A DNA stretch of 64,000 bases, from assembly GCA_019636475.1 (NCBI GenBank), contig JAHBXN010000006.1:186001-250000 (forward strand). The letters are read 5' to 3'. Source of the DNA: Phycisphaerae bacterium (lineage in GTDB: Bacteria; Planctomycetota; Phycisphaerae; UBA1845; UTPLA1). The translations under genes and the position numbers were made by a program. Below the pieces are notes generated by a model. That model searched no databases. It saw nothing but the letters and a program-made list of their open reading frames with translations, and had not been told where the DNA came from. Numbering within the stretch: the first letter of the stretch is position 1; each line of letters opens with the position of its first letter. This document shows positions 1 through 64,000 of the stretch, in pieces.

Positions 1-894
1 GTAATGAATCGGCTGAGCCGATCCCTCACTGACTGTGAAGTAGCCGAGCCCCTGTGGAAAAAAGCAGACGGCCTCCCCCTGTTGCTCCCAGACAATCGGC
101 CTGTCGCACGGCGGTCTCGCGAGGGCTGCGGCAATGGAGTCTCCCCGCGCGCGCGTCCACATTGAGATTCGATAGTAGCCGCGAATGATGATCGCCGACC
201 CGTCGAATGAGATGCTTCCACCCGTGGGCGGCGTGGTGTTCCAGCCGTTCAATTGTCCGACCTCTTGCAGCAGATTGACCTGAGTGGTGGACTGCGGGAA
301 TGGGCAGCGATAGACGCGGCCGGGCGTCACTTTCTTGGCCACGATATAGAGGTCACCGTTGGCGTCGACAAGGAGTGACTCGGCGTCGCGCGGGCCATCG
401 GGGTAGGTGAGTGTGATGACATCGGCCGGAATTGAGCCACTGACGCCAAGCTGGCCGTAGGCGACGATCGGTTCGGGGGCGCGCAAAACGCGAATGCTGG
501 CTCGCTGGCTGTTGTTGTCGCCGATGTCCCCGAAGTACAGGTAGTCCACGCCGGCGACCGGTCCGGGGCCGATGTCGAGATCCTCCGGGTCGATGACTGG
601 CGATGGGATTTCGAGTGTCCAGGTCGCGCGTACGATTCCGTCCTGTCCTATGGCGAAAAGGCGCTGGTCGTTGTAGTTGTCGTTGTGTGTCCAGAGTATG
701 CCGGGGCTGTTCCTGCTTGCCGCCAGACCCGACGCCTCGGTGATGTCACCTGATTGGATTGTTGCGATGGTTAATCCGGGAAGGTGTTCGGGACATGGCT
801 CCTGGGCGCGGGCGGAGGCAAGGCCGCGCGTCGAGAGCAGGGCCCATGCCTGAAGCAGACCCAGTGACACGGTGCGGATTCGACGGTGCTGCAT
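1..894 (-). CDS. Secreted propeller-like hypothetical protein, C-terminus cut by window edge
   Basis: An open frame of 298 codons runs from ATG at 894 to the first base of the window without a stop, so the C-terminal part lies outside. Residues 1-30 look like a signal peptide (basic start, leucine-rich core, ARA before QE). The mature part begins with an ASGLAASRNSPGILWTHND stretch, later has DPEDLDIGPGP and YFGDIGDNN. This pattern is known from secreted bacterial proteins with esterase-like or propeller folds whose function is not established. No catalytic residues can be assigned. It is probably exported to the periplasm or cell surface. The function call is inference; the reading frame and the signal sequence are seen directly. 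Confidence 0.75.
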   Translation of the reverse strand, partial: MQHRRIRTVSLGLLQAWALLSTRGLASARAQEPCPEHLPGLTIATIQSGDITEASGLAASRNSPGILWTHNDNYNDQRLFAIGQDGIVRATWTLEIPSPVIDPEDLDIGPGPVAGVDYLYFGDIGDNNSQRASIRVLRAPEPIVAYGQLGVSGSIPADVITLTYPDGPRDAESLLVDANGDLYIVAKKVTPGRVYRCPFPQSTTQVNLLQEVGQLNGWNTTPPTGGSISFDGSAIIIRGYYRISMWTRARGDSIAAALARPPCDRPIVWEQQGEAVCFFPQGLGYFTVSEGSAQPIHY

Positions 895-1222
895 GAAGAC
901 ATCCGTAAATACTTGGCGGTTGCCCGCCTGCTTCTGCGTTCCGGCGAACGGCGGGCCGGGGTGTCAGGTGCAAGTCACCATTTCCACGGCGTGATATACA
1001 TCAAGGCGCGGTGAGCCCCCGAGTCTCGGAATCAATGGGGCGGGCGTAACAATGACTTCGGGTATAACGGTCGTCACGTGACAGCGAATCCAGGACCTTG
1101 CGGGCCGTTGTCCCCGCCCCGTGGTAGTTTTCGACCTGTGTGGTCCAGTTTATTGGTCCTTTCGCCGGATTTCAATGCGCTAGGGAAAATCCCGAGTCTG
1201 TCCCAGCGAGAGCGCTCGAAGA
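895..1222. other. Intergenic stretch with no recognised gene
   Basis: This 328-base stretch lies between the start of the secreted protein and the stop of pheT, both on the minus strand. It should hold the promoter of the former and the transcript end of the latter. I see neither a convincing sigma-70 promoter nor a stem followed by a T-run, and no plausible small coding frame or RNA gene. Confidence 0.4.
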
Positions 1223-3658
1223 TTAACCGCGGAGTTCCATATGATTCTCTGCGAGGAAATCGCGGAATTTCGCGCTGAAGGACTGAATATCGACATCTGT
1301 CAATGTGCGATCGTCGCAGCCGATGCGGGCGCGGAACAACAGGCTCCGCTTGCCTTCGGGGATGGCGCCGCCCTCGTAGGCGCCGATGTAGGCAAGCTGG
1401 CGCATGAGCTCATGGCGGTATGCCGACAGTTGCTCGGCGACGGATTCGTACCTCTGGCCGGCGTCGACAATCACGCTGAAGTCCAGTTCCGCCTGGGGAT
1501 GGCGCGGAACCAGGGGCAGCTTCTCGAATCGCTCCAGCAGGCCCGCCGCGACGGCCAGGTCCACTTCCGCGACGGCGAACGACCACGACCGCAGACGCTC
1601 GTCTATTTTCAGCAGAAGCGAGGCCGGCAGGATGGTGGCTCGGCCGATGACCTTCCGGTCGAGAACGATTTCGGCTATTCGGTCGGCGTCCTCCCAGGCT
1701 GCCGCAGCCTTCGTGGCCTTGAATGACACGTCGGACTCGGTGATCTGCCGCGCCCAGCCGGCCAGCGCGAGTCGCAACTGGTCCCAGACAAGCGATTCAG
1801 TCTTTTTGCCCTGTTGAGCCACGAGCAGTCCCATGCGTCGTTGCTGGGAGGTTTCGACAGTGTCGTGGCCGGCTTCAAAGACCGATCCGATCTCCACGAG
1901 TTGAAAACGGTCGTGATGGTGGCGGTTGGATTCGGCCATTGCGATCAGGCCGGGCACGAGCGAGCGTCGGAGGCGCGAGCAGTGGTCAGCCGCGGGATTC
2001 CGCAGGGTGATGCATTCTCCGGCCTCGTGGCCGATGGTTCTGAGCCAGACGTCGTCATACCAGATGTAATTGTGCACCTCAATGAAACCGCCGCCGATGC
2101 ACAAGTGGTTGAGTGTGCGATGTTCGACGTCCAGTTCCTTCGACGGTTCGAAGTGTCTTGCGCTGACCCGCGGTAGAGCGGGGGCGATGTTGTTGTAGCC
2201 GACGAATCGGGCGATCTCTTCAAGCAGATCGGCTTCGATGCTGATGTCCTTGGTGGCGCGAAACGTGGGAGGCGTCGCGGTCAGTTTGTTGCCGTCCAGC
2301 CGACACGCGAATTCGAGCCGCGAGAGGATGTCGATCATCAGGCTCGGCGTGACGGACTCATCGCCAACGAGCGGGCCGATGAATCGGGCGGCGAAGTCGC
2401 AGTCGACCGTGATCGGCGTGGGTGAAATGTGTGAGGGATAACAATCGCTGAGCGCCGACGCGATCTTGAGCTGCGGGCGTTCGGCAACAGCCAGCGCGTG
2501 AAATCGGGCGATGCCCAGAACGGTGTTGGTCGGATCGAGGGACTTCTCGAATCGGGCGGAGGCCTCGGTGCGGTGGCCCATCGCGGTGGCCGTTCGGCGG
2601 ATGGTGGGGGCATCGAAGTTGGCGGATTCCAGGAGAATGGTGGTGGTTTCGGGGCCGACTTCGGTTTCCGCTCCGCCCATGATCCCGGCAATGGCGACGT
2701 TCTTTCGATTGGTCTGGATCATGAGGGCGCCGTTCGGAAGCGCTCGATCAATGCCATCCAGCGTTCTGAATATTTCGCCGGGCTTCGCGACCGCCACCTG
2801 GATGTTCTTTACCTTTTCGCCGTCGAAAGCGTGCATCGGCTGGCCCAGCTCGAGCATGACGTAGTTGGTCAGATCGACGATCAGGTCGATCGGCCGCATG
2901 CCACACAGTGCGAGTCGGGCCTGCATCCAGAGCGGTGACGGCTGGACACGAAGGCCGGTGAATGCCAGCGCGGAGTATCGCGGGCATTTGTCGGAATCGT
3001 CGATCTCGATGGGAACGGGTGTGCCGCTTGGGTTGATCAGTGATGCCGTCGGCGTGGCGTGAATCGGTTTGAGCGGCAGGCGGAGCATCGCGGCGATTTC
3101 CCGGGCGATGCCGAAGTGTCCCCAGCAGTCGGGCCGGTGTGTGATTGATTTGTTATCAACCTCGATGACCCAGTCGGCGAACACCTCGGCGGCGACGGGA
3201 TCGCCCGCAGTGAAGCCGGAGGCGGCCGAGTCAGAGGCGGCGGGGAGCCTGATGGCGTGTGCGCCAATATGCGGAAAGCCGATCGCGCCCCAGGCAACGA
3301 TCATGCCCTGGGAGTCTCTTCCGGCCGCATCTTTTTCGCCCAGGGTCTGCGCGCCAACGCGGGCGCCGGGCGGCGCATAGGCGATCATGTCGCCCGCGGC
3401 CACATCGGGCGCTGTCGTGACGGATGTGTAGCGACGGCTGCCGCCGGCATCGACGATGACAGTCTTCAGTTTCCCATCGCCCGGTTGGGTTCGGATGGAT
3501 TCGATTCGAGCTGCAATGACGCCTTCAAAGTCGGAGAGGTGCTCTTCGACGCCCTCGACTTCGGCGGTGGTGATGGTGAATTGAAGCGCGAGATCCTTTG
3601 GCGCGATGGCGTCCGGGATGGCGACGAAGTCCTTGATCCAGTTGAGGGAGATGAGCAT
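1223..3658 (-). CDS. pheT: Phenylalanine--tRNA ligase beta subunit
   Basis: The 811-residue product is the beta subunit of the alpha2-beta2 phenylalanyl-tRNA synthetase, which charges tRNA-Phe in the cytoplasm. It has the full bacterial layout: N-terminal tRNA-binding OB domain (about residues 40-150), the B3/B4 region opening with THRPDCWGHFGIAREIA (173-189), B5 and catalytic-like core, and a C-terminal anticodon-binding FDX-ACB domain (about 718-811). Length matches the family (about 790-810). The start MLISLNWIKDFV is the usual one. The alpha-subunit gene pheS, its usual neighbour, is not next to it: the upstream gene on this strand is a phosphodiesterase. pheS must therefore be elsewhere, which fits the scattered gene order of planctomycetes. 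Confidence 0.97.
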   Translation of the reverse strand: MLISLNWIKDFVAIPDAIAPKDLALQFTITTAEVEGVEEHLSDFEGVIAARIESIRTQPGDGKLKTVIVDAGGSRRYTSVTTAPDVAAGDMIAYAPPGARVGAQTLGEKDAAGRDSQGMIVAWGAIGFPHIGAHAIRLPAASDSAASGFTAGDPVAAEVFADWVIEVDNKSITHRPDCWGHFGIAREIAAMLRLPLKPIHATPTASLINPSGTPVPIEIDDSDKCPRYSALAFTGLRVQPSPLWMQARLALCGMRPIDLIVDLTNYVMLELGQPMHAFDGEKVKNIQVAVAKPGEIFRTLDGIDRALPNGALMIQTNRKNVAIAGIMGGAETEVGPETTTILLESANFDAPTIRRTATAMGHRTEASARFEKSLDPTNTVLGIARFHALAVAERPQLKIASALSDCYPSHISPTPITVDCDFAARFIGPLVGDESVTPSLMIDILSRLEFACRLDGNKLTATPPTFRATKDISIEADLLEEIARFVGYNNIAPALPRVSARHFEPSKELDVEHRTLNHLCIGGGFIEVHNYIWYDDVWLRTIGHEAGECITLRNPAADHCSRLRRSLVPGLIAMAESNRHHHDRFQLVEIGSVFEAGHDTVETSQQRRMGLLVAQQGKKTESLVWDQLRLALAGWARQITESDVSFKATKAAAAWEDADRIAEIVLDRKVIGRATILPASLLLKIDERLRSWSFAVAEVDLAVAAGLLERFEKLPLVPRHPQAELDFSVIVDAGQRYESVAEQLSAYRHELMRQLAYIGAYEGGAIPEGKRSLLFRARIGCDDRTLTDVDIQSFSAKFRDFLAENHMELRG

Positions 3659-3786
3659 ATCGTGGTTCCACCGTGGGTCGAAGTTTGGTGGGTTATTAGA
3701 ACCGAATTTGGTCCGGGGATGAAGTTGGGCCGCCGGGGGAACAGGTGTATCGGCGAAGGCGGATCTTCAGGAGTGCGGCGGGGCGA

Positions 3787-5445
3787 TCAATCGAGGTAGC
3801 CCAGGTCGCTCAGACGGGTGGCGACTTCCTGCATCTGTTGCTCGGAGAGCATCGGCGAGGCCTCATCGACCTTGCGTTCTGTCGGCGGCTCGTACGCAAC
3901 GTCGACCGCGGAAGTGAAGATGGATCGCAGCACCTTGCCATCCATGTCTTTGGGCACGGGCTCGCCGAGGCCGGCAAGAATCGTCGGCGCAAGGTCGGCG
4001 ATATGGGCGCGAAGGGTGATGCCGGATTTGACCGCCGCTCCCTGTGCGATGAAAACGCCGTCGAGCCGATGGGTTCCTTCGAGTCGGTTGAACGGAACCC
4101 ACCGCACCGGGGCGTTGCCACGGATTTTTTTGACGGCGGCGAGACCGTCAGCAGGCGCAAGAAGCAGGTCCGGCATCCAGGGGTGCGCCGCGCGATCGCA
4201 GTTGTAGTGATCTTCGGTGACGAAGACGTCGCTGAAGATGTTCATTTCCTTCCCGTCGCGGTCCTTGCACTTCGCGGCGAGCAGTTTTTCGCGGATTTCG
4301 GCGCGGATGCGATTGAAGTCGCGTGGTTCCACGATTCCCTGCGGCTGGCGACCCTTGAGATTGAGGTAGAGAAATCCGTAGACGCCCGCGTGCAGGACGC
4401 ACGCCTGGGTTCGCGGCCAATCGATCGCAAGATCTTGATCGAGATGACTCGATTGCCCGATCGAAGCGGCGAAGCCGGGATTGGTGAGCCGTCGCCACAG
4501 GGTGGAGGCGCGGATTCGCAGTTGTGCGAGCGGGCTTCGGAGCGAGAGGTAGCCCCATCGCTTAAGAAGCAGGTTGGGCTGAACCTTTCCGTCCAGGCTG
4601 CCGTGACCATGATCGGACATGACGATGATGTCGGCGTTCTGCTCGGCGGCGAGCGCCTTGAGCTTGCCGATGACGCTGTCGAGGTGCGTCCAGCATTGTT
4701 CGACGAGCTTGGCGCGGACGGGGTTTTCGTGCCTGGTTCGTTCGTCGATATGGCGCCATGCCTTGTGCTGGAGGTTATCAACGAACTTGTAAAGAACCAT
4801 CATGACATCCCAGCCGTACTTATCGCCGCAGAATCGGGCGAGATCGTGGCCGCGATCGAAACTCTGCATGATGTATTCGATGTTCTTGCGGAAAAGATCT
4901 TCCCCGCCGGTCGCTTTGCGCTCCCATTTTTTCTCGTGGGTGTAGTCAGGGTACTTGGCCAGGATTTCTTTCTGCAGCGCTTTGGGGTAGGTGAAGTCCT
5001 TGCCCGGCGGCGTGTCGAAGCCGGAGATCATAAAGCCGTTGACCGGCTCGGGCGGAAAGGTCATCGGCACATTGATGGAGCCGACGCGGTAATGTTTGTC
5101 GGACAGAATCTGCCAGATGGTCTTCGCCTTGGTGCTGATTTTTGTGTTGTTGTTGAACGAGAGTCGATTGGTCGTGGGATCGTAGCGAAGGAAGTCGATG
5201 ATGCCGTGCTTGCCCGGACCCTTGCCGGTCATGAAGGTTGTCCACGCCGCCGGCGTGATCGGCGGGCGCGTCGACTCGAGCGGACCGGAGACGCCTCGGT
5301 CAACGAGGTCTTTCAATTCGGGCATGAGGCCGCGATCCATGAGCGGACCGAGCACGTCGAAGGTTGCGCCATCGAGCCCGATGAGCAGGAGGCGGCCGAA
5401 CAGGCCATGGCGTTCGTCATCGTTGGTGCGCGCGGATGTGATCAA
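3787..5445 (-). CDS. Type I phosphodiesterase / nucleotide pyrophosphatase family protein
   Basis: A 552-residue alkaline-phosphatase-superfamily hydrolase. The metal and nucleophile positions of the family are visible: D25 in LIGLDGATFD, T64 in PPITPAAWTTFMTGKGPGKH as the probable nucleophile, D223 and H227 in FVDNLQHKAW, D278-H279 in VMSDHGHG, and H459 in GTHRLDGVFIA. These bind two zinc ions in characterised relatives. The substrate (nucleotide, phospholipid head group or another phosphodiester) cannot be told from sequence. No signal peptide or membrane segment is evident, so it is probably cytoplasmic. It sits between pheT and a membrane glycosyltransferase-like gene on the same strand with no overlap, so a shared function is not implied. 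Confidence 0.88.
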   Translation of the reverse strand: MITSARTNDDERHGLFGRLLLIGLDGATFDVLGPLMDRGLMPELKDLVDRGVSGPLESTRPPITPAAWTTFMTGKGPGKHGIIDFLRYDPTTNRLSFNNNTKISTKAKTIWQILSDKHYRVGSINVPMTFPPEPVNGFMISGFDTPPGKDFTYPKALQKEILAKYPDYTHEKKWERKATGGEDLFRKNIEYIMQSFDRGHDLARFCGDKYGWDVMMVLYKFVDNLQHKAWRHIDERTRHENPVRAKLVEQCWTHLDSVIGKLKALAAEQNADIIVMSDHGHGSLDGKVQPNLLLKRWGYLSLRSPLAQLRIRASTLWRRLTNPGFAASIGQSSHLDQDLAIDWPRTQACVLHAGVYGFLYLNLKGRQPQGIVEPRDFNRIRAEIREKLLAAKCKDRDGKEMNIFSDVFVTEDHYNCDRAAHPWMPDLLLAPADGLAAVKKIRGNAPVRWVPFNRLEGTHRLDGVFIAQGAAVKSGITLRAHIADLAPTILAGLGEPVPKDMDGKVLRSIFTSAVDVAYEPPTERKVDEASPMLSEQQMQEVATRLSDLGYLD

Positions 5446-5587
5446 CGCAGCGTCCTCGGGTGCCGCGACGGCGTCTGTCGATCGAACCGCGCGCGCCGCG
5501 ACTCACTCCAAAGCGGGGAATTCTAGGTCAATTCAGAAATCTAAGCAAATTGGCGGCCATATCGCTAATCTCCCCGCTTGACGGTGG

Positions 5588-7309
5588 TTAGGGTGTTGGA
5601 TGGGTGGTTTTCAGGGACGGATCCGCCACTTTTTCGAAAACGAATAAGTAGGGCTCGGTCCGGAACGGTTTCGCGGCACTGGAGTAGATGAGCCGGAAGC
5701 GGGAGTCCTCCCGGAGTGATTCGAGTGAAATGCCGTGGTCCGGACTGCCCGCGAACTGCTCTTCCCAGACGACAAGGACTCCGGCCGGCGCGGCGTCGAT
5801 TCGTTCCCGGGTTGTTCTGCGTCGATAGGGTAGAGACGTATTTGTCGCATAGTCGACCCACGTGACCGCGGAAATGATCGGCCGGTCGGCCAGGCCGCGG
5901 GCGATCAGCGTGTTCCGCATGTCGGTGATCATCGGCGCTTCAGGCGGCGGCGCGAGCGGTCGGACAAAAACGTACGCCGTGAGTGCAGCGACGAGTCCCA
6001 TTGCTGCGGGAACGAGGCAGCGACTCCAGGTCGGTCGCGGTCGAGCAATGGCAATCGCGGCGAGCAGGATAATTCCCCCGGTCATCACGCGCAGCGCCAC
6101 AAGCGCTTCGTGCAACATCGGGAATTCGATATCGATGCCGGCGTGATGGCGGAGCTGCCATTCAAGCGAGAGCCAGTGGAAAGCGAACACGACGGCGACG
6201 GCAGCGGTGGCGCGTCGGCGCTCGATCGGGTTGGCGTCCGTAAGCCAGTTCCATGCCGACAGGGCGAACGCCGCCATGAATGGGGAGATGGGAACCAGGA
6301 ATCGCGCATATCCGCCGCTGTTGAAAAGGCCGAGTGCCCGGATCACGCTTTGCGCTGCGAAGTAGGCGATCGCGCACGTTGCGATGAATCGCATTGTTTC
6401 CGCGCGGCCGATCTGCTTCGGCGCTTCGGAGCTTGAATGGGAGGCCGAGCTTGTCGGCGCATCGGTCTCGCCCTCGGCGAAGAGCGAGGTCCTCCGGCTG
6501 ATCCGCTCGAAGTCGGCGGATGCGGTGCGAAGCAGTCCAACCCATGCCAGTACCGCGACACTCGGTCCCCATGCGTGAAGCCCCCGGGCGAAGAACGTGA
6601 GCCAGCCATCACTTCCGTACTGGTTTGAAGGTTTGGGCGTGAGATAGAGTTCGATCGTCGTCGGCATTCCCAGCATGATCGAGGCGGCGTTGACGGCGAT
6701 GGGCGCCCAGAGAATGGGCCAGAGCCGTCGCCAGGAGACGCCGGTTCTCCAGGCAAAGCAGATCCAGATTGGAAGAAAGAGAATCGCCTCATGCCGGGTG
6801 ACGAACGCCGCGGAGATGACGGCGCTCGACCAGGTCCATCGCCCGCGGACGGCAAGCAACAGCGCCAGCGAAAGGTACAACGCAAGCGGCGTCTCCGTAA
6901 GCGTGGTTTGTGCGAGATGAAAAAAGAGCGGTTGGAGCCAGATCAACGGGATGACCAGCCACGCTCGGGCGAGTCCGGCGTGCTGGGCGAGCCTGAAGGC
7001 GCACCATCCAGTCAGGGCCGAGACGAGCGCGGAGAGCAGCTTGCAGGCGGTCCACCCCAGCGCTGCTGCCGGGAAATAGGGAATCGTGAAGCCGGGACGC
7101 CCCCAGTGATCGACAAGATACTCCGGCCAGGTCCAGGCCCATCGTGCGAAAAGGTAATGCGTGATGTCATCAAAATGGTGAAGTCCCTCGGGCGAGACAA
7201 ATATGAAGACGACGGCCAACGCGCAGCCGGTCAGGCTGAATGTGGCGGCGAGCAGGCCATCGCGCGTCGGCGCAACGCCCAAAGCTGGGGGATCAGGGCT
7301 TTTAGCCAT
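5588..7309 (-). CDS. Membrane protein, probable GT-C glycosyltransferase (family 39-like)
   Basis: A 573-residue polytopic protein with about ten hydrophobic segments. An acidic pair in the first external loop (HFDDITHYLFARW) followed by a WTWPEY / WGRPGF region resembles GT-C enzymes, which use polyprenyl-phosphate sugars at the outer face of the membrane. A second feature is the RHEAILFLPIWICF segment in the middle. The C-terminal soluble part (about 130 residues) is unassigned. I start it at the ATG beginning MAKSPDPP; 15 further upstream codons are open but add nothing family-like. Donor and acceptor are unknown. The polyprenyl synthase far downstream at 62666 could supply lipid carriers, but this is only a general link. 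Confidence 0.7.
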   Translation of the reverse strand: MAKSPDPPALGVAPTRDGLLAATFSLTGCALAVVFIFVSPEGLHHFDDITHYLFARWAWTWPEYLVDHWGRPGFTIPYFPAAALGWTACKLLSALVSALTGWCAFRLAQHAGLARAWLVIPLIWLQPLFFHLAQTTLTETPLALYLSLALLLAVRGRWTWSSAVISAAFVTRHEAILFLPIWICFAWRTGVSWRRLWPILWAPIAVNAASIMLGMPTTIELYLTPKPSNQYGSDGWLTFFARGLHAWGPSVAVLAWVGLLRTASADFERISRRTSLFAEGETDAPTSSASHSSSEAPKQIGRAETMRFIATCAIAYFAAQSVIRALGLFNSGGYARFLVPISPFMAAFALSAWNWLTDANPIERRRATAAVAVVFAFHWLSLEWQLRHHAGIDIEFPMLHEALVALRVMTGGIILLAAIAIARPRPTWSRCLVPAAMGLVAALTAYVFVRPLAPPPEAPMITDMRNTLIARGLADRPIISAVTWVDYATNTSLPYRRRTTRERIDAAPAGVLVVWEEQFAGSPDHGISLESLREDSRFRLIYSSAAKPFRTEPYLFVFEKVADPSLKTTHPTP

Positions 7310-7602
7310 GGCTGCGCATGATGCGGAGAAATGCCCGAATGTAAACCCTTGCAAGCAGGGCGGTAGCGCGCGGTCATGGCTGGTGCGTTCCGAAACCGGA
7401 CATCAGGTCTGCAATATCCGTCAAGATCATGAGCATCGGAACCGCGTGGTTCGCGGCGGGGTACGGGTGTTTACCCTCCGTCCCGTAAGCAATCTTCACT
7501 TCAGGCGCTCCTCGTTTCAGACGAATTTCGATATTAGGTTTTTCCTGGTGTTCGGGCGGGAGCAAAGTGCCGTGCGAGGCGCTGATTCGAGGGCCGATAT
7601 CG

Positions 7603-8631
7603 ATGAACCAATTGAGAGATGCAGCGAATCGGAAGACATTTGGTTCGCCGATCAAGTCGCTGTCTGACGGCTGGTTTGAACTGCTGTTGATTACGGCGGT
7701 GCTGGGTGCCACGATTGTTGCGCACCGGATGTTCAATGCAACGAACGTGATCGCCCATTTCTTCTATCTGCCGGTCATTATTGCGGCGCACTACTTCGGA
7801 AGATCGCTGGCCTGCACCACGGCCCTGCTTTCCGTGTTGTGCGTCTCGGCATTCATGTTCGTCGATCCGCAGCATTACATGACCGCGGTCGAAACGCCGC
7901 GAATGCTTCTTCTGACGACCATCGCATGGGCCGCGTTTCTCGGGCTGAACGCGCTGCTCATGGGCACGCTGTCCAACCAGCGCGGGCGGGCAATCCGCGA
8001 GCTGAAGGAAGCTCACATCGGTATCATTGAGATATTGTCGAAGTATCTCAACGCGGCGGATCAATACACGAAGTCGCATTCGATGCGCGTCGCGGAACTG
8101 GCGGAATCGATCGCCGAGGAAATGCGGCTGCCCCAGAGCACAATTGAGAACATTCGCGTCGGCGCGCTATTGCACGATATCGGCAAGGTGGAAATCTCCA
8201 CGCGGCTGATTCAGAAGGCCGCGGCGCTGGAAGCCGAGGAGCGTGCCGAGGTTGACTCGCACACCGTTCGAGGCGCCGATCTGGTGGGCTCGCTCGGATC
8301 GATACTGGACGGCGCGGTCCCCATCATTCGACATCATCACGATCACTGGTCAGGCGCTTCAAAAATCGAGGGACTGCATGGCGACGCGATTCCAATCGGC
8401 GCTCGCGTCGTGGCCGTCGCCGACGCGTACGATGCGATCGTCACGGATCGTCCCTATCGTCGCGGTCGAACGCCTCAGGAAGCCTGCGCGATCCTTCGCG
8501 AAGCCGCGGGAGTGCAGTTTGATCCAAACGTCGTGAAAGCCTTCGAGCGAGTGGTGTCGCGCGTCACGGAAGAGCCGGAATTAACGGCCAGGCTGGCGAG
8601 GCCGATGTCGTTTGCCGGAACCGGCTCCTGA
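7603..8631 (+). CDS. Membrane-anchored HD-domain (HD-GYP-like) signalling protein
   Basis: The 342-residue protein has about four N-terminal hydrophobic segments (residues 25-130, resembling the KdpD/DUF4118-type membrane module), then an HD phosphohydrolase domain. H191-D192 in LLHDIGKVEI and the later VAVADAYDAIVTDRPYR match HD-GYP enzymes, which degrade cyclic di-GMP. The signature itself is not intact: where HD-GYP proteins have HHExxDGxGYP, this one reads HHHDHWSGASK (244-254), so the catalytic-motif acid and GYP are replaced. Activity towards c-di-GMP is therefore doubtful. A GTG at 7567 with GGGAG four bases upstream would add 12 residues; I prefer the ATG. Genes 8727 and 9365 follow on the same strand. 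Confidence 0.8.
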   Translation: MNQLRDAANRKTFGSPIKSLSDGWFELLLITAVLGATIVAHRMFNATNVIAHFFYLPVIIAAHYFGRSLACTTALLSVLCVSAFMFVDPQHYMTAVETPRMLLLTTIAWAAFLGLNALLMGTLSNQRGRAIRELKEAHIGIIEILSKYLNAADQYTKSHSMRVAELAESIAEEMRLPQSTIENIRVGALLHDIGKVEISTRLIQKAAALEAEERAEVDSHTVRGADLVGSLGSILDGAVPIIRHHHDHWSGASKIEGLHGDAIPIGARVVAVADAYDAIVTDRPYRRGRTPQEACAILREAAGVQFDPNVVKAFERVVSRVTEEPELTARLARPMSFAGTGS

Positions 8632-8726
8632 TCTCCGTGCGGTCGCAAGATCGCGTTTGATTCTGCTTCCGGGCGAACGGCTTCCGATTTGCCGCCCGCC
8701 ATCAGCCGACTTATCCTGAACAATCT

Positions 8727-9302
8727 ATGTGGAAGGAATACACGCGTGAGTCGCCGGCTCGGCCGGGGTGGGCGCTGGCGGCGATGGTCGTCACATTCGC
8801 GGCAACGCTTGTGTTGGCGCAATGGACGACATCCTCCCGGCGCGTGTCCTACGTTCAGGAGCCGGCGGGCTGGCCGATCAAATTCAGGCTGCCGGAATCG
8901 CTACACTGGAGCCATGCCAGGGGCGTGATCAAGGGTAGTGCGTCGAAGGACGCGCGGGTTCTCGCATTCATCGGGTTTGAGCCGGAAATCGGACGCTGCA
9001 TTCTGGCGATCTCGTGTCGAGCCAGCGCGGGCCCGATTGGAATTGGCGAATTATTGGGGCACGGCTTCCGCATGTTTGATGGACGGAATCGGCCGATCCG
9101 GGTCGGGCCGCTCAAGGGCGTGTTGATGACAGAGAGTCATCCGGACGAGGGCGAGATTCTTCGCGTGCAGGCCTGGATCGACGACGGACTGGAGATCGTG
9201 ATCGAACTCCATGGCGAAGGACATCAGGCGGCATTACAAAAGCTAATGAAGGAACTGTGCGATTCGGTCGAACTGCGGCCGGCGGCGAATCCTTCGCCTT
9301 AG
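8727..9302 (+). CDS. Hypothetical protein with one N-terminal membrane segment
   Basis: A 191-residue protein of unknown function. Residues 18-32 (LAAMVVTFAATLVLA) form a single hydrophobic segment, so the rest probably faces the periplasm, held as a signal anchor or released. The remainder is a mixed alpha/beta domain without recognisable catalytic motifs; IKFRLPESLHW and a C-terminal helical stretch are its most ordered parts. It lies 95 bases after the HD-domain gene and 62 bases before the next unknown, which has a similar first module (RPPMDWVV versus PAGWPIKFRLP, both as openers of a beta-rich domain). The two may be distant paralogues in one transcript; this is inference from weak similarity. 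Confidence 0.7.
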   Translation: MWKEYTRESPARPGWALAAMVVTFAATLVLAQWTTSSRRVSYVQEPAGWPIKFRLPESLHWSHARGVIKGSASKDARVLAFIGFEPEIGRCILAISCRASAGPIGIGELLGHGFRMFDGRNRPIRVGPLKGVLMTESHPDEGEILRVQAWIDDGLEIVIELHGEGHQAALQKLMKELCDSVELRPAANPSP

Positions 9303-9364
9303 CGTCCTCAAGGCGCGTCCGAATCCAACACGGCACAAAGCGACGGACTCATCGGAGAATCGAA

Positions 9365-10807
9365 ATGCTCGCCATCGTCTGCGGCCTGATTCTGAATTTC
9401 ATCGGCCAGTCGGCCGCGCAGCCGAGCGGCCCCGACGACGCCCCCGACAAGTCGCGGGGAGTGACGCTTCGCGCCGAGTTGGGCGAGGCCGTGATCGACG
9501 GGAGTTACGGTTTATCGATTCGGCCGCCGATGGATTGGGTGGTCGCGCGACGCCGCGAATTCGACGGGCGCGGGACGGTGCTGCTGCGAATGATCGCGCC
9601 GGTGGAGACGCCGGACCCGCCGGCGATCACGGTTGAGCATCTGGTTTCCGCTCGCGGTGTCTCACTGCCCGATCGGATGCGTCAGGCCGCCGATGCAATC
9701 GCCCTCGAGTATCCCGATCACAAGATGACCCGGGACGCCATTGCCGAGATGGACGGCCGTCCGAGCGGCACCCTGCTCGTCGAATATCGACTTGAGAGCC
9801 GGCCGCGTTTTCGCATGCAGACGCTTGTCGAGATTGCGCCTCGCAATTTTCTGCTGTTTCGGCTTGATGTCGCGGCATCGGACAGGCCGGTGCTGGAGCC
9901 GATCTATCGGATGGTGATCGGCTCGGTAAGGCTGCTGGGCACGCCTCTGAGCGATGAATCCTTGAAGGCGGCGCTGGCCGCCGGCAGCGAGTGGCTTGCC
10001 GGCATCACGGGGGACCGACTGCGATCGTCCATCGTGCCGGCTCAGTTCTTCGTGTTCGAAGTGGCCGAGCGGCCGGTCGGGTTGCTGGAAGTGTATGAGA
10101 GTGTTTGTCGCCGGAAAGTCGGCACATCGAGGGTCTCGGGCGTGGAGATCTTCGAGCAGTCGTGGATGTTCGATTCGCCCAGGCTGGCACGCCGAATGCA
10201 AAGCTCCGCGTTTCTCGGCGATGACATGGAGATTGAAAAGTGGCAGGGCAGCGCAACATCGTGGATGGCGGCCGACGGCGACGAGCCGGAACAGTTCGAA
10301 CATGGCTATGAGGAAGCGCTGCGGGATCACGACGTGCTGGTCTCAGGGCAATCGCGGAGCTTCTCAGAGGCCGTCCAGCAGAATCCGGCATTTCAAGTTC
10401 CGAAGACGTATATCTCTCGCGCACTGATGCGGCTCCTGCCGCGCCTGGTCAAGGACATGAAAAAGCCGCGCATGATGGCGTTCGTGTCGTTCGATCATGA
10501 ACGGGTGGGGCTGGTCGTTCAGGTTTTCGATTTCAAGGGACCGGCCACCCTCCCGGGTGATTCGACCGATCGAAAAGCGTATCGGGTCGAAGTGCGCGAG
10601 GGCATCATGGCGGAGCCGACCGAGCTTTACTTTGATGATGACGGAAAGCTGCTGCTCCTGCGGTCGCGGACGCTTTCGATGCGGCCCAGCGATCTTGCGG
10701 AGTTGAAACGTCTTTTTGAACGCCAGGTGGCCGCCGGCGATGAAGCCATTCAACGCATGGAACGGCTATACCAGCAGAGCGAGACGCGATTCATCCGTCG
10801 GCGTTAG
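9365..10807 (+). CDS. Secreted hypothetical protein
   Basis: A 480-residue protein starting with a signal peptide (MLAIVCGLILNFIGQSAA before QPSG). An in-frame ATG further upstream exists, but only this start gives an export signal. The mature part has a first domain of about 170 residues opening with LSIRPPMDWVVARRREFDG, like a lipid- or ligand-binding beta-sandwich, then a second larger domain (about 200-470) with no match I recognise. No catalytic signature or cysteine pairs stand out. It is likely periplasmic. It follows the membrane-anchored unknown at 8727 in the same direction and may be co-transcribed. Its function is unknown. Confidence 0.7.
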   Translation: MLAIVCGLILNFIGQSAAQPSGPDDAPDKSRGVTLRAELGEAVIDGSYGLSIRPPMDWVVARRREFDGRGTVLLRMIAPVETPDPPAITVEHLVSARGVSLPDRMRQAADAIALEYPDHKMTRDAIAEMDGRPSGTLLVEYRLESRPRFRMQTLVEIAPRNFLLFRLDVAASDRPVLEPIYRMVIGSVRLLGTPLSDESLKAALAAGSEWLAGITGDRLRSSIVPAQFFVFEVAERPVGLLEVYESVCRRKVGTSRVSGVEIFEQSWMFDSPRLARRMQSSAFLGDDMEIEKWQGSATSWMAADGDEPEQFEHGYEEALRDHDVLVSGQSRSFSEAVQQNPAFQVPKTYISRALMRLLPRLVKDMKKPRMMAFVSFDHERVGLVVQVFDFKGPATLPGDSTDRKAYRVEVREGIMAEPTELYFDDDGKLLLLRSRTLSMRPSDLAELKRLFERQVAAGDEAIQRMERLYQQSETRFIRRR

Positions 10808-10885
10808 ATCGGCAGGGAGATCGTGCCGCTCACCCGCGATCTTGTTTGGCCGCAACGCATCGTGTTGCGCCGATCATTCATTCCG

Positions 10886-11971
10886 TCAGAGGATGAGCAT
10901 CGCGTCGCCATAGCTGAAAAAACGATATCGCTCGGCGATTGCGGCTTGATACGCATCGCGAACCAGGGCCAGTCCCGCGAAGGCGGCGACCAGGGCGATC
11001 AGCGTGCTTCCCGGCAGGTGAAAATTCGTGACGAGCGCGTCCACGGATTGAAACCGGTAGGGCGGATAAATGAGGATGTCAGTCCAGCCGGTCCCGGCGC
11101 GAAGCTTCCCGCCGATCGAACAGGATTCGAGCACGCGCACGGATGTGGTGCCGACGGCGATGATTCGCCCACCCGCATCGCGCCGATTCTGCAGTGTCTC
11201 GACTGCGACATCGTTCAATTCGAATGATTCGCGGTGCATGACGTGATCGGACAGATCGTCGACCACGACCGGCTGAAATGTACCCAGCCCGACATGGAGT
11301 ACGCAGTCAACGCAGGCGACGCCGCTTTCTCTCAGTTCGTGCAGTAGTTCCGGAGTGAAGTGAAGCCCGGCGGTCGGAGCGGCCACGGCGCCCGGCGTCT
11401 CGGCGAAGACGGTCTGGTATCGTTCCCGGTCGAGGCGGTCCAGCGCGTCGGCTGAGTCGGCGGCCCGGCGGATGTAGGGTGGCAGCGGCATGACGCCGAC
11501 GACATCCAGAATTCTGGCGGCGGGCTGCGGAGGTGTTACGGCCACGTCACACAGGCCGCGATCATGCCGCCGCTCGACACACAGCTTCCATTGCTTGCCG
11601 CTGCGGCCGGTCGGATCTTCGAGAATCAGCCATTCGCCTTCCTTCAGTTTCCTGACGCCGCTGAGCATGGCCTGCCAGCGGCCGGGTTCAAGCTCCTGAA
11701 CGAACAGTCCGCCGATGCGGCCGCCCGAAACGCGGCGCGCGGTGAATTTCGCGGGCATCACCCGGGTCCGATTCAGCACAATCGCGTCTTGTGGGCTGAT
11801 AAACAGGACGATGTCTCGAAAGGCGTGATGCGCGATTGTGCGGGCCCGCCGATCAACCACCATCAGGCGCGAGGCGTCGCGCTGCGGCAGCGGCGCCTGG
11901 GCGATCAGCTCGGGGGGCAGCTCGAATTGCAGTTCGCTCGTCTTGATCGCAATCACCCTTTCGCGCCACAC
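10886..11971 (-). CDS. queA: S-adenosylmethionine:tRNA ribosyltransferase-isomerase
   Basis: QueA transfers and isomerises the ribosyl part of SAM onto preQ1 at tRNA position 34 to make epoxyqueuosine. The family start is seen as TSELQFELPPELIAQAPLPQ, then RDASRLMVV. Later motifs include PTAGLHFTPELL, GLGTFQPV, and near the end VGTTSVRVLES, NFHLPGSTL and LVAAFAG, all standard for the family. The length of 361 is usual (340-360). The annotated ATG gives a short MWRERV extension; a GTG at 11956 (VIAIKTSE) would fit the family start better. No other queuosine gene is nearby. The convergent secreted protein ends 78 bases away. Confidence 0.95.
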   Translation of the reverse strand: MWRERVIAIKTSELQFELPPELIAQAPLPQRDASRLMVVDRRARTIAHHAFRDIVLFISPQDAIVLNRTRVMPAKFTARRVSGGRIGGLFVQELEPGRWQAMLSGVRKLKEGEWLILEDPTGRSGKQWKLCVERRHDRGLCDVAVTPPQPAARILDVVGVMPLPPYIRRAADSADALDRLDRERYQTVFAETPGAVAAPTAGLHFTPELLHELRESGVACVDCVLHVGLGTFQPVVVDDLSDHVMHRESFELNDVAVETLQNRRDAGGRIIAVGTTSVRVLESCSIGGKLRAGTGWTDILIYPPYRFQSVDALVTNFHLPGSTLIALVAAFAGLALVRDAYQAAIAERYRFFSYGDAMLIL

Positions 11972-12200
11972 GCATTCCGATAAGCCGGAATCCTCGCAAA
12001 CCTCTGCCGCAAAACTTTACTGCGGCCCGAACGAATTCTACGATATTATCAGATGGGGCCGTTCGCCTCGCGAGCGCGTCCTGAGATGGGGAAATCCGAC
12101 AGTCAACGCCAACCACCCACGCGCTGTCGTGTCCAGACGATATGACGCCGCGGGGCGCTGCTGTCTGGTCACAGGCAGTGAAACTGTGGAGGTTTGCAGG

Positions 12201-12743
12201 ATGTCACTGATACCCAAAGATCATGCGTTGCACCGCTGGTTCGCCGGCCTCGTGGAGAGCAGCTTTCAGGCGGAGATCGGAATCGCCGAGCCGACCTTGC
12301 TCGAATATGTGACCGATCTTCTCACTGATTTTATTCACGTCGAACGCATCAATCTGGTCGCCGACGGACGGCCTGTCGAGGAAATCGCCGCCATGTTGTG
12401 TGCGGCCGAGGTGAATGCGGCCACCTCCCACAACGAGCGACGGCGAACCTATCACCGCCACATCGGGGACTACACGCTATTCTGGACCGGCGTATATCCG
12501 GAGAATCTGCGTCGTTTACAACGGCGCCACCCCGGAGACGACCTGATTAACTTCTTCGATCAGGGGAAACGTTCTTACGCCATCGCGTCGGAGCTGAGCA
12601 CCGATTCGTCGAATCCGGCGGCGGGCGTGCTGCGGCAACTGAGCGAGCAGTTCGAATACTGTGTCTACGGGCTGGGACTCGTTCGCAAGCAGTGGGAAAG
12701 CGGCGAGGACGGCCCCGGCGGCTTGAAGCTCATGCTCAATTAG
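12201..12743 (+). CDS. Conserved-looking hypothetical cytoplasmic protein
   Basis: A 180-residue protein without signal peptide or membrane segment, mostly alpha-helical by composition. The start at 12201 is supported by GGAGG about eight bases upstream; the frame is open much further upstream, but that part runs against queA and looks non-coding. Recognisable stretches such as RRTYHRHIGDYTLFWTGVYP and FFDQGKRSYAIASEL look constrained, yet I cannot tie them to a named family. It stands in front of the polysaccharide-type genes at 12906 and 14257, about 160 bases away, so a shared role is possible but not shown. Function unknown. Confidence 0.75.
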   Translation: MSLIPKDHALHRWFAGLVESSFQAEIGIAEPTLLEYVTDLLTDFIHVERINLVADGRPVEEIAAMLCAAEVNAATSHNERRRTYHRHIGDYTLFWTGVYPENLRRLQRRHPGDDLINFFDQGKRSYAIASELSTDSSNPAAGVLRQLSEQFEYCVYGLGLVRKQWESGEDGPGGLKLMLN

Positions 12744-12905
12744 TCGCTTGGGCGAATCGGTTCCGGCACTTTCTGCGCGTTCGCTTCTTCAGGCCCGGTA
12801 CTTTCCTTGCAATCCGGTCCATGCCACAATCCATACGGCTGAATTGCCGATAATCATTGGCGTGCCGATTGAAAAAGGCACAATGTGGCCATTGGAGCCT
12901 TCCTC

Positions 12906-14066
12906 GTGCCCGACCGATCGCAACAAGACCCCTTCGATGCGGACGACGAGGATTTCTCGACGCCCCCGGAGCCGGAGCAAATCTGGCCGCCGCCGGAGCC
13001 GCAGGACCGCCCAGAACGAAAGATTCCGTCACCCGCCGACGATGAAGAGTCCATTTTCAGCCGCGATCCGGAATTGGCGTGGGAAGACGAAACCGAGAAG
13101 ATCGGTGAGGCGATCGACGAAATCCGTCATCTCGACGATTCTGGAGAAGCCGATCAGGTCCAGACCGAATCCGAATCCGAATTCGATGAAGGGATCGATG
13201 TTGAGATCGTGTCTCCGGGCCCGGAAGCGCGGTCAGAGTCTTCGCATGATGAGTTCGGACCGGATGAAGAGTCGGAATCCGATCGGCCCATGGCCGCCTC
13301 ACCGTTCGAAGGCATGATTGCGGGCAGTGCTCCGATCCTTCTGAAGCCATCAACTGGACCTTCGCCGCGACCCAGGTCGGCGGATTCCGGGGCGCGTCGC
13401 GGCCAGGCGGGCGTCCGCCGGGTGAATGACGGCGCCGAAGGCGAGATATCGCGGCTTTGGAATAACGTCTTTTTCTCTGGTGACCGCGCTGCTCCGAAGG
13501 CGGTGGTCGTAACCGCCGCGCGCCGGGGCGACGGCGCGACGCAGGTTGCCTGTTCACTTGGAATGATCGGCGCCGAATCGAACCCGGAACTGCGTATCGC
13601 TATTGTGGATTTGAATCTTCGCGATCCCGATGTGGCTTCGGTGCTGGGCGTGCGCTCGGAGCCAGGCGTGACGGACGTGCTCGAAGGTCGATCAACGCTT
13701 GAGCAGGCGATTCAATCGGTGCCGCTGGACAATGGCCGGACCGTCAGCGTGGTCGCTTCTGGCCGAATGCCCGCGCATCCGCTGAGCTTGATGAAGAGCC
13801 GCCAGATGCAGGCGCTCGTCACAAAGATTCGCGATCGTTTCGATCATGTCATTATTGATGTCGCGTCGAGCGATTTGTACCCCGATGCGCAGATCGTCGG
13901 TTCCCGTGTGGATGGCGCGCTGCTGGTGATCAGCGGCGGGAGCACGCCGCGCGAAACGGTCGCGGACGCGAAGAAGCGCCTCGATCTGGCGCAGGTGCGA
14001 TGTCTGGGGCTGGTGCTGAATCGTCGCGCCGATCCCATTCCGGATCTGCTCTATCGGATCGCCTGA
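12906..14066 (+). CDS. Capsular-kinase-type P-loop protein with eroded nucleotide-binding loop
   Basis: The 386-residue protein has a long acidic, probably disordered N-terminal half (about 1-180) and a C-terminal CpsD/ParA-like P-loop domain. Relatives are tyrosine autokinases that steer exopolysaccharide assembly. The second acidic strand (DLNLRDP, 235-241, equivalent to Walker A') and the Walker B strand (HVIIDVAS, 314-321) are recognisable. The Walker A loop is not normal: the expected GxGK[ST] reads RRGDGATQ (206-213), without lysine, and the C-terminal tyrosine cluster of kinases is missing. It may bind nucleotide weakly or act as a scaffold. The GTG start follows GGAG by nine bases; an upstream GTG at 12885 is an alternative. 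The flippase gene follows. Confidence 0.75.
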   Translation: MPDRSQQDPFDADDEDFSTPPEPEQIWPPPEPQDRPERKIPSPADDEESIFSRDPELAWEDETEKIGEAIDEIRHLDDSGEADQVQTESESEFDEGIDVEIVSPGPEARSESSHDEFGPDEESESDRPMAASPFEGMIAGSAPILLKPSTGPSPRPRSADSGARRGQAGVRRVNDGAEGEISRLWNNVFFSGDRAAPKAVVVTAARRGDGATQVACSLGMIGAESNPELRIAIVDLNLRDPDVASVLGVRSEPGVTDVLEGRSTLEQAIQSVPLDNGRTVSVVASGRMPAHPLSLMKSRQMQALVTKIRDRFDHVIIDVASSDLYPDAQIVGSRVDGALLVISGGSTPRETVADAKKRLDLAQVRCLGLVLNRRADPIPDLLYRIA

Positions 14067-14256
14067 ATGGACGGGGCCTTGGCGGCGCCCGCGAGCGAGG
14101 GCCACTTGACCAGCACCGGTCCGCACGGTCCCGGATGCTTCAATCTGGACACGACGCGACTCATGACGGCCGACCTGCCTTTTCCCCCCCCGGTGTTCTC
14201 CGCCTTTGTTCGCGTAGCGGCGCAAAACAGGACGCCCGTCGCTGGAGGCTTCGCCG

Positions 14257-15915
14257 GTGGAGAATGACGCGCTGTCCGCCGACGGCGGCCGCTTCGCCAG
14301 CTTTCGGCCGACCGGCCTTGCCCAGTCGATGGGCACATACCTGGCGGCGACAGTCACTTTCCGATTTCTGAATTTCGCCCGCATTCTGCTGCTGACGTGG
14401 TTCATGACGCGGCAGCAGATGGGTCTGCTCAATGTCATCCTGATGATCATCAGCGTCCTGATTCCGCTGTGCAGCTTCGGCCTGAACGACGCGGTCACGC
14501 GATTCGTGCCTCATCATGAAGAGCGCGGCACGCTCGCGGCATTCTTCCGGCGATCGCTTCTGCTCGTTGCCGCGGTCACCGCCGCGACAACGGGCCTCAT
14601 GATGATCTTCGCCACGCGGCTTGGAGAGCTGTTCTTCGCGCAGGTGATCGACGATCCCGCCGTCCGCGCGGAATTTCGCGGTGACGCGCGCGCGATGGCG
14701 ATCATGACAAGCGTGACCATTGCGCTGTCAGTCGCCTACTTCTATCTGCTCGCGTTCTTCAAGGGGCTGCGCATGTTCAGTGCGTTGTCGCGCCTTGAAG
14801 TGTGGCACGCGGTGCTCTTTTTTGTCGGAGCGATCGCCATGATTTATGCCGGACGGCTCAGCGCGCTGGCGCTGACAGCGCTGTTCGGCGGATCAATCCT
14901 TCTGCCGGTCGCTTACTATGGCGGAAAGCTCGCCCGCGTCATCAGGACGTGGCGCGCGCAGGCGTCACCGCTTTCGGGGGCCGCCTGGGAGCGGAGGCTG
15001 CTGCGCTTCAGTATCTGGACGGCGCTTTCGGGTGTCACGTGGCAGGCACTTCAGTATTATGCAACATGGTATTTGAACAAGACGCACGGTAACGAGTCGG
15101 TCGCCGTATTCGGAACGGTGCAGAAGATCGCACAGTTGATCCTTATCGGGGCCGTGGCCGTGTCGACGGTTGCGATGACCACCGTCACGAAAACATGGGA
15201 ATCCCAGGGCCGTGAAGCGGCGGAGCGGCAGTTGTCCCTGGCGTTTCGCGGCACGGGCATCGGGTTGTTCCTGATCTGTGCGGCCCTCGCGCTGGGCAAG
15301 CACTGGGTCATGAAGTTGTTTCGGAGTGATTACGCGATCGGAGCGGAGTCGCTGCCGTTGCAGTTGCTCTTCACGCTCCTCGCGGGTTACCTGGCGTTTC
15401 TGCCCGGACATTTCGCGCTCCGCGAAAAAACGCGACACGCATTCTGGGCTTGGGCCGCGGGGATCGTCGCCAATGTCCTGCTCGCATTCTGCCTCGCACG
15501 GCCGGGCCGGTTCGAGGCGGTCATGGCCGGCGTCGCATGGCAGCGAGTCGGGCAGGCGGTCGCATGGATATTAGCGCCCTCGTTCTCGGATCCGATGGGG
15601 TTGCATGGCGCCGCCTGGTGTGCGGCCGCCGCCATGATGATAGCGACGGTCGTGTGCGTGCTGCTTGTTCGATCGGAGGGCGCCCATCTCGATCGGGGCA
15701 GCTACGTCACTCTTTGCCTGCCGCTTCTGCTGGCCACGCATTCGGGGCTGCTTGCCATCGGAACGGCCGCCGTGATCATCACCTCGAAATGGACCGATCT
15801 GATCTTCGACGGTCCGGAGCGTCAAAGGATGATGGGCTTTGCCTTTGGGGCGATCAGCCATTTAGGCAGATCAGTCTGGAGAGGCAGGCGCAGTGATGCG
15901 GGCCGGCCGAACTGA
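14257..15915 (+). CDS. Polysaccharide flippase-like membrane protein (MATE/Wzx superfamily)
   Basis: A 552-residue protein with about 12-14 hydrophobic segments and the layout of the MVF/MATE lipid-linked oligosaccharide flippases: an N-terminal helix pair (LARSILL-like FARILLLTWFMTRQQMG), then SFGLNDAVTRFVP, which matches the family stretch after the second helix. These move undecaprenyl-linked sugars across the inner membrane. The GTG start is preceded by GGAGG at nine bases. Together with the eroded capsular-kinase protein just upstream it suggests exopolysaccharide export, although no polymerase or glycosyltransferase is adjacent. A strong intrinsic terminator begins 26 bases after the stop. 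Confidence 0.82.
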   Translation: MENDALSADGGRFASFRPTGLAQSMGTYLAATVTFRFLNFARILLLTWFMTRQQMGLLNVILMIISVLIPLCSFGLNDAVTRFVPHHEERGTLAAFFRRSLLLVAAVTAATTGLMMIFATRLGELFFAQVIDDPAVRAEFRGDARAMAIMTSVTIALSVAYFYLLAFFKGLRMFSALSRLEVWHAVLFFVGAIAMIYAGRLSALALTALFGGSILLPVAYYGGKLARVIRTWRAQASPLSGAAWERRLLRFSIWTALSGVTWQALQYYATWYLNKTHGNESVAVFGTVQKIAQLILIGAVAVSTVAMTTVTKTWESQGREAAERQLSLAFRGTGIGLFLICAALALGKHWVMKLFRSDYAIGAESLPLQLLFTLLAGYLAFLPGHFALREKTRHAFWAWAAGIVANVLLAFCLARPGRFEAVMAGVAWQRVGQAVAWILAPSFSDPMGLHGAAWCAAAAMMIATVVCVLLVRSEGAHLDRGSYVTLCLPLLLATHSGLLAIGTAAVIITSKWTDLIFDGPERQRMMGFAFGAISHLGRSVWRGRRSDAGRPN

Positions 15916-15941
15916 TTGCGTTCGCTCGATCGCCAACCGTT

Positions 15942-15964
15942 TGCGGGCATGTGCCCGCATTTTT
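15942..15964 (+). terminator. Rho-independent terminator after the flippase gene
   Basis: An eight-base perfect stem, TGCGGGCA and TGCCCGCA, separated by two bases and followed directly by five T, stands 26 bases after the flippase stop. This is the clearest intrinsic terminator in the window. It faces the plus strand only; there is no A-run on the left that would make it work for the converging Rrf2-family gene. Confidence 0.88.
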
Positions 15965-16042
15965 CGCTGGGTGCGGGGGTGAAAGGAATCGGCCGCGTGA
16001 TTCGGCCGGCCGAGTCGACAGGGGGCAAACCGCAAACGACGA

Positions 16043-16522
16043 CTAAGGCGTTTCACTGCTGGGTATTCTTCCGATCTGAAGCGGCACGCCCGCGATGGGG
16101 CTTTTTTCGCAGAAGGGTGTACTGCGGCCGGGTTGTGCCAGGAGTTCACTGATCGTTGTTGCCTGAAATGCGGACTGCACCAGGGCGATCGCTTCGTCGA
16201 GGCGGTGATGGAGCGGGCAGAGATTCAAGCCGTGCGAGGGAATATCGAGCGGGCAAGTCGTGATTCGTTTGATGGGTTCTACGGCGTTTATCACGCTCAA
16301 AACTGACATTTTGTTGGCAGGTATGGCGAGCCGAAAACCGCCCCCGATCCCACGTCTTGATACCACAAGCTCAGCTTTTACAAGTATTTGCAACACTTTC
16401 GGCAGGTAGCCGGGCGGCACTTTCGTCACACCGGCAATCCACTGCGTCGTCGCCACCTGACCTTCGGCCTGGGCGATTGCGACGATGGCGCGCAGGGCGT
16501 ACTCGGCGGTCGGGGAAATCAT
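16043..16522 (-). CDS. Rrf2-family transcriptional regulator, probably nitric-oxide responsive
   Basis: A 159-residue Rrf2 protein: winged helix in residues 1-65 (TAEYALRAIVAIA, then GYLPKVLQILVKAELV and the GIGGGFRLA wing) and a sensor part with C90 (RITTCPLD) and C102 (LNLCPLHHRLDEA). Rrf2 regulators such as NsrR hold a NO-sensitive iron-sulfur cluster through cysteines here. Only two cysteines lie in the usual stretch, with a possible third ligand (H or D) or C137 near the C-terminus (STPFCEKSP). It is transcribed away from norZ, and two identical-type palindromes lie between the genes, so it very likely represses norZ and itself. AGGAGG nine bases before ATG fixes the start. The NO role is inferred from context. 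Confidence 0.88.
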   Translation of the reverse strand: MISPTAEYALRAIVAIAQAEGQVATTQWIAGVTKVPPGYLPKVLQILVKAELVVSRRGIGGGFRLAIPANKMSVLSVINAVEPIKRITTCPLDIPSHGLNLCPLHHRLDEAIALVQSAFQATTISELLAQPGRSTPFCEKSPIAGVPLQIGRIPSSETP

Positions 16523-16546
16523 GCAGGACGGCCTCCTGGTTCGGCT

Positions 16547-16569
16547 AATTGGATCTTGACATCCAAATT
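16547..16569. promoter_or_regulatory. Operator 1, inverted repeat between rrf2-type gene and norZ
   Basis: AATTGGAT (16547-16554), six bases, then ATCCAAAT(T): a palindrome with one mismatch to operator 2. It covers the -10 and probable start of the regulator's own promoter on the minus strand and the TTGACA of the norZ side. The position fits a repressor site that shuts both genes. Binding by the neighbouring Rrf2 protein is inferred. Confidence 0.72.
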
Positions 16570-16583
16570 ATATCGTGTAGTCT
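16556..16583 (+). promoter_or_regulatory. Possible norZ promoter
   Basis: A perfect TTGACA (16556-16561) stands upstream of norZ. The best -10 at 16 bases is TAGTCT (16578-16583), only a partial match, so the promoter may be weak or need an activator. The TTGACA lies inside operator 1, and operator 2 follows just after the expected start point. Confidence 0.4.
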
Positions 16584-16594
16584 TGCGCGGTAAA
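16567..16594 (-). promoter_or_regulatory. Probable promoter of the Rrf2-family regulator
   Basis: Reading the minus strand, TTTACC (16594-16589), 16 bases, then a perfect TATAAT (16572-16567). The implied start is near 16560, giving a leader of about 40 bases before the AGGAGG and ATG at 16522. The -10 overlaps operator 1, which suggests autoregulation. Confidence 0.6.
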
Positions 16595-16614
16595 TTGGAT
16601 ATTTGGATCCAATT
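16593..16614. promoter_or_regulatory. Operator 2, perfect inverted repeat upstream of norZ
   Basis: AATTGGAT (16593-16600), six bases, ATCCAATT (16607-16614): a perfect eight-base palindrome with the same arms and spacing as operator 1, about 46 bases (four to five helical turns) away centre to centre. It lies 23 bases before the norZ ATG. Two same-phase sites suggest cooperative binding of a dimeric regulator. Confidence 0.75.
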
Positions 16615-16637
16615 AATAAATATGGAGGCTGGCTTGA

Positions 16638-18929
16638 ATGAAGAACAAGAAACTCTGGGCGGCGTTTGGATTGGTGATCGGCTGCTCTTTTTCAGTGCTC
16701 GGCTACTACGGATACGAGATTTTTCAGCAAGCGCCTCCGATTCCGAGTCGGGTCGTGACGACGGACGGCGTGGTGATTTTCAGCGGCGAGCAGATTCGTG
16801 ACGGCCAGAATGTGTGGCAGTCGATTGGGGGTCAGGAAGTTGGCACCGTCTGGGGGCACGGGGCTTACGTCGCTCCTGACTGGTCGGCCGACTGGCTGCA
16901 TCGTGAGTGCGAATGGCTGCTTGATTCGTGGGCGAAGGAAGAGGGCGGCCGGACTTACGCGGAGCTGGGGGTGGAGCGGCAAGCCGGGCTGCGTGAGCGA
17001 CTGCGCCGCGAGATTCGCACGAACACCTATGATGCGAAGAACGATGTGATTCGCATTTCTCCCCTTCGTGCGGAGGCGATTCGGTCGGTCGGTCGGCACT
17101 ATACGGGCCTCTTCGGCGACGACGCCTCTCTTGACGGGCTGCGCGACGCTTACGCCATTCCGGTGAACAGCATTAAGACGGCGGAGCGTCGTGAGGCATT
17201 GAACGCGTTCTTTTTCTGGGCCGCCTGGGCATGCGGTACGAATCGGCCAGGCTCGGAGATCACCTATACCAACAACTGGCCGGCGGAGGAGCTGATCGGC
17301 AATCAGCCCACTGGTTCGATCGTGGTCTGGTCCGTCATCAGCTTCGTACTGCTGCTTGCAGGAATTGGCGCGCTGGCCTGGCATTTCGCCGTTGAGCGTT
17401 CCAAGCCGGAGGAGGCGAGGGAGTTTCCCTCGCGGGATCCGCTGCTTGCAATGAAGCCGACGCCATCGATGCGAGCGACGCTGAAGTACTTCTGGGTGGT
17501 TGCCGCGCTGATTGTCGTTCAGGTCGGGCTTGGCGCCGTGACGGCGCACTACGGCGTCGAAGGCGGCGGCTTCTACGGAATCAAGCTGGCGGAGATTCTG
17601 CCATACTCGGTGACTCGAACATGGCACACGCAACTCGGTATTTTCTGGATCGCAACGGCATGGCTGGCCACGGGGCTTTTTGTTGCGCCGGCCGTTTCAG
17701 GCTATGAGCCGAAATTTCAGCGACTGGGCGTCAATGTGCTGTTTGTCTGCCTGCTGGTCATCGTGGTTGGATCGCTGGCGGGGCAGTGGATGGGTGTTCA
17801 GCAGAAGCTTGGGTATGTTGCGAATTTCTGGTTCGGCCATCAGGGTCTGGAGTATGTCGATCTTGGTCGGTTCTGGCAGATTTTTCTGCTCGCCGGCCTG
17901 TTCATCTGGCTGTTCCTGATGGGGCGGGCGATGTGGCCGGCGCTGCGGCGTCCGGGTGAACACCGCGGCCTGTTGTCCATGTTTTTCATTTCGTCCGCGG
18001 CCATTGCGATGTTTTACGGTGCGGGACTGATGTGGGGCCGCCAGACCAATCTGGCCGTCATCGAATACTGGCGATGGTGGGTGGTGCATCTCTGGGTTGA
18101 GGGCTTCTTCGAAGTCTTTGCGACGGTCGTCATCGCATTCCTCTTCACGCGCATGGGCCTGCTGAAGACCGCCACGGCCACGGCAGCGGTGCTTTTCTCG
18201 AGCACCATTTTTCTCAGCGGGGGCATCATCGGGACATTCCATCATCTTTATTTCACGGGGACTCCGACGGCTGTTCTGGCGCTGGGCGCGTGTTTCAGCG
18301 CGCTCGAGGTTGTTCCGCTGGTGCTTATTGGATTTGAGGCCTATGAGAACCTGTCGCTGAGCCGCGCGAAGCCGTGGGTATCCGCTTACAGGTGGCCGAT
18401 CTATTTCTTCGTGGCGGTTGCGTTCTGGAATCTCGTCGGCGCGGGGCTTTTCGGGTTCTTCATCAATCCGCCGATCGCGTTGTATTACATGCAGGGACTC
18501 AACACGACGCCTGTCCACGGCCATACCGCGTTGTTTGGTGTTTATGGAATGCTCGGGATGGGACTGATGCTTTTCTGTCTTCGAGGGCTTGCGACCGAAA
18601 AAGCGTGGAAGACGGGATCCCTGGCGGTTGCATTCTGGTGCGTTAATGCAGGGCTGGCCTTGATGGTTCTGCTGAGTCTGCTCCCCGTGGGATTGATGCA
18701 GGCGTGGGCGAGTGTTGAGCGCGGCATGTGGTATGCCCGCTCCGCCGAGTTCATGCAGACACCACTTATGGAGAAACTGCGATGGATGCGCGTCGTCGGC
18801 GATACCATCTTCGCGGTCGGTATTCTGTCGCTGGGCTGGTTCATCCTCGGGCTGAAGACCGGGTGGTCCATCGAATCGGATCGCAAAGATGTATCATCGG
18901 CCGTTCCCAATCCCGTTGCGGGCGGATGA
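16638..18929 (+). CDS. norZ: Quinol-dependent nitric oxide reductase
   Basis: The 763-residue protein is the single-subunit qNOR: it reduces two NO to N2O with electrons from the quinol pool at the inner membrane. The N-terminal extension with a periplasmic cytochrome-c-like fold lacking haem (about 30-225, beginning with DGVVIFSGEQIRDGQNVW) is typical. The catalytic NorB part carries the ligands: H330 (RTWHTQLG) and H629 for haem b, H627 (PVHGHTALFG) for haem b3, H484, H535 and H536 (GTFHHLYFTG) for non-haem iron, with E488 and E492 in HLWVEGFFEVF. No other denitrification gene is nearby, so NO detoxification is the likely role. GGAGG about nine bases before ATG supports the start. Confidence 0.96.
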   Translation: MKNKKLWAAFGLVIGCSFSVLGYYGYEIFQQAPPIPSRVVTTDGVVIFSGEQIRDGQNVWQSIGGQEVGTVWGHGAYVAPDWSADWLHRECEWLLDSWAKEEGGRTYAELGVERQAGLRERLRREIRTNTYDAKNDVIRISPLRAEAIRSVGRHYTGLFGDDASLDGLRDAYAIPVNSIKTAERREALNAFFFWAAWACGTNRPGSEITYTNNWPAEELIGNQPTGSIVVWSVISFVLLLAGIGALAWHFAVERSKPEEAREFPSRDPLLAMKPTPSMRATLKYFWVVAALIVVQVGLGAVTAHYGVEGGGFYGIKLAEILPYSVTRTWHTQLGIFWIATAWLATGLFVAPAVSGYEPKFQRLGVNVLFVCLLVIVVGSLAGQWMGVQQKLGYVANFWFGHQGLEYVDLGRFWQIFLLAGLFIWLFLMGRAMWPALRRPGEHRGLLSMFFISSAAIAMFYGAGLMWGRQTNLAVIEYWRWWVVHLWVEGFFEVFATVVIAFLFTRMGLLKTATATAAVLFSSTIFLSGGIIGTFHHLYFTGTPTAVLALGACFSALEVVPLVLIGFEAYENLSLSRAKPWVSAYRWPIYFFVAVAFWNLVGAGLFGFFINPPIALYYMQGLNTTPVHGHTALFGVYGMLGMGLMLFCLRGLATEKAWKTGSLAVAFWCVNAGLALMVLLSLLPVGLMQAWASVERGMWYARSAEFMQTPLMEKLRWMRVVGDTIFAVGILSLGWFILGLKTGWSIESDRKDVSSAVPNPVAGG

Positions 18930-19010
18930 CCCGAGACAGGGTTTGATTCCGTTGGGTTCAAATGGAAAGAGCGGGGTGGTTCCGGGCAGTTTGATGAATG
19001 AGGCGTGTGT

Positions 19011-19445
19011 TTAGTTTGGTCCGAGCATGTACTCGTGCAGATAGCGGATCGTCTCTTCCTGATCCTTGAGTTCGCGGGCGAGAATGTCGCCGCTGGAGAT
19101 GATTCCGAGGAGCTTTCCGTCCTCGACGACGGGCAGGTGCCGGATTTTGTGGCGGGTCATCGCCGAGCGACAGGATTCGAGCGTTGTATCGCGGGAGCAG
19201 ATCGCAATACGCGCGGTCATGACATCGGCGACGCGGGTGGTTTTGGGATCTCGTTCTTCGGCGACCACCCGGTTCATCAAGTCTCGTTCGGTGAAGATTC
19301 CGAGGATCACGTCGCCGTTCATGACGACGACCGATCCGATATGCCGCTCGTGCATGAGCCGGGCGGCATCGTGTGCCGTCTGATCTTTGCTGACGGTCCA
19401 GACGGCGTTTCCCTTGGTATCGAGTACATGCTGGACGAGAGCCAT
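19011..19445 (-). CDS. CBS-domain protein
   Basis: A 144-residue protein made of two CBS repeats and nothing else (first repeat around GNAVWTVSKDQTAHDAARLM with IGSVVVMNG, second around TARIAICSRDTTLESCRSAM with IRHLPVVEDGKLLGIIS). Such stand-alone pairs bind adenine nucleotides and often control partner enzymes or channels. The ATG chosen (MALVQHVLD) has GGAGG eight bases upstream; an earlier in-frame start adds 13 residues that look unrelated. It converges with norZ and precedes no obvious partner: fbp lies upstream on the same strand 107 bases away, so regulation of carbon metabolism by energy charge is conceivable but unproven. Confidence 0.87.
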   Translation of the reverse strand: MALVQHVLDTKGNAVWTVSKDQTAHDAARLMHERHIGSVVVMNGDVILGIFTERDLMNRVVAEERDPKTTRVADVMTARIAICSRDTTLESCRSAMTRHKIRHLPVVEDGKLLGIISSGDILARELKDQEETIRYLHEYMLGPN

Positions 19446-19552
19446 ACACCGGTCCTCCAGAAGTCCCGAGTCCGCGCCCCCCATATGGATTATTGTAAGC
19501 TGTCGCGCGAAGAATCCGCCAGAAAAAACGCCGACGAATTACGAGGCCCGGC

Positions 19553-20569
19553 TCAGCCATCCCGCATGAATCGTTCGATTCGCTCGATTTCGGTCTCGCT
19601 TCCGACGAAAAGCGGCGTTCTTTCGTGCAGCGAACCGGGCACTTTTTCGAGGATGTTCCGCGAGCCGTCGGTTGCGCGACCGCCGGCCTGTTCGGCGATG
19701 AATGCGATGGGATTGGCCTCGTACATCAGGCGCAGTTTGCCCTTGGGTGAACGGGCCGTCGGCGGGTATAGGAAGATTCCGCCGCGCAGGAGAGTTCGGT
19801 GAAAATCGGCAACCATTGAGCCGATGTATCTTGCATTGTACGGGCCGGCCTCTTCGCTCTTGCACCAGTTGAGATAGGACTGGACGCCGGCCGGGAACGA
19901 ATTGAAATTTCCCTCGTTCACGCTGAAGTACTTGCCTTTCAGCGGCATTCGCACATTTTCCTGTGCGAGGACGAATGATCCGACCGAAGGATCAAGCGTG
20001 AACATGTGGACACCATCGCCCGTGGTGTAGCAGAGGACGGTGCTGGAGCCGTAGACGATGTATCCCGCCGCGACCTGCCTTTTTCCGGGTTGAAGCACGT
20101 CGCTCATGGGGTCGCGTCCCTTTGCCTGCTCGGGGTCGCGCTCGAATATCGAGAAAATCGTACCGACGGAGACGTTGACGTCGATGTTGCTTGAGCCGTC
20201 CAGCGGGTCGAAAATTACGACATATTTGCCGGACGCCTCGCGGACGATTCTGGGTTCGTCGAGTTCTTCTGATGCAATGATGCCGACACTCTCGCGATAG
20301 CAGAGGCAGGCTTCGAGCGCCTTGTTGGCGAGCAGGTCCAGTTTCTGTTGCTGTTCACCGTGAACGTTGACATCTCCCGCTTCGCCAAGCACTTCGAGGA
20401 TTCCCGCGCGGCGCACCTTGGCGGAAATGATTCGACCGGCCAGTGTGATGCCGACGAGCACCGAGCTGAACGCACCGGTCGCATGATCGTGTTCACCCTG
20501 CTTCGACAGGATATGCTGTTCAACCGTGCAGAAGCTGCGTTCGGTCGGTGTCTGTACAAACTGGGTCAC
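19553..20569 (-). CDS. fbp: Fructose-1,6-bisphosphatase, class I
   Basis: The 338-residue enzyme hydrolyses fructose 1,6-bisphosphate in gluconeogenesis. Class I hallmarks are present: metal ligands in ASEELDEP (about 99-106) and IFDPLDGSSNID (119-130), and substrate contacts further on (YIGSMVADFHRTLLRGGIFLYP, in two parts). The frame is open for 41 codons further upstream, but the family start matches VTQFVQTPTERSF, with a GTG at 20569 preceded by GGAG at seven bases. Usual length is 330-340. Upstream lies a 282-base gap to prfA, so it probably has its own promoter, which I could not identify. Confidence 0.95.
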   Translation of the reverse strand: MTQFVQTPTERSFCTVEQHILSKQGEHDHATGAFSSVLVGITLAGRIISAKVRRAGILEVLGEAGDVNVHGEQQQKLDLLANKALEACLCYRESVGIIASEELDEPRIVREASGKYVVIFDPLDGSSNIDVNVSVGTIFSIFERDPEQAKGRDPMSDVLQPGKRQVAAGYIVYGSSTVLCYTTGDGVHMFTLDPSVGSFVLAQENVRMPLKGKYFSVNEGNFNSFPAGVQSYLNWCKSEEAGPYNARYIGSMVADFHRTLLRGGIFLYPPTARSPKGKLRLMYEANPIAFIAEQAGGRATDGSRNILEKVPGSLHERTPLFVGSETEIERIERFMRDG

Positions 20570-20851
20570 GTCTTGTCTCCTGGAATCGCATTCCTTAGAT
20601 TGCGCGAACCCGAATGTCCGCCGCGACGCATTGAACCTGTAGACTAATCGCAGGGCGGATGTCGATTCAATCGGATTGGGTGGGAGATGCACATTACGAA
20701 ATTCCCACCAGCGAACGGTGTGACAGCGAATCGTGTGGTCGCGGACCTGTTGTCGGGCCGGGCCGCCTGTCCGGGATTAGCGCGATGCGGGAAGTTGCGG
20801 AATGGCCGGGGAGTGGGGGGCATGACCGGGTTTCTGATCAGGAGAAACGTT

Positions 20852-21946
20852 TTAGGCGCCGGCCAGTGCGAGTTGGCGATCGTGTCTTCGAAGCTCTGAG
20901 ACGATCTCGTCGAGTTCGCCGCGAATCACTTTTTCCAGAGAGTAGTTCACGTTGACGCGATGATCGGTGCACCGATTCTGGGGAAAGTTGTAGGTGCGGA
21001 TTCGTTCGCTGCGATCGCCCGAGCCGATCATTGTTCTTCGGGCGGACTCGCGCTTGGCGCGTTCGATCGAATCGAAGTGCTGCTTGATGCGGCTGGCGAG
21101 AATCCGGCGCGCTTTGGCCCGGTTCTTGTGCTGGCTTTTTTCGTCGCGCATGGAGACGGTGATTCCGGTCGGGATGTGCTCCAGCTTGATGGCGCTGGAG
21201 ACTTTGTTGACGTTCTGTCCGCCCGGTCCACCCGCGCGGCTGACATGTTCGAGGACGTCCTTCTCCCAGTTAATGTTGATTTCGGTTTCCTCGATTTCCG
21301 GAAGGACTGCCACGGTTGCGGCGCTGGTGTGAATTCGGCCCTGCGTTTCGGTTAGCGGAACGCGCTGCACACGATGCCCGCCAGCTTCGTAGCCGAAATG
21401 GGTGTAGACGCCATCGCCTTTTACGTTGAAGACTACTTCGCGAAATCCGCCGTGTTCGCCGGGCGAGGCATCGAGCGTCTCGACCTTGAAGCCGTTATTG
21501 GCGGCAAAGCGTGAGTACATCTCGAAAAGATCGCCGGCGAAGATCGCGGCTTCGTCGCCGCCGGTGCCCGCGCGGATTTCGACAATGATTGAGTCGACGG
21601 TCGCCTCGTCGCCCGCGATAAGATCGTCGATGAGCCTGTCCATGATGCCGCGGGCCTTTGCGTTGAGTTCGGGAATTTCGGCTTCGGCCATCTGGCGGAT
21701 TTCGGGGTCGTTGGAGTCGTCGTCGCGAAGCGCTTCGGCATCGTTGAGCTGATCGACGATTTTTCGGAACGAGCGATAGGGTTCGACCATTCGGCGGAGT
21801 CCGGCGTGCTCCCTGGAGAGCTTCACGAGTCGCGCGGGATTGGCAGCGGTCTCGGGCAGAGACATCTCGTCGGAAATGGCGTCGAATCGCTTCGACATTT
21901 CGTCGAGCTTGGCGAGGAATTTCGGGTTGGCGTCGAAATCGGACAT
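20852..21946 (-). CDS. prfA: Peptide chain release factor 1
   Basis: RF1 ends translation at UAA and UAG. The 364-residue protein has the GGQ motif (242-244, in AGGPGGQNVNKVSSAIK) that triggers peptidyl-tRNA hydrolysis, and the stop-codon recognition loop reads VPLTETQGRIHTS, where RF1 usually has PAT; PLT (197-199) keeps the PxT pattern that marks RF1 rather than RF2. The C-terminal RTYNFPQNRCTDHRV is also RF1-type. Start MSDFDANPKF is reasonable. The methyltransferase gene prmC, often next to prfA, is missing here; rpmE lies upstream on the same strand, a known bacterial gene order. Confidence 0.97.
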   Translation of the reverse strand: MSDFDANPKFLAKLDEMSKRFDAISDEMSLPETAANPARLVKLSREHAGLRRMVEPYRSFRKIVDQLNDAEALRDDDSNDPEIRQMAEAEIPELNAKARGIMDRLIDDLIAGDEATVDSIIVEIRAGTGGDEAAIFAGDLFEMYSRFAANNGFKVETLDASPGEHGGFREVVFNVKGDGVYTHFGYEAGGHRVQRVPLTETQGRIHTSAATVAVLPEIEETEININWEKDVLEHVSRAGGPGGQNVNKVSSAIKLEHIPTGITVSMRDEKSQHKNRAKARRILASRIKQHFDSIERAKRESARRTMIGSGDRSERIRTYNFPQNRCTDHRVNVNYSLEKVIRGELDEIVSELRRHDRQLALAGA

Positions 21947-22076
21947 CGGAGAATCTTTTCGCGCCTGGCGCGGGCAAGACGCGGCGCAATCGACTTGACA
22001 CTAAACGAACACGCCGCCACCGACGCGTCGATCGTTCGTCGCATCGGCAACGGCGCGGAATGCGTGTTGGTGATTG

Positions 22077-22313
22077 CTAGGCCTTGGCGGCCTTCTTGTC
22101 TGTCTTGAAGTAGTTTCCGCCGAACTTTTTCTGGAACTTTTCAACGCGGCCGGCGGTGTCGACGAACTTCTGAGAGCCGGTGAAGAACGGATGACAGGCG
22201 GAGCAGATTTCGACGGCGATCTTCTGCAAGGTGCTGCCGGTGCGGAACTTGTTGCCGCAACCACAACTGACCTCGGCGTCCTCAAAATACTTTGGGTGGA
22301 TGTCTTCCTTCAT
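22077..22313 (-). CDS. rpmE: 50S ribosomal protein L31, zinc-binding type
   Basis: The 78-residue protein is bL31 of the large ribosomal subunit, at the bridge to the small subunit. It starts [10 protein letters not shown], the family opening, with GAGG nine bases upstream of the ATG. C17 and C19 (VSCGCGNKF) with C37 and C40 ([10 protein letters not shown]) make it the C+ form that binds zinc. The C-terminus [18 protein letters not shown] is canonical and a short lysine-rich tail follows. It is probably co-transcribed with prfA, 130 bases downstream. Confidence 0.96.
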
Positions 22314-22319
22314 GGTCAA

Positions 22320-22893
22320 AGCCTCTCAATTCATCGCGCTGGTGTGCGAAACGCACCTTCAGTCGCGAGCACCGTAATGTACTCCGGCGGACGGAATCGC
22401 TCAAGGCCGCCCGAGGGGCCGTGTCGGAATTTGGTGGATTCGTGCGGAGGACCGTCCTTGTTGGGGGCCTGCTCGGGAGATGGTAACCTATGCGATATTA
22501 AGCACTTGGGAGTGACCGGGTCGGTCATTTGGTGGCCGATCGCTTCGTGTCGCGCGGGCGCTGCGGCGGCGAATGAAGACCTGTTCTCGGGGCGGCACGG
22601 ATTGGGGGACATCATTCGGCCGGTCTCAGCGGCAACCAATTTTGATGGGACCGGTGGTCCGGCTGCGCTTCGGGGGATCTTCGATCGTGTGTGGCGATCC
22701 GATCGAATCGTCGTGAATCGTGTGTTCATCCGCGCGGGCACCATTGAATTCTGAAGCGATGACGGTCGTGCGATGCGAAAAGCGTCCTTTCCGCTTTTCC
22801 GGCGATATCGGTTGGTCTAAACTGGAATTCTGATTCGGTGTCCGCCTTCGAACTGCGTATGCAGCCGGTCGGCGCCAGGGGAGTCAGCCGCTG
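22320..22893. other. Long intergenic stretch without a convincing gene
   Basis: About 570 bases between the divergent rpmE and rnd genes. Both strands have open frames of 100-220 codons, but they have unbiased composition (rich in R, S, P), no usable ribosome site and no family resemblance, as expected for GC-rich non-coding DNA. It must hold both promoters. A weak pair upstream of rnd (TTTTCC at 22795, TAAACT at 22818, spacing 17) is the best I can offer. Confidence 0.4.
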
Positions 22894-24081
22894 ATGGGCG
22901 CCGCGCCTGCGAAGGTCCAACTCGTGACGACCGCCGATCAACTGGAGGCGATGTGCCGCGGCGCGCGCGCGGCTGGCTGGTGCGCGTTTGATACGGAATT
23001 CGTGGGGGAAGACCAGTTTCGGCCGGAATTGTGCCTCATTCAGTTGGCATATGACAACACGTGCTGCCTGATTGATCCGCTGGGCGGTCTGGATGTTACA
23101 TCGATCTGGGAGTTGATCGCGGACAAGGATGTGCTTGTCATCGTTCATGCCGGGAGCGAGGACATTGCCCAGTGCTGGGATCAGATCGGCAAGCCGCCGG
23201 CGCGGGTATTTGATTTGCAGGTGGCTGCCGGTTTTGTCGGTACGGATTATCCAATCAGCCTGATGCGGCTGGCGATGTCAACGCTGGGCCAGAAGATACA
23301 CAAATCGCAGACTTTATCGAACTGGCGGCAGCGCCCTCTCAGTGGCGAGCAGTTGAAGTATGCAGTCGAAGACGTGATTCACCTGAGGCCGATTTACGAG
23401 CGCGTTCACGGACGATTGGAGATGCTTGGCCGGACGGCGTGGCTCTGGGAGGAGTGCGACGGGCTTTGCAAGTCCGCGGCCGAACCGGAGGAAGAGGTTC
23501 AGAAGCTTCGGCGATTGCGCGGCTCGGGATCGCTGGAGGGCCGGGAGTTGGCGATCGCACATGCGCTGGTCGAGGCGCGGGAGCAGATCGCGAGGCAGTA
23601 CAACCGGCCGGCGCGGGTGGTTTTGAAGGATCATCTGCTGGTGGAAATTGCCCGTCGCGGCTGGACGGACGTGAAGAGAATGCAGACGCTGCGGGGCATG
23701 AACCTGAGTGTGTCGGCTTTGCAGCTTCTTGCCGAGGCGATTGAACGAGCGAAGCGGCTTCCGCAGAGTGAGTGGCCGGAGCTGCCGAACCAGGAAGACA
23801 CGCACACTGAACAGGTGATGATCTCGCTGTTGACCGCCGTACTGTTTGATTTCTGCAATGCCAATGACTTGGCATATGGTCTGCTCAGCAAGAAACAGTC
23901 GCTTCGCGCCTATATTCGTTCGTTCACTCGCGAAGGCGCGGAGCTGGATGGGCATCCATTCGGTGCCGGTTGGCGCCGTGAAGCGGTCGGCGAGCTGCTT
24001 GAAGGGATCATGACGGGGCGGCGGACGATTCGCGTGGGTAGCGAGAGCGCCGGGCTGCTGCGGCTTAAATACGGTGATTAG
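22894..24081 (+). CDS. rnd: Ribonuclease D
   Basis: A 395-residue 3'-5' exoribonuclease that trims tRNA precursors and other small RNAs. The DEDDy residues are all visible: D33 and E35 in AFDTEFVGED, D90 in HAGSEDIAQ, Y156 and D160 in LKYAVEDVIHL. An HRDC domain follows (about 215-290), and a C-terminal helical domain completes the usual RNase D layout. Length is standard (370-400). The ATG start with MGAAPAKVQLVTT fits the family, whose first strand begins with a short I/VxT motif. It stands alone, converging with the response regulator gene. Confidence 0.95.
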   Translation: MGAAPAKVQLVTTADQLEAMCRGARAAGWCAFDTEFVGEDQFRPELCLIQLAYDNTCCLIDPLGGLDVTSIWELIADKDVLVIVHAGSEDIAQCWDQIGKPPARVFDLQVAAGFVGTDYPISLMRLAMSTLGQKIHKSQTLSNWRQRPLSGEQLKYAVEDVIHLRPIYERVHGRLEMLGRTAWLWEECDGLCKSAAEPEEEVQKLRRLRGSGSLEGRELAIAHALVEAREQIARQYNRPARVVLKDHLLVEIARRGWTDVKRMQTLRGMNLSVSALQLLAEAIERAKRLPQSEWPELPNQEDTHTEQVMISLLTAVLFDFCNANDLAYGLLSKKQSLRAYIRSFTREGAELDGHPFGAGWRREAVGELLEGIMTGRRTIRVGSESAGLLRLKYGD

Positions 24082-24129
24082 CCGTCAGAGGCGGTCGAGT
24101 GCTTGCACTATTTGCGAAGGCGCTGGCAG

Positions 24130-25611
24130 CTATCGCGTGCCGTGTTTGAGCGGGTCGTATTCCAGTCCGTAGTGCTTCATTTTCTTGTATAGTGTGGTTC
24201 GATTGATATCGAGCATCTCGGCGGTGCTCTGGCGGTTCCAGTTGTTGAGCCTCAGGGCGGCTTCGATGATTCGTTTTTCGGGTTCTTCGAGCGCGTCCTT
24301 GAGGGGCATCGGCTTGTATTCGAAATCGCCGAGTGGTGTTCCGTCAGCGTCTTTCGCTGGTGCGTCATTAAGGACCTGTGCGGGCAGATGGGGCACATCG
24401 ATGTAGCGGTCGCGGCACATGACCACCGCCCGCTCGACGGCGTTTTCCAGTTCGCGAACATTTCCGGGCCAGTGATAGGCCTGCAAAGTCTGCATCGCCT
24501 GCGGCGTGAAATCGATTATTTCGCGTTTGACTTCGGCGCGGTACTTCTTGAGGAAGGCCTGTGCGAGCAGGGGAATGTCTCCCAGTCGCTCGACCAGCGA
24601 GGGCATCTGGATGGTGACCACGTTGATTCGATAGTAGAGGTCCTGTCGGAATCGGCCTTGCGACACTTCTTCCGCCAGGTTGACATTCGACGCAAGCACC
24701 ACGCGAACATCCGCCTTCACGGTCTCATTCGATCCAACAGGTTCGTAGCATTTCTCCTGCAAGACGCGCAGCAATTTGACCTGAAACGCCGGAGAAGCGG
24801 AGTTGATCTCGTCGAGGAAGATCGTGCCGCCTTCGGCCGCCTTGAACTTTCCGTCTTTGTTGTTGACCGCGCCGGTGAAGCTGCCTTTGACGTGCCCGAA
24901 CAATTCGGATTCGAGCAGGCCTTCCGGGATGGCGCCGCAGGAGACTTCCACGAAAGGTCCCGCGGCCCGGTCGGATCGATGGTGCAGCGCGTGTGCGATG
25001 AGGCTCTTTCCCGTGCCCGATTCGCCTGAGACGAGCACTGTCGTTTTCGTGTCGGCGACGGCTTCGATCATGTCGAAGATTTTCAGCATCCTGTAGTCGT
25101 GGCCGATGATGCGATCAAGCGAGTAGCGCAGGTCCAGGCGCTGTCGCAGCGACTTGTTCTCGCGGATGAGCGACTGCTGCTGGAGCGCGCGCTCGAGCAC
25201 CAGGCGCAGTTCATCGTCGATGATGGGCTTGGTCAGGTAGTCGTACGCGCCCATCTTGATTGCTTCGACGGCCGATTCGATGGTTCCGTAGCCCGTGATG
25301 ACGATCGGGACGACGTCGGCGTGTCGATCGCGGACGATTCGAAGCAGTTCGAAGCCGTCGGATTCCGGCATGTTGACATCAGAGATGACGATGGCAAATC
25401 CGCCGCGAGCGAGTTGCTCGACAGCCTGCTTCACGGAGTAGACGCCAACGGGGTCGTATCCTTCGACGCGGAGCAATTCCGCAAGCGAATCCACGATGAT
25501 GCGATCGTCATCGACAATCAGCACGCGCGAGGCGTTCTTTTCGGTTGCGGTGTCCAGTGTGCGAGGCTGGGCGCTGCCATGACGGTTTGCGCTGGTTCGA
25601 GATTGATTCAT
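24130..25611 (-). CDS. NtrC-type sigma-54-dependent response regulator
   Basis: A 493-residue regulator with receiver, AAA+ and Fis-type DNA-binding domains. Receiver: acidic pocket D34-D36, phospho-acceptor D78 (VISDVNMP) and K128 (LTKP). AAA+: Walker A GESGTGKS (196-203), the sigma-54 contact loop GSFTGA (243-248, a common variant of GAFTGA), Walker B GGTIFLDEI (261-269) and the WPGNVRELEN motif. The Fis-type helix-turn-helix is at about 446-483. It should activate sigma-54 promoters when phosphorylated by the kinase encoded upstream, 52 bases away on the same strand. The ATG of MNQSRTSANR follows GGAGGAGG. Target genes cannot be told. Confidence 0.95.
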   Translation of the reverse strand: MNQSRTSANRHGSAQPRTLDTATEKNASRVLIVDDDRIIVDSLAELLRVEGYDPVGVYSVKQAVEQLARGGFAIVISDVNMPESDGFELLRIVRDRHADVVPIVITGYGTIESAVEAIKMGAYDYLTKPIIDDELRLVLERALQQQSLIRENKSLRQRLDLRYSLDRIIGHDYRMLKIFDMIEAVADTKTTVLVSGESGTGKSLIAHALHHRSDRAAGPFVEVSCGAIPEGLLESELFGHVKGSFTGAVNNKDGKFKAAEGGTIFLDEINSASPAFQVKLLRVLQEKCYEPVGSNETVKADVRVVLASNVNLAEEVSQGRFRQDLYYRINVVTIQMPSLVERLGDIPLLAQAFLKKYRAEVKREIIDFTPQAMQTLQAYHWPGNVRELENAVERAVVMCRDRYIDVPHLPAQVLNDAPAKDADGTPLGDFEYKPMPLKDALEEPEKRIIEAALRLNNWNRQSTAEMLDINRTTLYKKMKHYGLEYDPLKHGTR

Positions 25612-25663
25612 GATCCGCATCCTCCTCCTGTTTCGCCAGCCTTTCGACGGCACATTTCGTGCG

Positions 25664-26779
25664 TTACTCGCCGGTGCAGGCGCGCCGCGGCATTCGGACC
25701 GTCATCGTGGTGCCCTTGGGGGCCCGGCGTGCGGGGGCGATGCTGCCGCCGATTCGTTCGATGAGTTCGCGGCACACCGCGAGGCCCAATCCCGTTCCGC
25801 GGCCGCCCGTCTTCGTGGTGTAGAACGGCTCAAAAATTCTTTCCATGTCGGCAGGCAGCCCCACGCCGGTGTCCTCGACAACGATCACGACATCGGCCAC
25901 GACGAGATCGGTTGAGATCGTGAGGGTGCCGCCTTGGGGCATGGCGTCGACCGCATTTTTTACGAGATTGCAGAGCACCTGGAACAGGCTGGCGCCCCTT
26001 ACGATCGGCATGTCCGCATGGTGAAAATTGCACACGACCGTCACGCCGCTTTCGCGGATGCGCCCTTCCATGGCGGACAGCGCGTCTTCGACGATCTGGT
26101 TGATTGTCGCCTGTTCATGCGCGCCGGGGGTTGAACGAGAGAACTCCAGCAACGACGCGAGAATCTGGGCCATGCGCTGAATGCCGCTTTTGATGTTCTC
26201 GAGATAGCGCTTTTGCGGCTCGTCGTCGGACGGTTCGATGTGCCGTCGGGCGAGATTCGTGAAACGCAGGATTCCGTCGAGGGGGTTGTTCAACTCGTGG
26301 GCGACGCGCGCCGCCAGCTTTCCGACGGCCGCGAGACGTTCCGAAACGGCAAGCCTGCGTTCCATGCTGATGCGAGCGGTCACGTCCTCGGCGGTGATGA
26401 GACCTCCGAGCGCGTCGACGCTGTCGCCATCGCGCAGCGGGCAGATCGTGACGGAGAGATAGCTGTCAGACTGGTCGCGTCCACGCGGCGCGAGGGCGTC
26501 AAAATGCCGCGAGTGGGGCGATTGAATGATGGCCCGCAGTTCGGACTGCCAGTCGATACATGTGCCTTCGATGGTGAGCTGGGTCATGAGGTCTGCGACC
26601 TGGTCCGCATCGGGCAGCAGCAGGGTAGCCGCCCGGTTTCGTGAGACCACGCGCAGATTACGATCGAAAACGATAAGGCCCGCGGCGAGCGAATCGAAGA
26701 CCGTGCTGAGAATCGCAGGGTTGCCTTCGAGCCCGCGTTCGGCGTTCGGCGTTGTCGTTTTTTGTGAACGTTCGACCAT
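25664..26779 (-). CDS. Cytosolic sensor histidine kinase (PAS, HisKA, HATPase)
   Basis: A 371-residue kinase without membrane segments. Residues 20-135 form a PAS-like domain (FDSLAAGLIVFDRNLRVVSRN), then the phospho-acceptor helix with H161 in VAHELNNPLDGIL, and an ATPase domain with N275 (NLVKNAVDAM), D303-G307 (VEDTGVGLP) and GRGTGLGLAV (327-336). The layout is that of NtrB-like cytosolic kinases, and the downstream gene is an NtrC-type regulator, so the two make a cognate pair. The signal is unknown; a PAS pocket could bind a small molecule or sense redox state. The ATG chosen starts MVERSQK; an earlier start adds 34 residues of low complexity. Confidence 0.93.
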   Translation of the reverse strand: MVERSQKTTTPNAERGLEGNPAILSTVFDSLAAGLIVFDRNLRVVSRNRAATLLLPDADQVADLMTQLTIEGTCIDWQSELRAIIQSPHSRHFDALAPRGRDQSDSYLSVTICPLRDGDSVDALGGLITAEDVTARISMERRLAVSERLAAVGKLAARVAHELNNPLDGILRFTNLARRHIEPSDDEPQKRYLENIKSGIQRMAQILASLLEFSRSTPGAHEQATINQIVEDALSAMEGRIRESGVTVVCNFHHADMPIVRGASLFQVLCNLVKNAVDAMPQGGTLTISTDLVVADVVIVVEDTGVGLPADMERIFEPFYTTKTGGRGTGLGLAVCRELIERIGGSIAPARRAPKGTTMTVRMPRRACTGE

Positions 26780-26977
26780 CGTGGTGACTGACCGATCCTT
26801 CCGCGGTGCCGCGGTTGCTGATCCGTGTTGATAAATCTGTACGGGCCGGTGCGCGGGAGCCACTCCGGCTGGCGGATACATCGGTCAGCCGGACTGGGTG
26901 CGACATCAAATGTTGATTCGGAGCAACGTTATCGCGCTGAGGGGAGTCTGTGGCGGCTTATCGGATGTCCATGCGGG

Positions 26978-27595
26978 CTAGCGGATGCCCGCCTGGTTCA
27001 ACTGCTCGATCTCGACGTTGAATCCGAACAACATTTGGTTGATTTTCACGCCGAGGAGTGTTTCGATATTCGCAACATAGACGAGGTGCAAATATGGCGG
27101 CACCATAAGCGGGCGATAGAAGCCGTCGCGAAATTCGCCATACAGAAACGCGACGCGGCCGCGCTGTCGCACTGACGACACCACGATGGGCCATTGATCC
27201 GGTCGTGACTCGCCGATGCGTGCCGCCAATCCGACGACCACGCCGCGACTGAAATCGGGGCGGTGGCCGGCTGCGTCGAGGTTGGTCGCGCGGGCGAGCT
27301 GATCCCATTGTTCGGCGCGGGTCACGATGACGAAATCGAATCGGTCCGATAGCTGGTAGGTGCAACCCGGAGGCATTGCGGCGGAGCGAAGTATCCGCAC
27401 AAACCATTGCCGCCCCATGCCTTCCTCCTGGACGCTGAATCGGCTGGTCCGTTCGAGCTTTGCGCTGTCATTCCAGACCTGCAGCGACATATCCTGTGTC
27501 GCGCAGCCCGGACCGGCGAAAATTGCTGTGAGGAGCCCGAAAAGGGTCGCTGGGCTGTTCTCGCCGTTGCGAGGTTTGAGCCGTTGGAATAGCAT
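26978..27595 (-). CDS. Probable lipoprotein of unknown function
   Basis: A 205-residue protein. With the ATG at 27595 (GGAG five bases upstream), it begins with a basic stretch and the hydrophobic run TLFGLLTAIFAGPGCATQ, so C31 may be lipidated, though the lipobox is poor (GPG before C). A second ATG at 27703 with GGAG upstream would lengthen the protein by 36 low-complexity residues and leave only 15 bases to the divergent ald. The body is alpha/beta (FDFVIVTRAEQWDQL, FLYGEFRDGFYRPLMVPPYL) and matches no family I know. Membrane-associated periplasmic location is inferred. Confidence 0.6.
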   Translation of the reverse strand: MLFQRLKPRNGENSPATLFGLLTAIFAGPGCATQDMSLQVWNDSAKLERTSRFSVQEEGMGRQWFVRILRSAAMPPGCTYQLSDRFDFVIVTRAEQWDQLARATNLDAAGHRPDFSRGVVVGLAARIGESRPDQWPIVVSSVRQRGRVAFLYGEFRDGFYRPLMVPPYLHLVYVANIETLLGVKINQMLFGFNVEIEQLNQAGIR

Positions 27596-27718
27596 CTTGC
27601 TCCGCGCTTCGGCCCTTCGAAGCGGCCCGTCTGAAGAACTTGGCCGGTCCACGGCCCCTGCCCGTTCGGGGGATCCAAGTTTCGGCGGCGAGTCGGATGT
27701 CATCGGAGCTCCAATACC

Positions 27719-28825
27719 ATGATCGTTGGCGTCGTTAAAGAGATCAAGCCGCACGAGTATCGCGTAGGAATGATTCCCTCCGGGGCGGCTGCGTTCGTAC
27801 AGGCCGGGCACTCAGTCCTGGTTGAGAAGGACGCCGGAGCGGGTTCGGGTTTTCTCGACCAGGACTATGTCGAGGCAGGCGCGAAGGTGGTCGATCGCGC
27901 ATCGGATGTCTGGGCCAAGGCCGAGATGGTCATGAAAGTAAAGGAGCCTCAGCCGGTCGAAATCAAGTCACTTCGCCGCGATCAGGTCCTCTTTACCTAC
28001 TTTCATTTCGCCGCCGACCGCGAACTGACGGAAGGCGTGCTTCACAGCGGGTGCGTCGCCATCGCTTATGAGACCGTGCGCGACCGGAAGGGCACCTTGC
28101 CGCTGCTGACCCCCATGAGCGAGGTTGCCGGCAAGATGAGCGTTCAAGAGGGGGCGAAGTATCTTGAACGGCCGATGATGGGCCGCGGCATTCTGCTCGG
28201 TGGAGTGCCGGGCGTGGAGCCTGCGACGGTTTTGATTCTCGGCGGCGGCGTGGTCGGTACGAATGCGGCGAAGGTCGCCGCCGGCCTGGGCGCGCATGTG
28301 CTGTTGATGGATGTCAGCCTCGAGCGCCTGCGATACCTGTCGGATGTTATGCCTGCGAATGTCACGCCGTTGTTCAGTGATCCGGCGTTGATCGCATACC
28401 ACCTTCGCGAGGCTGATCTGGTGATTGGGGCGGTGCTGATTCCGGGGGCGCGCTGCCCGGTTCTGATTCGTCGTGACCATCTTAAGACGATGAAACCCGG
28501 CGCGGTGATCGTGGACGTCGGCGTTGATCAGGGCGGTTGCTGCGAGACGATTCGTCCCACGACTCACGACAATCCGACGTACATCGTAGACGATGTCGTG
28601 CATTACGGTGTGGCCAACATGCCCGGCGCCGTGGGGCGAACAAGCACCTTCGCGCTGACCAACGCCACGATGCCCTACGCCCTCCGGCTGGCGAACATGG
28701 GCTATCAGGCCGCGTGCAAGGCCGATCCCGGACTCGCCGCGGGCGTCGACATCCACAAAGGAATGCTCGTCAACCGCGACGTGGCGGAGACCTTCGGCTT
28801 GGAATATCGCGCGTGGGAGCCATAA
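27719..28825 (+). CDS. ald: Alanine dehydrogenase
   Basis: The 368-residue NAD-dependent enzyme interconverts alanine and pyruvate plus ammonia. It starts MIVGVVKEIKPHEYRVG, the family opening. K74-type and H96 substrate residues lie in VKVKEPQ-like MVMKVKEPQPVE and FTYFHFAAD. The Rossmann motif is LILGGGVVGTNAAKVAAG (about 170-190), followed by the acidic VLLMDVS. The length is usual (370). It is the first gene of a plus-strand series, but 168 bases separate it from the export genes, so it is probably a transcription unit of its own. The divergent lipoprotein gene shares its promoter region. Confidence 0.96.
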   Translation: MIVGVVKEIKPHEYRVGMIPSGAAAFVQAGHSVLVEKDAGAGSGFLDQDYVEAGAKVVDRASDVWAKAEMVMKVKEPQPVEIKSLRRDQVLFTYFHFAADRELTEGVLHSGCVAIAYETVRDRKGTLPLLTPMSEVAGKMSVQEGAKYLERPMMGRGILLGGVPGVEPATVLILGGGVVGTNAAKVAAGLGAHVLLMDVSLERLRYLSDVMPANVTPLFSDPALIAYHLREADLVIGAVLIPGARCPVLIRRDHLKTMKPGAVIVDVGVDQGGCCETIRPTTHDNPTYIVDDVVHYGVANMPGAVGRTSTFALTNATMPYALRLANMGYQAACKADPGLAAGVDIHKGMLVNRDVAETFGLEYRAWEP

Positions 28826-28993
28826 CATCTCATTGCGGCGGACTGCTGAAGGGCGGATCGGCGAGAGATTTCGGCTTGGCCGCCGTTTAGGTGACGAGCG
28901 GCAGCGGGGCCTCGTCTTGCGTGATGACCTTAGGGCGATTGGCTGCTCGTTGGTACTCCGGGCGGGCAAAGAGTCAGACGAATCAGGATCCTC

Positions 28994-30502
28994 ATGAGTC
29001 GCGGAATCATCATCTTTCTAATCGTGCTCGGCGTACTTTTCGGTGGGTTCTTACTGATCAGCCAGTCAAACCTGCTGTCGATGTCGAATCCCTGGCTTGA
29101 CGGCATTCGCGACAAGACGAGCCGCGGGGATCTGGTCATTCCGGTGACGGCGACGGGCGTGGTTGAGGCAGCACAGTATATCCAGGTGAAGTCGAAGGCC
29201 AGCGGCATCGTCGATCAGATTCCGGTGCTGGAAGGCCAGATGGTTCGCAAGGGCGATGTGCTTGTCGTGCTCGATCCGGTGGATGAGAAGCGTGCGGTCG
29301 AAGCGAGGCAGTCGGAAGTTGATCGCTCGCAGTCGGGTCTTGAGAAGGCGAAGATCGCGTTGGAGAAGGCCCGCGTGGACCTTCCGAACCAGACTCGAAC
29401 GGCCCAGGCTCGCCTGAGTGATGCCCGGGCCCGTCTAGCGACGACTCAATTCCAGTATGACAAGGTCATGAAGATGGTCGGCGATCTGCATGACGCCGGC
29501 ACCTACAGTGAGCAGGAAATCGTGACGGTGACCGCCAGCCGCGAGAGCGCACTGGCCGCCGTTGAACTGGCGGAGATCGACGTCATCACTTCGGAGAACA
29601 ATGAGAAGGTTCTGCTGAAGAGCGCGGAAGAGGATGTGACCCAGGCAGAGGCGGCGCATCTGACGGCCGTGAAGAACCTGGAAGATGCGAAGCAGCGGCT
29701 TGATGAGACGGTCGTTCGTGCGTCGGCGGACGCAATGGTTTACAGCATTCAGACGCGCGTTGGCGAGGCGATTCAGAGCGGTACGCAGTCGCTGACAGGC
29801 GGCACGCCCCTGATGATGCTGGCGGACGTCAGCGCGATGTTCGTCATCGCCCAGATCGACGAGGCGGACATCGGTGAGATTCGCGAGATCGCCCCGGACT
29901 ATGCTCGTCCCGGCAAGACGCAGAAGCTTGAAGAGTCAGAGTATGTTCGGAAGGCTCGCGAAGTTATCGAGCGTGCGAGTGCCTCCGGCCAGCAACTCAG
30001 TCCGGACGAACAGCAGACGCTGCTGGGTGAGGCTGAGAAGCGTGCGATTGAGGCGGAGGGGATTTCGGTTCGCGCCCGGCCTGTGACCGTGACTGTGGAT
30101 GCGTATCGCACGGAGACGTATGTCGGCGTGATCGAGCGGATTCTGCCGGCGCCGGAGCGCTTGACCAATGCAGTGACGTTCAAGGTGCGCATACGACTTC
30201 TGGGCGAAGACCTTGAGAAGTTGAATGGTCTTCAGGCTGACCTTGAGTTCGAGACTGAGACCAAGCGCGGTGTTGTACTCGTGAAGAATGAGGCGCTTTC
30301 CAGCGAAGGTCGGCAATGCTACGTCTATGTGCCCCATCGCGAGAGCAAGAGTGATCGGTGGGGCGAAAAGAAGCTTCCGGTCAAGATCGGTGCGACCGAC
30401 GGTTCGTATACCGAGGTGGTGTCCGGCCTGAAGGAAGGTGAGGAGGTCTGGACGAAGCGACCTCAACTGACGGACAAGGAGCGTCGCCAGACCGAGGGTT
30501 GA
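28994..30502 (+). CDS. Periplasmic adaptor subunit of a MacA-like exporter
   Basis: A 502-residue membrane-fusion protein. One N-terminal membrane segment (FLIVLGVLFGGFLLI) is followed by a lipoyl-like half (VEAAQYIQVKSKASGIVDQI and LEGQMVRKGDVLVVLD), a long coiled-coil hairpin (about residues 95-250) and the second lipoyl half plus beta-barrel. A further insertion of about 60 residues (KTQKLEESEYVRKAREVI, then TLLGEAEKRA) within the barrel region looks helical and is not typical of MacA. It carries exported substrates across the periplasm with the ATPase and permease encoded next. No outer-membrane factor is adjacent. Confidence 0.85.
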   Translation: MSRGIIIFLIVLGVLFGGFLLISQSNLLSMSNPWLDGIRDKTSRGDLVIPVTATGVVEAAQYIQVKSKASGIVDQIPVLEGQMVRKGDVLVVLDPVDEKRAVEARQSEVDRSQSGLEKAKIALEKARVDLPNQTRTAQARLSDARARLATTQFQYDKVMKMVGDLHDAGTYSEQEIVTVTASRESALAAVELAEIDVITSENNEKVLLKSAEEDVTQAEAAHLTAVKNLEDAKQRLDETVVRASADAMVYSIQTRVGEAIQSGTQSLTGGTPLMMLADVSAMFVIAQIDEADIGEIREIAPDYARPGKTQKLEESEYVRKAREVIERASASGQQLSPDEQQTLLGEAEKRAIEAEGISVRARPVTVTVDAYRTETYVGVIERILPAPERLTNAVTFKVRIRLLGEDLEKLNGLQADLEFETETKRGVVLVKNEALSSEGRQCYVYVPHRESKSDRWGEKKLPVKIGATDGSYTEVVSGLKEGEEVWTKRPQLTDKERRQTEG

Positions 30503-30628
30503 TCCGATCGGTGATCGCGGCCGGATTCGGCAACGACGAGAAGTCTGTGTCGCGTCAGGAGTTGCTCATTTGAAATCGGAACAGCCCGGCAGTACCTGCG
30601 AATTGGTTTATTTGCGCACGAGACGCCA

Positions 30629-31399
30629 TTGCAATCGCCGCTGATAGAAATCCGGAACTTCTCCAAGCACTACGTCATGGGCAGTACGGTCGTCCGCGCG
30701 CTGGACGGTGTCGATCTGACAATCCGCGCCGGCGAGATGGTGTCCATCACGGGGCAGTCAGGCAGCGGCAAGAGCACGATGATGCACCTGCTCGGTTGTC
30801 TCGACCGGCCCAGCAGCGGCGAGTACTACCTCGACGGTGAGTTGGTCAGTGCGATGAGCGATCGTCAACTGGCCGTCGTTCGAAACACGAAGATCGGCTT
30901 TGTGTTTCAAACATTCAATCTGATTCAGCGAACCAGCGCGATTGATAATGTGGCGGTGCCGCTGTTTTACGCGAGGAAGCTGGCGGTCCGCGAGGCATCG
31001 CTGCGTGCGCTCGAGAAGGTGGGATTGGCGAAGCGTGGCACGCACACGCCGAGCGAGTTGTCCGGCGGCGAGCGACAGCGTGTCGCGATTGCTCGGGCGA
31101 TCGTCAACGAACCGAAGATTCTGCTGGCCGATGAGCCAACGGGCAATCTGGACACGCGGACGGGCGAGCAGATCATGGGCATTTTCCACGATCTGCATGC
31201 ATCGGGCGTCACGATCGTGCTTGTGACGCATGAGATGGATGTGGCCGTGCAGGCGGAGCGCGTGATCCGAATGCGTGACGGCAAGATCATTGATGACCGT
31301 CCGGTCAATGACGCCTTGCGCGACGAGCTGGGCGTTTCGCATTTGCCGAGGCCGCCGCGCCGTTCGCCTCCGCCAATGGCGAGGCCGGCGAGTGTGTAG
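30629..31399 (+). CDS. ABC exporter ATP-binding subunit (MacB/LolD type)
   Basis: A 256-residue ATPase. Walker [10 protein letters not shown] (42-50), Q-loop in FVFQTFNLI, signature [15 protein letters not shown], Walker [10 protein letters not shown] and switch histidine in VTHEMD are all intact. The [14 protein letters not shown] element after Walker A is typical of MacB-type ATPases, although here ATPase and permease are separate chains. The only suitable start is TTG ([10 protein letters not shown]) without a strong ribosome site, so translation may be weak. The C-terminal tail is proline- and arginine-rich. It serves with the adaptor 127 bases upstream and the permease 122 bases downstream. 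Confidence 0.9.
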
Positions 31400-31520
31400 C
31401 GATCGGTGAGGTCGTGTCGAGCGAGTGGCTGGCGCGGCATCCGGGACTCCGAACAATCGACTCCGAGACGAGGGATGGCGGTGACCCTCGATTTCGCGAC
31501 TCCTTACGCTGTTGGCTGTT

Positions 31521-32759
31521 ATGTTCTTTTTTCGTGTCTGCATGATGGCGATGCGTAGTCTCTGGATTCATCCGCTGCGCAGCATTCTGGCCACGCTTGG
31601 AGTCATCATCGGCGTCGCCGCGGTTGTGGCGGCGATGGCGATTCTTGAAGGCATGAGCGCTCGCATGGCGACGGGCTTCGAATCGATGGGGTCCAACAAA
31701 CTTTACGTGATGCCGGAGGTCGAGCGGCGTAACCGCCGGGCGGTTGGCAACTTCGATTCGCTGGAGCTGGATGATGCCTACGCGATAGAGCGAAACTGCC
31801 AGGATACGATTTCTCGCGCCATGCCGCAGATCAACAACTCCGTCACGGTGAAATTCCGATCGAAGTCAACGAATGCGTCGATTCTGGGCGCGACCGAGGC
31901 GTATCCGCTGATCAACAATCACAACGTTGTCGAGGGCGAGTTTTTCTCTCGTGCGAACGTGCAGGGGAAGGCCAGCGTTGTCGTCCTGGGTTCGAAGGTG
32001 AAGGAAGAGCTTTTCGGCGGCAGGCCTGCGATTGAGGAAAAAATCAAGATCTCCGGTCTTGGGGCGCTTGGGACTCGCACGTTGACCGTCATTGGCGTGA
32101 TGGAGGAAAAAGGCAACGTCGGTTTCACGGACGTTGATCGCCAGATCATCATCCCGATCACCACGGCGATGGAGAAGGTCTATGGAGTGAAGTACATTCA
32201 GACCATCATTGCGGAGGCACGGTCCGCATCCGACGCCGACATCGAGGCCGGGAAGAGCGACATTAAGAAGCTGCTGCGCATGCGGCACAAGATTCGTGCC
32301 GGACATCAGGACGATTTCCAGGTGCAGGCTCAGAAGGAATTCGTGCAGCAATTTGGCCAGTTTCAGAAGATCATCGGCGTCGTCCTGGGCTCAATCGCGG
32401 GAATCAGCCTTGTCGTCGGCGGAATCGGCATCATGAACATCATGCTGGTTGCGGTGACCGAGCGCACGCGTGAAATCGGAGTTCGCATGGCGATGGGTGC
32501 GCAGCGGCTGGATGTGATGCAGCAATTCCTCGTCGAGGCCAGCTTTGTCTCGTTTCTTGGCGGCGCGCTGGGCGTGGCGATGGGCTGGGGCATGGCGAAT
32601 ACCATCGAGAAGCTGACGCGCGTTTTCGAGACGCTTACGACGCCGTGGTCGATTGCGGCCGCCCTCGCCATGGCCACATTCACCGGCATCGTCAGCGGGA
32701 TTTATCCGGCATGGAAGGCGTCGCGGCTCGACCCGGTGGAGGCGCTGCGGTATGAGTAG
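31521..32759 (+). CDS. ABC exporter permease (MacB/FtsX type)
   Basis: A 412-residue permease with the MacB layout: one N-terminal helix (SILATLGVIIGVAAVVAAMA), a large periplasmic domain (about 45-280), and three C-terminal helices beginning with the family motif GIGIMNIMLVAVTERTREIG, then RMAMGAQRLDVMQQFLVEA and the last helix before YPAWKASRLDPVEALRYE. These proteins transmit ATP-driven movements to the periplasm (mechanotransmission) and typically export macrolides, lipoproteins or peptides. The ATG at 31521 (MFFFRVCMMAMRSL) gives the usual family start. It forms a dimer; substrate unknown. Confidence 0.93.
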   Translation: MFFFRVCMMAMRSLWIHPLRSILATLGVIIGVAAVVAAMAILEGMSARMATGFESMGSNKLYVMPEVERRNRRAVGNFDSLELDDAYAIERNCQDTISRAMPQINNSVTVKFRSKSTNASILGATEAYPLINNHNVVEGEFFSRANVQGKASVVVLGSKVKEELFGGRPAIEEKIKISGLGALGTRTLTVIGVMEEKGNVGFTDVDRQIIIPITTAMEKVYGVKYIQTIIAEARSASDADIEAGKSDIKKLLRMRHKIRAGHQDDFQVQAQKEFVQQFGQFQKIIGVVLGSIAGISLVVGGIGIMNIMLVAVTERTREIGVRMAMGAQRLDVMQQFLVEASFVSFLGGALGVAMGWGMANTIEKLTRVFETLTTPWSIAAALAMATFTGIVSGIYPAWKASRLDPVEALRYE

Positions 32760-32760
32760 A

Positions 32761-32776
32761 GCCCGCGAAATCGGGC
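32761..32776 (+). terminator. Weak stem-loop after the exporter permease
   Basis: GCCCG (32761-32765) and CGGGC (32772-32776) form a five-base stem with a six-base loop right after the stop codon. There is no T-run behind it, only GTTAGAATT, so it may be a weak terminator or merely an mRNA-stabilising hairpin. Confidence 0.3.
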
Positions 32777-32906
32777 GTTAGAATTCAGCGGATGGAGCGG
32801 ATCCGGCGGTCGAATGCCACAGTGTTGACCATCGCGCCGATCGGTCGAGCGCGGCTCATTCGCATCGCCCTGTTTCTGAGTTCACGTTGACAGTTCCTGG
32901 TGCCCT

Positions 32907-33425
32907 ATGCCGAACCGACGCCCTCGCATCGCCGTATTCGCCGGAACGTTTGACCCTCCGACGAAAGGCCATCTCGGAATCATCGACCGAGCAAGGCGAT
33001 TGTTCGATCGCACGATTGTGGCTGTCGGCGTCAATCCGGAGAAGTCTCCGTTGTTCACGGCCGCAGAGCGTGTCGAGATGCTCCGTGAACTGCTCAATGA
33101 CGCAACGGACGTGGAGGTCGAGTCTTACACCGGCTTGACGATGGACTACGTCAAGAACAAGGGCGCGGATGTGATCGTCAAAGGCATTCGAGACACCGAC
33201 GATCTGCGGAATGAACTTCGACAGGCCAACGTCAATATGATTGCCGGGGATGTCGAGACGGTTTTCCTCTTCACTGATGATCAGACAGCGCTCATCAGTG
33301 GTACCCTCATTCGGCAGATCGCGGAGATGGGCGGACTGGAGAGCAATCGGATCGAACGATTGATTCCGGCCAGCGTGGTTGGTCGATTGCGTCGGAAACT
33401 CAACATCGCGCAACCGAACGACTGA
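32907..33425 (+). CDS. coaD: Phosphopantetheine adenylyltransferase
   Basis: The 172-residue enzyme makes dephospho-CoA from phosphopantetheine and ATP, the fourth step of CoA synthesis. The nucleotidyltransferase motif is AGTFDPPTKGHLGII (12-26, with the TxGH residues), and the C-terminal ATP-binding motif reads ISGTLIRQI, where most family members have ISSTxVR. VKGIRDTDDLRNELR is the usual middle motif. It is slightly longer than the family standard (about 160). It follows the permease by 147 bases; functional connection is unlikely. ATG at MPNRRPRIAVF is the only good start. Confidence 0.96.
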   Translation: MPNRRPRIAVFAGTFDPPTKGHLGIIDRARRLFDRTIVAVGVNPEKSPLFTAAERVEMLRELLNDATDVEVESYTGLTMDYVKNKGADVIVKGIRDTDDLRNELRQANVNMIAGDVETVFLFTDDQTALISGTLIRQIAEMGGLESNRIERLIPASVVGRLRRKLNIAQPND

Positions 33426-33455
33426 CGGTGCCGGCTGCTCCCGGCCTGGCGCTTC

Positions 33456-34013
33456 TCAATGCTTCGAAATGTGCATTGCATCCGCCGCGATGATGGTTGC
33501 CTTGTCATCGAGTTGGGTGAGTTTGCCGACAACCACGACCTCGCTCAATTCCTTCAGACCCTGTATTCCCCTGATTTCCGCTTTGACCGGGGCGCCGTTT
33601 GCATCCACCACCTGAACGGTCACTGAGTGCTTTGCAATGTCAGGCGCGGTATCGCAACAGTAGTCCCACGGTGTCGCACATTCGTCACCAGGCTTGTCGG
33701 AGCAGGCGTCCAGCCCCGCGCCCATCAGCGTGAATACCGCGCGACCCTCCACGAATGGCGCCTTGCTTCCGCCGATGCGGCCGCGAACGACGACCTTGTC
33801 GCCGGTCTTCGCAGCGGATTTCACTTCCTCCACGGTCCTTGCATTGGCGGGTTCAGTGGCAAGAAACAGGCCGGTCGGAAGTCCGGGGGTGGTCGAGACC
33901 GCGGCAGGACCACCGCTTCGCGATGGGTCGGCCGGTCGCTTGTCGCATGCGGTCAACAATGCGAGTGCAGTGATTACCGTGCAGGCAATCGATCGCTTCG
34001 TTTCTGGATTCAT
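33456..34013 (-). CDS. Lipoprotein with cysteine cluster and OB-like fold
   Basis: A 185-residue lipoprotein: basic start, hydrophobic core and lipobox LTAC with C23. A ribosome site AAGGAG seven bases before the ATG fixes the start. After a proline-rich spacer, residues 60-185 look like an OB-fold (VKTGDKVVVRGRIGG-type strand near 66-82, VVVVGKLTQLDDKATIIAA at the end). An inserted loop contains C104, C112, C119 and C120 (DACSDKPGDECATP, DYCCD), suggesting disulfides or metal binding. It lies 26 bases after the ABC permease gene and belongs to the same minus-strand group, so it is probably an outer partner of that exporter. Function unknown. Confidence 0.78.
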   Translation of the reverse strand: MNPETKRSIACTVITALALLTACDKRPADPSRSGGPAAVSTTPGLPTGLFLATEPANARTVEEVKSAAKTGDKVVVRGRIGGSKAPFVEGRAVFTLMGAGLDACSDKPGDECATPWDYCCDTAPDIAKHSVTVQVVDANGAPVKAEIRGIQGLKELSEVVVVGKLTQLDDKATIIAADAMHISKH

Positions 34014-34039
34014 CGCATACTCCTTCGGTTTAAGAGTTA

Positions 34040-35212
34040 TCATACGGCTTTTAATGCAACGGGAATTTCCAATCGCAGGCATCGCCATGCCGGCGGCAAC
34101 GCGCCGAATAGTCCCATGGCGATTCCCGATATCAGCCCGGCCAGCAGCACTGTTGAATCGACGCGCAGTCCGAACGCGCCCATTGAGAATCGAACGGCGG
34201 CGCCATTCAGCACCAGGACCCCAATCGCTGAGGCGATCAGTGCGCCGGTGATAGTGGCGAGCAACGATTCCTGGATGAGCGAAATCAGAATCGCGCTTCG
34301 CCGAAAGCCGATCGATTGCAGCGCCGCCAATTCGCGTGCGCGTGATGCAAATGCGGCATACATCGTGTTCATTCCACCGAAGAGTCCGCCGACGGCAATC
34401 AGTCCCGCCGTAACCCAGGCGACCATGCGTATTGGTGCAAGAAAATCTGCCAATCGCCGGTAGTAGTCCGTTTCACGCACAGACGCAAGCTGGAGATCCA
34501 CTCGCGTCTTTGTCAGAGCGGCGACATCCGCGAATTCGGTCTGCGTCGGATCCAGCGTCAGGACCAGGCAGGAATCGGATGAACGCTTCGCGGCCTGCTT
34601 CAGATCCGTGAGCGGAACCCAGACCTCCGCGTCGATCACCGTGCCTGGCGCGGCGAAGCGGCCGACGATTGTCCACGAGCGATGGTCGATTATCATCGTT
34701 TTGCCTATCGCCAAATCGGCATCGGGTACGCCGAGTTTCGTTGCGGTCATTCGGCCAATCATCACTTCGTCCGCACCGGTTTCAGGGAATCTCCCGTCCA
34801 CGATCTGTACGGATTCATGCACGAGCATGGCTGCCGGCACCACGCCTCGGATCATTGCAAGCGGCCCCTTGATTTGGTCGGCGCGAACCTTCAGGGGGAG
34901 TTGGGCGTGCACTTCGGGTGAAAGATATACCGTGCCTGCGCGGCTTCGGATGCCGCGCAGGCTCGCCGCGATTTCCCCGGCGGCACCGCTGTCGACCTCG
35001 CTTCGCTCAAACGATTCCTCGCTGCCCGCGCCGACCAGGACCACATTGTGGGGGCCGCCGGTCGACCGCAGCGCGGCGTCCATGCCTCGCACGAATGCCG
35101 CCGCCGCGATGACAAGAGTCAGAACCGTGGCACTCCCAAGGACCAGCAGGACCAGTCGGACGGGTGAGTGTCCGAGGTTGCGAACGGCATACTCAATCGG
35201 CAATCGGCGCAT
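34040..35212 (-). CDS. ABC exporter permease 1 (FtsX type)
   Basis: A 390-residue permease with one N-terminal helix (LVLLVLGSATVLTLVIAAAA), a periplasmic domain (about 45-270) and three C-terminal helices beginning at VTAGLIAVGGLFGGMNTMY, with the family motif ASRARELAALQSIGFRR. AAGGAG nine bases before the ATG (MRRLPIEYAVRN) supports the start. A second permease lies 14 bases upstream, so the two probably assemble as a heterodimer with the shared ATPase at 36375. The periplasmic domain is not close to that of the MacB-like protein at 31521. The substrate is unknown. Confidence 0.88.
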   Translation of the reverse strand: MRRLPIEYAVRNLGHSPVRLVLLVLGSATVLTLVIAAAAFVRGMDAALRSTGGPHNVVLVGAGSEESFERSEVDSGAAGEIAASLRGIRSRAGTVYLSPEVHAQLPLKVRADQIKGPLAMIRGVVPAAMLVHESVQIVDGRFPETGADEVMIGRMTATKLGVPDADLAIGKTMIIDHRSWTIVGRFAAPGTVIDAEVWVPLTDLKQAAKRSSDSCLVLTLDPTQTEFADVAALTKTRVDLQLASVRETDYYRRLADFLAPIRMVAWVTAGLIAVGGLFGGMNTMYAAFASRARELAALQSIGFRRSAILISLIQESLLATITGALIASAIGVLVLNGAAVRFSMGAFGLRVDSTVLLAGLISGIAMGLFGALPPAWRCLRLEIPVALKAV

Positions 35213-35226
35213 GCGGCGCGACTCCT

Positions 35227-36378
35227 TCAGATCGCTCGAAAGCAGTGGGCGATTTCCCGACGCGACGCACGCCACGCGGGCACGAGTCCGGCCGCGACGC
35301 CTACGCCGGCCGACATGAGGAAGCCGATGGCGAACATCGCCGGGCTTGCGGAGATCGGTACACTTTGACCTTCATTGGAGATACTGAAATTTCCCCACGA
35401 CACCATGGACACCGCCAGGAAGGTGCCGAGACCGCCGCCGAGCACTCCCATCAGCATTCCCTCCGCGATAATGAGCCTGGCGATCAATCCGCTGCGGAAT
35501 CCCAGTGTCTGGAGGACGGCATGTTCCTTGATCCGGTCCTGGACGCCCAGCACAATCGCATTCGCGACCAATCCCAGTACCGCTGAGAGACATCCGAGGC
35601 CCAGATAGCGCGTGAAGGCGATAATCTCGACGATGTCCGAGCCGGCCTGCGCCACGAAGGCCTTTTCAGTTCGTGTTTGCGTTGGTTCGGCCTCTGTGCG
35701 GAAGTCCGCGTCGATGTTCGCGGCGATTTCCTCGAGGCGAGTCGGGTCGCTCACCCGGACATTGAATTGGGTCACAATGCCGATACCCGCCTTCGCGGCA
35801 ACCTGCTGCAGGAACGGCAGATGGACATAGGCTGCGTTCTGATCCTGGGCTTCCGACGACCGGAAGATGCCCGCGACCGTCACCGACACGCCGGCAGAAT
35901 TGAAAGTCTGACCAACCTTGAAGCCTCGACGGCTAGCAAGATTCTCGCCAACCAGTGCCGCGTCGGACCGTTTTTGCCAGTCGTCCATGGAACCGGCCAG
36001 CATATGCCAATTCGGTGCAAGCAGGCTTACGGTTTCGCTCGGGATTCCACGAAACGTCACCACATCGAGGCTTGTGGCACAGTTGTTTACCACGACCTTG
36101 ATCGGCACGACCGCCGTCACTCCGTCGATCCGCGAGATTCGCTCCGCGTAGTGTTCCGGCAATCGGCTTGTCGCCGGGCAGTATCGATTCTCCCGATACA
36201 CGACAAGCGTCCGATCCGTCGCGGTGACTTCGGTCGCGTTGCGAATGCCCTCCTGCAAGGACTGCACGGCAACGAATAGAAACATCGCAACGGCGACGCC
36301 GGCGGTTGTCAGCAATGTGCGCGTCCTGTGGCGAACCACCTGTTTCCAGACGATCGGAATGAATCGTGGTGCAATCAC
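35227..36378 (-). CDS. ABC exporter permease 2 (FtsX type)
   Basis: A 383-residue permease with N-terminal helix (LLTTAGVAVAMFLFVAVQ), periplasmic domain (about 45-260) and three C-terminal helices (opening with TRYLGLGCLSAVLGLVANAI; later motif VQDRIKEHAVLQTLGFRSG). Two cysteines in the periplasmic part (RENRYCPATSRLP and VVNNCATSLD) could pair. Its start codon overlaps the stop of the ATPase gene by four bases (ATGA), so translation is coupled. It is about as long as permease 1 but only moderately similar, which points to an old duplication and a heterodimeric channel. Confidence 0.9.
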   Translation of the reverse strand: MIAPRFIPIVWKQVVRHRTRTLLTTAGVAVAMFLFVAVQSLQEGIRNATEVTATDRTLVVYRENRYCPATSRLPEHYAERISRIDGVTAVVPIKVVVNNCATSLDVVTFRGIPSETVSLLAPNWHMLAGSMDDWQKRSDAALVGENLASRRGFKVGQTFNSAGVSVTVAGIFRSSEAQDQNAAYVHLPFLQQVAAKAGIGIVTQFNVRVSDPTRLEEIAANIDADFRTEAEPTQTRTEKAFVAQAGSDIVEIIAFTRYLGLGCLSAVLGLVANAIVLGVQDRIKEHAVLQTLGFRSGLIARLIIAEGMLMGVLGGGLGTFLAVSMVSWGNFSISNEGQSVPISASPAMFAIGFLMSAGVGVAAGLVPAWRASRREIAHCFRAI

Positions 36379-37094
36379 TTCTGCACTCCGATCTGACCGT
36401 CGACGGCTGAATCCGTTACGCCGGATTCGATCAGTCGCCCCTTCTCGAGGTGCAATCTACGCCCGGCATGCGACGCGACCGTCGAATCATGGGTCACCAT
36501 GATAAGTGTTTTGCCAAGCTCCCGATTCAAACGACCCAGCAACTGCATGATCGCTGCGGCCGATTCGCCGTCCAGATCGCCGGTTGGCTCGTCCGCCACG
36601 ATGATCCTGGGATTGGCCACGATCGCACGGGCGATTGCCACGCGCTGTTCTTGTCCGCCGGAGAGTTGCCTTGGGTAATGATCGTGACGATCGGCGATGC
36701 CGACGAGCGTCAGGGCGGTCGATACGCGCTGATGGCGTTCCGCACGGGTGTGCCGGTGTAACAGCAGCGGCAGTTCGACATTTTCATAAGCGGTCAGGAC
36801 GGGTACGAGGTTGTAAAGCTGGAAGATGTAACCAATATGAGTGCTTCGCCAGTCCGCGAGGCGCGACCTCGACATTCCAGCGATGTTTTCGCCGTTAATG
36901 CGCAACTCACCGCGGCTCGGACGATCGATTCCCGCGATCAGATTCAACAAAGTCGTCTTGCCGCTCCCGGAGGGCCCCATTAAGGCCAGAAAGTCGCCCT
37001 GCTCGATCTCAAGATCCAGATGTTGAAGCGGTGTGATTTCAGAGTTTGCTTTGACGTACGTTTTCGTGACGCCGCGACACTCGACCAATGCCAT
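36375..37094 (-). CDS. ABC exporter ATP-binding subunit (LolD/MacB type)
   Basis: A 239-residue ATPase with Walker A GPSGSGKT (40-47), TLLNLIAGIDRPSRGE, Q-loop YIFQLYNLVP, signature [15 protein letters not shown] (family usually LSGGQQQR), Walker B IIVADEPTG and VTHDS switch. It powers the two FtsX-type permeases encoded immediately downstream; stop and start overlap by four bases. The adaptor gene ends 26 bases upstream. The whole order adaptor-ATPase-permease-permease-lipoprotein on one strand marks an operon. Confidence 0.94.
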   Translation of the reverse strand: MALVECRGVTKTYVKANSEITPLQHLDLEIEQGDFLALMGPSGSGKTTLLNLIAGIDRPSRGELRINGENIAGMSRSRLADWRSTHIGYIFQLYNLVPVLTAYENVELPLLLHRHTRAERHQRVSTALTLVGIADRHDHYPRQLSGGQEQRVAIARAIVANPRIIVADEPTGDLDGESAAAIMQLLGRLNRELGKTLIMVTHDSTVASHAGRRLHLEKGRLIESGVTDSAVDGQIGVQK

Positions 37095-37120
37095 GAAACT
37101 GCCTCCATCGCCCAGGGCGC

Positions 37121-38548
37121 TTATTTCTCGCCGAGTATTCGGATTCGTCCGCCGTGACGAAGGCCCGCCGGGGCATCCACGATCAGGCGATCCCCGATTT
37201 GCAGGCCGTCACGAATTTCGATCAGGTTATCACTGGTTTCGCCGCCAAGTTGCACACGCGTTGATTCGGCGACCGTTACACTCCCATCGGTCCTGTTGAC
37301 TCGCCATGCGAAAGCGCTGTCGCCCTGTCGATCGAATAACACCGTCGCAGGAACCAGTCGTCTCAGGCCAGGCTGCGTCGCCGATAATTTTCCCTGCGCA
37401 TCTGACCCGGTCCCTTCGGGTGTCGCGGCCGCTGGATGGAGCCGCACGCGGGCCGGCATGTCCGGCTTCAAATTCGGATCGGGATCATGAAGTGCGATTT
37501 TCACCTGTACGGTGTTTCGCTGAATGTTTGCTTCGTGCAATATGCGTGTCACCGTCCCGCGTAATTTCTTGTCCGGCAGGGCTTCCGTCGTAATCTGGGC
37601 GCGGTCACCGATGCGGACCTTGGCGGCATCGGCAATTGGAATTTCGGCTCGAACCTGTAATGAAGCCGGATCGTAAAGGCGCGCCACCGTGCCGGCGGAG
37701 TGTTCCGACGTCGCGGCGCTCTCGTCCCGGCCACGCGACCCGAGCGTAATGCGCGTCCCGGGTTCGATCGTTCGTGACAGGACGACACCGTCGATCGGCG
37801 CGCGAATCTCCATTCGTGATAGCTGAAGCTGAAGTTCATCCAGCACAATCAGTTGCCGAATCACCGCCGACTCCTGAACCTTGACGGCCGCTCGGGCCGC
37901 TCCGAGTTCTTTCTCCGCCGCGAGCGTTCGAAACTCCAACTGTGCGATCTCCCCGGCCGCAATGCCGCCAGTCGCAGAGAGCATCCGAACCCGGTCGAGT
38001 TGATCTCGCTGTTCGGCCGCACGCGCTTCGGCGGCCTGAGCGTCGAATTCGGATCTCGCCGCTTCCGCGCGCAGCGACGCGAGTTCCGCCTCCGCCTTGC
38101 GAACCGCCAATCGGGCATCTTCGTCAACCATTCGTGCAATCAACTGGCCGGCCTGGACTCGGTCGCCTTCGAGAACGATAACCTCCTTGATGACCCCTTC
38201 GGCAAGTGCCGCAACACTGACAGCGTACGGTGAAGCCTCTATCCATCCCGGCGCTTGAACCAACAGCGGGCCCCAGTCGTCCGATGTTGAGACACGCGAC
38301 GCCGCCGATTGATTGCGCAGCGATCCGTCGTCGATTGGCGCCGGCGCCACCGGAACGACCCAGACATTCAACGGGGGCGACAGTGCGTCCCTCGCGGTGT
38401 GTGCCAGGAGCGCGACCGCCACAAGAAAAATGAACATCGGGATCGCCAAGCGGATCATCCATTTCGACCGTGGCGGTGGAATGTGCGTTGTCAACGAGCC
38501 CGCGCTATCGTCCGCGGGCGATAGCAAATGGAGCATTGATTCCGGCAT
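37121..38548 (-). CDS. HlyD-family periplasmic adaptor of the second exporter
   Basis: A 475-residue membrane-fusion protein. One membrane segment (about residues 29-48: IRLAIPMFIFLVAVALLAH), a lipoyl half (VSVAALAEGVIKEVIVLEGD, then VQAGQLIARM), a coiled-coil hairpin rich in A, E and R (about 125-225), the second lipoyl half (MEIRAPIDGVVLSRTIEPGT) and a barrel. The C-terminal part ends with a GLRHGGRIRILGEK tail. The start MPESMLHLL follows AAGGA. It links the inner-membrane permeases with whatever outer-membrane exit is used; no TolC-type gene is in the window. Confidence 0.9.
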   Translation of the reverse strand: MPESMLHLLSPADDSAGSLTTHIPPPRSKWMIRLAIPMFIFLVAVALLAHTARDALSPPLNVWVVPVAPAPIDDGSLRNQSAASRVSTSDDWGPLLVQAPGWIEASPYAVSVAALAEGVIKEVIVLEGDRVQAGQLIARMVDEDARLAVRKAEAELASLRAEAARSEFDAQAAEARAAEQRDQLDRVRMLSATGGIAAGEIAQLEFRTLAAEKELGAARAAVKVQESAVIRQLIVLDELQLQLSRMEIRAPIDGVVLSRTIEPGTRITLGSRGRDESAATSEHSAGTVARLYDPASLQVRAEIPIADAAKVRIGDRAQITTEALPDKKLRGTVTRILHEANIQRNTVQVKIALHDPDPNLKPDMPARVRLHPAAATPEGTGSDAQGKLSATQPGLRRLVPATVLFDRQGDSAFAWRVNRTDGSVTVAESTRVQLGGETSDNLIEIRDGLQIGDRLIVDAPAGLRHGGRIRILGEK

Positions 38549-38706
38549 GCTGGAATTCCTTGTCGAGCAAAGCGATTGTGCGACAGATTGAAATGGCGGC
38601 GGGTTCGCCTCAACGGGAATGAAGCAATCCGCACCATGCCTTTGCACAGTTCCAATGCGACCGACCGGCGGTCGCCGATGGAATCACGTTTCGGGAATAT
38701 GGGAGA

Positions 38707-39075
38707 TCAAATCAGAAGTGGAAGACTTCGGTTCGCGCCCGGCGGATGAATCGCCCGGGATAATCGAGTGGCACAGATATGACATCCCGCTGCAATCCGC
38801 ATCGGGGCGCTGGAAGGCAGGCCGATGGCGTCGGCGCGTTCTCCGGACGGAAACGAATCCGGCTTGGTCGCCTGCACTCCGTGGCCGGAGCAGAAACAGG
38901 AACAGTCTGTTGAATCAGATGCGGGGACCGGCATTTCCGGCGATGAGTCATGCTGACAGCAGCACGCTTTGGCCGGCTCGCTTTTCTTCTCGCCCTGCGC
39001 GCCCAAGGCGCACGCGCTCGGACAAGCCAGCCCGACGAGTAAAACCATGCTCCAACTTAAGACGGTTTGCTTCAT
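38707..39075 (-). CDS. Small cysteine-rich secreted protein
   Basis: A 122-residue protein with signal peptide (MKQTVLSWSMVLLVGLACPS, cut probably after ALGA near residue 26). The mature part has cysteine groups ACCCQHD, DCSCFCSGH and GCHIC, ten cysteines in about 95 residues, with histidines beside several. This is a metal-binding or multi-disulfide pattern, but no known family fits. It is the first gene of the minus-strand export group, 158 bases before the adaptor, and the lipoprotein at the other end of the group also carries a cysteine cluster, so both may handle the same metal or redox substrate. That link is inference. Confidence 0.65.
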   Translation of the reverse strand: MKQTVLSWSMVLLVGLACPSACALGAQGEKKSEPAKACCCQHDSSPEMPVPASDSTDCSCFCSGHGVQATKPDSFPSGERADAIGLPSSAPMRIAAGCHICATRLSRAIHPPGANRSLPLLI

Positions 39076-39155
39076 GAATCCCTTATCAAGGGTAACGTTC
39101 GCAATGACCGATTTCCAGTCGGTTGCGATGATAATTGCCGGACGTTCCTAAGCCG

Positions 39156-39887
39156 CTATGTAGACTTGCTCACCGTCACGGTCTGGCCGCTGCTGTGGCG
39201 GAATGTCGGCGAGAGCATGGCTTCCACCATCGTCGCGATGTCGTCGGGGTACAGCAACTTGTCGCCGGGGAAGTCCGGAAATGCTCCACGCAGCATGTCC
39301 GTTTCGACAGCGCCGGGAGCAACGGCAAAAACACGTATTCCGTGCTCAGCCCCTTCGGACGCAAGTCCGCGGGTGTAAGCAACCACGAACGCCTTGGCGG
39401 CGCCGTACGCCGCAAAGCCCGGAAACGGATCGAAGGCCGCAATAGAGGCGATATTCACGATCGTCCCGCCACCGCTCTCTCGCATGATGGGCCAGACTGC
39501 CCGCGAACAGAGGTACACTGATCGAACGTTTGAAGCCAGGATATGCTCGAACATCGCGGGCTCCATCTCTTCGATGGGCGCGAGGGGTGCGGCTCCTGCA
39601 TTGTTTACCAGGAAATCCACGGGCCCGAACAGTTCAAGCGTTCGTTCGACGAGCCGTTCGACGTCCTGTGCGTTGGTGACGTCCGCTGTTTGCGCGAAAA
39701 CGCGTCCGCCGCCGCGCTCGATGAGCATCTGCGTTTCCGCCAGTTGATCCGCCGTCCGCGACGTGATCACGACGTTAACGCCGCTGACGGCCAGTCTTTT
39801 GGCAATGGCTCGACCGATGCCGCGACCGGCGCCGGTGACGATGGCGGTCCTGCCTTGAAGAAAATGCGCTGGATCACCGGCCGTCAT
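39156..39887 (-). CDS. Short-chain dehydrogenase/reductase
   Basis: A 243-residue classical SDR oxidoreductase. Cofactor motif TGAGRGIGRAIAKRLA (about 17-32), NNAGAAP in the central strand, catalytic serine in NIASIAAF and YGAAKAF (YxxxK) at about 152-158; all are intact. Arginine after the third strand (TSRTADQ) points to NADP(H). It could act on sugar, lipid or ketoacyl substrates. The ATG at 39887 with GAGGTG six bases upstream is preferred to a GTG nine bases earlier. It overlaps the end of the small cysteine-rich membrane protein gene by 14 bases, so the two are co-translated. Confidence 0.92.
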   Translation of the reverse strand: MTAGDPAHFLQGRTAIVTGAGRGIGRAIAKRLAVSGVNVVITSRTADQLAETQMLIERGGGRVFAQTADVTNAQDVERLVERTLELFGPVDFLVNNAGAAPLAPIEEMEPAMFEHILASNVRSVYLCSRAVWPIMRESGGGTIVNIASIAAFDPFPGFAAYGAAKAFVVAYTRGLASEGAEHGIRVFAVAPGAVETDMLRGAFPDFPGDKLLYPDDIATMVEAMLSPTFRHSSGQTVTVSKST

Positions 39888-40152
39888 TTTCGTCACCTCG
39901 CTTCACCGGGACGCGATGTCGAATCGATGCGGGGGAGTCAGGCGATTCGGCCGCGTTTGGTGTATTCGTGCCGAGCTGTATCAATTCGTGCATTCGACCC
40001 AACCGGTCTGATGCCGCCTTCGAGGCTTCGGAACACCGGCACCCGCCGCCGCAGCTCCCGTTGCTGGTGCGTGCGGCCTGTATGATCGAGCGCACGAGAT
40101 ATGCGGCGGCCGCGAGCACCAGCAGGCCGACTAAAACGGTTTCCACACTCAT
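39874..40152 (-). CDS. Small membrane protein with CGGGCRC motif
   Basis: A 92-residue protein: one membrane helix (VETVLVGLLVLAAAAYLVRSI) followed by SNGSCGGGCRCSEASKA and a polar tail. Position and cysteine spacing recall the FeoB-associated cysteine-rich membrane proteins found beside iron or metal transport genes, but no feoB is near. C34, C38 and C40 may bind a metal or an iron-sulfur group on the cytoplasmic side. The frame continues upstream of the chosen ATG without resemblance to coding sequence. Its 3' end overlaps the SDR gene. Confidence 0.65.
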   Translation of the reverse strand: MSVETVLVGLLVLAAAAYLVRSIIQAARTSNGSCGGGCRCSEASKAASDRLGRMHELIQLGTNTPNAAESPDSPASIRHRVPVKRGDENDGR

Positions 40153-40252
40153 GTTCGGATTGTAGTAGAATCCTTGGCGATGGCGAGTTCGAGTCGGCTT
40201 GATCTGCCTGCGCGCGTTTCCGCGGCGGCGAGCCCACTTTGGGAATTGCACC

Positions 40253-40750
40253 ATGACGATCACGGATTTGCTGGTTGAACGCCTGGTAATGGGTAGAAAG
40301 TGGACGGAGAGTCTGCTGGCTGACATTGAAGAGTCTCGCTGGTTTGAGATGCCCTGCTCGCCGACCGGCCACATTGCCTGGCAGATCGGTCATCTTGCAG
40401 CATCACAAATCGGGCTGGTGCATCATCGTTGCGCTGGTCGGCCGTTGGACGAGGTGCTGCCCGAGGGCACGCGATTGATGTTTGGCCGCGGCTCAACGCC
40501 GGTTGCGGATTCCACCAAATATCCGCCCATTTCCGAGATCCGATCTCTGTTCGTTCGCACTCAGCGGGAGGTAATCGACATGGTGCGGAATTTCAGTGCG
40601 GCCGATCTCGAATCTCCCGCCGGCACGGAGCCGCATCCGATGTTTTCGAGCAAGGCCGGCGCGATTTCGATGGCGGCCATGCACGAGACGTTTCATGCCG
40701 GGCAGATCGCTATGTTGCGGCGCGCGTTCGGGAAAGCTGCCTTGCGCTAG
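40253..40750 (+). CDS. DinB-like four-helix-bundle protein
   Basis: A 165-residue protein of the DinB/YfiT superfamily. Three histidines in metal-binding positions are visible: H47 (WQIGHLAAS), H144 and H148 (MHETFHAGQIAMLRR). Relatives are metal-dependent thiol (bacillithiol or mycothiol) transferases or damage-induced proteins; the substrate here is unknown. The ATG of MTITDLLVERL has a GGGA ribosome site; an earlier in-frame start extends into an arginine-rich stretch. Divergent from the membrane protein, 100 bases apart. Confidence 0.88.
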   Translation: MTITDLLVERLVMGRKWTESLLADIEESRWFEMPCSPTGHIAWQIGHLAASQIGLVHHRCAGRPLDEVLPEGTRLMFGRGSTPVADSTKYPPISEIRSLFVRTQREVIDMVRNFSAADLESPAGTEPHPMFSSKAGAISMAAMHETFHAGQIAMLRRAFGKAALR

Positions 40751-41146
40751 CTGGTGCGGAGAATGTAAGTGCTGTAACAGTCGTGATTCGGCTCAATTTG
40801 GTCGGCGCTGGGGGGTGCATTGTTCGCAATTCGTAAAGAATCGGAATAGAATCCGCCGGGTCGTTGAAATCGCGCGGGATGGGACGCACCATGCCATGCC
40901 CGTGTTCGTAACAACCCAATCGCCATGGATGGGGGATTTCCAAACGAAGCCTTCAAGGACGATGGCGGCGCAGGATGTGTCGGCTCGAATAGAGCCGACG
41001 AAGGAGCCAGTTCGAGTCAGGTCGAAACAATAAGGGAGCGCCGCCGCTTATCGGACGGCCGATTTCGGTCGGCGGCCCATTTCGACGTGAAGCGGGGCGA
41101 CCGATCCTTCGATATCTCAGAGGGGCTGAACTGTCTCAGGAGCTGG
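40751..41146. other. Intergenic stretch, possible promoter
   Basis: About 400 bases before the helical unknown at 41147. The frame of that gene is open further upstream but rich in D, R and S and without a ribosome site, so I leave it non-coding. A TAGAAT at 40847 with TTCGCA 18 bases ahead of it is a possible promoter. I see no RNA gene. Confidence 0.35.
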
Positions 41147-41752
41147 ATGTTCGTGAATCGTCAAGATGAAGCGCTGGAAGTTCTGCTGATTCTTCGCCGC
41201 CGCCTGCTTGATCGCATGGCACGCGTGATCGTTGAGAATCGCGAAAAGCTCCTCAATGGCACCAGTCGCACGAACAATCCGCTCGTCTCTCAGGCCGATC
41301 TGGCGGAGATGATCCGGAATCTCGGCGAGATCGATCGCGCGATTTCGGGCCTTGCCGAGTTCGCCACTCCTCCGAATGGTGAGTACGCCGTGCCGCCCGT
41401 CCCGGCTTCGGAATCGCAAAGCGACCCCGCGGCCTTCGGCATCTTCACGCGCTTCGTCGAACTCGTTCGAAAGTCGCGGCTGGAGGAGGCCGCCCAGGAG
41501 TTGTCGCGCATGCTCGCCATGCCGCTGGATCGTGTCACGACCGCGACGCGATTCTTCTCGCGCACGCTCAAGTCTGATCCGACCGTGCCGGCCCAGCTTG
41601 GAAAGTTCTGGCTGACGGTCGGTGAGGCGGGCGAAGCCGATGCTACTCGGTCGCTTATGCGGCTTTTCGGTTTCCAGGCGGTTGAGTCGAGAATGGCGTT
41701 GCAGGCGCTTCTGGCGCGCGTGAAGGCCGCGGCAGTGAGCGCCGGTCGCTGA
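41147..41752 (+). CDS. Hypothetical alpha-helical protein
   Basis: A 201-residue protein with no signal peptide, almost entirely helical: a first bundle (EALEVLLILRRRLLDRMARVI, in two helices; DLAEMIRNLGEIDRAI), a proline-rich linker (about 80-95) and a second bundle (GIFTRFVELVRKSRLEEAA to QALLARVKAAAVSAG) resembling helical-repeat adaptor folds. AGGAG five bases before the ATG fixes the start. I recognise no family. It precedes rsmE by about 100 bases on the same strand and may be transcribed with it. Function unknown. Confidence 0.65.
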   Translation: MFVNRQDEALEVLLILRRRLLDRMARVIVENREKLLNGTSRTNNPLVSQADLAEMIRNLGEIDRAISGLAEFATPPNGEYAVPPVPASESQSDPAAFGIFTRFVELVRKSRLEEAAQELSRMLAMPLDRVTTATRFFSRTLKSDPTVPAQLGKFWLTVGEAGEADATRSLMRLFGFQAVESRMALQALLARVKAAAVSAGR

Positions 41753-41850
41753 CGATATTTCTGGCGCACAAGCCATCCTTTATAATTCTTCACGGCGAGA
41801 CATCCATCCAGCTTCGATTTTCAGTCGTCTTGAGCGATTAAGGGATTGCC

Positions 41851-42639
41851 ATGCGTCCGCGTCGCTTTCTGGTTACCCGGCTTGGCGATGACTCGATCGT
41901 GATCGAGGCGGGTGAGGCTGCGCACGCCGAGCGGGTCCTGCGAATGCGGGCAGGCGATGCCGTGGTAGTGTTCGACGGCACCGGCGCTGAAGTTGACGGG
42001 CGAATCGAGCGGGTGGATCGCGGACGGCTCATTGTGCGCCCGACGGGTCCGATCCGTCTCGCGGACGATGGATGGGCGGGGCTGACTCTTGCGGTTGCCG
42101 CGCCCAAGGGCGAACGTGCGGATTGGATGATTGAGAAATGTGCTGAGCTTGGTGTTGCCGCGATCCGGCTCATCGTCACCGAGCGCGGAGCCGTCACTCC
42201 GGGCGCGGGCAAACTCGAACGTTGGCGCCGCAAAGCGATCGAAGCCGCAAAACAGGCCGGTCTATCACGCGTAATGGCGGTGGACGGACCGATGCCGATC
42301 GGCGAGGCGGCCGATTCACGTTGGCTGCTCTTACTCGGCGATCCGTCGCCTGCGGCGGAGTCATTCGTTGATCGGCTGGAGGGGCTTCGCGCCGGCGAGG
42401 CTCATGCCGCGCGGGTTCAGGTGATGGTTTATATCGGGCCCGAGGGTGGCTTCACGGAGGCCGAATCCGCAGAGCTGGCTTCGCTGGGGGCGATTGGTGT
42501 GCGCCTGGCGCCATCCATTCTGCGGATCGAGACCGCCGCAGTTGCGACCGCCGCTGTATTCGCCGGTGTGATGCGGGACGACGGGGCTTGGCCGCGTGGA
42601 TCAATCCACATGCGAACCCAAGAAGAGCACGCGGATTGA
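41851..42639 (+). CDS. rsmE: 16S rRNA (uracil-1498-N3)-methyltransferase
   Basis: A 262-residue SPOUT methyltransferase that uses SAM to methylate U1498 of 16S rRNA, close to the decoding site. The N-terminal PUA-like part starts MRPRRFLVTRLGDDSIVI with HAERVLRMRAGDAVVVFDG. The trefoil knot shows VAAPKGERADWMIEKCAELG, YIGPEGGFTEAE and LAPSILRIETAAVATAAVF, all family motifs. Length is standard (about 240-260). Start by the family's N-terminus. It converges with hom, whose stop is nine bases away. Confidence 0.96.
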   Translation: MRPRRFLVTRLGDDSIVIEAGEAAHAERVLRMRAGDAVVVFDGTGAEVDGRIERVDRGRLIVRPTGPIRLADDGWAGLTLAVAAPKGERADWMIEKCAELGVAAIRLIVTERGAVTPGAGKLERWRRKAIEAAKQAGLSRVMAVDGPMPIGEAADSRWLLLLGDPSPAAESFVDRLEGLRAGEAHAARVQVMVYIGPEGGFTEAESAELASLGAIGVRLAPSILRIETAAVATAAVFAGVMRDDGAWPRGSIHMRTQEEHAD

Positions 42640-42648
42640 GCGCGAACG

Positions 42649-43971
42649 TTACGCTGATGCGGCGTCGTCATCCAGAATCGGAATGCAGACGACTCGACCG
42701 ACGACATAGTCCACATTTGACATGGTTCGGATTGCGGCGCGGACGCTTTGCTCTTTCGCCGGATGGGTCACGACGACAACGGGTACCGCGTCGGAGGTGT
42801 GTGTTTCGTGCGGCTGATGCTGAACGAGTGACGCAATGCTGACACCTTGATCGCCGAGGGACTGGGCGACCGCCGCCATGCCGCCGGGCTTGTCCTGAAG
42901 TCCGACGCGAAGGTAAAACGCCGAGACACGGTCTTCCCCGCCGGCATGCCGTGCGGCCGGCGTTCGATCGGGCAGGTCTTTGCGTGATTCAAACACGCGT
43001 GCCGTGTTTCCGCAGGCGACTTCGACGATATCCGAAATTACTGCGCTGGCGGTTGGTCTGCCACCCGCGCCGCGGCCGTAGAACATCACATGACCCGCGG
43101 CGTCACCGTAAATGCTGACGGCGTTGAACGGACCGCGAACACCCGCGAGCGGATGCGACGTGGGCACGAACATCGGCCGCACGCAAAGTGTGACGCCAGC
43201 GTCGTGACGCCGGGCCATGGCGAGCAGGCGGCATACATATCCCAGTGCTTCGCCGGCCACGAGATCCGTCACCTCGATATCCGTGATGCCGTGATGCGTG
43301 ATCTGGCTGAAGTCGCAGGCCTCGCGCATTGCCACGGATGCGAGCACGCAGAGCTTGTGGGCCGAGTCGATCCCCTCGACATCGAGGCTCGGGTCGGCCT
43401 CCGCAAAACCAAGCTTCTGTGCTTCGGCAAGGGCATCCGCGTACGCCACCTTTCCGTCGCCCATGCGAGTCAGTATGTAGTTGGATGTGCCGTTGAGAAT
43501 GCCATAGATCGCGTCGATCTGATTGGCCGCAAGTCCGCGGCGGATCGATTCGATCAGTGGAATGCCGCCGCCGACCGCCGCCTCGAATGCGATGCAGCGA
43601 CCGGACGCGCGTGCCGCGGCGAAGACCTCTGCTCCGTGCAAAGCGAGCAAGGCCTTGTTCGCCGTCACGACGTCCTTTCCCGCGCGAAGCGCCGCGAGCG
43701 TGAACTCTCGCGCGGCCGTCACGCCGCCGATGAGTTCGACGATGATTTGGGTTTCGGGATCGTGAAGGGAATGCTTGAATTCCGTGGTGAACAATTCGGT
43801 CGGAATCAGGCCGGGGCGGTTCAAATCAGGATTGCGAACGAGAATGGAGCGAACCTCAAGATCGACCCCGACTCGATCTGCCAGTTCGTTCCGCTCGCTC
43901 AGAAGCATTTCGGCCGTGGCAGAGCCGACCACTCCGCAGCCGAGGATTGAAACGCCGACTCGTCTATCCAT
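42649..43971 (-). CDS. hom: Homoserine dehydrogenase
   Basis: A 440-residue enzyme that reduces aspartate semialdehyde to homoserine on the way to threonine and methionine. NAD(P) motif LGCGVVGSATAEML (10-23), the ANKALLA stretch (about 105), AFEAAVGGGIP, and the substrate region with ILNGTSNYILTRM and FAEADPSLDVEG are all intact. An ACT-type regulatory domain fills the C-terminus (about 365-435, KPGGMAAVAQSLGDQGVSI), so feedback by threonine is probable. This is the monofunctional form, with no aspartokinase domain, and no other threonine gene is adjacent. Confidence 0.96.
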   Translation of the reverse strand: MDRRVGVSILGCGVVGSATAEMLLSERNELADRVGVDLEVRSILVRNPDLNRPGLIPTELFTTEFKHSLHDPETQIIVELIGGVTAAREFTLAALRAGKDVVTANKALLALHGAEVFAAARASGRCIAFEAAVGGGIPLIESIRRGLAANQIDAIYGILNGTSNYILTRMGDGKVAYADALAEAQKLGFAEADPSLDVEGIDSAHKLCVLASVAMREACDFSQITHHGITDIEVTDLVAGEALGYVCRLLAMARRHDAGVTLCVRPMFVPTSHPLAGVRGPFNAVSIYGDAAGHVMFYGRGAGGRPTASAVISDIVEVACGNTARVFESRKDLPDRTPAARHAGGEDRVSAFYLRVGLQDKPGGMAAVAQSLGDQGVSIASLVQHQPHETHTSDAVPVVVVTHPAKEQSVRAAIRTMSNVDYVVGRVVCIPILDDDAASA

Positions 43972-44138
43972 GCCGAGAACCTTGTTTCCGTCGTTTTTGG
44001 CGTTTCCACTCGAGATGAATTTGCGCTCGCCAGAGGTCTAATTCGGTCGATCAAACGCAACTTATGAGTGATGAAGATGGCGGAGCCTCGATTCCTCAAG
44101 GTGGTATCAAAATCCGATTTTAGATTTAACCATTGGCC

Positions 44139-44144
44139 TATAAT
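44139..44144 (+). promoter_or_regulatory. Candidate -10 box upstream of the tail-anchored unknown
   Basis: A perfect TATAAT lies in an unusually AT-rich stretch (44075-44165) of this GC-rich sequence. The -35 position is poor (T-rich ATTTTA region), so strength is uncertain. It would give the gene at 44253 a leader of about 100 bases that contains the hairpin at 44206. Confidence 0.45.
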
Positions 44145-44205
44145 GATCTTAAATAGGCAAGTTCCGATAAAGTCTGGTCTGCGCATCGGCCGATAATTCA
44201 TTAAG

Positions 44206-44225
44206 CGCCCGCACCGGCGCGGGCG
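44206..44225 (+). other. GC-rich hairpin in the leader of the tail-anchored unknown
   Basis: CGCCCGC (44206-44212) and GCGGGCG (44219-44225) form a perfect seven-base stem with a six-base loop, ending about 17 bases before a CAGGAGG ribosome site. No T-run follows, so it is not an intrinsic terminator for the gene behind. It could protect the mRNA end or modulate translation. Confidence 0.5.
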
Positions 44226-44252
44226 TTGACGTCCTGCTTGCAGGAGGCCGAC

Positions 44253-45176
44253 ATGAACCGCCCGACTTCGTTTGAGCGCGTGAATTGCTCGGATTCATGC
44301 CCGGAGGCGGTTTCGTCGCCAGGTGGGCATTCACCTGGGCATCCGCGTCATGTCGGGCCGATGCCGGATGGAGCAGTCGGGTTGATCCGGGCGGAACCGG
44401 TGAGGTGCCCGGAAGGCGAGCAACGCCCGATTGACGGAGTGCGTGGTACTTGTCGGGCCAGTATAAGCCCGCCGACGGTTCCTCTGGGGCGACCGCCCGA
44501 GTGTGAAATGGACGCGCGGGTACGAACGACTGATTCGCAGTCGTCGCCGATCGAAATCCCTCATGACGAGACACACGAGCGCGGCCTGGCCGCATCGGAG
44601 ACCAACTTGAATCGGACAGATCGCTTGACCACAAACGACTCAACAAGCGTCAGCTCGAACCGTCTTGAGTGTGGCGAAGGAGATTCGTCGGACATCATTG
44701 TGTCCGAAGGCCGTTCCGCGCGGATGGCGATGCTTGATTTGCGGCTGCCGCCCCGGTTCGGCCGATACGCCGACGGCTCAAGCCGGACGACAATCCGATC
44801 GCGCACGCGAGGCGCGGCATCGGTGGCGGTGCCGGCGGAGCCAGTGATCAGTATCGGGTCCATGGATCAAGCCGATGGCAAGTCGATATCGTCGCCGGCT
44901 TCGGCGTCGGTGTCGGTGGCGCGGCCGATGCCCGAATTGCCTCCTCGTGGCGACATTGCCCGTCTGGCGGGTTCGAAGGGCGGCTTACCGAAGCGCATCG
45001 GCAGCGGAAGCCTTGTGCCCGCGAAATTGACCTGGATGCCGAAAGACCCGTTCGGCAACGGCGTTCGTGAAAAAAGCGCGCCTCGGTTTCGGTGGGAACT
45101 GATGCTGACGTCGGCGTGTATCACGACGGTCTGCACACTTGCGATCATCTGGCTGCTTCGAGCCGTTGCGGCCTGA
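44253..45176 (+). CDS. Disordered protein with C-terminal membrane anchor
   Basis: A 307-residue protein with no recognised domain. Residues 1-280 are rich in S, R, P, E and T, with no long hydrophobic segments, and look disordered; some pieces such as LDLRLPPRFGRYADGSSRTT may be short binding motifs. The last 28 residues are a single hydrophobic helix (ELMLTSACITTVCTLAIIWL) with four residues behind it, so it is probably tail-anchored with its body in the cytoplasm. CAGGAGG six bases before the ATG is among the best ribosome sites in the window, which argues for real translation. A second unknown gene follows 126 bases on. Confidence 0.6.
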   Translation: MNRPTSFERVNCSDSCPEAVSSPGGHSPGHPRHVGPMPDGAVGLIRAEPVRCPEGEQRPIDGVRGTCRASISPPTVPLGRPPECEMDARVRTTDSQSSPIEIPHDETHERGLAASETNLNRTDRLTTNDSTSVSSNRLECGEGDSSDIIVSEGRSARMAMLDLRLPPRFGRYADGSSRTTIRSRTRGAASVAVPAEPVISIGSMDQADGKSISSPASASVSVARPMPELPPRGDIARLAGSKGGLPKRIGSGSLVPAKLTWMPKDPFGNGVREKSAPRFRWELMLTSACITTVCTLAIIWLLRAVAA

Positions 45177-45302
45177 TTGCCGGACTGCGGGCCGGAGTGG
45201 CTCGGGAATATATCCGCGCGGCGAATGTTGACTTGAATTGAGATTCGACGGCCAACTGCGCGCGACCTGCCGGCGCATGGCGCGACTCGACGAAGGAAAC
45301 CT

Positions 45303-45950
45303 ATGTCCCTGCTGCTCGACGGATGCCTTATCAATGACACGGCGTTGCCCGACGGGTCAACCGTCAGTCATGCGATCGATCTTGCCAAGGCGCGCCTGAG
45401 CGGCAGCGGGCGACTGATTCTCGGCATCTACTGCAATGGGGCCGAAGTGGAACCATCGCGGCTTCGCGGGATCCTGTCCGCGCCGTATGCGAATTATTCA
45501 AAAGTGGAGCTGATTTCCGGCTCGCCGTACTCCGCCGTGATTGAGGCATTGAATCAGGCCCGTGCGGTTTTTGCCGAATCGTTTTCCACAATCAAGCAAG
45601 TGTCGGCCTGGTTGTCGTCAGGCGATGTGCCGGGTGCGATGGGCGGCCTGTCGCAGTGCGTGGAAGCGTGGTCGAACATGCACGAGGCGGTTGTCCGGGG
45701 CGGGGCGCTGGTCGGAGTTGAGTTCGATCGTCTGGTGCTTGGCGGGCGGCATGTACTGGACTGGCTCGGCGATCTGAATCAGCGATTGCGGGACATTCGC
45801 GATGCGATTCAATCGCGCGATCATGTGACGCTGGCGGACGTGATTCGATACGAGCTTGATGAAGCGTTGCAGGGCTGGGAGATCATGTTGGATGGCTTCA
45901 TCCGTCACATCGAAAAACTAGCTGCTGATTCTGAGTCCGCTGCGGGCTGA
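45303..45950 (+). CDS. Hypothetical protein, helical C-terminal half
   Basis: A 215-residue cytoplasmic protein. Its N-terminal 70 residues are mixed beta/alpha (LLLDGCLINDTALPDGSTV, RLILGIYCNGAEVEP), the rest helical (about 75-210), with aromatic-rich segments such as VEAWSNMHEAVV and YELDEALQGWEIM. GGA upstream of the ATG (GAAGGAAACCT) is a reasonable ribosome site. It has no signal peptide and no known motifs. It follows the tail-anchored unknown in the same direction, so the two may be related functionally; I do not recognise the family. Confidence 0.72.
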   Translation: MSLLLDGCLINDTALPDGSTVSHAIDLAKARLSGSGRLILGIYCNGAEVEPSRLRGILSAPYANYSKVELISGSPYSAVIEALNQARAVFAESFSTIKQVSAWLSSGDVPGAMGGLSQCVEAWSNMHEAVVRGGALVGVEFDRLVLGGRHVLDWLGDLNQRLRDIRDAIQSRDHVTLADVIRYELDEALQGWEIMLDGFIRHIEKLAADSESAAG

Positions 45951-46106
45951 ACTGCTCCATCCGTAATCGGCTCATAGCCTGTCACCTCTCGCCTCATGCG
46001 GTGAGTGTTCCGGCGCGCTGGATCGATATCTTCCTCAGCGTTTTTCCACGGGATGCGGGCGCTTGACTGCAAGTGGCGGATGATCAGCTTCGAATAGGGT
46101 CGGGCG

Positions 46107-46331
46107 TCAAAGCCGGCGAGTGATTCGGCCGCGGGTCAGGTCGTAGGGGCTGAGTTCGACGCGTACCCGGTCGCCGGGCAGTATGCGGATGAAGTTCTTG
46201 CGCAGTCGCCCCGAGATGTGCCCAAGGACCTGGTGTTTTTTGCCTTCGTGCTCAAACTCCAGCCGGAACATGGTGTTGGGTAGCGCTTGAATCACGTCTG
46301 CTTCGACTTCGATGACATCAGTACTGGCCAT
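46107..46331 (-). CDS. infA: Translation initiation factor IF-1
   Basis: A 74-residue OB-fold (S1-type) protein that occupies the ribosomal A site during initiation. [39 protein letters not shown] and [17 protein letters not shown] are the family's conserved strands. The ATG beginning [10 protein letters not shown] has GGAG six bases upstream; the frame remains open for 36 codons before that but has no function. In most bacteria infA sits in the ribosomal protein cluster; here it stands alone, which is common in planctomycetes. Confidence 0.96.
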
Positions 46332-46628
46332 ATATTCTCCGAAGAAACCTCCTCTCCGGGCGCCGACAGTCGGACACCCTCTATGCTCTTCGTTTAATGG
46401 AACCTGCCGCCGCGGAATTCCGCGCCGATAGGCCGCCATCCTGCGTCCGACGTGCCGGCGGGGAGGCTGTCAGGCCGACTCGCGGATATTCCATATCGGG
46501 GACGATCCGAACGAGGACTCGCTATTGTAGTTTCCGCGAAGACAACTCACAAGCGAGGGATGACGATTGTGCGATGGGTGCGCATTTTCGGCCGGTCCGG
46601 TTTCAGGACGGCGGCCGATCGGCCGGGG
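46332..46628. other. Intergenic stretch with infA promoter
   Basis: Just under 300 bases between infA and the dUTPase gene, both minus strand. Apart from the promoter at 46524-46552 no feature is evident: no RNA gene, and no T-tailed stem for the end of the dUTPase transcript's downstream side. Confidence 0.4.
46524..46552 (-). promoter_or_regulatory. Probable sigma-70 promoter of infA
   Basis: On the minus strand TTGTGA (46552-46547), 17 bases, then TACAAT (46529-46524): four and five matches to consensus at ideal spacing. It implies a leader of about 185 bases before infA, long for such a small gene, so either a closer promoter also exists or the leader has a regulatory role. Confidence 0.5.
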
Positions 46629-47051
46629 TTACTGATCTCGCTTCAGCGTGATCGACTTATTGTCGTCCTCGGTCTTGCCGGCCATCGAGTAGTTATTGTC
46701 CTGACGCATCTGGTTGATCTTGAGCTTCTGCTCATAGAGGTCGAGCACGTCGCGGGCGTTCAGGCCGACGCACTGGGCCATTGATATCCAGAAAAACAGG
46801 AGGTCAATCACCTCGACCCGGGCATTCTGCAGGTCGTGTAACTCGAACCGCCGGCCGTCCCTGGCTTCCGCGCACCAGTGCTTCCAGTAGGTGCAGTCGC
46901 GAAGCTCCTCCAATTCGTTGGCCGCCGCCATGATGTAGTTATTGAGCCATTCACCGGCGAGCTTCGGGTCGAAGTTGTCATGTAGTTTGTCCGGATCGAA
47001 TCCGATCCTCCGGTTGAGTTCCGCCTGATGTCGAAAAAGTTGGTCGAGCAT
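46629..47051 (-). CDS. Dimeric all-alpha dUTPase-like pyrophosphatase
   Basis: A 140-residue member of the all-alpha NTP pyrophosphatase group (dUTPase type 2, related to MazG). Acidic metal ligands are seen in ANELEELRDCTYWKHW (E47, E49, E50) and ARVEVIDLLFFWIS (E80, D83), the ExxE and ExxD pairs of the fold, followed by the VLDLYEQKLKINQMRQDNNY signature of dUTPases. It should hydrolyse dUTP to dUMP and keep uracil out of DNA. The ATG used gives the family start MLDQLFRHQAELN; another ATG six codons upstream is possible. Confidence 0.85.
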   Translation of the reverse strand: MLDQLFRHQAELNRRIGFDPDKLHDNFDPKLAGEWLNNYIMAAANELEELRDCTYWKHWCAEARDGRRFELHDLQNARVEVIDLLFFWISMAQCVGLNARDVLDLYEQKLKINQMRQDNNYSMAGKTEDDNKSITLKRDQ

Positions 47052-47370
47052 GGTTGTCCGATCCCGCATGGGGTGTGAAACCGTCGGTTCGCGGCTTATC
47101 CGCAGTGATTGCCCAGCATAGCGTCGATTGCCGCAGAACGCACGCAATACAGGCTGATTGCGAATGGTCGTTGGGTGTTCTCTGCCAATTCCGACGGAGT
47201 GCGGCGCGGTGCCGGATGTGGCCATGTGGCCATACGGCCGCCCATGTCGGCATGAAGGTGTCATCAGCGGTATAATGTGAGCCGGGCCGAAGGCGGTTTC
47301 GCGGAGGTCGGCGCGGGCAGGTTTGTTCGTCGGGCTGTAGGAGATCGGCAATCGGCGGGAGCGATCAACC
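47052..47370. other. Intergenic stretch with a probable promoter
   Basis: About 320 bases between the divergent dUTPase and glycosyltransferase genes. A perfect TATAAT stands at 47271-47276, with TCGGCA 18 bases before it (four of six), a plausible promoter for the glycosyltransferase. A short direct repeat of ATGTGGCC precedes it around 47213-47230. No gene was seen. Confidence 0.4.
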
Positions 47371-48522
47371 GTGGGGTCCGAGAATTCAGGGACATCAGCG
47401 CGCCTGACGCTTTGCCTCATCGCCGATGACGAGGTCATTGATCGGTTTCCCGCAGCCATTCGCTACCTCCAGATCGGCCTGCTTGATGAGTCGGTCGATG
47501 CGATCCTCGTGCTGCCCGATTGTTCGCGGGCTGAATCACTTGTGGCCGGGCCTTCGGCAGCCGTCACTTACTGCCGGCGCCGTTGGCCGCTGGACCGGTT
47601 CACATCGCCGCGTGTCACTCGTGAGATTCGCGAACATCTGGCCGCGAAAGGCAGTGCGGCCGGCAGCGCGATCGTCGTCCACTCCCTCTCGATCACGGCG
47701 GCACCGCTGGCGCAGGACATTGCATCGGGACTGGGATCGGAATTTGTGTCGAATGTTGCCTCGTCGGCGTTTCGTCATCAGCCGCGCATCATTCAGTCTC
47801 TCGACCGCGCGAGTGCGCTTGTTGTGCCCGCCGCCGGTTTGCGGGATGTCATACAGTTAACACCGCTTGTGTCAAAACGCGTTGAGCTGATTCGTCCGAG
47901 TGTGGCGATCGATCCGGCAATCGCGGCGTTTCAGACCGCGGACCATGTGCCGTCGATTGTGTTCGCAGGCGCGCTGACGCTGGACTGCGGCGCGGATGTC
48001 CTGATTCGTGCGGCCGCCCGGGTTATTCAGGAGGGCGATCGGGTTCTCGTCATTATTTCGGGCAAGGGTCCCGCCGAGCTGGCGCTTCGCCATCTTGTGA
48101 TTTCGCTCAAGATGGTTGAACACGTCACGTTCACGGGTCGGCTCGATCATTTGCATGCCGCGCTGGATGCGGCCGACATTTTTTGCGTGCCTCGAGCGAT
48201 CGGCACTTTTCGCGAGGAACCGATCCATGCGATGGCAGCCGGTCTCGCGATCATCGCGGCGCAGGGCGTTTACTGTGACGGCTTGGTTCATCAGGAGAAC
48301 GCGATACTGATTCCCAACGCCGACGAGACCGAGCTTGCCGCCGCGATTCGACGACTGTGTCATCGACGGGACGAGGCTCGACGTCTGGCAGCGAATGCCC
48401 GTGAGGCGGCGGCGAGGCTGTATTCCGTGTCGCGCATGGTGAGCGAATTCGTTCGCCTCTACCGGCAACTGACCGTGCGTCATCAGACGATACAGATTGG
48501 TGCATCGCCGTCGTCGCACTAG
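47371..48522 (+). CDS. Glycosyltransferase, GT-B fold (family 4-like)
   Basis: A 383-residue protein with two Rossmann-like halves. The second half has family features: FAGALTLDCGADVLIRAAA, then VLVIISGKGPAELAL, VEHVTFTGRLDHLHAALDAAD and EEPIHAMAAGLAIIAAQGVY, which corresponds to the ExxxxxxE sugar-nucleotide region. Donor and acceptor are unknown. The first half (about 1-190) is weaker but includes KRVELIRPSVAI before the linker. The GTG start has GGGAG ten bases upstream. It is not in a polysaccharide cluster: a YkgJ-type gene follows. Confidence 0.82.
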   Translation: MGSENSGTSARLTLCLIADDEVIDRFPAAIRYLQIGLLDESVDAILVLPDCSRAESLVAGPSAAVTYCRRRWPLDRFTSPRVTREIREHLAAKGSAAGSAIVVHSLSITAAPLAQDIASGLGSEFVSNVASSAFRHQPRIIQSLDRASALVVPAAGLRDVIQLTPLVSKRVELIRPSVAIDPAIAAFQTADHVPSIVFAGALTLDCGADVLIRAAARVIQEGDRVLVIISGKGPAELALRHLVISLKMVEHVTFTGRLDHLHAALDAADIFCVPRAIGTFREEPIHAMAAGLAIIAAQGVYCDGLVHQENAILIPNADETELAAAIRRLCHRRDEARRLAANAREAAARLYSVSRMVSEFVRLYRQLTVRHQTIQIGASPSSH

Positions 48523-48587
48523 CGCCGTGGTGGAAGTTCTGCCGCGGGCGGTGCTTTTTCAATCGGGCTTACGCTATCATTCCCGGC

Positions 48588-49889
48588 ATGAACCTGCCGA
48601 TAATCTGGCCTGATATTCCGAAGCAGCATTTCGAATGCCGCGGTTGCACGCGCTGCTGCCGGGAACTGGTCGTTCATCTAACGCGTGACGATCGGGAGCG
48701 AATCGACGCACAGAAGTGGGGCGGCAGGCTTCCGGTGGCGCCCTACGTTCAGCAGGGGCGATCATTCGTATTGAATCATGCGGCCGAGGGCGGATGCGTG
48801 TTTCTGGCCGAAGACGGGCGCTGCCGCATCCATGCGGAATTCGGCGCGGCGCAGAAGCCGCTGGCCTGCCGGTTGTATCCTTTCACAATTGAAGCCGGGC
48901 CGCAAAGGCTCCATGTCGGTCTGCGGTACGATTGTCCGACCGTCGCGGCGAATTCGGGTTTGGCGCTGGCAGCCCACAAGAGCGACGTCAAGCTCGTTGC
49001 CGAGGCGTTGCTCAATTCCAGAGCCATCACCGCGCCATCGGGCAGTGATGCCGTGGAAGTGGCACACAGTGTGCGCGTTTCGGCGCGGACGGCCGACGAC
49101 TTCTCCTCGCAGATTGAGCGATGGATTCAGCGCGCCTCGATCCCGATGGGGAAGCGGTTGTTCGGCTTGTGTCGACTGGCCGTCACGCTCGGCGAAGCCA
49201 GACTCGGCCGGCTCGACGAAGAGTCCCTGGCGGAGCTTGTTGTGATGCTGGGCGGCGGGATACAGGAATTGGCGGCTGACCAGTGGGACGAGCCACCGGG
49301 CGAGCCGAGTTCTCGGAGCATGCGCCTTCTGAGACAGACAGTTTTTTCTCATTGCGAGTACATCACTTTTCGGCAGATGTTTTCAGGTTTTCTTCCTGCG
49401 ATGAAGCTGCGGTGGAATCAGCTTGGTCGTGCCGGAATCATGACACGCGGTACGGGGATGACACCGGCGCTTCGCGGCATTGACGGCGTCGCAGCTTTCT
49501 CCGGCGTTGAGTCCATGCAATCTGAGCAGGCGGCAGCGGCGACGTCACAAGTCGTCGGCATGAACGAATCGGCCGATTTGCTGACGCGCTATCTGGTCGC
49601 CCGGCTGCAGGCCCGCACGGTTTTCGGGCGCGGCTACTACGGTTGGCCGATTGTGGACGGACTGATCGCTCTGTTGTTGAGTGTTGCGGCGGCCGGATGG
49701 TTGGCGCGGTGCAACGCCGCGGCCAGTGGACGAGGCTTGTTCGGCGTGGCGGATGTCCAACGGGCCATCAGCATCATCGATCGCAGCGCCGGGCGCTTGC
49801 CGGAGCTCGGTTCGAAGGCGGCGCGGCTTCGCGTGCGTTATCTGGCTGATAACGGAATTGACCGGTTGCTGGCGAAATTCGCGACCTGA
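48588..49889 (+). CDS. YkgJ-type cysteine-cluster protein with long C-terminal extension
   Basis: A 433-residue protein. Residues 15-100 hold the cysteine pattern of the YkgJ/CxxCxxCC family: ECRGCTRCCRE (C17, C20, C23, C24), then C70, C79 and C94 in ACRLYPF. Such proteins bind zinc or iron and some are iron-sulfur or oxygenase-related; their role is poorly known. Most family members are only 100-250 residues, so the remaining 330 residues, helical and without known motifs, are an extension. The ATG start MNLPIIWPDI is the only sensible one. It follows the glycosyltransferase by 65 bases. Confidence 0.82.
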   Translation: MNLPIIWPDIPKQHFECRGCTRCCRELVVHLTRDDRERIDAQKWGGRLPVAPYVQQGRSFVLNHAAEGGCVFLAEDGRCRIHAEFGAAQKPLACRLYPFTIEAGPQRLHVGLRYDCPTVAANSGLALAAHKSDVKLVAEALLNSRAITAPSGSDAVEVAHSVRVSARTADDFSSQIERWIQRASIPMGKRLFGLCRLAVTLGEARLGRLDEESLAELVVMLGGGIQELAADQWDEPPGEPSSRSMRLLRQTVFSHCEYITFRQMFSGFLPAMKLRWNQLGRAGIMTRGTGMTPALRGIDGVAAFSGVESMQSEQAAAATSQVVGMNESADLLTRYLVARLQARTVFGRGYYGWPIVDGLIALLLSVAAAGWLARCNAAASGRGLFGVADVQRAISIIDRSAGRLPELGSKAARLRVRYLADNGIDRLLAKFAT

Positions 49890-49934
49890 TCGGACCGGCC
49901 CGCACGGCGGCCGGGGTGACGGGGCGAAATCGAA

Positions 49935-50897
49935 TCAGCTCGGAGCGGGGATGCTCTCCAGAATCTCCATGAGAATCTGGTCGGCCGACGCGGAGTGCCC
50001 TTCGCGCAGATAGGACTTGGTCACGATGCGATGGGCGAAAACGGGTCGAGCGAGCAGCTTGAAATCGTCAGGTACGGCATATTCGCGCCGGTGCAGCAAA
50101 GCGGACGCCCTTGCCGCGCGAAGAAGCGAAAGCGCGCCGCGCGGCGAAACGCCGACTTCGATCGCATCGTGTCGCCGGGTTGCTTCGACGATGTCCTGCA
50201 GATAGTCCATGAGCGCGTCGTCGATGCGAACCTGGTCGACGAGCGACTGCACGGCCAGGACATCCGCGCCGCCCATTACGGGTTCAAGAGATTCGAGAGC
50301 GGTGCGGTCGGGCTGTTCGCGCAGAATCTGGCGTTCATCCTCGCGGGAGGGGTAGCCGATGCGGATTCTCAAGATGAAGCGATCCAGCTGATTCTCCGGC
50401 AGGAAGTAAGTGCCCTCGAACTCGAATGGATTCTGAGTGGCAATGACCATGAAGGGGCGTTCGAGCGCCACGGGCTTTCCCTCTACGCTGACCTGTGCCT
50501 CGTCCATGACTTCGAGCAAGGCGGATTGGGAACGCGGCGTGGTGCGATTGATTTCGTCCGCCAGCACGATATTGGCGAAGATCGGCCCATGTTTGAAGAC
50601 AAATGCGCCAGATCCTTCGTGATACACGCTCACGCCGAGGATGTCGGACGGCAGCAGGTCCGGTGTCATCTGGACGCGCGAAAACGTGCAATCAATGCTG
50701 CGGGCGACGGCCTTGGCGAGCACGGTCTTGCCGACGCCGGGGACATCCTCGATGAGCACGTGACCGCGGGCAAAGAGGCCTACGAGGATCTGCGTGACGG
50801 CTTCCTCCTTCCCGATGAAGACGGACTCGATGTTGGCACGGAGTGACTGAAGTCGTTCGAGTAGCGGTCCGTGCTCTTTTGTGATGGTCGAGGTCAT
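49935..50897 (-). CDS. MoxR-family AAA+ ATPase
   Basis: A 320-residue chaperone-like ATPase. Walker A DVPGVGKT (51-58), Walker B VLADEINR (111-118), sensor and arginine-finger elements in MVIATQNPFEFEGTYFLPE and RFILRIRIGYPSRE, and the C-terminal lid with SPRGALSLLRAARASAL are all standard. MoxR ATPases help mature enzyme complexes or act with von Willebrand-domain partners. The usual neighbour, a DUF58/VWA gene, is absent: downstream it converges with the YkgJ-type gene. Upstream, the membrane haem-c protein gene lies on the same strand 124 bases away. ATG MTSTITKEHG has no strong ribosome site. Confidence 0.93.
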   Translation of the reverse strand: MTSTITKEHGPLLERLQSLRANIESVFIGKEEAVTQILVGLFARGHVLIEDVPGVGKTVLAKAVARSIDCTFSRVQMTPDLLPSDILGVSVYHEGSGAFVFKHGPIFANIVLADEINRTTPRSQSALLEVMDEAQVSVEGKPVALERPFMVIATQNPFEFEGTYFLPENQLDRFILRIRIGYPSREDERQILREQPDRTALESLEPVMGGADVLAVQSLVDQVRIDDALMDYLQDIVEATRRHDAIEVGVSPRGALSLLRAARASALLHRREYAVPDDFKLLARPVFAHRIVTKSYLREGHSASADQILMEILESIPAPS

Positions 50898-51021
50898 ACG
50901 ATTGCGCTCGCGTCCCGCGCTGCGTTGTCGCGCGGGGCATACTTTGATGTTGTGTCCGAGGCACCATGCGGCCGAATCGGGCGCGGTATTCGGCGAGCGA
51001 CACCTCTGTCTCACCCGCGCG

Positions 51022-51882
51022 CTAAGACCGCGTTTCCATTATACGTCGAATCGGCCACCAGAGGTCGAAAAGCGTCACGACGATCTGAATGCCGAACGCC
51101 AGACCAAACAAGCCACCACCGGCGGCGATGAGGAAGACAAAGGGATCGCCTAATCGGGAAAGCCACCAGCCGGCAAAATCCAGGACGAGGGCGCACATCG
51201 GCATCGGAATCAGCCAGGCGGCCGCACGATTCGGAAACCGGGTCATTGAGAATGCCAGTCCCACGATAAGCGTGAACATGGGAATGGAGAGCATATGCAC
51301 ATGGCTGACGAGAATCAGACGCGGCAGGTTGTATTGCGGGGCGAGCCGCGCGCGCTCGACGGTCTGTGATTCGACGGATGCCAGTAGCGGCTTCATCATG
51401 TCCCAGTCGACCGTGAGCTCATCGGTTCCGAATGGCGCCCGTGCGGCGATTTCTTCGCCGGAACTCCGGGCATGGCATCGGAGGCAGTTTCGAATGATCG
51501 CGCGGTTGGGTGTTTTGCCCGGTTCGCCCTGTTCGAGCCCGTCGGGCGTCCCGCCGGCTTTGAGCCAGGATTCGAGCGTGTCGAAATCCGCGTCGTCTTC
51601 GACATATTGCCTCATCGCGCCGCGGAGCATCGTGAGCATGCGGGACGGCACGGCATCCGCTGTGGTTCGAGAAAGCTCGATGCCGGAATAGACCGCTCGA
51701 ATGTCATCCATGGAAAGTCCGGGCCGGCCGTCTGCCATGGCGTGCGAATAGTAGATATTGGCTACCGCGACGATGTAGCCGCCGCCGACGATGGCGAGAA
51801 AAATCGAGAGCAGCAGTTTCAGGGCGGCTGGTAGCTCGGCGAGCCTTCCTTTCATCGGAATGTGTGTCGGCGTCCGGTTCAT
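51022..51882 (-). CDS. Membrane protein with a single haem c site
   Basis: A 286-residue protein. One N-terminal membrane helix (LLLSIFLAIVGGGYIVAV), a periplasmic region of about 150 residues with one CxxCH haem-attachment site (NCLRCHARSS, C133-H137), then three C-terminal helices (HVHMLSIPMFTLIVGLAFS; PMPMCALVLDFAGWWLSRL; LIAAGGGLFGLAFGIQIVV). Histidines in LILVSHVHML could bind another cofactor. No named family fits; it may pass electrons in a quinol-linked complex. Two ATGs (51882 and 51855) are possible and neither has a strong ribosome site. It is flanked by MoxR and DHH phosphoesterase genes on the same strand. Confidence 0.72.
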   Translation of the reverse strand: MNRTPTHIPMKGRLAELPAALKLLLSIFLAIVGGGYIVAVANIYYSHAMADGRPGLSMDDIRAVYSGIELSRTTADAVPSRMLTMLRGAMRQYVEDDADFDTLESWLKAGGTPDGLEQGEPGKTPNRAIIRNCLRCHARSSGEEIAARAPFGTDELTVDWDMMKPLLASVESQTVERARLAPQYNLPRLILVSHVHMLSIPMFTLIVGLAFSMTRFPNRAAAWLIPMPMCALVLDFAGWWLSRLGDPFVFLIAAGGGLFGLAFGIQIVVTLFDLWWPIRRIMETRS

Positions 51883-51919
51883 GGGTGTGGCATCAGCATC
51901 TCGTGAGTTGGTGGCGGGG

Positions 51920-52945
51920 TCAAGAACTCGAAAGCTCGTGCTCAAGCGCTTCGACCACGCGGCGGACTGCGTTGTCGAAGGTTTCTCGCAGTTTTGCCCC
52001 GGCGGCGCATGCGTGTCCGCCGCCGCCGAATCTCTGTGCCACCTTCGCGACATTTATATCGCGCTTGGCGCGGAAGCTGACCCTTACCGGTTCGTCCGGC
52101 GTCTCCGGCTCGACGAACATGACGCTTGCGATAACTGATCCGGTTCGATGCGTTTCGTTGATGACTTCCTCGGTCATGCCGGAGCTTGCCTCGCAGCGGC
52201 TGAGCATTTCCCGTGTGACACGAATGACGGCGAGGCGGCCGTGGGCGCGCAGTTCGAACGATGACATGACTGCGCCCATGAGTCGAACGCGTGCGAGCGG
52301 CTCGGTGAGATAGAGTCGCTCATACTGGACATCGGCGCGGGCGCCGGCCTCGATGAGGCGGGCGGCCGTCGCGAAGACGACGGCATCGGCGTTTGAGTGA
52401 CGGAACCAGCCGGTGTCGGTTGCAAGTCCGGCAAAGAGGAGTGTCGCCAGCTCGGGATCGATGCGCCAACCGGCGGCGTCGCAGACGCGGGCGATCAACT
52501 GGGTGCAGGCGCCGGCTGACGTGTCCACAAGGATTTCGTCCACGATCGGATCACGAGTCACATGGTGGTCGATCGCGAGCTTCCGGACAGACGATTCGGC
52601 GAGAACCGGCACGATGCCGTCGAGCTGGCCTGCCGCGCAGGTATCGACGATCAGCAGCAGGTCGGCCGATTGGAATGCGGCACGCAAGGCTTCCGGGTCC
52701 CCTGTGGGCCAGACAAGCGCGGTGTGGGCATCAGGCAGATCGGAATATCGCGGCGGGACCGGTTCATGAAAATATGCCCGCGCGTTTCTCCCCGCGAGCC
52801 GAAGGGCGCGGGCTGCTCCGAGGGCCGAGCCGATGGCGTCTCCGTCGGCGCGCGCGTGTGTGGTGATGATGATCTCGGATGCGCCGATGAGGCGGTCTGC
52901 TGCCGCGGCGGCGTCGATGGATCGGGGCTGCGTATCGATTGACAT
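51920..52945 (-). CDS. DHH-family phosphoesterase (NrnA-like)
   Basis: A 341-residue protein with DHH and DHHA1 domains. Metal ligands are visible: H30, D34 and D36 in THARADGDAIGS, D101 in LIVDTCAAG, and D126-H127-H128 in LAIDHHVTRDP. The DHHA1 end has RFGGGGHACAAGAKL. NrnA-type enzymes degrade oligoribonucleotides and 3'-phosphoadenosine phosphate; others cleave cyclic dinucleotides. Without partner domains NrnA is the most likely type. Start MSIDTQPRSID is reasonable. RibF lies upstream on the same strand, 101 bases away; a gene order rbfA-nrnA-truB-ribF is common, and this is a remnant. Confidence 0.9.
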   Translation of the reverse strand: MSIDTQPRSIDAAAAADRLIGASEIIITTHARADGDAIGSALGAARALRLAGRNARAYFHEPVPPRYSDLPDAHTALVWPTGDPEALRAAFQSADLLLIVDTCAAGQLDGIVPVLAESSVRKLAIDHHVTRDPIVDEILVDTSAGACTQLIARVCDAAGWRIDPELATLLFAGLATDTGWFRHSNADAVVFATAARLIEAGARADVQYERLYLTEPLARVRLMGAVMSSFELRAHGRLAVIRVTREMLSRCEASSGMTEEVINETHRTGSVIASVMFVEPETPDEPVRVSFRAKRDINVAKVAQRFGGGGHACAAGAKLRETFDNAVRRVVEALEHELSSS

Positions 52946-53046
52946 CTTGGCTCGTTTATTTGGTGGCTTCGTGCATTCGACTGTACCTGGCGGCGAATCG
53001 GCCGCGCTTCACACGCCGGTGGCGGCTGCGAGAAAACCGGTGCGGT

Positions 53047-54003
53047 TCACGACCGCGGTTCTGCCAGTCGCCTGACTTCCGCGACGTCGCGCGCTATCTG
53101 GGCCGAGAGCGCCTCGCGGCTCTCAAATCGGCGCTGCTCACGGATGAACGCGGTCAAATCCAGCCGCGCCGTGCGGCCGTAGGTGTCGCGTGCATCATCG
53201 AGGATGAACGCTTCGACCGCCAGCGTGCCTCCGCCGCCGAGCGTGGGGCGGTATCCGATGCTGATCGCGGCGGGTTTTCCGTGTCCGTCAATTTCAGCCG
53301 TGCCGGCGTAGACGCCTTCGCGCGGGACGAGTTGTTCGCCGAAGTCGATATTGATGGTTGGGAAACCGAGCGATTTTCCTTCGCCGGCGCCTCGGATGAT
53401 CGTGCCGATGAGGGTGTAAGGCCGGCCGAGGCACGCCGTTGCGCGCGGGATATCTCCCGCACAGAGCAGCTTGCGAATCAGGGTGCTCGATACGAGACAT
53501 GGGGTGTCGTCGCCGTCGATGTGAATCTGGAATGGCTCGACAACGTGGACCTGAAATCCGCCTCTGGGTGATAGCTGTCGGAGCGTTTCCACGTTGCCTT
53601 TTCTGCCGCGGCCAAAGCCGAAGTCCGGTCCCTCGACGATGTATGATGGATGAATCTGCTTGATGAGGATCTCCCGGACGAATTCTTCGGCTTCGAGCGA
53701 CAGCAGCGGCCAATCCGTTTCAAGGCGCACGACCGCATCGGCGCCGGCGGCTGCGAGTTGGCGCGCTTTCTCGTGCCACGGCGATAGCCGCCTGGGGGCC
53801 TGCTCCGGTCTGAGCAGTTCGACCGGGTGTGGCTCGAACGTCATGGCAATGACCGCAGCACTGGAGACATGGGCCAGCGCGCGGGCGGTGCGAAGAATGC
53901 GTTGATGGCCCAGATGCACCCCATCGAAATTACCGACCGCGAGCACCGCGCCGCGAAACACGGGATCGATGGAGGCCACGCCGTGAAAGATTGTGGGTGT
54001 CAT
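53047..54003 (-). CDS. ribF: Bifunctional riboflavin kinase / FAD synthetase
   Basis: A 318-residue enzyme making FMN and FAD from riboflavin. The N-terminal FAD synthetase has VGNFDGVHLGHQRIL and the SSTLIRKLL motif (family SSTxIR); the C-terminal flavokinase has GAGEGKSLGFPTINI (family GRGRxLGFPTAN) and VPREGVYAGTAEIDG. Residue positions and the length are normal. The ATG at 54003 (MTPTIFHG) is preferred; an in-frame TTG directly after the copper ATPase stop would make the two genes almost touch. They share the minus-strand group but not a pathway. Confidence 0.95.
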   Translation of the reverse strand: MTPTIFHGVASIDPVFRGAVLAVGNFDGVHLGHQRILRTARALAHVSSAAVIAMTFEPHPVELLRPEQAPRRLSPWHEKARQLAAAGADAVVRLETDWPLLSLEAEEFVREILIKQIHPSYIVEGPDFGFGRGRKGNVETLRQLSPRGGFQVHVVEPFQIHIDGDDTPCLVSSTLIRKLLCAGDIPRATACLGRPYTLIGTIIRGAGEGKSLGFPTINIDFGEQLVPREGVYAGTAEIDGHGKPAAISIGYRPTLGGGGTLAVEAFILDDARDTYGRTARLDLTAFIREQRRFESREALSAQIARDVAEVRRLAEPRS

Positions 54004-54033
54004 ACCTGCCAGGTTCTGGTTGTCTTCAGCCAA

Positions 54034-56274
54034 TCAGTCAAGTCGAAGCCGCTGCAGCCGAAGGGCGTTCAGTACCACGGTCAACGAACTGACCATCATC
54101 GAGGCGGCGGCAAGCATCGGTGAAAGCCTTCCGGCTGCCGCGAGCGGGATCATCAGGACATTGTACGCGAATGCCCAGACCAGATTCTGCCGGATGATTC
54201 GTCGCGCGGCACGGGCCAGTTGCACCGCATCGGCAACGAGCTGTGGGGTGGACCCGACGAGCTGAATCCCCGCCGCGTCGCATGCGGTCTGAGCGCCTGC
54301 GGCAAACGCGATCCCGACATCGGCCGATGCGAGCGCCGCGGCATCATTGATCCCGTCGCCAACCATTGCGACCTTGTCGCCATTCTGCCTGGCCGCACGG
54401 ATGCGCTCGATTTTGCCTTCGGGTGTAACCTCGGCCGTGAGGTCGACTTCATCGATCCCCAGTTCGCGGGCGACGTGCTGCGCGGCGGCCAGCCGATCGC
54501 CGGTGAGCATCTCGCTCCGAATGCCAAGACGTTTAAGGCGTTCGATCGCCGCTCGGGCGGAGGGGCGAATGGAATCGCGAAGTTCGATTGTCCCCACCGG
54601 TGCCTTATCCGCCCAGATGCCGACAACCGAGACGGCATCGCTTGTGCTCGGAAGTTGGTGGGCGCGATCATTTCCGCCTTTACCAATAAGGATTTCGCGG
54701 CCGTCGATTGTCGCAGAAACGCCTCGGCCGGGCATCACGTTGAACTTCTCGGGCTCAGGGAGCGACAGTCCGCGTCGCAGGGCTTCGGCGACGATCGCGC
54801 TGGCCAGCGGATGGGAGGAGAATTGCTCGGCCCCGGCTGCCAATTGGAGCAATTGTGATTCGTTCATCGGGGCCTTCGGCGCCATGTGAACGACATGCGG
54901 CCTGCCGGATGTGAGCGTTCCGGTTTTGTCCCAGATGACGCGCTCGATCGCGCCAGCGCGTTCGAGCGTGGCGGCATCGCGAACGAGGATGCCGCGAAGG
55001 GCTGCGAAGCCGGTCGCGACCGCCACCACCGTCGGCGTGGCCAGTCCAAGGGCGCAAGGACATGCCACGACCAGAACCGCGGCTGTTGCCTGAGCCGCAT
55101 CGGCAGCGCGCGCGGCGCCGGCGAAGAACAGCCAACCGGCGAATGTCGCAACAGCGACTGCGACCACGATGGGTACGAACACGCCTGCGACCTGGTCCGC
55201 CAGCCGTTGCGAGTCGGTTCGACTGGCCTGCGATTGCTGGACCAGTTCGACGATTCTGCCGAGCGCCGATCGTGCTCCGGTCGTCGTCGCTCGAACGACG
55301 ATCTGCCCCTCGACCACTTGCGAGCCGCCAAGAATCCGGTCGCCCGGTCCGCGGCGAACAGGCATCGGCTCGCCGGTCATGAGACTCTCGTCCACGGCGG
55401 CCCCCCCCTCAATCACTTCACCGTCGACGGGAATCGGTTCGGTCGGCGGTACGTTGATTTCGTCGCCGGTGCTGATCTTCTCGACCGGCGTGGCCACCCA
55501 CTGTCCTTCGCGCCGGACCAGCGCGGTGCGGGGCGCTCGCCGGGCGATGGCTGCAAGGGCGTCCGCCGTTCGGGCCTTGGCCCGGGCTTCGAGGTACCTT
55601 CCGACACAGACGAGTGAGAGAATCATCGCGGCCGCATCGATGTGAATGAAGGCTGAATCGTGGGCGATGAAGATTCCGTAAAGGCTGCTCAAGAGTGCCG
55701 CGCACACACCCAATGTCACCAGCAAATCCATGTTGCCGACTCTGTGGATCGCGGCGCGCAGGCCCCCGACGAGGATGGGAGCGGCCCCCGGACTCAGGGC
55801 CATCATGACAAGCAGGATGAGCTGCATGTACCGGGCGGTGATCTGCTTGTCGAAAGAATGCCCCCAGAGCCAGTGCATGCCGTGGTCGAGGAACATGACA
55901 GGCAGGGCGAGTCCGACGGCCTGGATCATTCCCTGTCGCTGGCGCCGGATTGTTTCCCGCGAGTCGCCACCTTTGGCCATGTGGTCAAGCAGTTGTCGCC
56001 CGCCCGCGATGACTTCCGCGTCGTAACCGGCGGCGCGGACCGATTCGATGAGCGCGGCTTGCACGGCATTTCGATCCGCTGATGCCTGGCCGGTGGAGCC
56101 GGGCTGGCCCGCTTGATCGGTCGGAAGGCCGACGACCGCCGTCTCGGCGAGCAGATTCACCGCCGCGCTCTGGATGCCGGGAACTCGTCGGAGCGCGGAT
56201 TCCACGCGAGCGGCGCACGCGCCGCAGGTCATGCCGATGATACGAAGCTGGCACTCCTGCCCAGCGATGCTCAA
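54034..56274 (-). CDS. copA: Copper-exporting P1B-type ATPase
   Basis: A 746-residue heavy-metal ATPase. The N-terminal metal-binding domain has IGMTCGACAARVESAL (C17, C20), followed by an unusual insert of about 25 residues. Core motifs are complete: SLMTGEP (A domain), CPC in the membrane ion site (405-407), DKTGTLTSG with phosphorylated D449, SSHPLASAI (H488-P489), MVGDGINDAAAL. The CPC class and the MT-type domain point to Cu(I). It pumps copper from the cytoplasm. Its start overlaps the stop of the small chaperone gene by four bases (ATGA), so both are translated together. Confidence 0.95.
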   Translation of the reverse strand: MSIAGQECQLRIIGMTCGACAARVESALRRVPGIQSAAVNLLAETAVVGLPTDQAGQPGSTGQASADRNAVQAALIESVRAAGYDAEVIAGGRQLLDHMAKGGDSRETIRRQRQGMIQAVGLALPVMFLDHGMHWLWGHSFDKQITARYMQLILLVMMALSPGAAPILVGGLRAAIHRVGNMDLLVTLGVCAALLSSLYGIFIAHDSAFIHIDAAAMILSLVCVGRYLEARAKARTADALAAIARRAPRTALVRREGQWVATPVEKISTGDEINVPPTEPIPVDGEVIEGGAAVDESLMTGEPMPVRRGPGDRILGGSQVVEGQIVVRATTTGARSALGRIVELVQQSQASRTDSQRLADQVAGVFVPIVVAVAVATFAGWLFFAGAARAADAAQATAAVLVVACPCALGLATPTVVAVATGFAALRGILVRDAATLERAGAIERVIWDKTGTLTSGRPHVVHMAPKAPMNESQLLQLAAGAEQFSSHPLASAIVAEALRRGLSLPEPEKFNVMPGRGVSATIDGREILIGKGGNDRAHQLPSTSDAVSVVGIWADKAPVGTIELRDSIRPSARAAIERLKRLGIRSEMLTGDRLAAAQHVARELGIDEVDLTAEVTPEGKIERIRAARQNGDKVAMVGDGINDAAALASADVGIAFAAGAQTACDAAGIQLVGSTPQLVADAVQLARAARRIIRQNLVWAFAYNVLMIPLAAAGRLSPMLAAASMMVSSLTVVLNALRLQRLRLD

Positions 56275-56531
56275 GCGGTGGCTCCTGTCGGGGCGCTTCC
56301 GGCGGAAGCATCTTTCACCGTGCGAAATCCTGTGACGGTGTACCCGGCGGCCGTAACGGCGGCAACGAGGCGGGCGATCGTCGTGGCGGATTCTTCAATC
56401 GCGACGGCTGCCCGGCCGGCACTGAGAGTGATGTCGCATTGTGCTGCGCCGGCCTGAACCAGGGCATTCCGAACGATGGTCACACAGTGGTCGCAGGTCA
56501 TTCCGACGATGTCGAGGGTGTATCGTTTCAC
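56271..56531 (-). CDS. Heavy-metal-associated (HMA) copper chaperone
   Basis: An 86-residue single HMA domain: VGMTCDHCVTIVRNAL with C13 and C16 as Cu(I) ligands, then the beta-alpha-beta pattern ending in AAGYTVTGFR. It should deliver copper to the ATPase encoded next, whose start codon overlaps its stop. The start is a GTG (VKRYTLDIVG) with GAGG eight to nine bases upstream; earlier in-frame starts lie in arginine-rich non-coding sequence. Copper-dependent control is likely, but no CueR or CsoR site or gene was found nearby. Confidence 0.9.
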   Translation of the reverse strand: MKRYTLDIVGMTCDHCVTIVRNALVQAGAAQCDITLSAGRAAVAIEESATTIARLVAAVTAAGYTVTGFRTVKDASAGSAPTGATA

Positions 56532-56649
56532 GCGGCGTCCTCTGCCTTCGGTTGAACTGATCCTCGGCGCAATTGCTCGATCGATCCCGAAAGCACTTAA
56601 GAAGTTTAGTGATGCGAAGCGAGGAACGCCAAACCCCGCGACAGGATGG

Positions 56650-57579
56650 TCAGACGACGAATGCTTCGTGGCAGATGGATTCGAGCACGTTTTCAAGCAA
56701 ATCCGCCGCGTTGACCGCCGTGAGTAGATCGACCTGCTCGGCTTTATCGCCGCCGATGGCGGGTTTGACGCGGCCGGCCTCCGGCCCATCGGTGGTGACC
56801 TGCAGTCGCGCGCGTGTTTTCATGAACAGTTCCGGCCAGATGAGGCTGCCGAGCGTGACAACCGGAGCGACATGAATCTTTCCGTAAGTCGGCTCGCCGT
56901 CATACTCGAGCGCGTGTTCGAGCATTGCGGCCGGGACTTCGCCGGTGCGGTAGCCACAGGCGGCGAGGTGTGCCAGGTGCGACTGATCCAGGCAGACGAG
57001 GCTGGTGACATCGAGCGGCACGACGGACACCGGCAAGCGCGAACCGAGAATGCGTGCCGCGGCTTTCGGGTCCCGATGAAAATTAAACTCGACATGATTG
57101 CTGACATCGCCACGACACCAAACCGCGCCGCCCGTGAGGAAAATTCGTCGGACTTTCCTCAGGAGCTCGGGTGTGCTTTCGAGGATGGCGGCCGGATTGG
57201 ATGGCGGCCCGAGACAGACGATGACCAGTTCGCCCGGGGCGGCCGAAATGGCCCGTTCGTACACCCTCTCGAAGTGTTCGGGAGTTTGCGACGTCGGTGA
57301 TGGCTGCGGACGGCCGCCGAGACCGTCTGCGCCGAACAGATGTCGCCGGTCCTTCAGATCGGGTCCGGATTGCTCCAACCCCAGGCCAATTATCGGCGAT
57401 TGAGGCGGCTTGAGTGCGTCGAGGACACGACCGATGTTGGACATCGCCTGGTTGAGAGAGACGCTTCCGGCTGTTCCGACGATGGCGCGCACCTCAACAG
57501 CCTGGGAGGCGACAGCCAGCGCGAGGGCCGCGGCGCTGTCGGCAACCATGTCGGTGTCGATAAGAATTGGAGTCGCCAT
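56650..57579 (-). CDS. Nucleoside hydrolase-like protein with altered metal site
   Basis: A 309-residue protein of the inosine-uridine nucleoside hydrolase fold. The family opening DTDPGxDDAxAL reads DTDMVADSAAAL (8-19): D8, D10 and D14 remain but the second aspartate of the pair is S15. Near the C-terminus, where active enzymes have an aspartate in HDPLA, this one has HVAPVVTL. Middle motifs such as ELVIVCLGPPSNPAAIL and IFLTGGAVWCRGDVS are preserved. Calcium and hence hydrolysis of the N-glycosidic bond may be lost or altered. GGAG eight bases before ATG (MATPILIDTD) supports the start. It ends 118 bases from the chaperone gene. Confidence 0.85.
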   Translation of the reverse strand: MATPILIDTDMVADSAAALALAVASQAVEVRAIVGTAGSVSLNQAMSNIGRVLDALKPPQSPIIGLGLEQSGPDLKDRRHLFGADGLGGRPQPSPTSQTPEHFERVYERAISAAPGELVIVCLGPPSNPAAILESTPELLRKVRRIFLTGGAVWCRGDVSNHVEFNFHRDPKAAARILGSRLPVSVVPLDVTSLVCLDQSHLAHLAACGYRTGEVPAAMLEHALEYDGEPTYGKIHVAPVVTLGSLIWPELFMKTRARLQVTTDGPEAGRVKPAIGGDKAEQVDLLTAVNAADLLENVLESICHEAFVV

Positions 57580-57809
57580 CTCGCGCTCCATTCGGCGGAT
57601 CCGGCGAAGATTCAGCCGGTGAGGCCATGCAACGAAGTCTCGAGATTCGCAATCATAAACGACGTGCCTATTATCAAACTGGGATTCGCCGCGGTCAATG
57701 TAAATACGCGTGAACTTGCCTGAACATCAAGAATGTCAGAGAGTTGGAAGGGTGGTTGCCGCATGGAGCGCAATCGCGAATTGACGGCCGCGGGAGACGG
57801 CGTGATCCA

Positions 57810-58838
57810 ATGTCGGACACTTTCGAACAACTGACATCTCTCGTCGTCCACGGTCGTGGTCTCAGTGCTTCGCAGACTGCCACTGCTGTGGGAGCGATCA
57901 TGGCCGGCGGCGCGACCGACGATGAAATCGAGCGGTTCTTGCGAGCGATGGCCGCCAAAGGCGAGTCGATCGAGGAACTGGTCGGTGGTGCGTCAGCGAT
58001 GCGACAACACGTTTCGCGCGTGGAGTGCCGTCACCCCGACGCCATCGACACCTGCGGTACCGGTGGAGATGGAATCAGCACGTTCAATGTGTCGACGGCC
58101 GCGGGCATCGTCGCGGCTGCGGCCGGCGCGCGGGTCGCCAAGCACGGCAATCGAACCAACTCTCGCCGGAGTGGCTCGGCCGAGGTGCTGATTGCGCTTG
58201 GCGTTCAGATCGACGTCCCGCCCTCCGTCGTGTCACGCTGTCTGGATGAACTCGGCATCGGCTTTCTATTCGCGGCCAAGCTGCATCCGGCTATGGGGCG
58301 GGTTGCGCCGATCCGGCGAAAAATCGGAACGCCGACGTTTTTTAATCTACTTGGCCCATTGGCCAACCCCGCCGCTGTTCGCCGACAGATCATCGGAGTC
58401 CCACGGCTACATCTGGTACCGCTGATGGCCGACGCACTGCGGCGGCTCGGGGCGGTTCGCGCGATGGTGGTCAACGGTGACGACGGCCTATGTGATTTCA
58501 CCATCACCGGTCCGAGCAGATTCGCGGAGCTACAGGACGGTCAAATCAGGATCCGAACGATGGACCCCGAGGCAGCAGGCCTCGCCGTTCAGCCGATTAA
58601 GCTCCTGCGCATCGATAGCCCGGAGGAAAGCGCCGAGATGATCCGTGCAATTTTTGCCGGTGCTCGGGGTGCTGCCCGCGATCATACGCTGCTCAACGCG
58701 GCTGCGGCGCTGGTGGTCGCCGGGTTGTCGCCGGATTTCGCGGAGGGGGCGAATCGGGCGGCGGCCGCGATCGACAGCGGAGATGCGGGTCGGGTACTCG
58801 AGGGGCTCGTCAGATTGACTAATGATTCAAAAAGTTGA
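57810..58838 (+). CDS. trpD: Anthranilate phosphoribosyltransferase
   Basis: A 342-residue enzyme joining anthranilate and PRPP in tryptophan synthesis. DTCGTGGDGISTFNVST (about 92-108) binds PRPP and KHGNRTNSRRSGSAEVL (about 118-134) anthranilate; in most relatives the latter is KHGNRSxSSxSGSAD. FLFAAKLHPAMGRVAPIRR and LGPLANPA are also standard. The ATG MSDTFEQLTSLV is used; an earlier in-frame start runs through arginine-rich sequence. No other trp gene is near. Divergent from the nucleoside hydrolase-like gene. Confidence 0.96.
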   Translation: MSDTFEQLTSLVVHGRGLSASQTATAVGAIMAGGATDDEIERFLRAMAAKGESIEELVGGASAMRQHVSRVECRHPDAIDTCGTGGDGISTFNVSTAAGIVAAAAGARVAKHGNRTNSRRSGSAEVLIALGVQIDVPPSVVSRCLDELGIGFLFAAKLHPAMGRVAPIRRKIGTPTFFNLLGPLANPAAVRRQIIGVPRLHLVPLMADALRRLGAVRAMVVNGDDGLCDFTITGPSRFAELQDGQIRIRTMDPEAAGLAVQPIKLLRIDSPEESAEMIRAIFAGARGAARDHTLLNAAAALVVAGLSPDFAEGANRAAAAIDSGDAGRVLEGLVRLTNDSKS

Positions 58839-58950
58839 CCGGTGATTGGCCTTTTGGAGCGGGGGATACGCGGGTTTCGCGGTTGATTTCCGTGGCTTGC
58901 CACCCGATAGCTGCGGCTCCGATGGCTGCCTTTTGGGGAAAACCCGGGGG

Positions 58951-58978
58951 TTGCAAGTTCGGTACCAGAGCTTATGAT
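58951..58978 (+). promoter_or_regulatory. Probable promoter of the TPR/alpha-CTD gene
   Basis: TTGCAA (58951-58956), 16 bases, TATGAT (58973-58978): four and five matches to the sigma-70 consensus. The implied start near 58985 leaves a leader of about 110 bases. It lies in the 259-base gap after trpD, so the downstream gene is likely independent of trpD. Confidence 0.55.
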
Positions 58979-59097
58979 ACTTGGTTCGATTATTTTCGGC
59001 GGATTCCTGGAAGTGGGCCGGACGCGGTTCGACGGCACGTCATGCGCCGCAACCGGAAACGCCGTGAGCCTCATCGATTGGAGAACTACCTCGAATC

Positions 59098-60429
59098 ATG
59101 GATACGACCCTCGACCTTTCGACAATTTTCGAGCAGGAACGATTTGACGCCAACGCATACGAAACACTGAAAGACGTTGCCTTCTCCGGCAAGGAGTCGG
59201 TGAACCGATTTCAGGAGCTGGTCTCCGACCTGGAGCGGAATGCTCGCGCCGGGGCTGTCGATACAGGCCGCGCCGCGCTGAAGCTGGGCATGTGCTATCT
59301 GCTGCTGAATGCCGGCGACCGTGCAATTCAGTGGCTGTTAAAGGCGGAGGATAGCTCCGACAAGTTCAAGTACCTGGGCATCGCATTTCGCGATCAACGG
59401 CGTCATCGGGAGGCCCTGTCGGCGTTCGAGTCGGCCGTGGAACGCGCCGAGGACAAGCTCGAATGCCGCTGCCAGGTTGCCGAGAGCTACATTCTGTTGG
59501 ATGAAGTCGAGAAGGCCGGCGCGATTCTCGATCAAACGTCCGATGCCGGTCGGGAGTCGGCGCAGTGGCACTATACGCGCGGCCGCTATCTGCATGCCAC
59601 GGGGGATCTGGATGGTGCGATGAGCGAATTCGAGCGCGCTCTGGCGCTGGATGAGCGCCATGCCTATGCGAATTTCCATCTCGCATACCTCTGCGACCTG
59701 CATGGAAGCGACGAGCGGGCGCGTGAACTTTACCTTCGGGCCACTGATCAGCCCTACATTCATCTTCACGCGCTGATGAATCTCGCGATCATTTACGAGG
59801 ATCACGCTGAGTACGAGAAGGCTGTTGACTGCATCAAGCGGATTTTGGCGGTTGATCCCTCGAACTTGCGAGCTCGCCTTTATCTGAAGGACGTGATGGC
59901 GGCCGGCGACATGATGATCGACGAATTCCAGATGCAGGATTCGGAGCGGCGGAACGCCGTTCTCGAGATTCCCGTCACGGATTTCGAGCTGTCTGTTCGG
60001 AGCCGGAACTGCCTGAAGAAGATGAACATCCACACGCTCGGCGATCTACTTCGCACGACGGAGCTTGAATTGCTGTCGTACAAGAATTTCGGCGAAACGT
60101 CGCTGAAGGAGATCAAGGCGATGCTCGCCCAGAAGGGGCTCGTCCTTGGCCAACTGGCCCATGAGCGAAAGTCCGCTGCGTTGCCGGTTGCCACGATGGC
60201 AGTGCCGCTCCGCCCGGTTAATCCGGAAGTGCACACCAAGCCCGTCGCCTCGCTGCAATTGTCGGTCCGTTCGCGAAAGTGCCTCCAGGGATTGGGTATC
60301 TCGACGCTGGGCGATCTGGCCGGCCGGACCGAGGCGGAATTGATGTCGGCACGGAACTTCGGCCAGACATCCCTCGACGAAATCAAGAAGTGTCTTTCGG
60401 AATATGGTCTGGCGCTTCGCGAAGGTTGA
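59098..60429 (+). CDS. TPR protein with two RNA polymerase alpha-CTD-like domains
   Basis: A 443-residue protein. Residues 50-270 are tetratricopeptide repeats (for example LKYLGIAF-type helix pairs at 93-117, SEFERALALDERHAYANFHL). Then come two modules with the alpha-CTD sequence pattern: ELSVRSRNCLKKMNIHTLGD (297-316) with YKNFGETSLKEIK, and QLSVRSRKCLQGLGISTLGD (387-406) with ARNFGQTSLDEIK. Of the E. coli UP-element contacts, R265, N268, G296 and S299 have counterparts in module 1 (R301, N304, G332, S335), K298 is T; in module 2 N268 is K. It could bind DNA or the polymerase, with the TPR part as partner platform. Similar proteins are known from planctomycetes; the role is unproven. Confidence 0.88.
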   Translation: MDTTLDLSTIFEQERFDANAYETLKDVAFSGKESVNRFQELVSDLERNARAGAVDTGRAALKLGMCYLLLNAGDRAIQWLLKAEDSSDKFKYLGIAFRDQRRHREALSAFESAVERAEDKLECRCQVAESYILLDEVEKAGAILDQTSDAGRESAQWHYTRGRYLHATGDLDGAMSEFERALALDERHAYANFHLAYLCDLHGSDERARELYLRATDQPYIHLHALMNLAIIYEDHAEYEKAVDCIKRILAVDPSNLRARLYLKDVMAAGDMMIDEFQMQDSERRNAVLEIPVTDFELSVRSRNCLKKMNIHTLGDLLRTTELELLSYKNFGETSLKEIKAMLAQKGLVLGQLAHERKSAALPVATMAVPLRPVNPEVHTKPVASLQLSVRSRKCLQGLGISTLGDLAGRTEAELMSARNFGQTSLDEIKKCLSEYGLALREG

Positions 60430-60523
60430 TCGATTCGCGTCCGCGTGTCCGGCAACGAACGGCGAGCGGGCCATTGAGGATGTTGCGGCAACGCCGCCCC
60501 GCGCATGTTGAAGGAGCTGTGCG

Positions 60524-61837
60524 TTGGCCGATCGCAGGCGAGCCCGAAAGGCATGGAGGCGTTTTAAGCGCGCGGTGCTGCGCAAGGCGGGAATCCGGCG
60601 GGCGGCGTTTGTGGCAGGCTGCGCCACGCTGATTCTCTGGGGCTGTTACTGCATTCGCGACGGGGGGCGTTCCTGGTTTGGCCCGTCCGGGCAGCCGGAA
60701 GAATCGCCACCCACTGTCGCGGTCGACCGCACCATCCGCGTGCGTCTGAACGACGGGAAGTCCGGCGCATCGATTCGGCTTCGCGTCACATCGCCCTTCG
60801 ACGTCGTCGCCACAAGTACGAATCAACTGCTGAAATCGTATGACGGTCCGATGGCATCTGCCGTCGTCGGCGCGGCACCAGGCGGCATCATGCTCGGCGG
60901 CGATCGCATTGCGTCGACTGATGTGCTCATCAAGCCGAAACGGGACGCCGCGATTGTCGTCGGAGACGATACCTATCGCGGCAACCTCCGGCTGCACGTT
61001 GACGACGGCCGCGTGATGCTCACGAACCATGTCGCACTTGAATCCTATCTTCGCGGCGTGCTGCGCGGCGAGTTGCCCGGCCATTTTCACCCGGAAGCAT
61101 TCAAGGCCCAGTGCGTCGCAGCCAGAACCTATGCCGTGTATCAGAAACTCGGAACGCCTCCAGCGCGCGACTGGGACGTGCTCGATCACGAAGGCAGCCA
61201 GATGTACATCGGCGTTCGCGGCGAAGAGGCCAAATCAGATGCGGCCGTCGCGGCGACAACCGGGGAGATCTGCGTGTATGAGGAGGGGGGTAAGGAGCAG
61301 ATTTTCTGCACCTACTACTCATCCACCTGCGGCGGCGTCACTCAGCCTATTTCGCAGTTCAAGCCGAATGATCCGCGCGTGCCACCCCTTGTCGGCAATA
61401 TCATCTGCACGGACTGCTATCTGTCTCGCCTGTATCGTTGGGAGCCAGTCAAGCTCACTCACGAAGAAGTCACCAAGCGAATCGTTGCTCGCTATCCGAG
61501 CGTCAAGCGCATTGGCCGGATCGTTCGGCTGCGACCGAAGGAAGTCGGATCGGACGGCCGCATCGTCCGGATCCAGCTGGATGGTTCAAACGGTGAAAAT
61601 GAAACGCTCGTCGGCGAGGACTTTCGACTGTGCATCGGCGGACGTGCGCTGAAATCCACCTGCTTTGCGATTGAGAACGGCCCGGGGTATTTCGTTTTTT
61701 CCGATGGTAAGGGCTTCGGCCACGGATGCGGGCTATGTCAATACGGCATGGAGACCAAGGCACTTCGCGGCATGACCTATCGCGAGATTCTCAGCTTCTA
61801 TTATCCGACCTCAAGGATCAAAAAGCTCTACGAATAA
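60524..61837 (+). CDS. SpoIID/LytB-domain protein, membrane anchored
   Basis: A 437-residue protein with a basic N-terminus and one hydrophobic segment (FVAGCATLILWGCYCI), then a SpoIID domain (about 150-430): ALESYLRGVLRGELP, FKAQCVAARTYAVYQK, and STCGGVTQPISQF, ending in FGHGCGLCQYGMETKA. SpoIID-type enzymes are lytic transglycosylases or amidase enhancers acting on peptidoglycan stripped of peptides. Catalytic glutamate is probably the E of RGELP. The TTG start is supported by AAGGAG seven bases ahead. It follows the TPR/alpha-CTD gene by 94 bases. In a planctomycete it implies peptidoglycan remodelling. Confidence 0.88.
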   Translation: MADRRRARKAWRRFKRAVLRKAGIRRAAFVAGCATLILWGCYCIRDGGRSWFGPSGQPEESPPTVAVDRTIRVRLNDGKSGASIRLRVTSPFDVVATSTNQLLKSYDGPMASAVVGAAPGGIMLGGDRIASTDVLIKPKRDAAIVVGDDTYRGNLRLHVDDGRVMLTNHVALESYLRGVLRGELPGHFHPEAFKAQCVAARTYAVYQKLGTPPARDWDVLDHEGSQMYIGVRGEEAKSDAAVAATTGEICVYEEGGKEQIFCTYYSSTCGGVTQPISQFKPNDPRVPPLVGNIICTDCYLSRLYRWEPVKLTHEEVTKRIVARYPSVKRIGRIVRLRPKEVGSDGRIVRIQLDGSNGENETLVGEDFRLCIGGRALKSTCFAIENGPGYFVFSDGKGFGHGCGLCQYGMETKALRGMTYREILSFYYPTSRIKKLYE

Positions 61838-61898
61838 GCCACGCGGCGTCGACCTCCAGTCGCTCGCTCAATTCGTAGTGTGGGATCACGGGTGATCG

Positions 61899-62432
61899 GT
61901 GGTCGAGTTCCACCATGTACCGCGGAGACTGAATGTGGCCAGGCCGATTCAAAGGAAAAGCAGCTCCCGTCTGTCTCATCTCAGTCCGCGCGGCGCGGCG
62001 CGAATGGTTGATGTCTCGGCGAAGGCCGTGACGGCGCGACGGGCCGTCGCTTCCGCGGAGCTTCGCGTCTCGCCCGACACACTGCGTCTGATCCAGGACG
62101 GCAAAATGCTTAAAGGTGACGTCGCGGCGGTCGCTCGAATCGCTGGTATTCAGGCCGCCAAGCGCACGAGCAGTCTGATTCCGTTGTGCCACCCGCTGCC
62201 GATTCATGGGGTGGATGTGGAAATCAAGCTTCAGCCTCCTGATCGGATTCGCATTGTCGGCTCCGTGACGGTCGAGGCGCGCACGGGCGTCGAGATGGAG
62301 GCACTCACGGCCGTTAGTGTCGCAGCGCTGACGGTGTATGACATGTGCAAAGCGGTCGATCGCGGAATCACCATCGGGCCGATCCGGCTCGACGAAAAAT
62401 CCGGCGGCGGATCCGGCGAATGGCGTCGATAA
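61899..62432 (+). CDS. moaC: Cyclic pyranopterin monophosphate synthase
   Basis: A 177-residue enzyme converting 3',8-cyclo-dihydro-GTP to cyclic pyranopterin in molybdenum-cofactor synthesis. LSHLSPRGAARMVDVSAKAV, the LCHPLPI metal-free active-site stretch, and GVEMEALTAVSVAALTVYDM with CKAVDRG are all family motifs; lysine in the DEKSGG tail is present. The GTG start gives about 15 residues more than most MoaC; a GTG at 61935 is an alternative. No other mo-cofactor gene is near. It follows the SpoIID gene by 61 bases on the same strand. Confidence 0.95.
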   Translation: MVEFHHVPRRLNVARPIQRKSSSRLSHLSPRGAARMVDVSAKAVTARRAVASAELRVSPDTLRLIQDGKMLKGDVAAVARIAGIQAAKRTSSLIPLCHPLPIHGVDVEIKLQPPDRIRIVGSVTVEARTGVEMEALTAVSVAALTVYDMCKAVDRGITIGPIRLDEKSGGGSGEWRR

Positions 62433-62665
62433 ACCGGTGATACCGATCGCGCGATTCGACGGTCGATAATCAGCCGAGGAATCGTCGGAGGGCCATGCAC
62501 CTTCCTGCCCAGTCTGGATGCAACGACCGCGAAATTGACCTGAATACGCGTGCACTGTCCTCCGCGCTTTCAAAAATAATGAAACGACGCGGGCTGCATT
62601 GTGAGCCGATCGGGCGGTTCCTTACAATTCTGCAAGGCGACGATAGCACGGTCGCGGTGAGCGTC

Positions 62666-63637
62666 ATGAAATCGACGATCGATTTAGCCAGCCCAGTCTC
62701 CGATTCGCTTGAACGAGTCATTGAATTATTTGATGCCGAGATTCGGTCTGATCTGCCGTTCGTCAATCGATTGACGGAACAGGTTCGACGCTATCGCGGC
62801 AAGCTGCTACGGCCGAATCTCCTGCTGTTGTCGGGCGAAGCGACGGGGCGGATCGAGCACGATCATCTTGTTCTCGCGGCTGTCGTCGAAATGGTGCACA
62901 TGGCGACGCTAGTGCACGATGATGTGCTCGATGAGGCTGACGTCCGCCGGCGCAATGTGACGATCAACCGGATGATCGGAAACGAAGGCGCCGTGCTGCT
63001 GGGCGATTATCTCATTTCCCATGCCTACCATCTTTGCAGTTCGCTGGGTTCGACCTGGGCGTCGCGGCGCGTGGCAGCCGTGACCAATATCGTGTGCGAA
63101 GGCGAACTGATGCAGATTGATAACCGCGGCAATCTCGAACTGACCGAAACCGAATACTATGAGATTATTCGGCGCAAGACGGCGGCACTCACGGGCCTTT
63201 GCTGCGAGTTGGGGGCGGCGGTTTCGGGAACGACCGCCGACGTGGTTGAGTGCATGACGGCCTTCGGGACCGAGCTGGGCATGGCGTTTCAGATTGTGGA
63301 CGACCTGCTCGATCTGACCGGGTCCGAGGCGGAAACCGGCAAGTCAGTCGGCCGCGATGCCGATCTCGGCAAGCTCACCCTGCCGCTCATCCGCTATCTG
63401 GAGCAGGCCGATTCGACCGGCCGCGCGGCGCTTCGGGAGATTCTCTCGTCCTCGTCAACTGACCGATCGGAGCGCATTCGGACACTCATCGCGGACTCGA
63501 ATTGCGTCGAACAGGCGCTGGATGCGGCGCGAGCGAGAATTCAATTCGCACTTGATCGACTCGCCTGCCTCCCGGAATCGACAGCGAAGGCCCGGCTCAT
63601 TGCGGCGGCCGAGTTCGTCGTGCAACGGCGGGTGTAG
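62666..63637 (+). CDS. Trans-polyprenyl diphosphate synthase
   Basis: A 323-residue prenyltransferase. First aspartate motif DDVLDEADVRRR (DDxxD at 85-89), second DDLLDLTG (212-216), GKLLRP (45-50) near the start and the KTAALTGLCCELGA stretch are those of long-chain trans-synthases (octaprenyl/heptaprenyl type). It should condense isopentenyl units into the side chain of a quinone; chain length cannot be told by eye. The ATG MKSTIDLASPVSD gives the family length; an earlier in-frame start adds 57 residues of unclear sequence. Quinone use fits NorZ, a quinol oxidase, elsewhere in the window. Confidence 0.9.
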   Translation: MKSTIDLASPVSDSLERVIELFDAEIRSDLPFVNRLTEQVRRYRGKLLRPNLLLLSGEATGRIEHDHLVLAAVVEMVHMATLVHDDVLDEADVRRRNVTINRMIGNEGAVLLGDYLISHAYHLCSSLGSTWASRRVAAVTNIVCEGELMQIDNRGNLELTETEYYEIIRRKTAALTGLCCELGAAVSGTTADVVECMTAFGTELGMAFQIVDDLLDLTGSEAETGKSVGRDADLGKLTLPLIRYLEQADSTGRAALREILSSSSTDRSERIRTLIADSNCVEQALDAARARIQFALDRLACLPESTAKARLIAAAEFVVQRRV

Positions 63638-63649
63638 CACGCGGCCGAT

Positions 63650-63667
63650 GACCCGCCATGGCGGGTC
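63650..63667. repeat. Perfect 18-base palindrome after the prenyl synthase
   Basis: GACCCGCCATGGCGGGTC starts 12 bases after the stop codon. As RNA it forms a GC-rich stem with a CATG loop. Without a T-run it is not a standard intrinsic terminator; it may act as a transcript-end structure or a protein-binding site. The next gene begins 124 bases further on. Confidence 0.6.
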
Positions 63668-63791
63668 CACACACCATGAGGCAAATCCCGATTGAAAGCT
63701 GATCGCAATCCAGACGGCGCGACCGAGAGTCCTCGATACAATTGCGTAGAGTTGCATCCAGTCATAGGGCTGTTGGCGAGGAAAGGCTCCG

Positions 63792-64000
63792 TATGCGCAC
63801 GTTCATCGCAATTGATGCTTCGGAAGCGCTTCGGCTGCGTCTGTCCGAGACCCAGTCGCGCATACGGAAGGCCGTGCCGAATCTCAAGTTCGTTCCGGAC
63901 CATCAGCTTCATTTGACCTTGAAGTTTCTGGGTGACATGGATGTGGAACCGAATGGGTCGGCCTCAGGCAATGGCCCGCTTGGCGAACTGATGCGGCAGC
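63792..64000 (+). CDS. thpR: RNA 2',3'-cyclic phosphodiesterase, C-terminus cut by window edge
   Basis: An open frame from ATG at 63792 to the window end (69 complete codons), with AGGAAAGG upstream. MRTFIAIDASEALRLRL is the family opening and HLTLKFLG carries the first HxTx catalytic motif; the second lies outside. ThpR (formerly called 2'-5' RNA ligase) opens 2',3'-cyclic phosphates at RNA ends. It follows the prenyl synthase in the same direction. Confidence 0.9.

What the first reader, a model, noticed from the sequence alone, without database searches (positions are those of the whole stretch)
16523..16637. Two matching palindromes between a divergent Rrf2 regulator and norZ
AATTGGAT-N6-ATCCAATT occurs perfectly at 16593-16614 and with one mismatch at 16547-16569, about 46 bases apart. 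Site 1 covers the regulator's TATAAT and the TTGACA on the norZ side; site 2 lies between promoter and norZ start. This looks like a compact NO switch whose operator differs from the AT-rich 11-1-11 NsrR sites I know from enterobacteria. The regulator has only C90 and C102 in the cluster region.
Basis: partly seen in the sequence, partly recalled or inferred. Interest (0 to 1): 0.62.

Follow-up and report, generated by a model that had tools for sequence, protein, structure and literature searches.

The report
Two-operator NO-gene switch before norZ
A short stretch of DNA between a regulator gene and the gene for a nitric-oxide-destroying enzyme carries two matching control sites that are kept across many Planctomycetota genera and even in Deinococcus, pointing to a widespread, apparently undescribed relative of the NsrR nitric-oxide switch with an unusual metal-binding signature.

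Summary
AATTGGAT-N6-ATCCAATT is perfect at 16593-16614 and has one mismatch at 16547-16568 (not 16569). They are the only two sites with at most one mismatch in the 4.41-Mb genome. The divergent rrf2-norZ pair recurs across many genera of the order. All 29 norZ-paired intergenic regions keep the first site's core (TTGA[CT][AG]TCC), in which the norZ -35 box lies between two half-sites; the second site lies about 46 bp away on the norZ start point. Nine norZ genes without this regulator beside them lack the operator. Elsewhere the regulator class faces other NO or N-oxide genes (Hmp, truncated globin, protoglobin, RIC, Hcp, NosZ, hemerythrin). In Deinococcus radiodurans it faces hmpA with both sites intact. 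All 66 intact relatives carry C-x6-H-x3/4-C-x2-H instead of NsrR's three cysteines; the closest solved structure is the [2Fe-2S] sensor RsrR. Most likely this is an autoregulated, NsrR-like local repressor of norZ with a variant iron site and its own operator. NO sensing, repression and the metal site are inferred, not shown.

The parts
16043..16522 (-). Rrf2-family regulator, 159 aa; E7 (16502-16504), C90 (16253-16255), H97 (16232-16234), C102 (16217-16219), H105 (16208-16210)
   Evidence: Pfam PF02082 E 2.6e-24; nearest solved structures RsrR by sequence and fold; E7/C90/H97/C102/H105 invariant in 42 of 42 relatives
16638..18929 (+). norZ, single-subunit quinol-type nitric oxide reductase, 763 aa
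   Evidence: PF22085 NorB cytochrome c-like domain plus PF00115 COX1
16547..16568 (.). Operator site A: AATTGGAT-CTTGAC-ATCCAAAT; contains the norZ -35 box and covers the regulator's -10 and start point
   Evidence: core kept in all 29 norZ-paired intergenics
16593..16614 (.). Operator site B: AATTGGAT-ATTTGG-ATCCAATT, at about +4 to +25 of norZ, overlapping the regulator's -35 box
   Evidence: block conserved, distance to site A 46-47 bp in 18 of 20 close relatives
16603..16612 (.). Inner palindrome TTGGATCCAA of site B, the best-conserved axis in close relatives (TATTTGG-N2-CCAAATA)
   Evidence: 60% complementary cells on this axis against 40% on the N6 axis, over 20 loci
16556..16561 (+). 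norZ -35 box TTGACA, inside site A
   Evidence: conserved in alignment
16578..16583 (+). norZ -10 box TAGTCT (N16 from TTGACA)
   Evidence: TAnnnT block conserved
16567..16572 (-). Regulator -10 box TATAAT, overlapping the right flank of site A
16589..16594 (-). Regulator -35 box TTTACC (TTGAC in many relatives), overlapping the start of site B
   Evidence: GtcAA block conserved
16624..16628 (+). GGAGG ribosome-binding sequence of norZ
16532..16536 (-). GGAGG ribosome-binding sequence of the regulator (CCTCC on the + strand)

Best explanation
An autoregulated, divergent two-operator switch. A dimer of the Rrf2 protein binds each TTGGAY-N6-RTCCAA site. The two promoters overlap back to back, and each operator covers the start region of one promoter and part of the other: site A covers the norZ -35 box and the regulator's -10/+1, site B covers norZ +4 to +25 and part of the regulator's -35. 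Occupancy should therefore silence norZ and the regulator together. NO (or a close reactive nitrogen species) attacks an iron or Fe-S site held by C90, H97 and C102 of one subunit, with E7 of the other subunit and possibly H105; the protein lets go and NO reductase is made. Shown by comparison: the two operators, their conservation, their tie to this regulator, the class signature and the NO-gene context. Inferred: binding, repression, the NO signal and the metal site.
For: Two unique sites in the genome. Dyad TGGA-N8-TCCA in 17 of 38 distinct intergenics, expected 0.13, largest count for any dyad in 100 shuffles 4. Site A pairs match above column shuffles at several positions. The left half of site A lies outside both promoters' hexamers yet is kept in most relatives. 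Nine norZ genes without an adjacent class regulator lack the composite site (8-12 of 15 matching positions), while two paired examples scored in the same run have 13 and 15. In 32 genomes the fetched composite matches away from the regulator lie inside reading frames. Elsewhere the class faces Hcp, NosZ, ScdA/RIC, hemerythrin, flavohemoglobin and protoglobin genes, with NnrS nearby in one locus. Deinococcus radiodurans: same class divergent from hmpA, site A CTGGAGCTTGACATCCAC and site B AAAGTGGATAAAAAGGTCCACTTT. The fold matches Fe-S Rrf2 sensors, and ScNsrR's D8/R12 pair (PMC5411485) corresponds to E7/R11 here.
Against: No expression, binding or NO data. The middle cysteine of NsrR is absent, so a [4Fe-4S] cluster like NsrR's is not assured. 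Site B differs between clades: N6, an inner N2-type axis, or ACCTGGA-N2-TCCAGGT, so it may be read differently. Site-B covariation was inconclusive. Some relatives (L015-L017, L023, L024, L030) have lost the left half of site A.
Confidence: 0.72

Rival explanations
1. The regulator is a redox or Fe-S-status sensor like RsrR or IscR, and norZ is one output of redox or iron state rather than of NO itself.
For: Closest structure by sequence and by fold is RsrR, whose 107-bp divergent intergenic also holds two full sites (PMC5015018). Two cysteines plus His/Glu is RsrR's ligand type (PMC11138216). In Deinococcus ficus the regulator is followed by a SufS-family cysteine desulfurase gene.
Against: Identified neighbouring targets across two phyla are almost all NO or N-oxide genes. 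RsrR's H12 ligand is an invariant arginine here.
Confidence: 0.2
2. The protein activates norZ or acts both ways, as proposed for Thermus NsrR.
For: Thermus NsrR is reported to activate norC and repress nirS (PMC5748679).
Against: Site A contains the -35 box and site B covers the start region of norZ, positions typical of repression.
Confidence: 0.1
3. Only site A is an operator; site B is mainly promoter or leader sequence and its match to site A in the window is partly fortuitous.
For: In close relatives the N6 register of site B is weakly kept and the inner axis scores better.
Against: The block is conserved 46-47 bp from site A while the spacer between them is not. Distant loci have near-perfect N6 palindromes there (L049, L046, L053, L146 and Deinococcus L180, L183, L184).
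Confidence: 0.15
4. The palindromes belong to another regulator and the adjacent Rrf2 protein does not bind them.
For: No binding data exist.
Against: The operator was seen only next to this regulator class and is missing from norZ genes without it. The Hmp-facing clade of regulators has a changed half-site (TACA-N8-TGTA) in the same frame.
Confidence: 0.05

Closest known systems
NsrR (Streptomyces coelicolor, enterobacteria, Neisseria)
   Same: Rrf2 fold, likely dimer, acidic residue at E7/D8 followed by Arg four residues later, control of NO-detoxification genes, palindromic operator of about 22-23 bp
   Different: Three cluster cysteines (C93, C99, C105) in NsrR; here C90, H97, C102 (+H105). 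Operator TTGGAY-N6-RTCCAA instead of gATGyAT-N5-ATrCATc. Far below the NCBIfam NsrR cut-off (40.7 against 182 bits).
RsrR (Streptomyces venezuelae)
   Same: Nearest solved structure by sequence and fold; two cluster cysteines; Glu near the N terminus; short divergent intergenic with two full operator sites
   Different: RsrR's cluster is held by two Cys plus His12 and Glu8, with 11-3-11 sites, and it controls redox genes; here the H12 position is Arg, two other histidines are invariant, and targets are NO genes.
IscR
   Same: Fold; the histidine three residues after the last cysteine (IscR H107, here H105)
   Different: IscR has three cysteines and controls Fe-S assembly; score far below the IscR cut-offs.
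Thermus thermophilus NsrR
   Same: Rrf2 protein encoded with a ScdA/RIC gene and controlling NO reductase genes
   Different: Three cysteines, operator CTTGACCNNGGTCATGG, dual regulation (PMC5748679).

Membership tests
Rrf2 superfamily | Rrf2 domain with winged helix-turn-helix and long C-terminal helix | tested here: met
   PF02082 E 2.6e-24; Foldseek hits RsrR, CymR, IscR, NsrR
NsrR | Three cluster cysteines C-x5-C-x5-C | tested here: not met
   C-x6-H-x3/4-C-x2-H in 66 of 66 intact relatives
NsrR | Acidic fourth ligand with Arg four residues on (D8/R12 in ScNsrR) | tested here: met
   E7 and R11 in 42 of 42 relatives; ScNsrR residues from PMC5411485
NsrR | NsrR-type operator (gATGyAT-N5-ATrCATc, 11-1-11) | tested here: not met
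   Operator is TTGGAY-N6-RTCCAA
NsrR | Scores above the curated NsrR model cut-off | tested here: not met
   40.7 bits against 182
NsrR | Controls NO-detoxification genes | tested here: inconclusive
   Gene neighbourhood and shared operators only: norZ, Hmp, RIC, Hcp, protoglobin and others; no expression data
NsrR | Fe-S cluster nitrosylation by NO releases DNA | not testable with these tools
   Needs purified protein
RsrR | Ligands C90, C110, E8, H12 | tested here: not met
   E8 and C110 equivalents present (E7, C102); the H12 position is R11
IscR | Three Cys plus His (C92, C98, C104, H107) | tested here: not met
   First and third Cys and the His present, middle Cys absent

The most novel reading that the evidence does not exclude
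A separate class of Rrf2 nitric-oxide sensors, spread over Planctomycetota and Deinococcota, that holds its iron or [2Fe-2S] site with two cysteines and one or two histidines (C-x6-H-x3/4-C-x2-H) plus a glutamate across the dimer, and reads a TTGGAY-N6-RTCCAA operator with the target's -35 box inside it.
Probability: 0.5. Interest if true: 0.66.

Novelty: new variant of a known kind. Interest (0 to 1): 0.55.

Why it matters
NO control by Rrf2 proteins in Planctomycetota and Deinococcus appears undescribed in the papers searched. This gives a defined regulator class, operator and target set for norZ, nosZ, hmp and RIC genes, which bear on NO and N2O release. It also offers a clean test of whether Rrf2 proteins can sense NO with histidines in place of NsrR's middle cysteine, in an organism with ordinary genetics (D. 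radiodurans).

Tried and rejected
Phylum-wide pattern scan outside the order gave seven hits, of which only the own site and L071 (beside a class regulator and hcp) were real; the rest looked like chance. The one-mismatch scan of 32 genomes was swamped by coding-sequence matches. A wider regulon in this genome was rejected: no further sites above chance, and no RIC or Hcp gene is found there. Site-B covariation at either axis gave no excess over column shuffles, because the columns vary too little. A regulator tree was weakly resolved (quick method), though the Hmp-facing and protoglobin-facing groups are each one supported branch. HcpR-type TTGAC-N4-GTCAA was considered and dropped: the TTGAC and GTCAA blocks here lie far apart and fit two promoters' -35 boxes.

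Full report
What is there. Between a leftward Rrf2-family regulator gene (16043-16522, minus strand, 159 aa) and a rightward norZ gene (16638-18929, 763 aa, quinol-type NO reductase by its PF22085 and PF00115 domains) lie 115 bases. They hold AATTGGAT-N6-ATCCAATT perfectly at 16593-16614 (site B) and with one mismatch at 16547-16568 (site A). In the whole 4.41-Mb genome no other place comes within one mismatch. The shorter TTGGAY-N6-RTCCAA has exactly these two perfect matches; its 18 one-mismatch places equal the reversed-pattern control (18), and those fetched lie over reading frames.

Promoters. The norZ promoter is TTGACA 16556-16561, N16, TAGTCT 16578-16583; the regulator promoter on the other strand is TTTACC (16589-16594), N16, TATAAT (16567-16572). 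The -35 of norZ lies inside site A between the half-sites, and the regulator's start region falls in site A. Site B covers about +4 to +25 of norZ and overlaps the regulator's -35. One protein on both sites would be expected to stop both genes; that is inference from position.

Phylogenetic footprint. The regulator gene was found in many relatives. 29 distinct norZ-paired intergenics were collected, most of them 110-135 bp long. All 29 keep TTGA[CT][AG]TCC of site A, and 22 keep TGG or CGG of its left half. The left half lies outside both promoters' hexamers, so promoter conservation cannot explain it. The spacer between the -10 box and site B is not conserved. Over 38 distinct intergenics the dyad TGGA-N8-TCCA occurs in 17 (expected 0.13; the highest count of any dyad in 100 shuffles was 4). 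The distance between the sites is 46-47 bp in 18 of 20 close relatives.

Negative controls. Nine norZ genes in the same order without an adjacent class regulator (six at 58-73% and three at 42-48% identity over the stretch aligned) lack the composite site: 8-12 of 15 positions match, against 13 and 15 in two paired loci scored in the same run. In a scan of 32 genomes the fetched composite matches were either beside this regulator or inside reading frames.

Site B in detail. In protoglobin-facing, NosZ-facing and Deinococcus loci the N6 form is good: GAATTGGAT-AGATAT-ATCCAATTC in L049, GTGGAC-AGATGG-GTCCAT in L146, GTGGAT-AAAAAG-GTCCAC in D. radiodurans. In one norZ/RIC clade it reads ACCTGGA-N2-TCCAGGT. 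The window carries three half-sites that satisfy both axes. So site B is real, but the protein's exact register there is open.

The regulator class. E7, C90, H97, C102 and H105 are invariant in 42 of 42 representative relatives; C-x6-H-x3/4-C-x2-H is found in 66 of 66 intact members. These relatives were picked by similarity, so this shows conservation within the group, not its boundary. NsrR's ligands are C93, C99, C105 and D8 of the other subunit, with R12 as salt-bridge partner (PMC5411485). Here C90 and C102 keep the 12-residue spacing of NsrR's outer cysteines, E7 and R11 correspond to D8 and R12, and a histidine stands one residue past the middle cysteine's place. H105 corresponds to IscR H107. 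A three-cysteine paralogue in the same genome reads C-x6-C-x5-C-x2-H (L062), with its middle cysteine at the position of H97. The nearest solved structure by sequence (E 6.6e-22 for the H33A variant and 1.3e-21 for the wild type) and by fold is RsrR, whose [2Fe-2S] cluster is held by two Cys of one subunit and His plus Glu of the other (PMC11138216); but RsrR's H12 position is R11 here. No curated equivalog fits.

Targets elsewhere. Divergent genes besides norZ: ScdA/RIC, protoglobin, flavohemoglobin, Hcp, NosZ and hemerythrin, with NnrS nearby in one locus. For some members the neighbouring gene was not identified. In Deinococcus radiodurans and D. wulumuqiensis the class faces hmpA; in D. 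ficus and on a second D. wulumuqiensis plasmid it faces group III truncated hemoglobin. Both site A and site B are plain in the hmpA-facing loci. In the Planctomycetota Hmp-facing clade the half-site is TACA/TGTA around the same CCTTGACA, and that clade is one supported branch of the regulator tree. This suggests a common geometry with changed half-site letters.

Mechanism and limits. The best reading is a local, autoregulated NO-responsive repressor of norZ. Shown: unique and conserved operators, their dependence on the adjacent regulator class, and the NO-gene context. Inferred: binding, repression, NO as signal, and the metal site. This genome lacks RIC and Hcp genes by profile search, so norZ may be its main NO defence; globins were not searched.

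Known or new. Rrf2 NO switches are well known (NsrR). No paper found in the open-access library describes this class in Planctomycetota or Deinococcus; most subscription papers are not covered. I rate it a new variant of a known kind.

Noticed in passing
L006:1036-1959 (same protein in L037): The norZ-facing regulator is 308 aa: the class Rrf2 domain followed by a hemerythrin domain (PF01814 E 2.7e-10), a fused DNA-binding protein with a possible second di-iron gas sensor.
   Followed up: partly
L042:3-824 (minus strand); also L019, L026, L047: A cytochrome P450 gene (PF00067 in L042) follows a RIC/ScdA gene that faces the class regulator; whether it handles NO, as fungal P450nor does, is unknown.
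   Followed up: partly
L055, L161-L165 (intergenic upstream of the regulator): Regulators facing flavohemoglobin genes have half-sites TACA/TGTA instead of TGGA/TCCA around the same CCTTGACA core, as if specificity changed while geometry stayed.
   Followed up: partly
L062 (G000:C17:11262-11669): A paralogue in the same genome has C-x6-C-x5-C-x2-H, the three-cysteine counterpart of the class signature; its targets were not identified.
   Followed up: no
L182:4001-4441: On a Deinococcus wulumuqiensis plasmid the class regulator gene reads out of frame after its helix-turn-helix part, near insertion sequences, while the site-A operator before a truncated hemoglobin gene remains.
   Followed up: no
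L184:4001-5700: In Deinococcus ficus the class regulator gene overlaps a SufS-family cysteine desulfurase gene, fitting an Fe-S cofactor.
   Followed up: no
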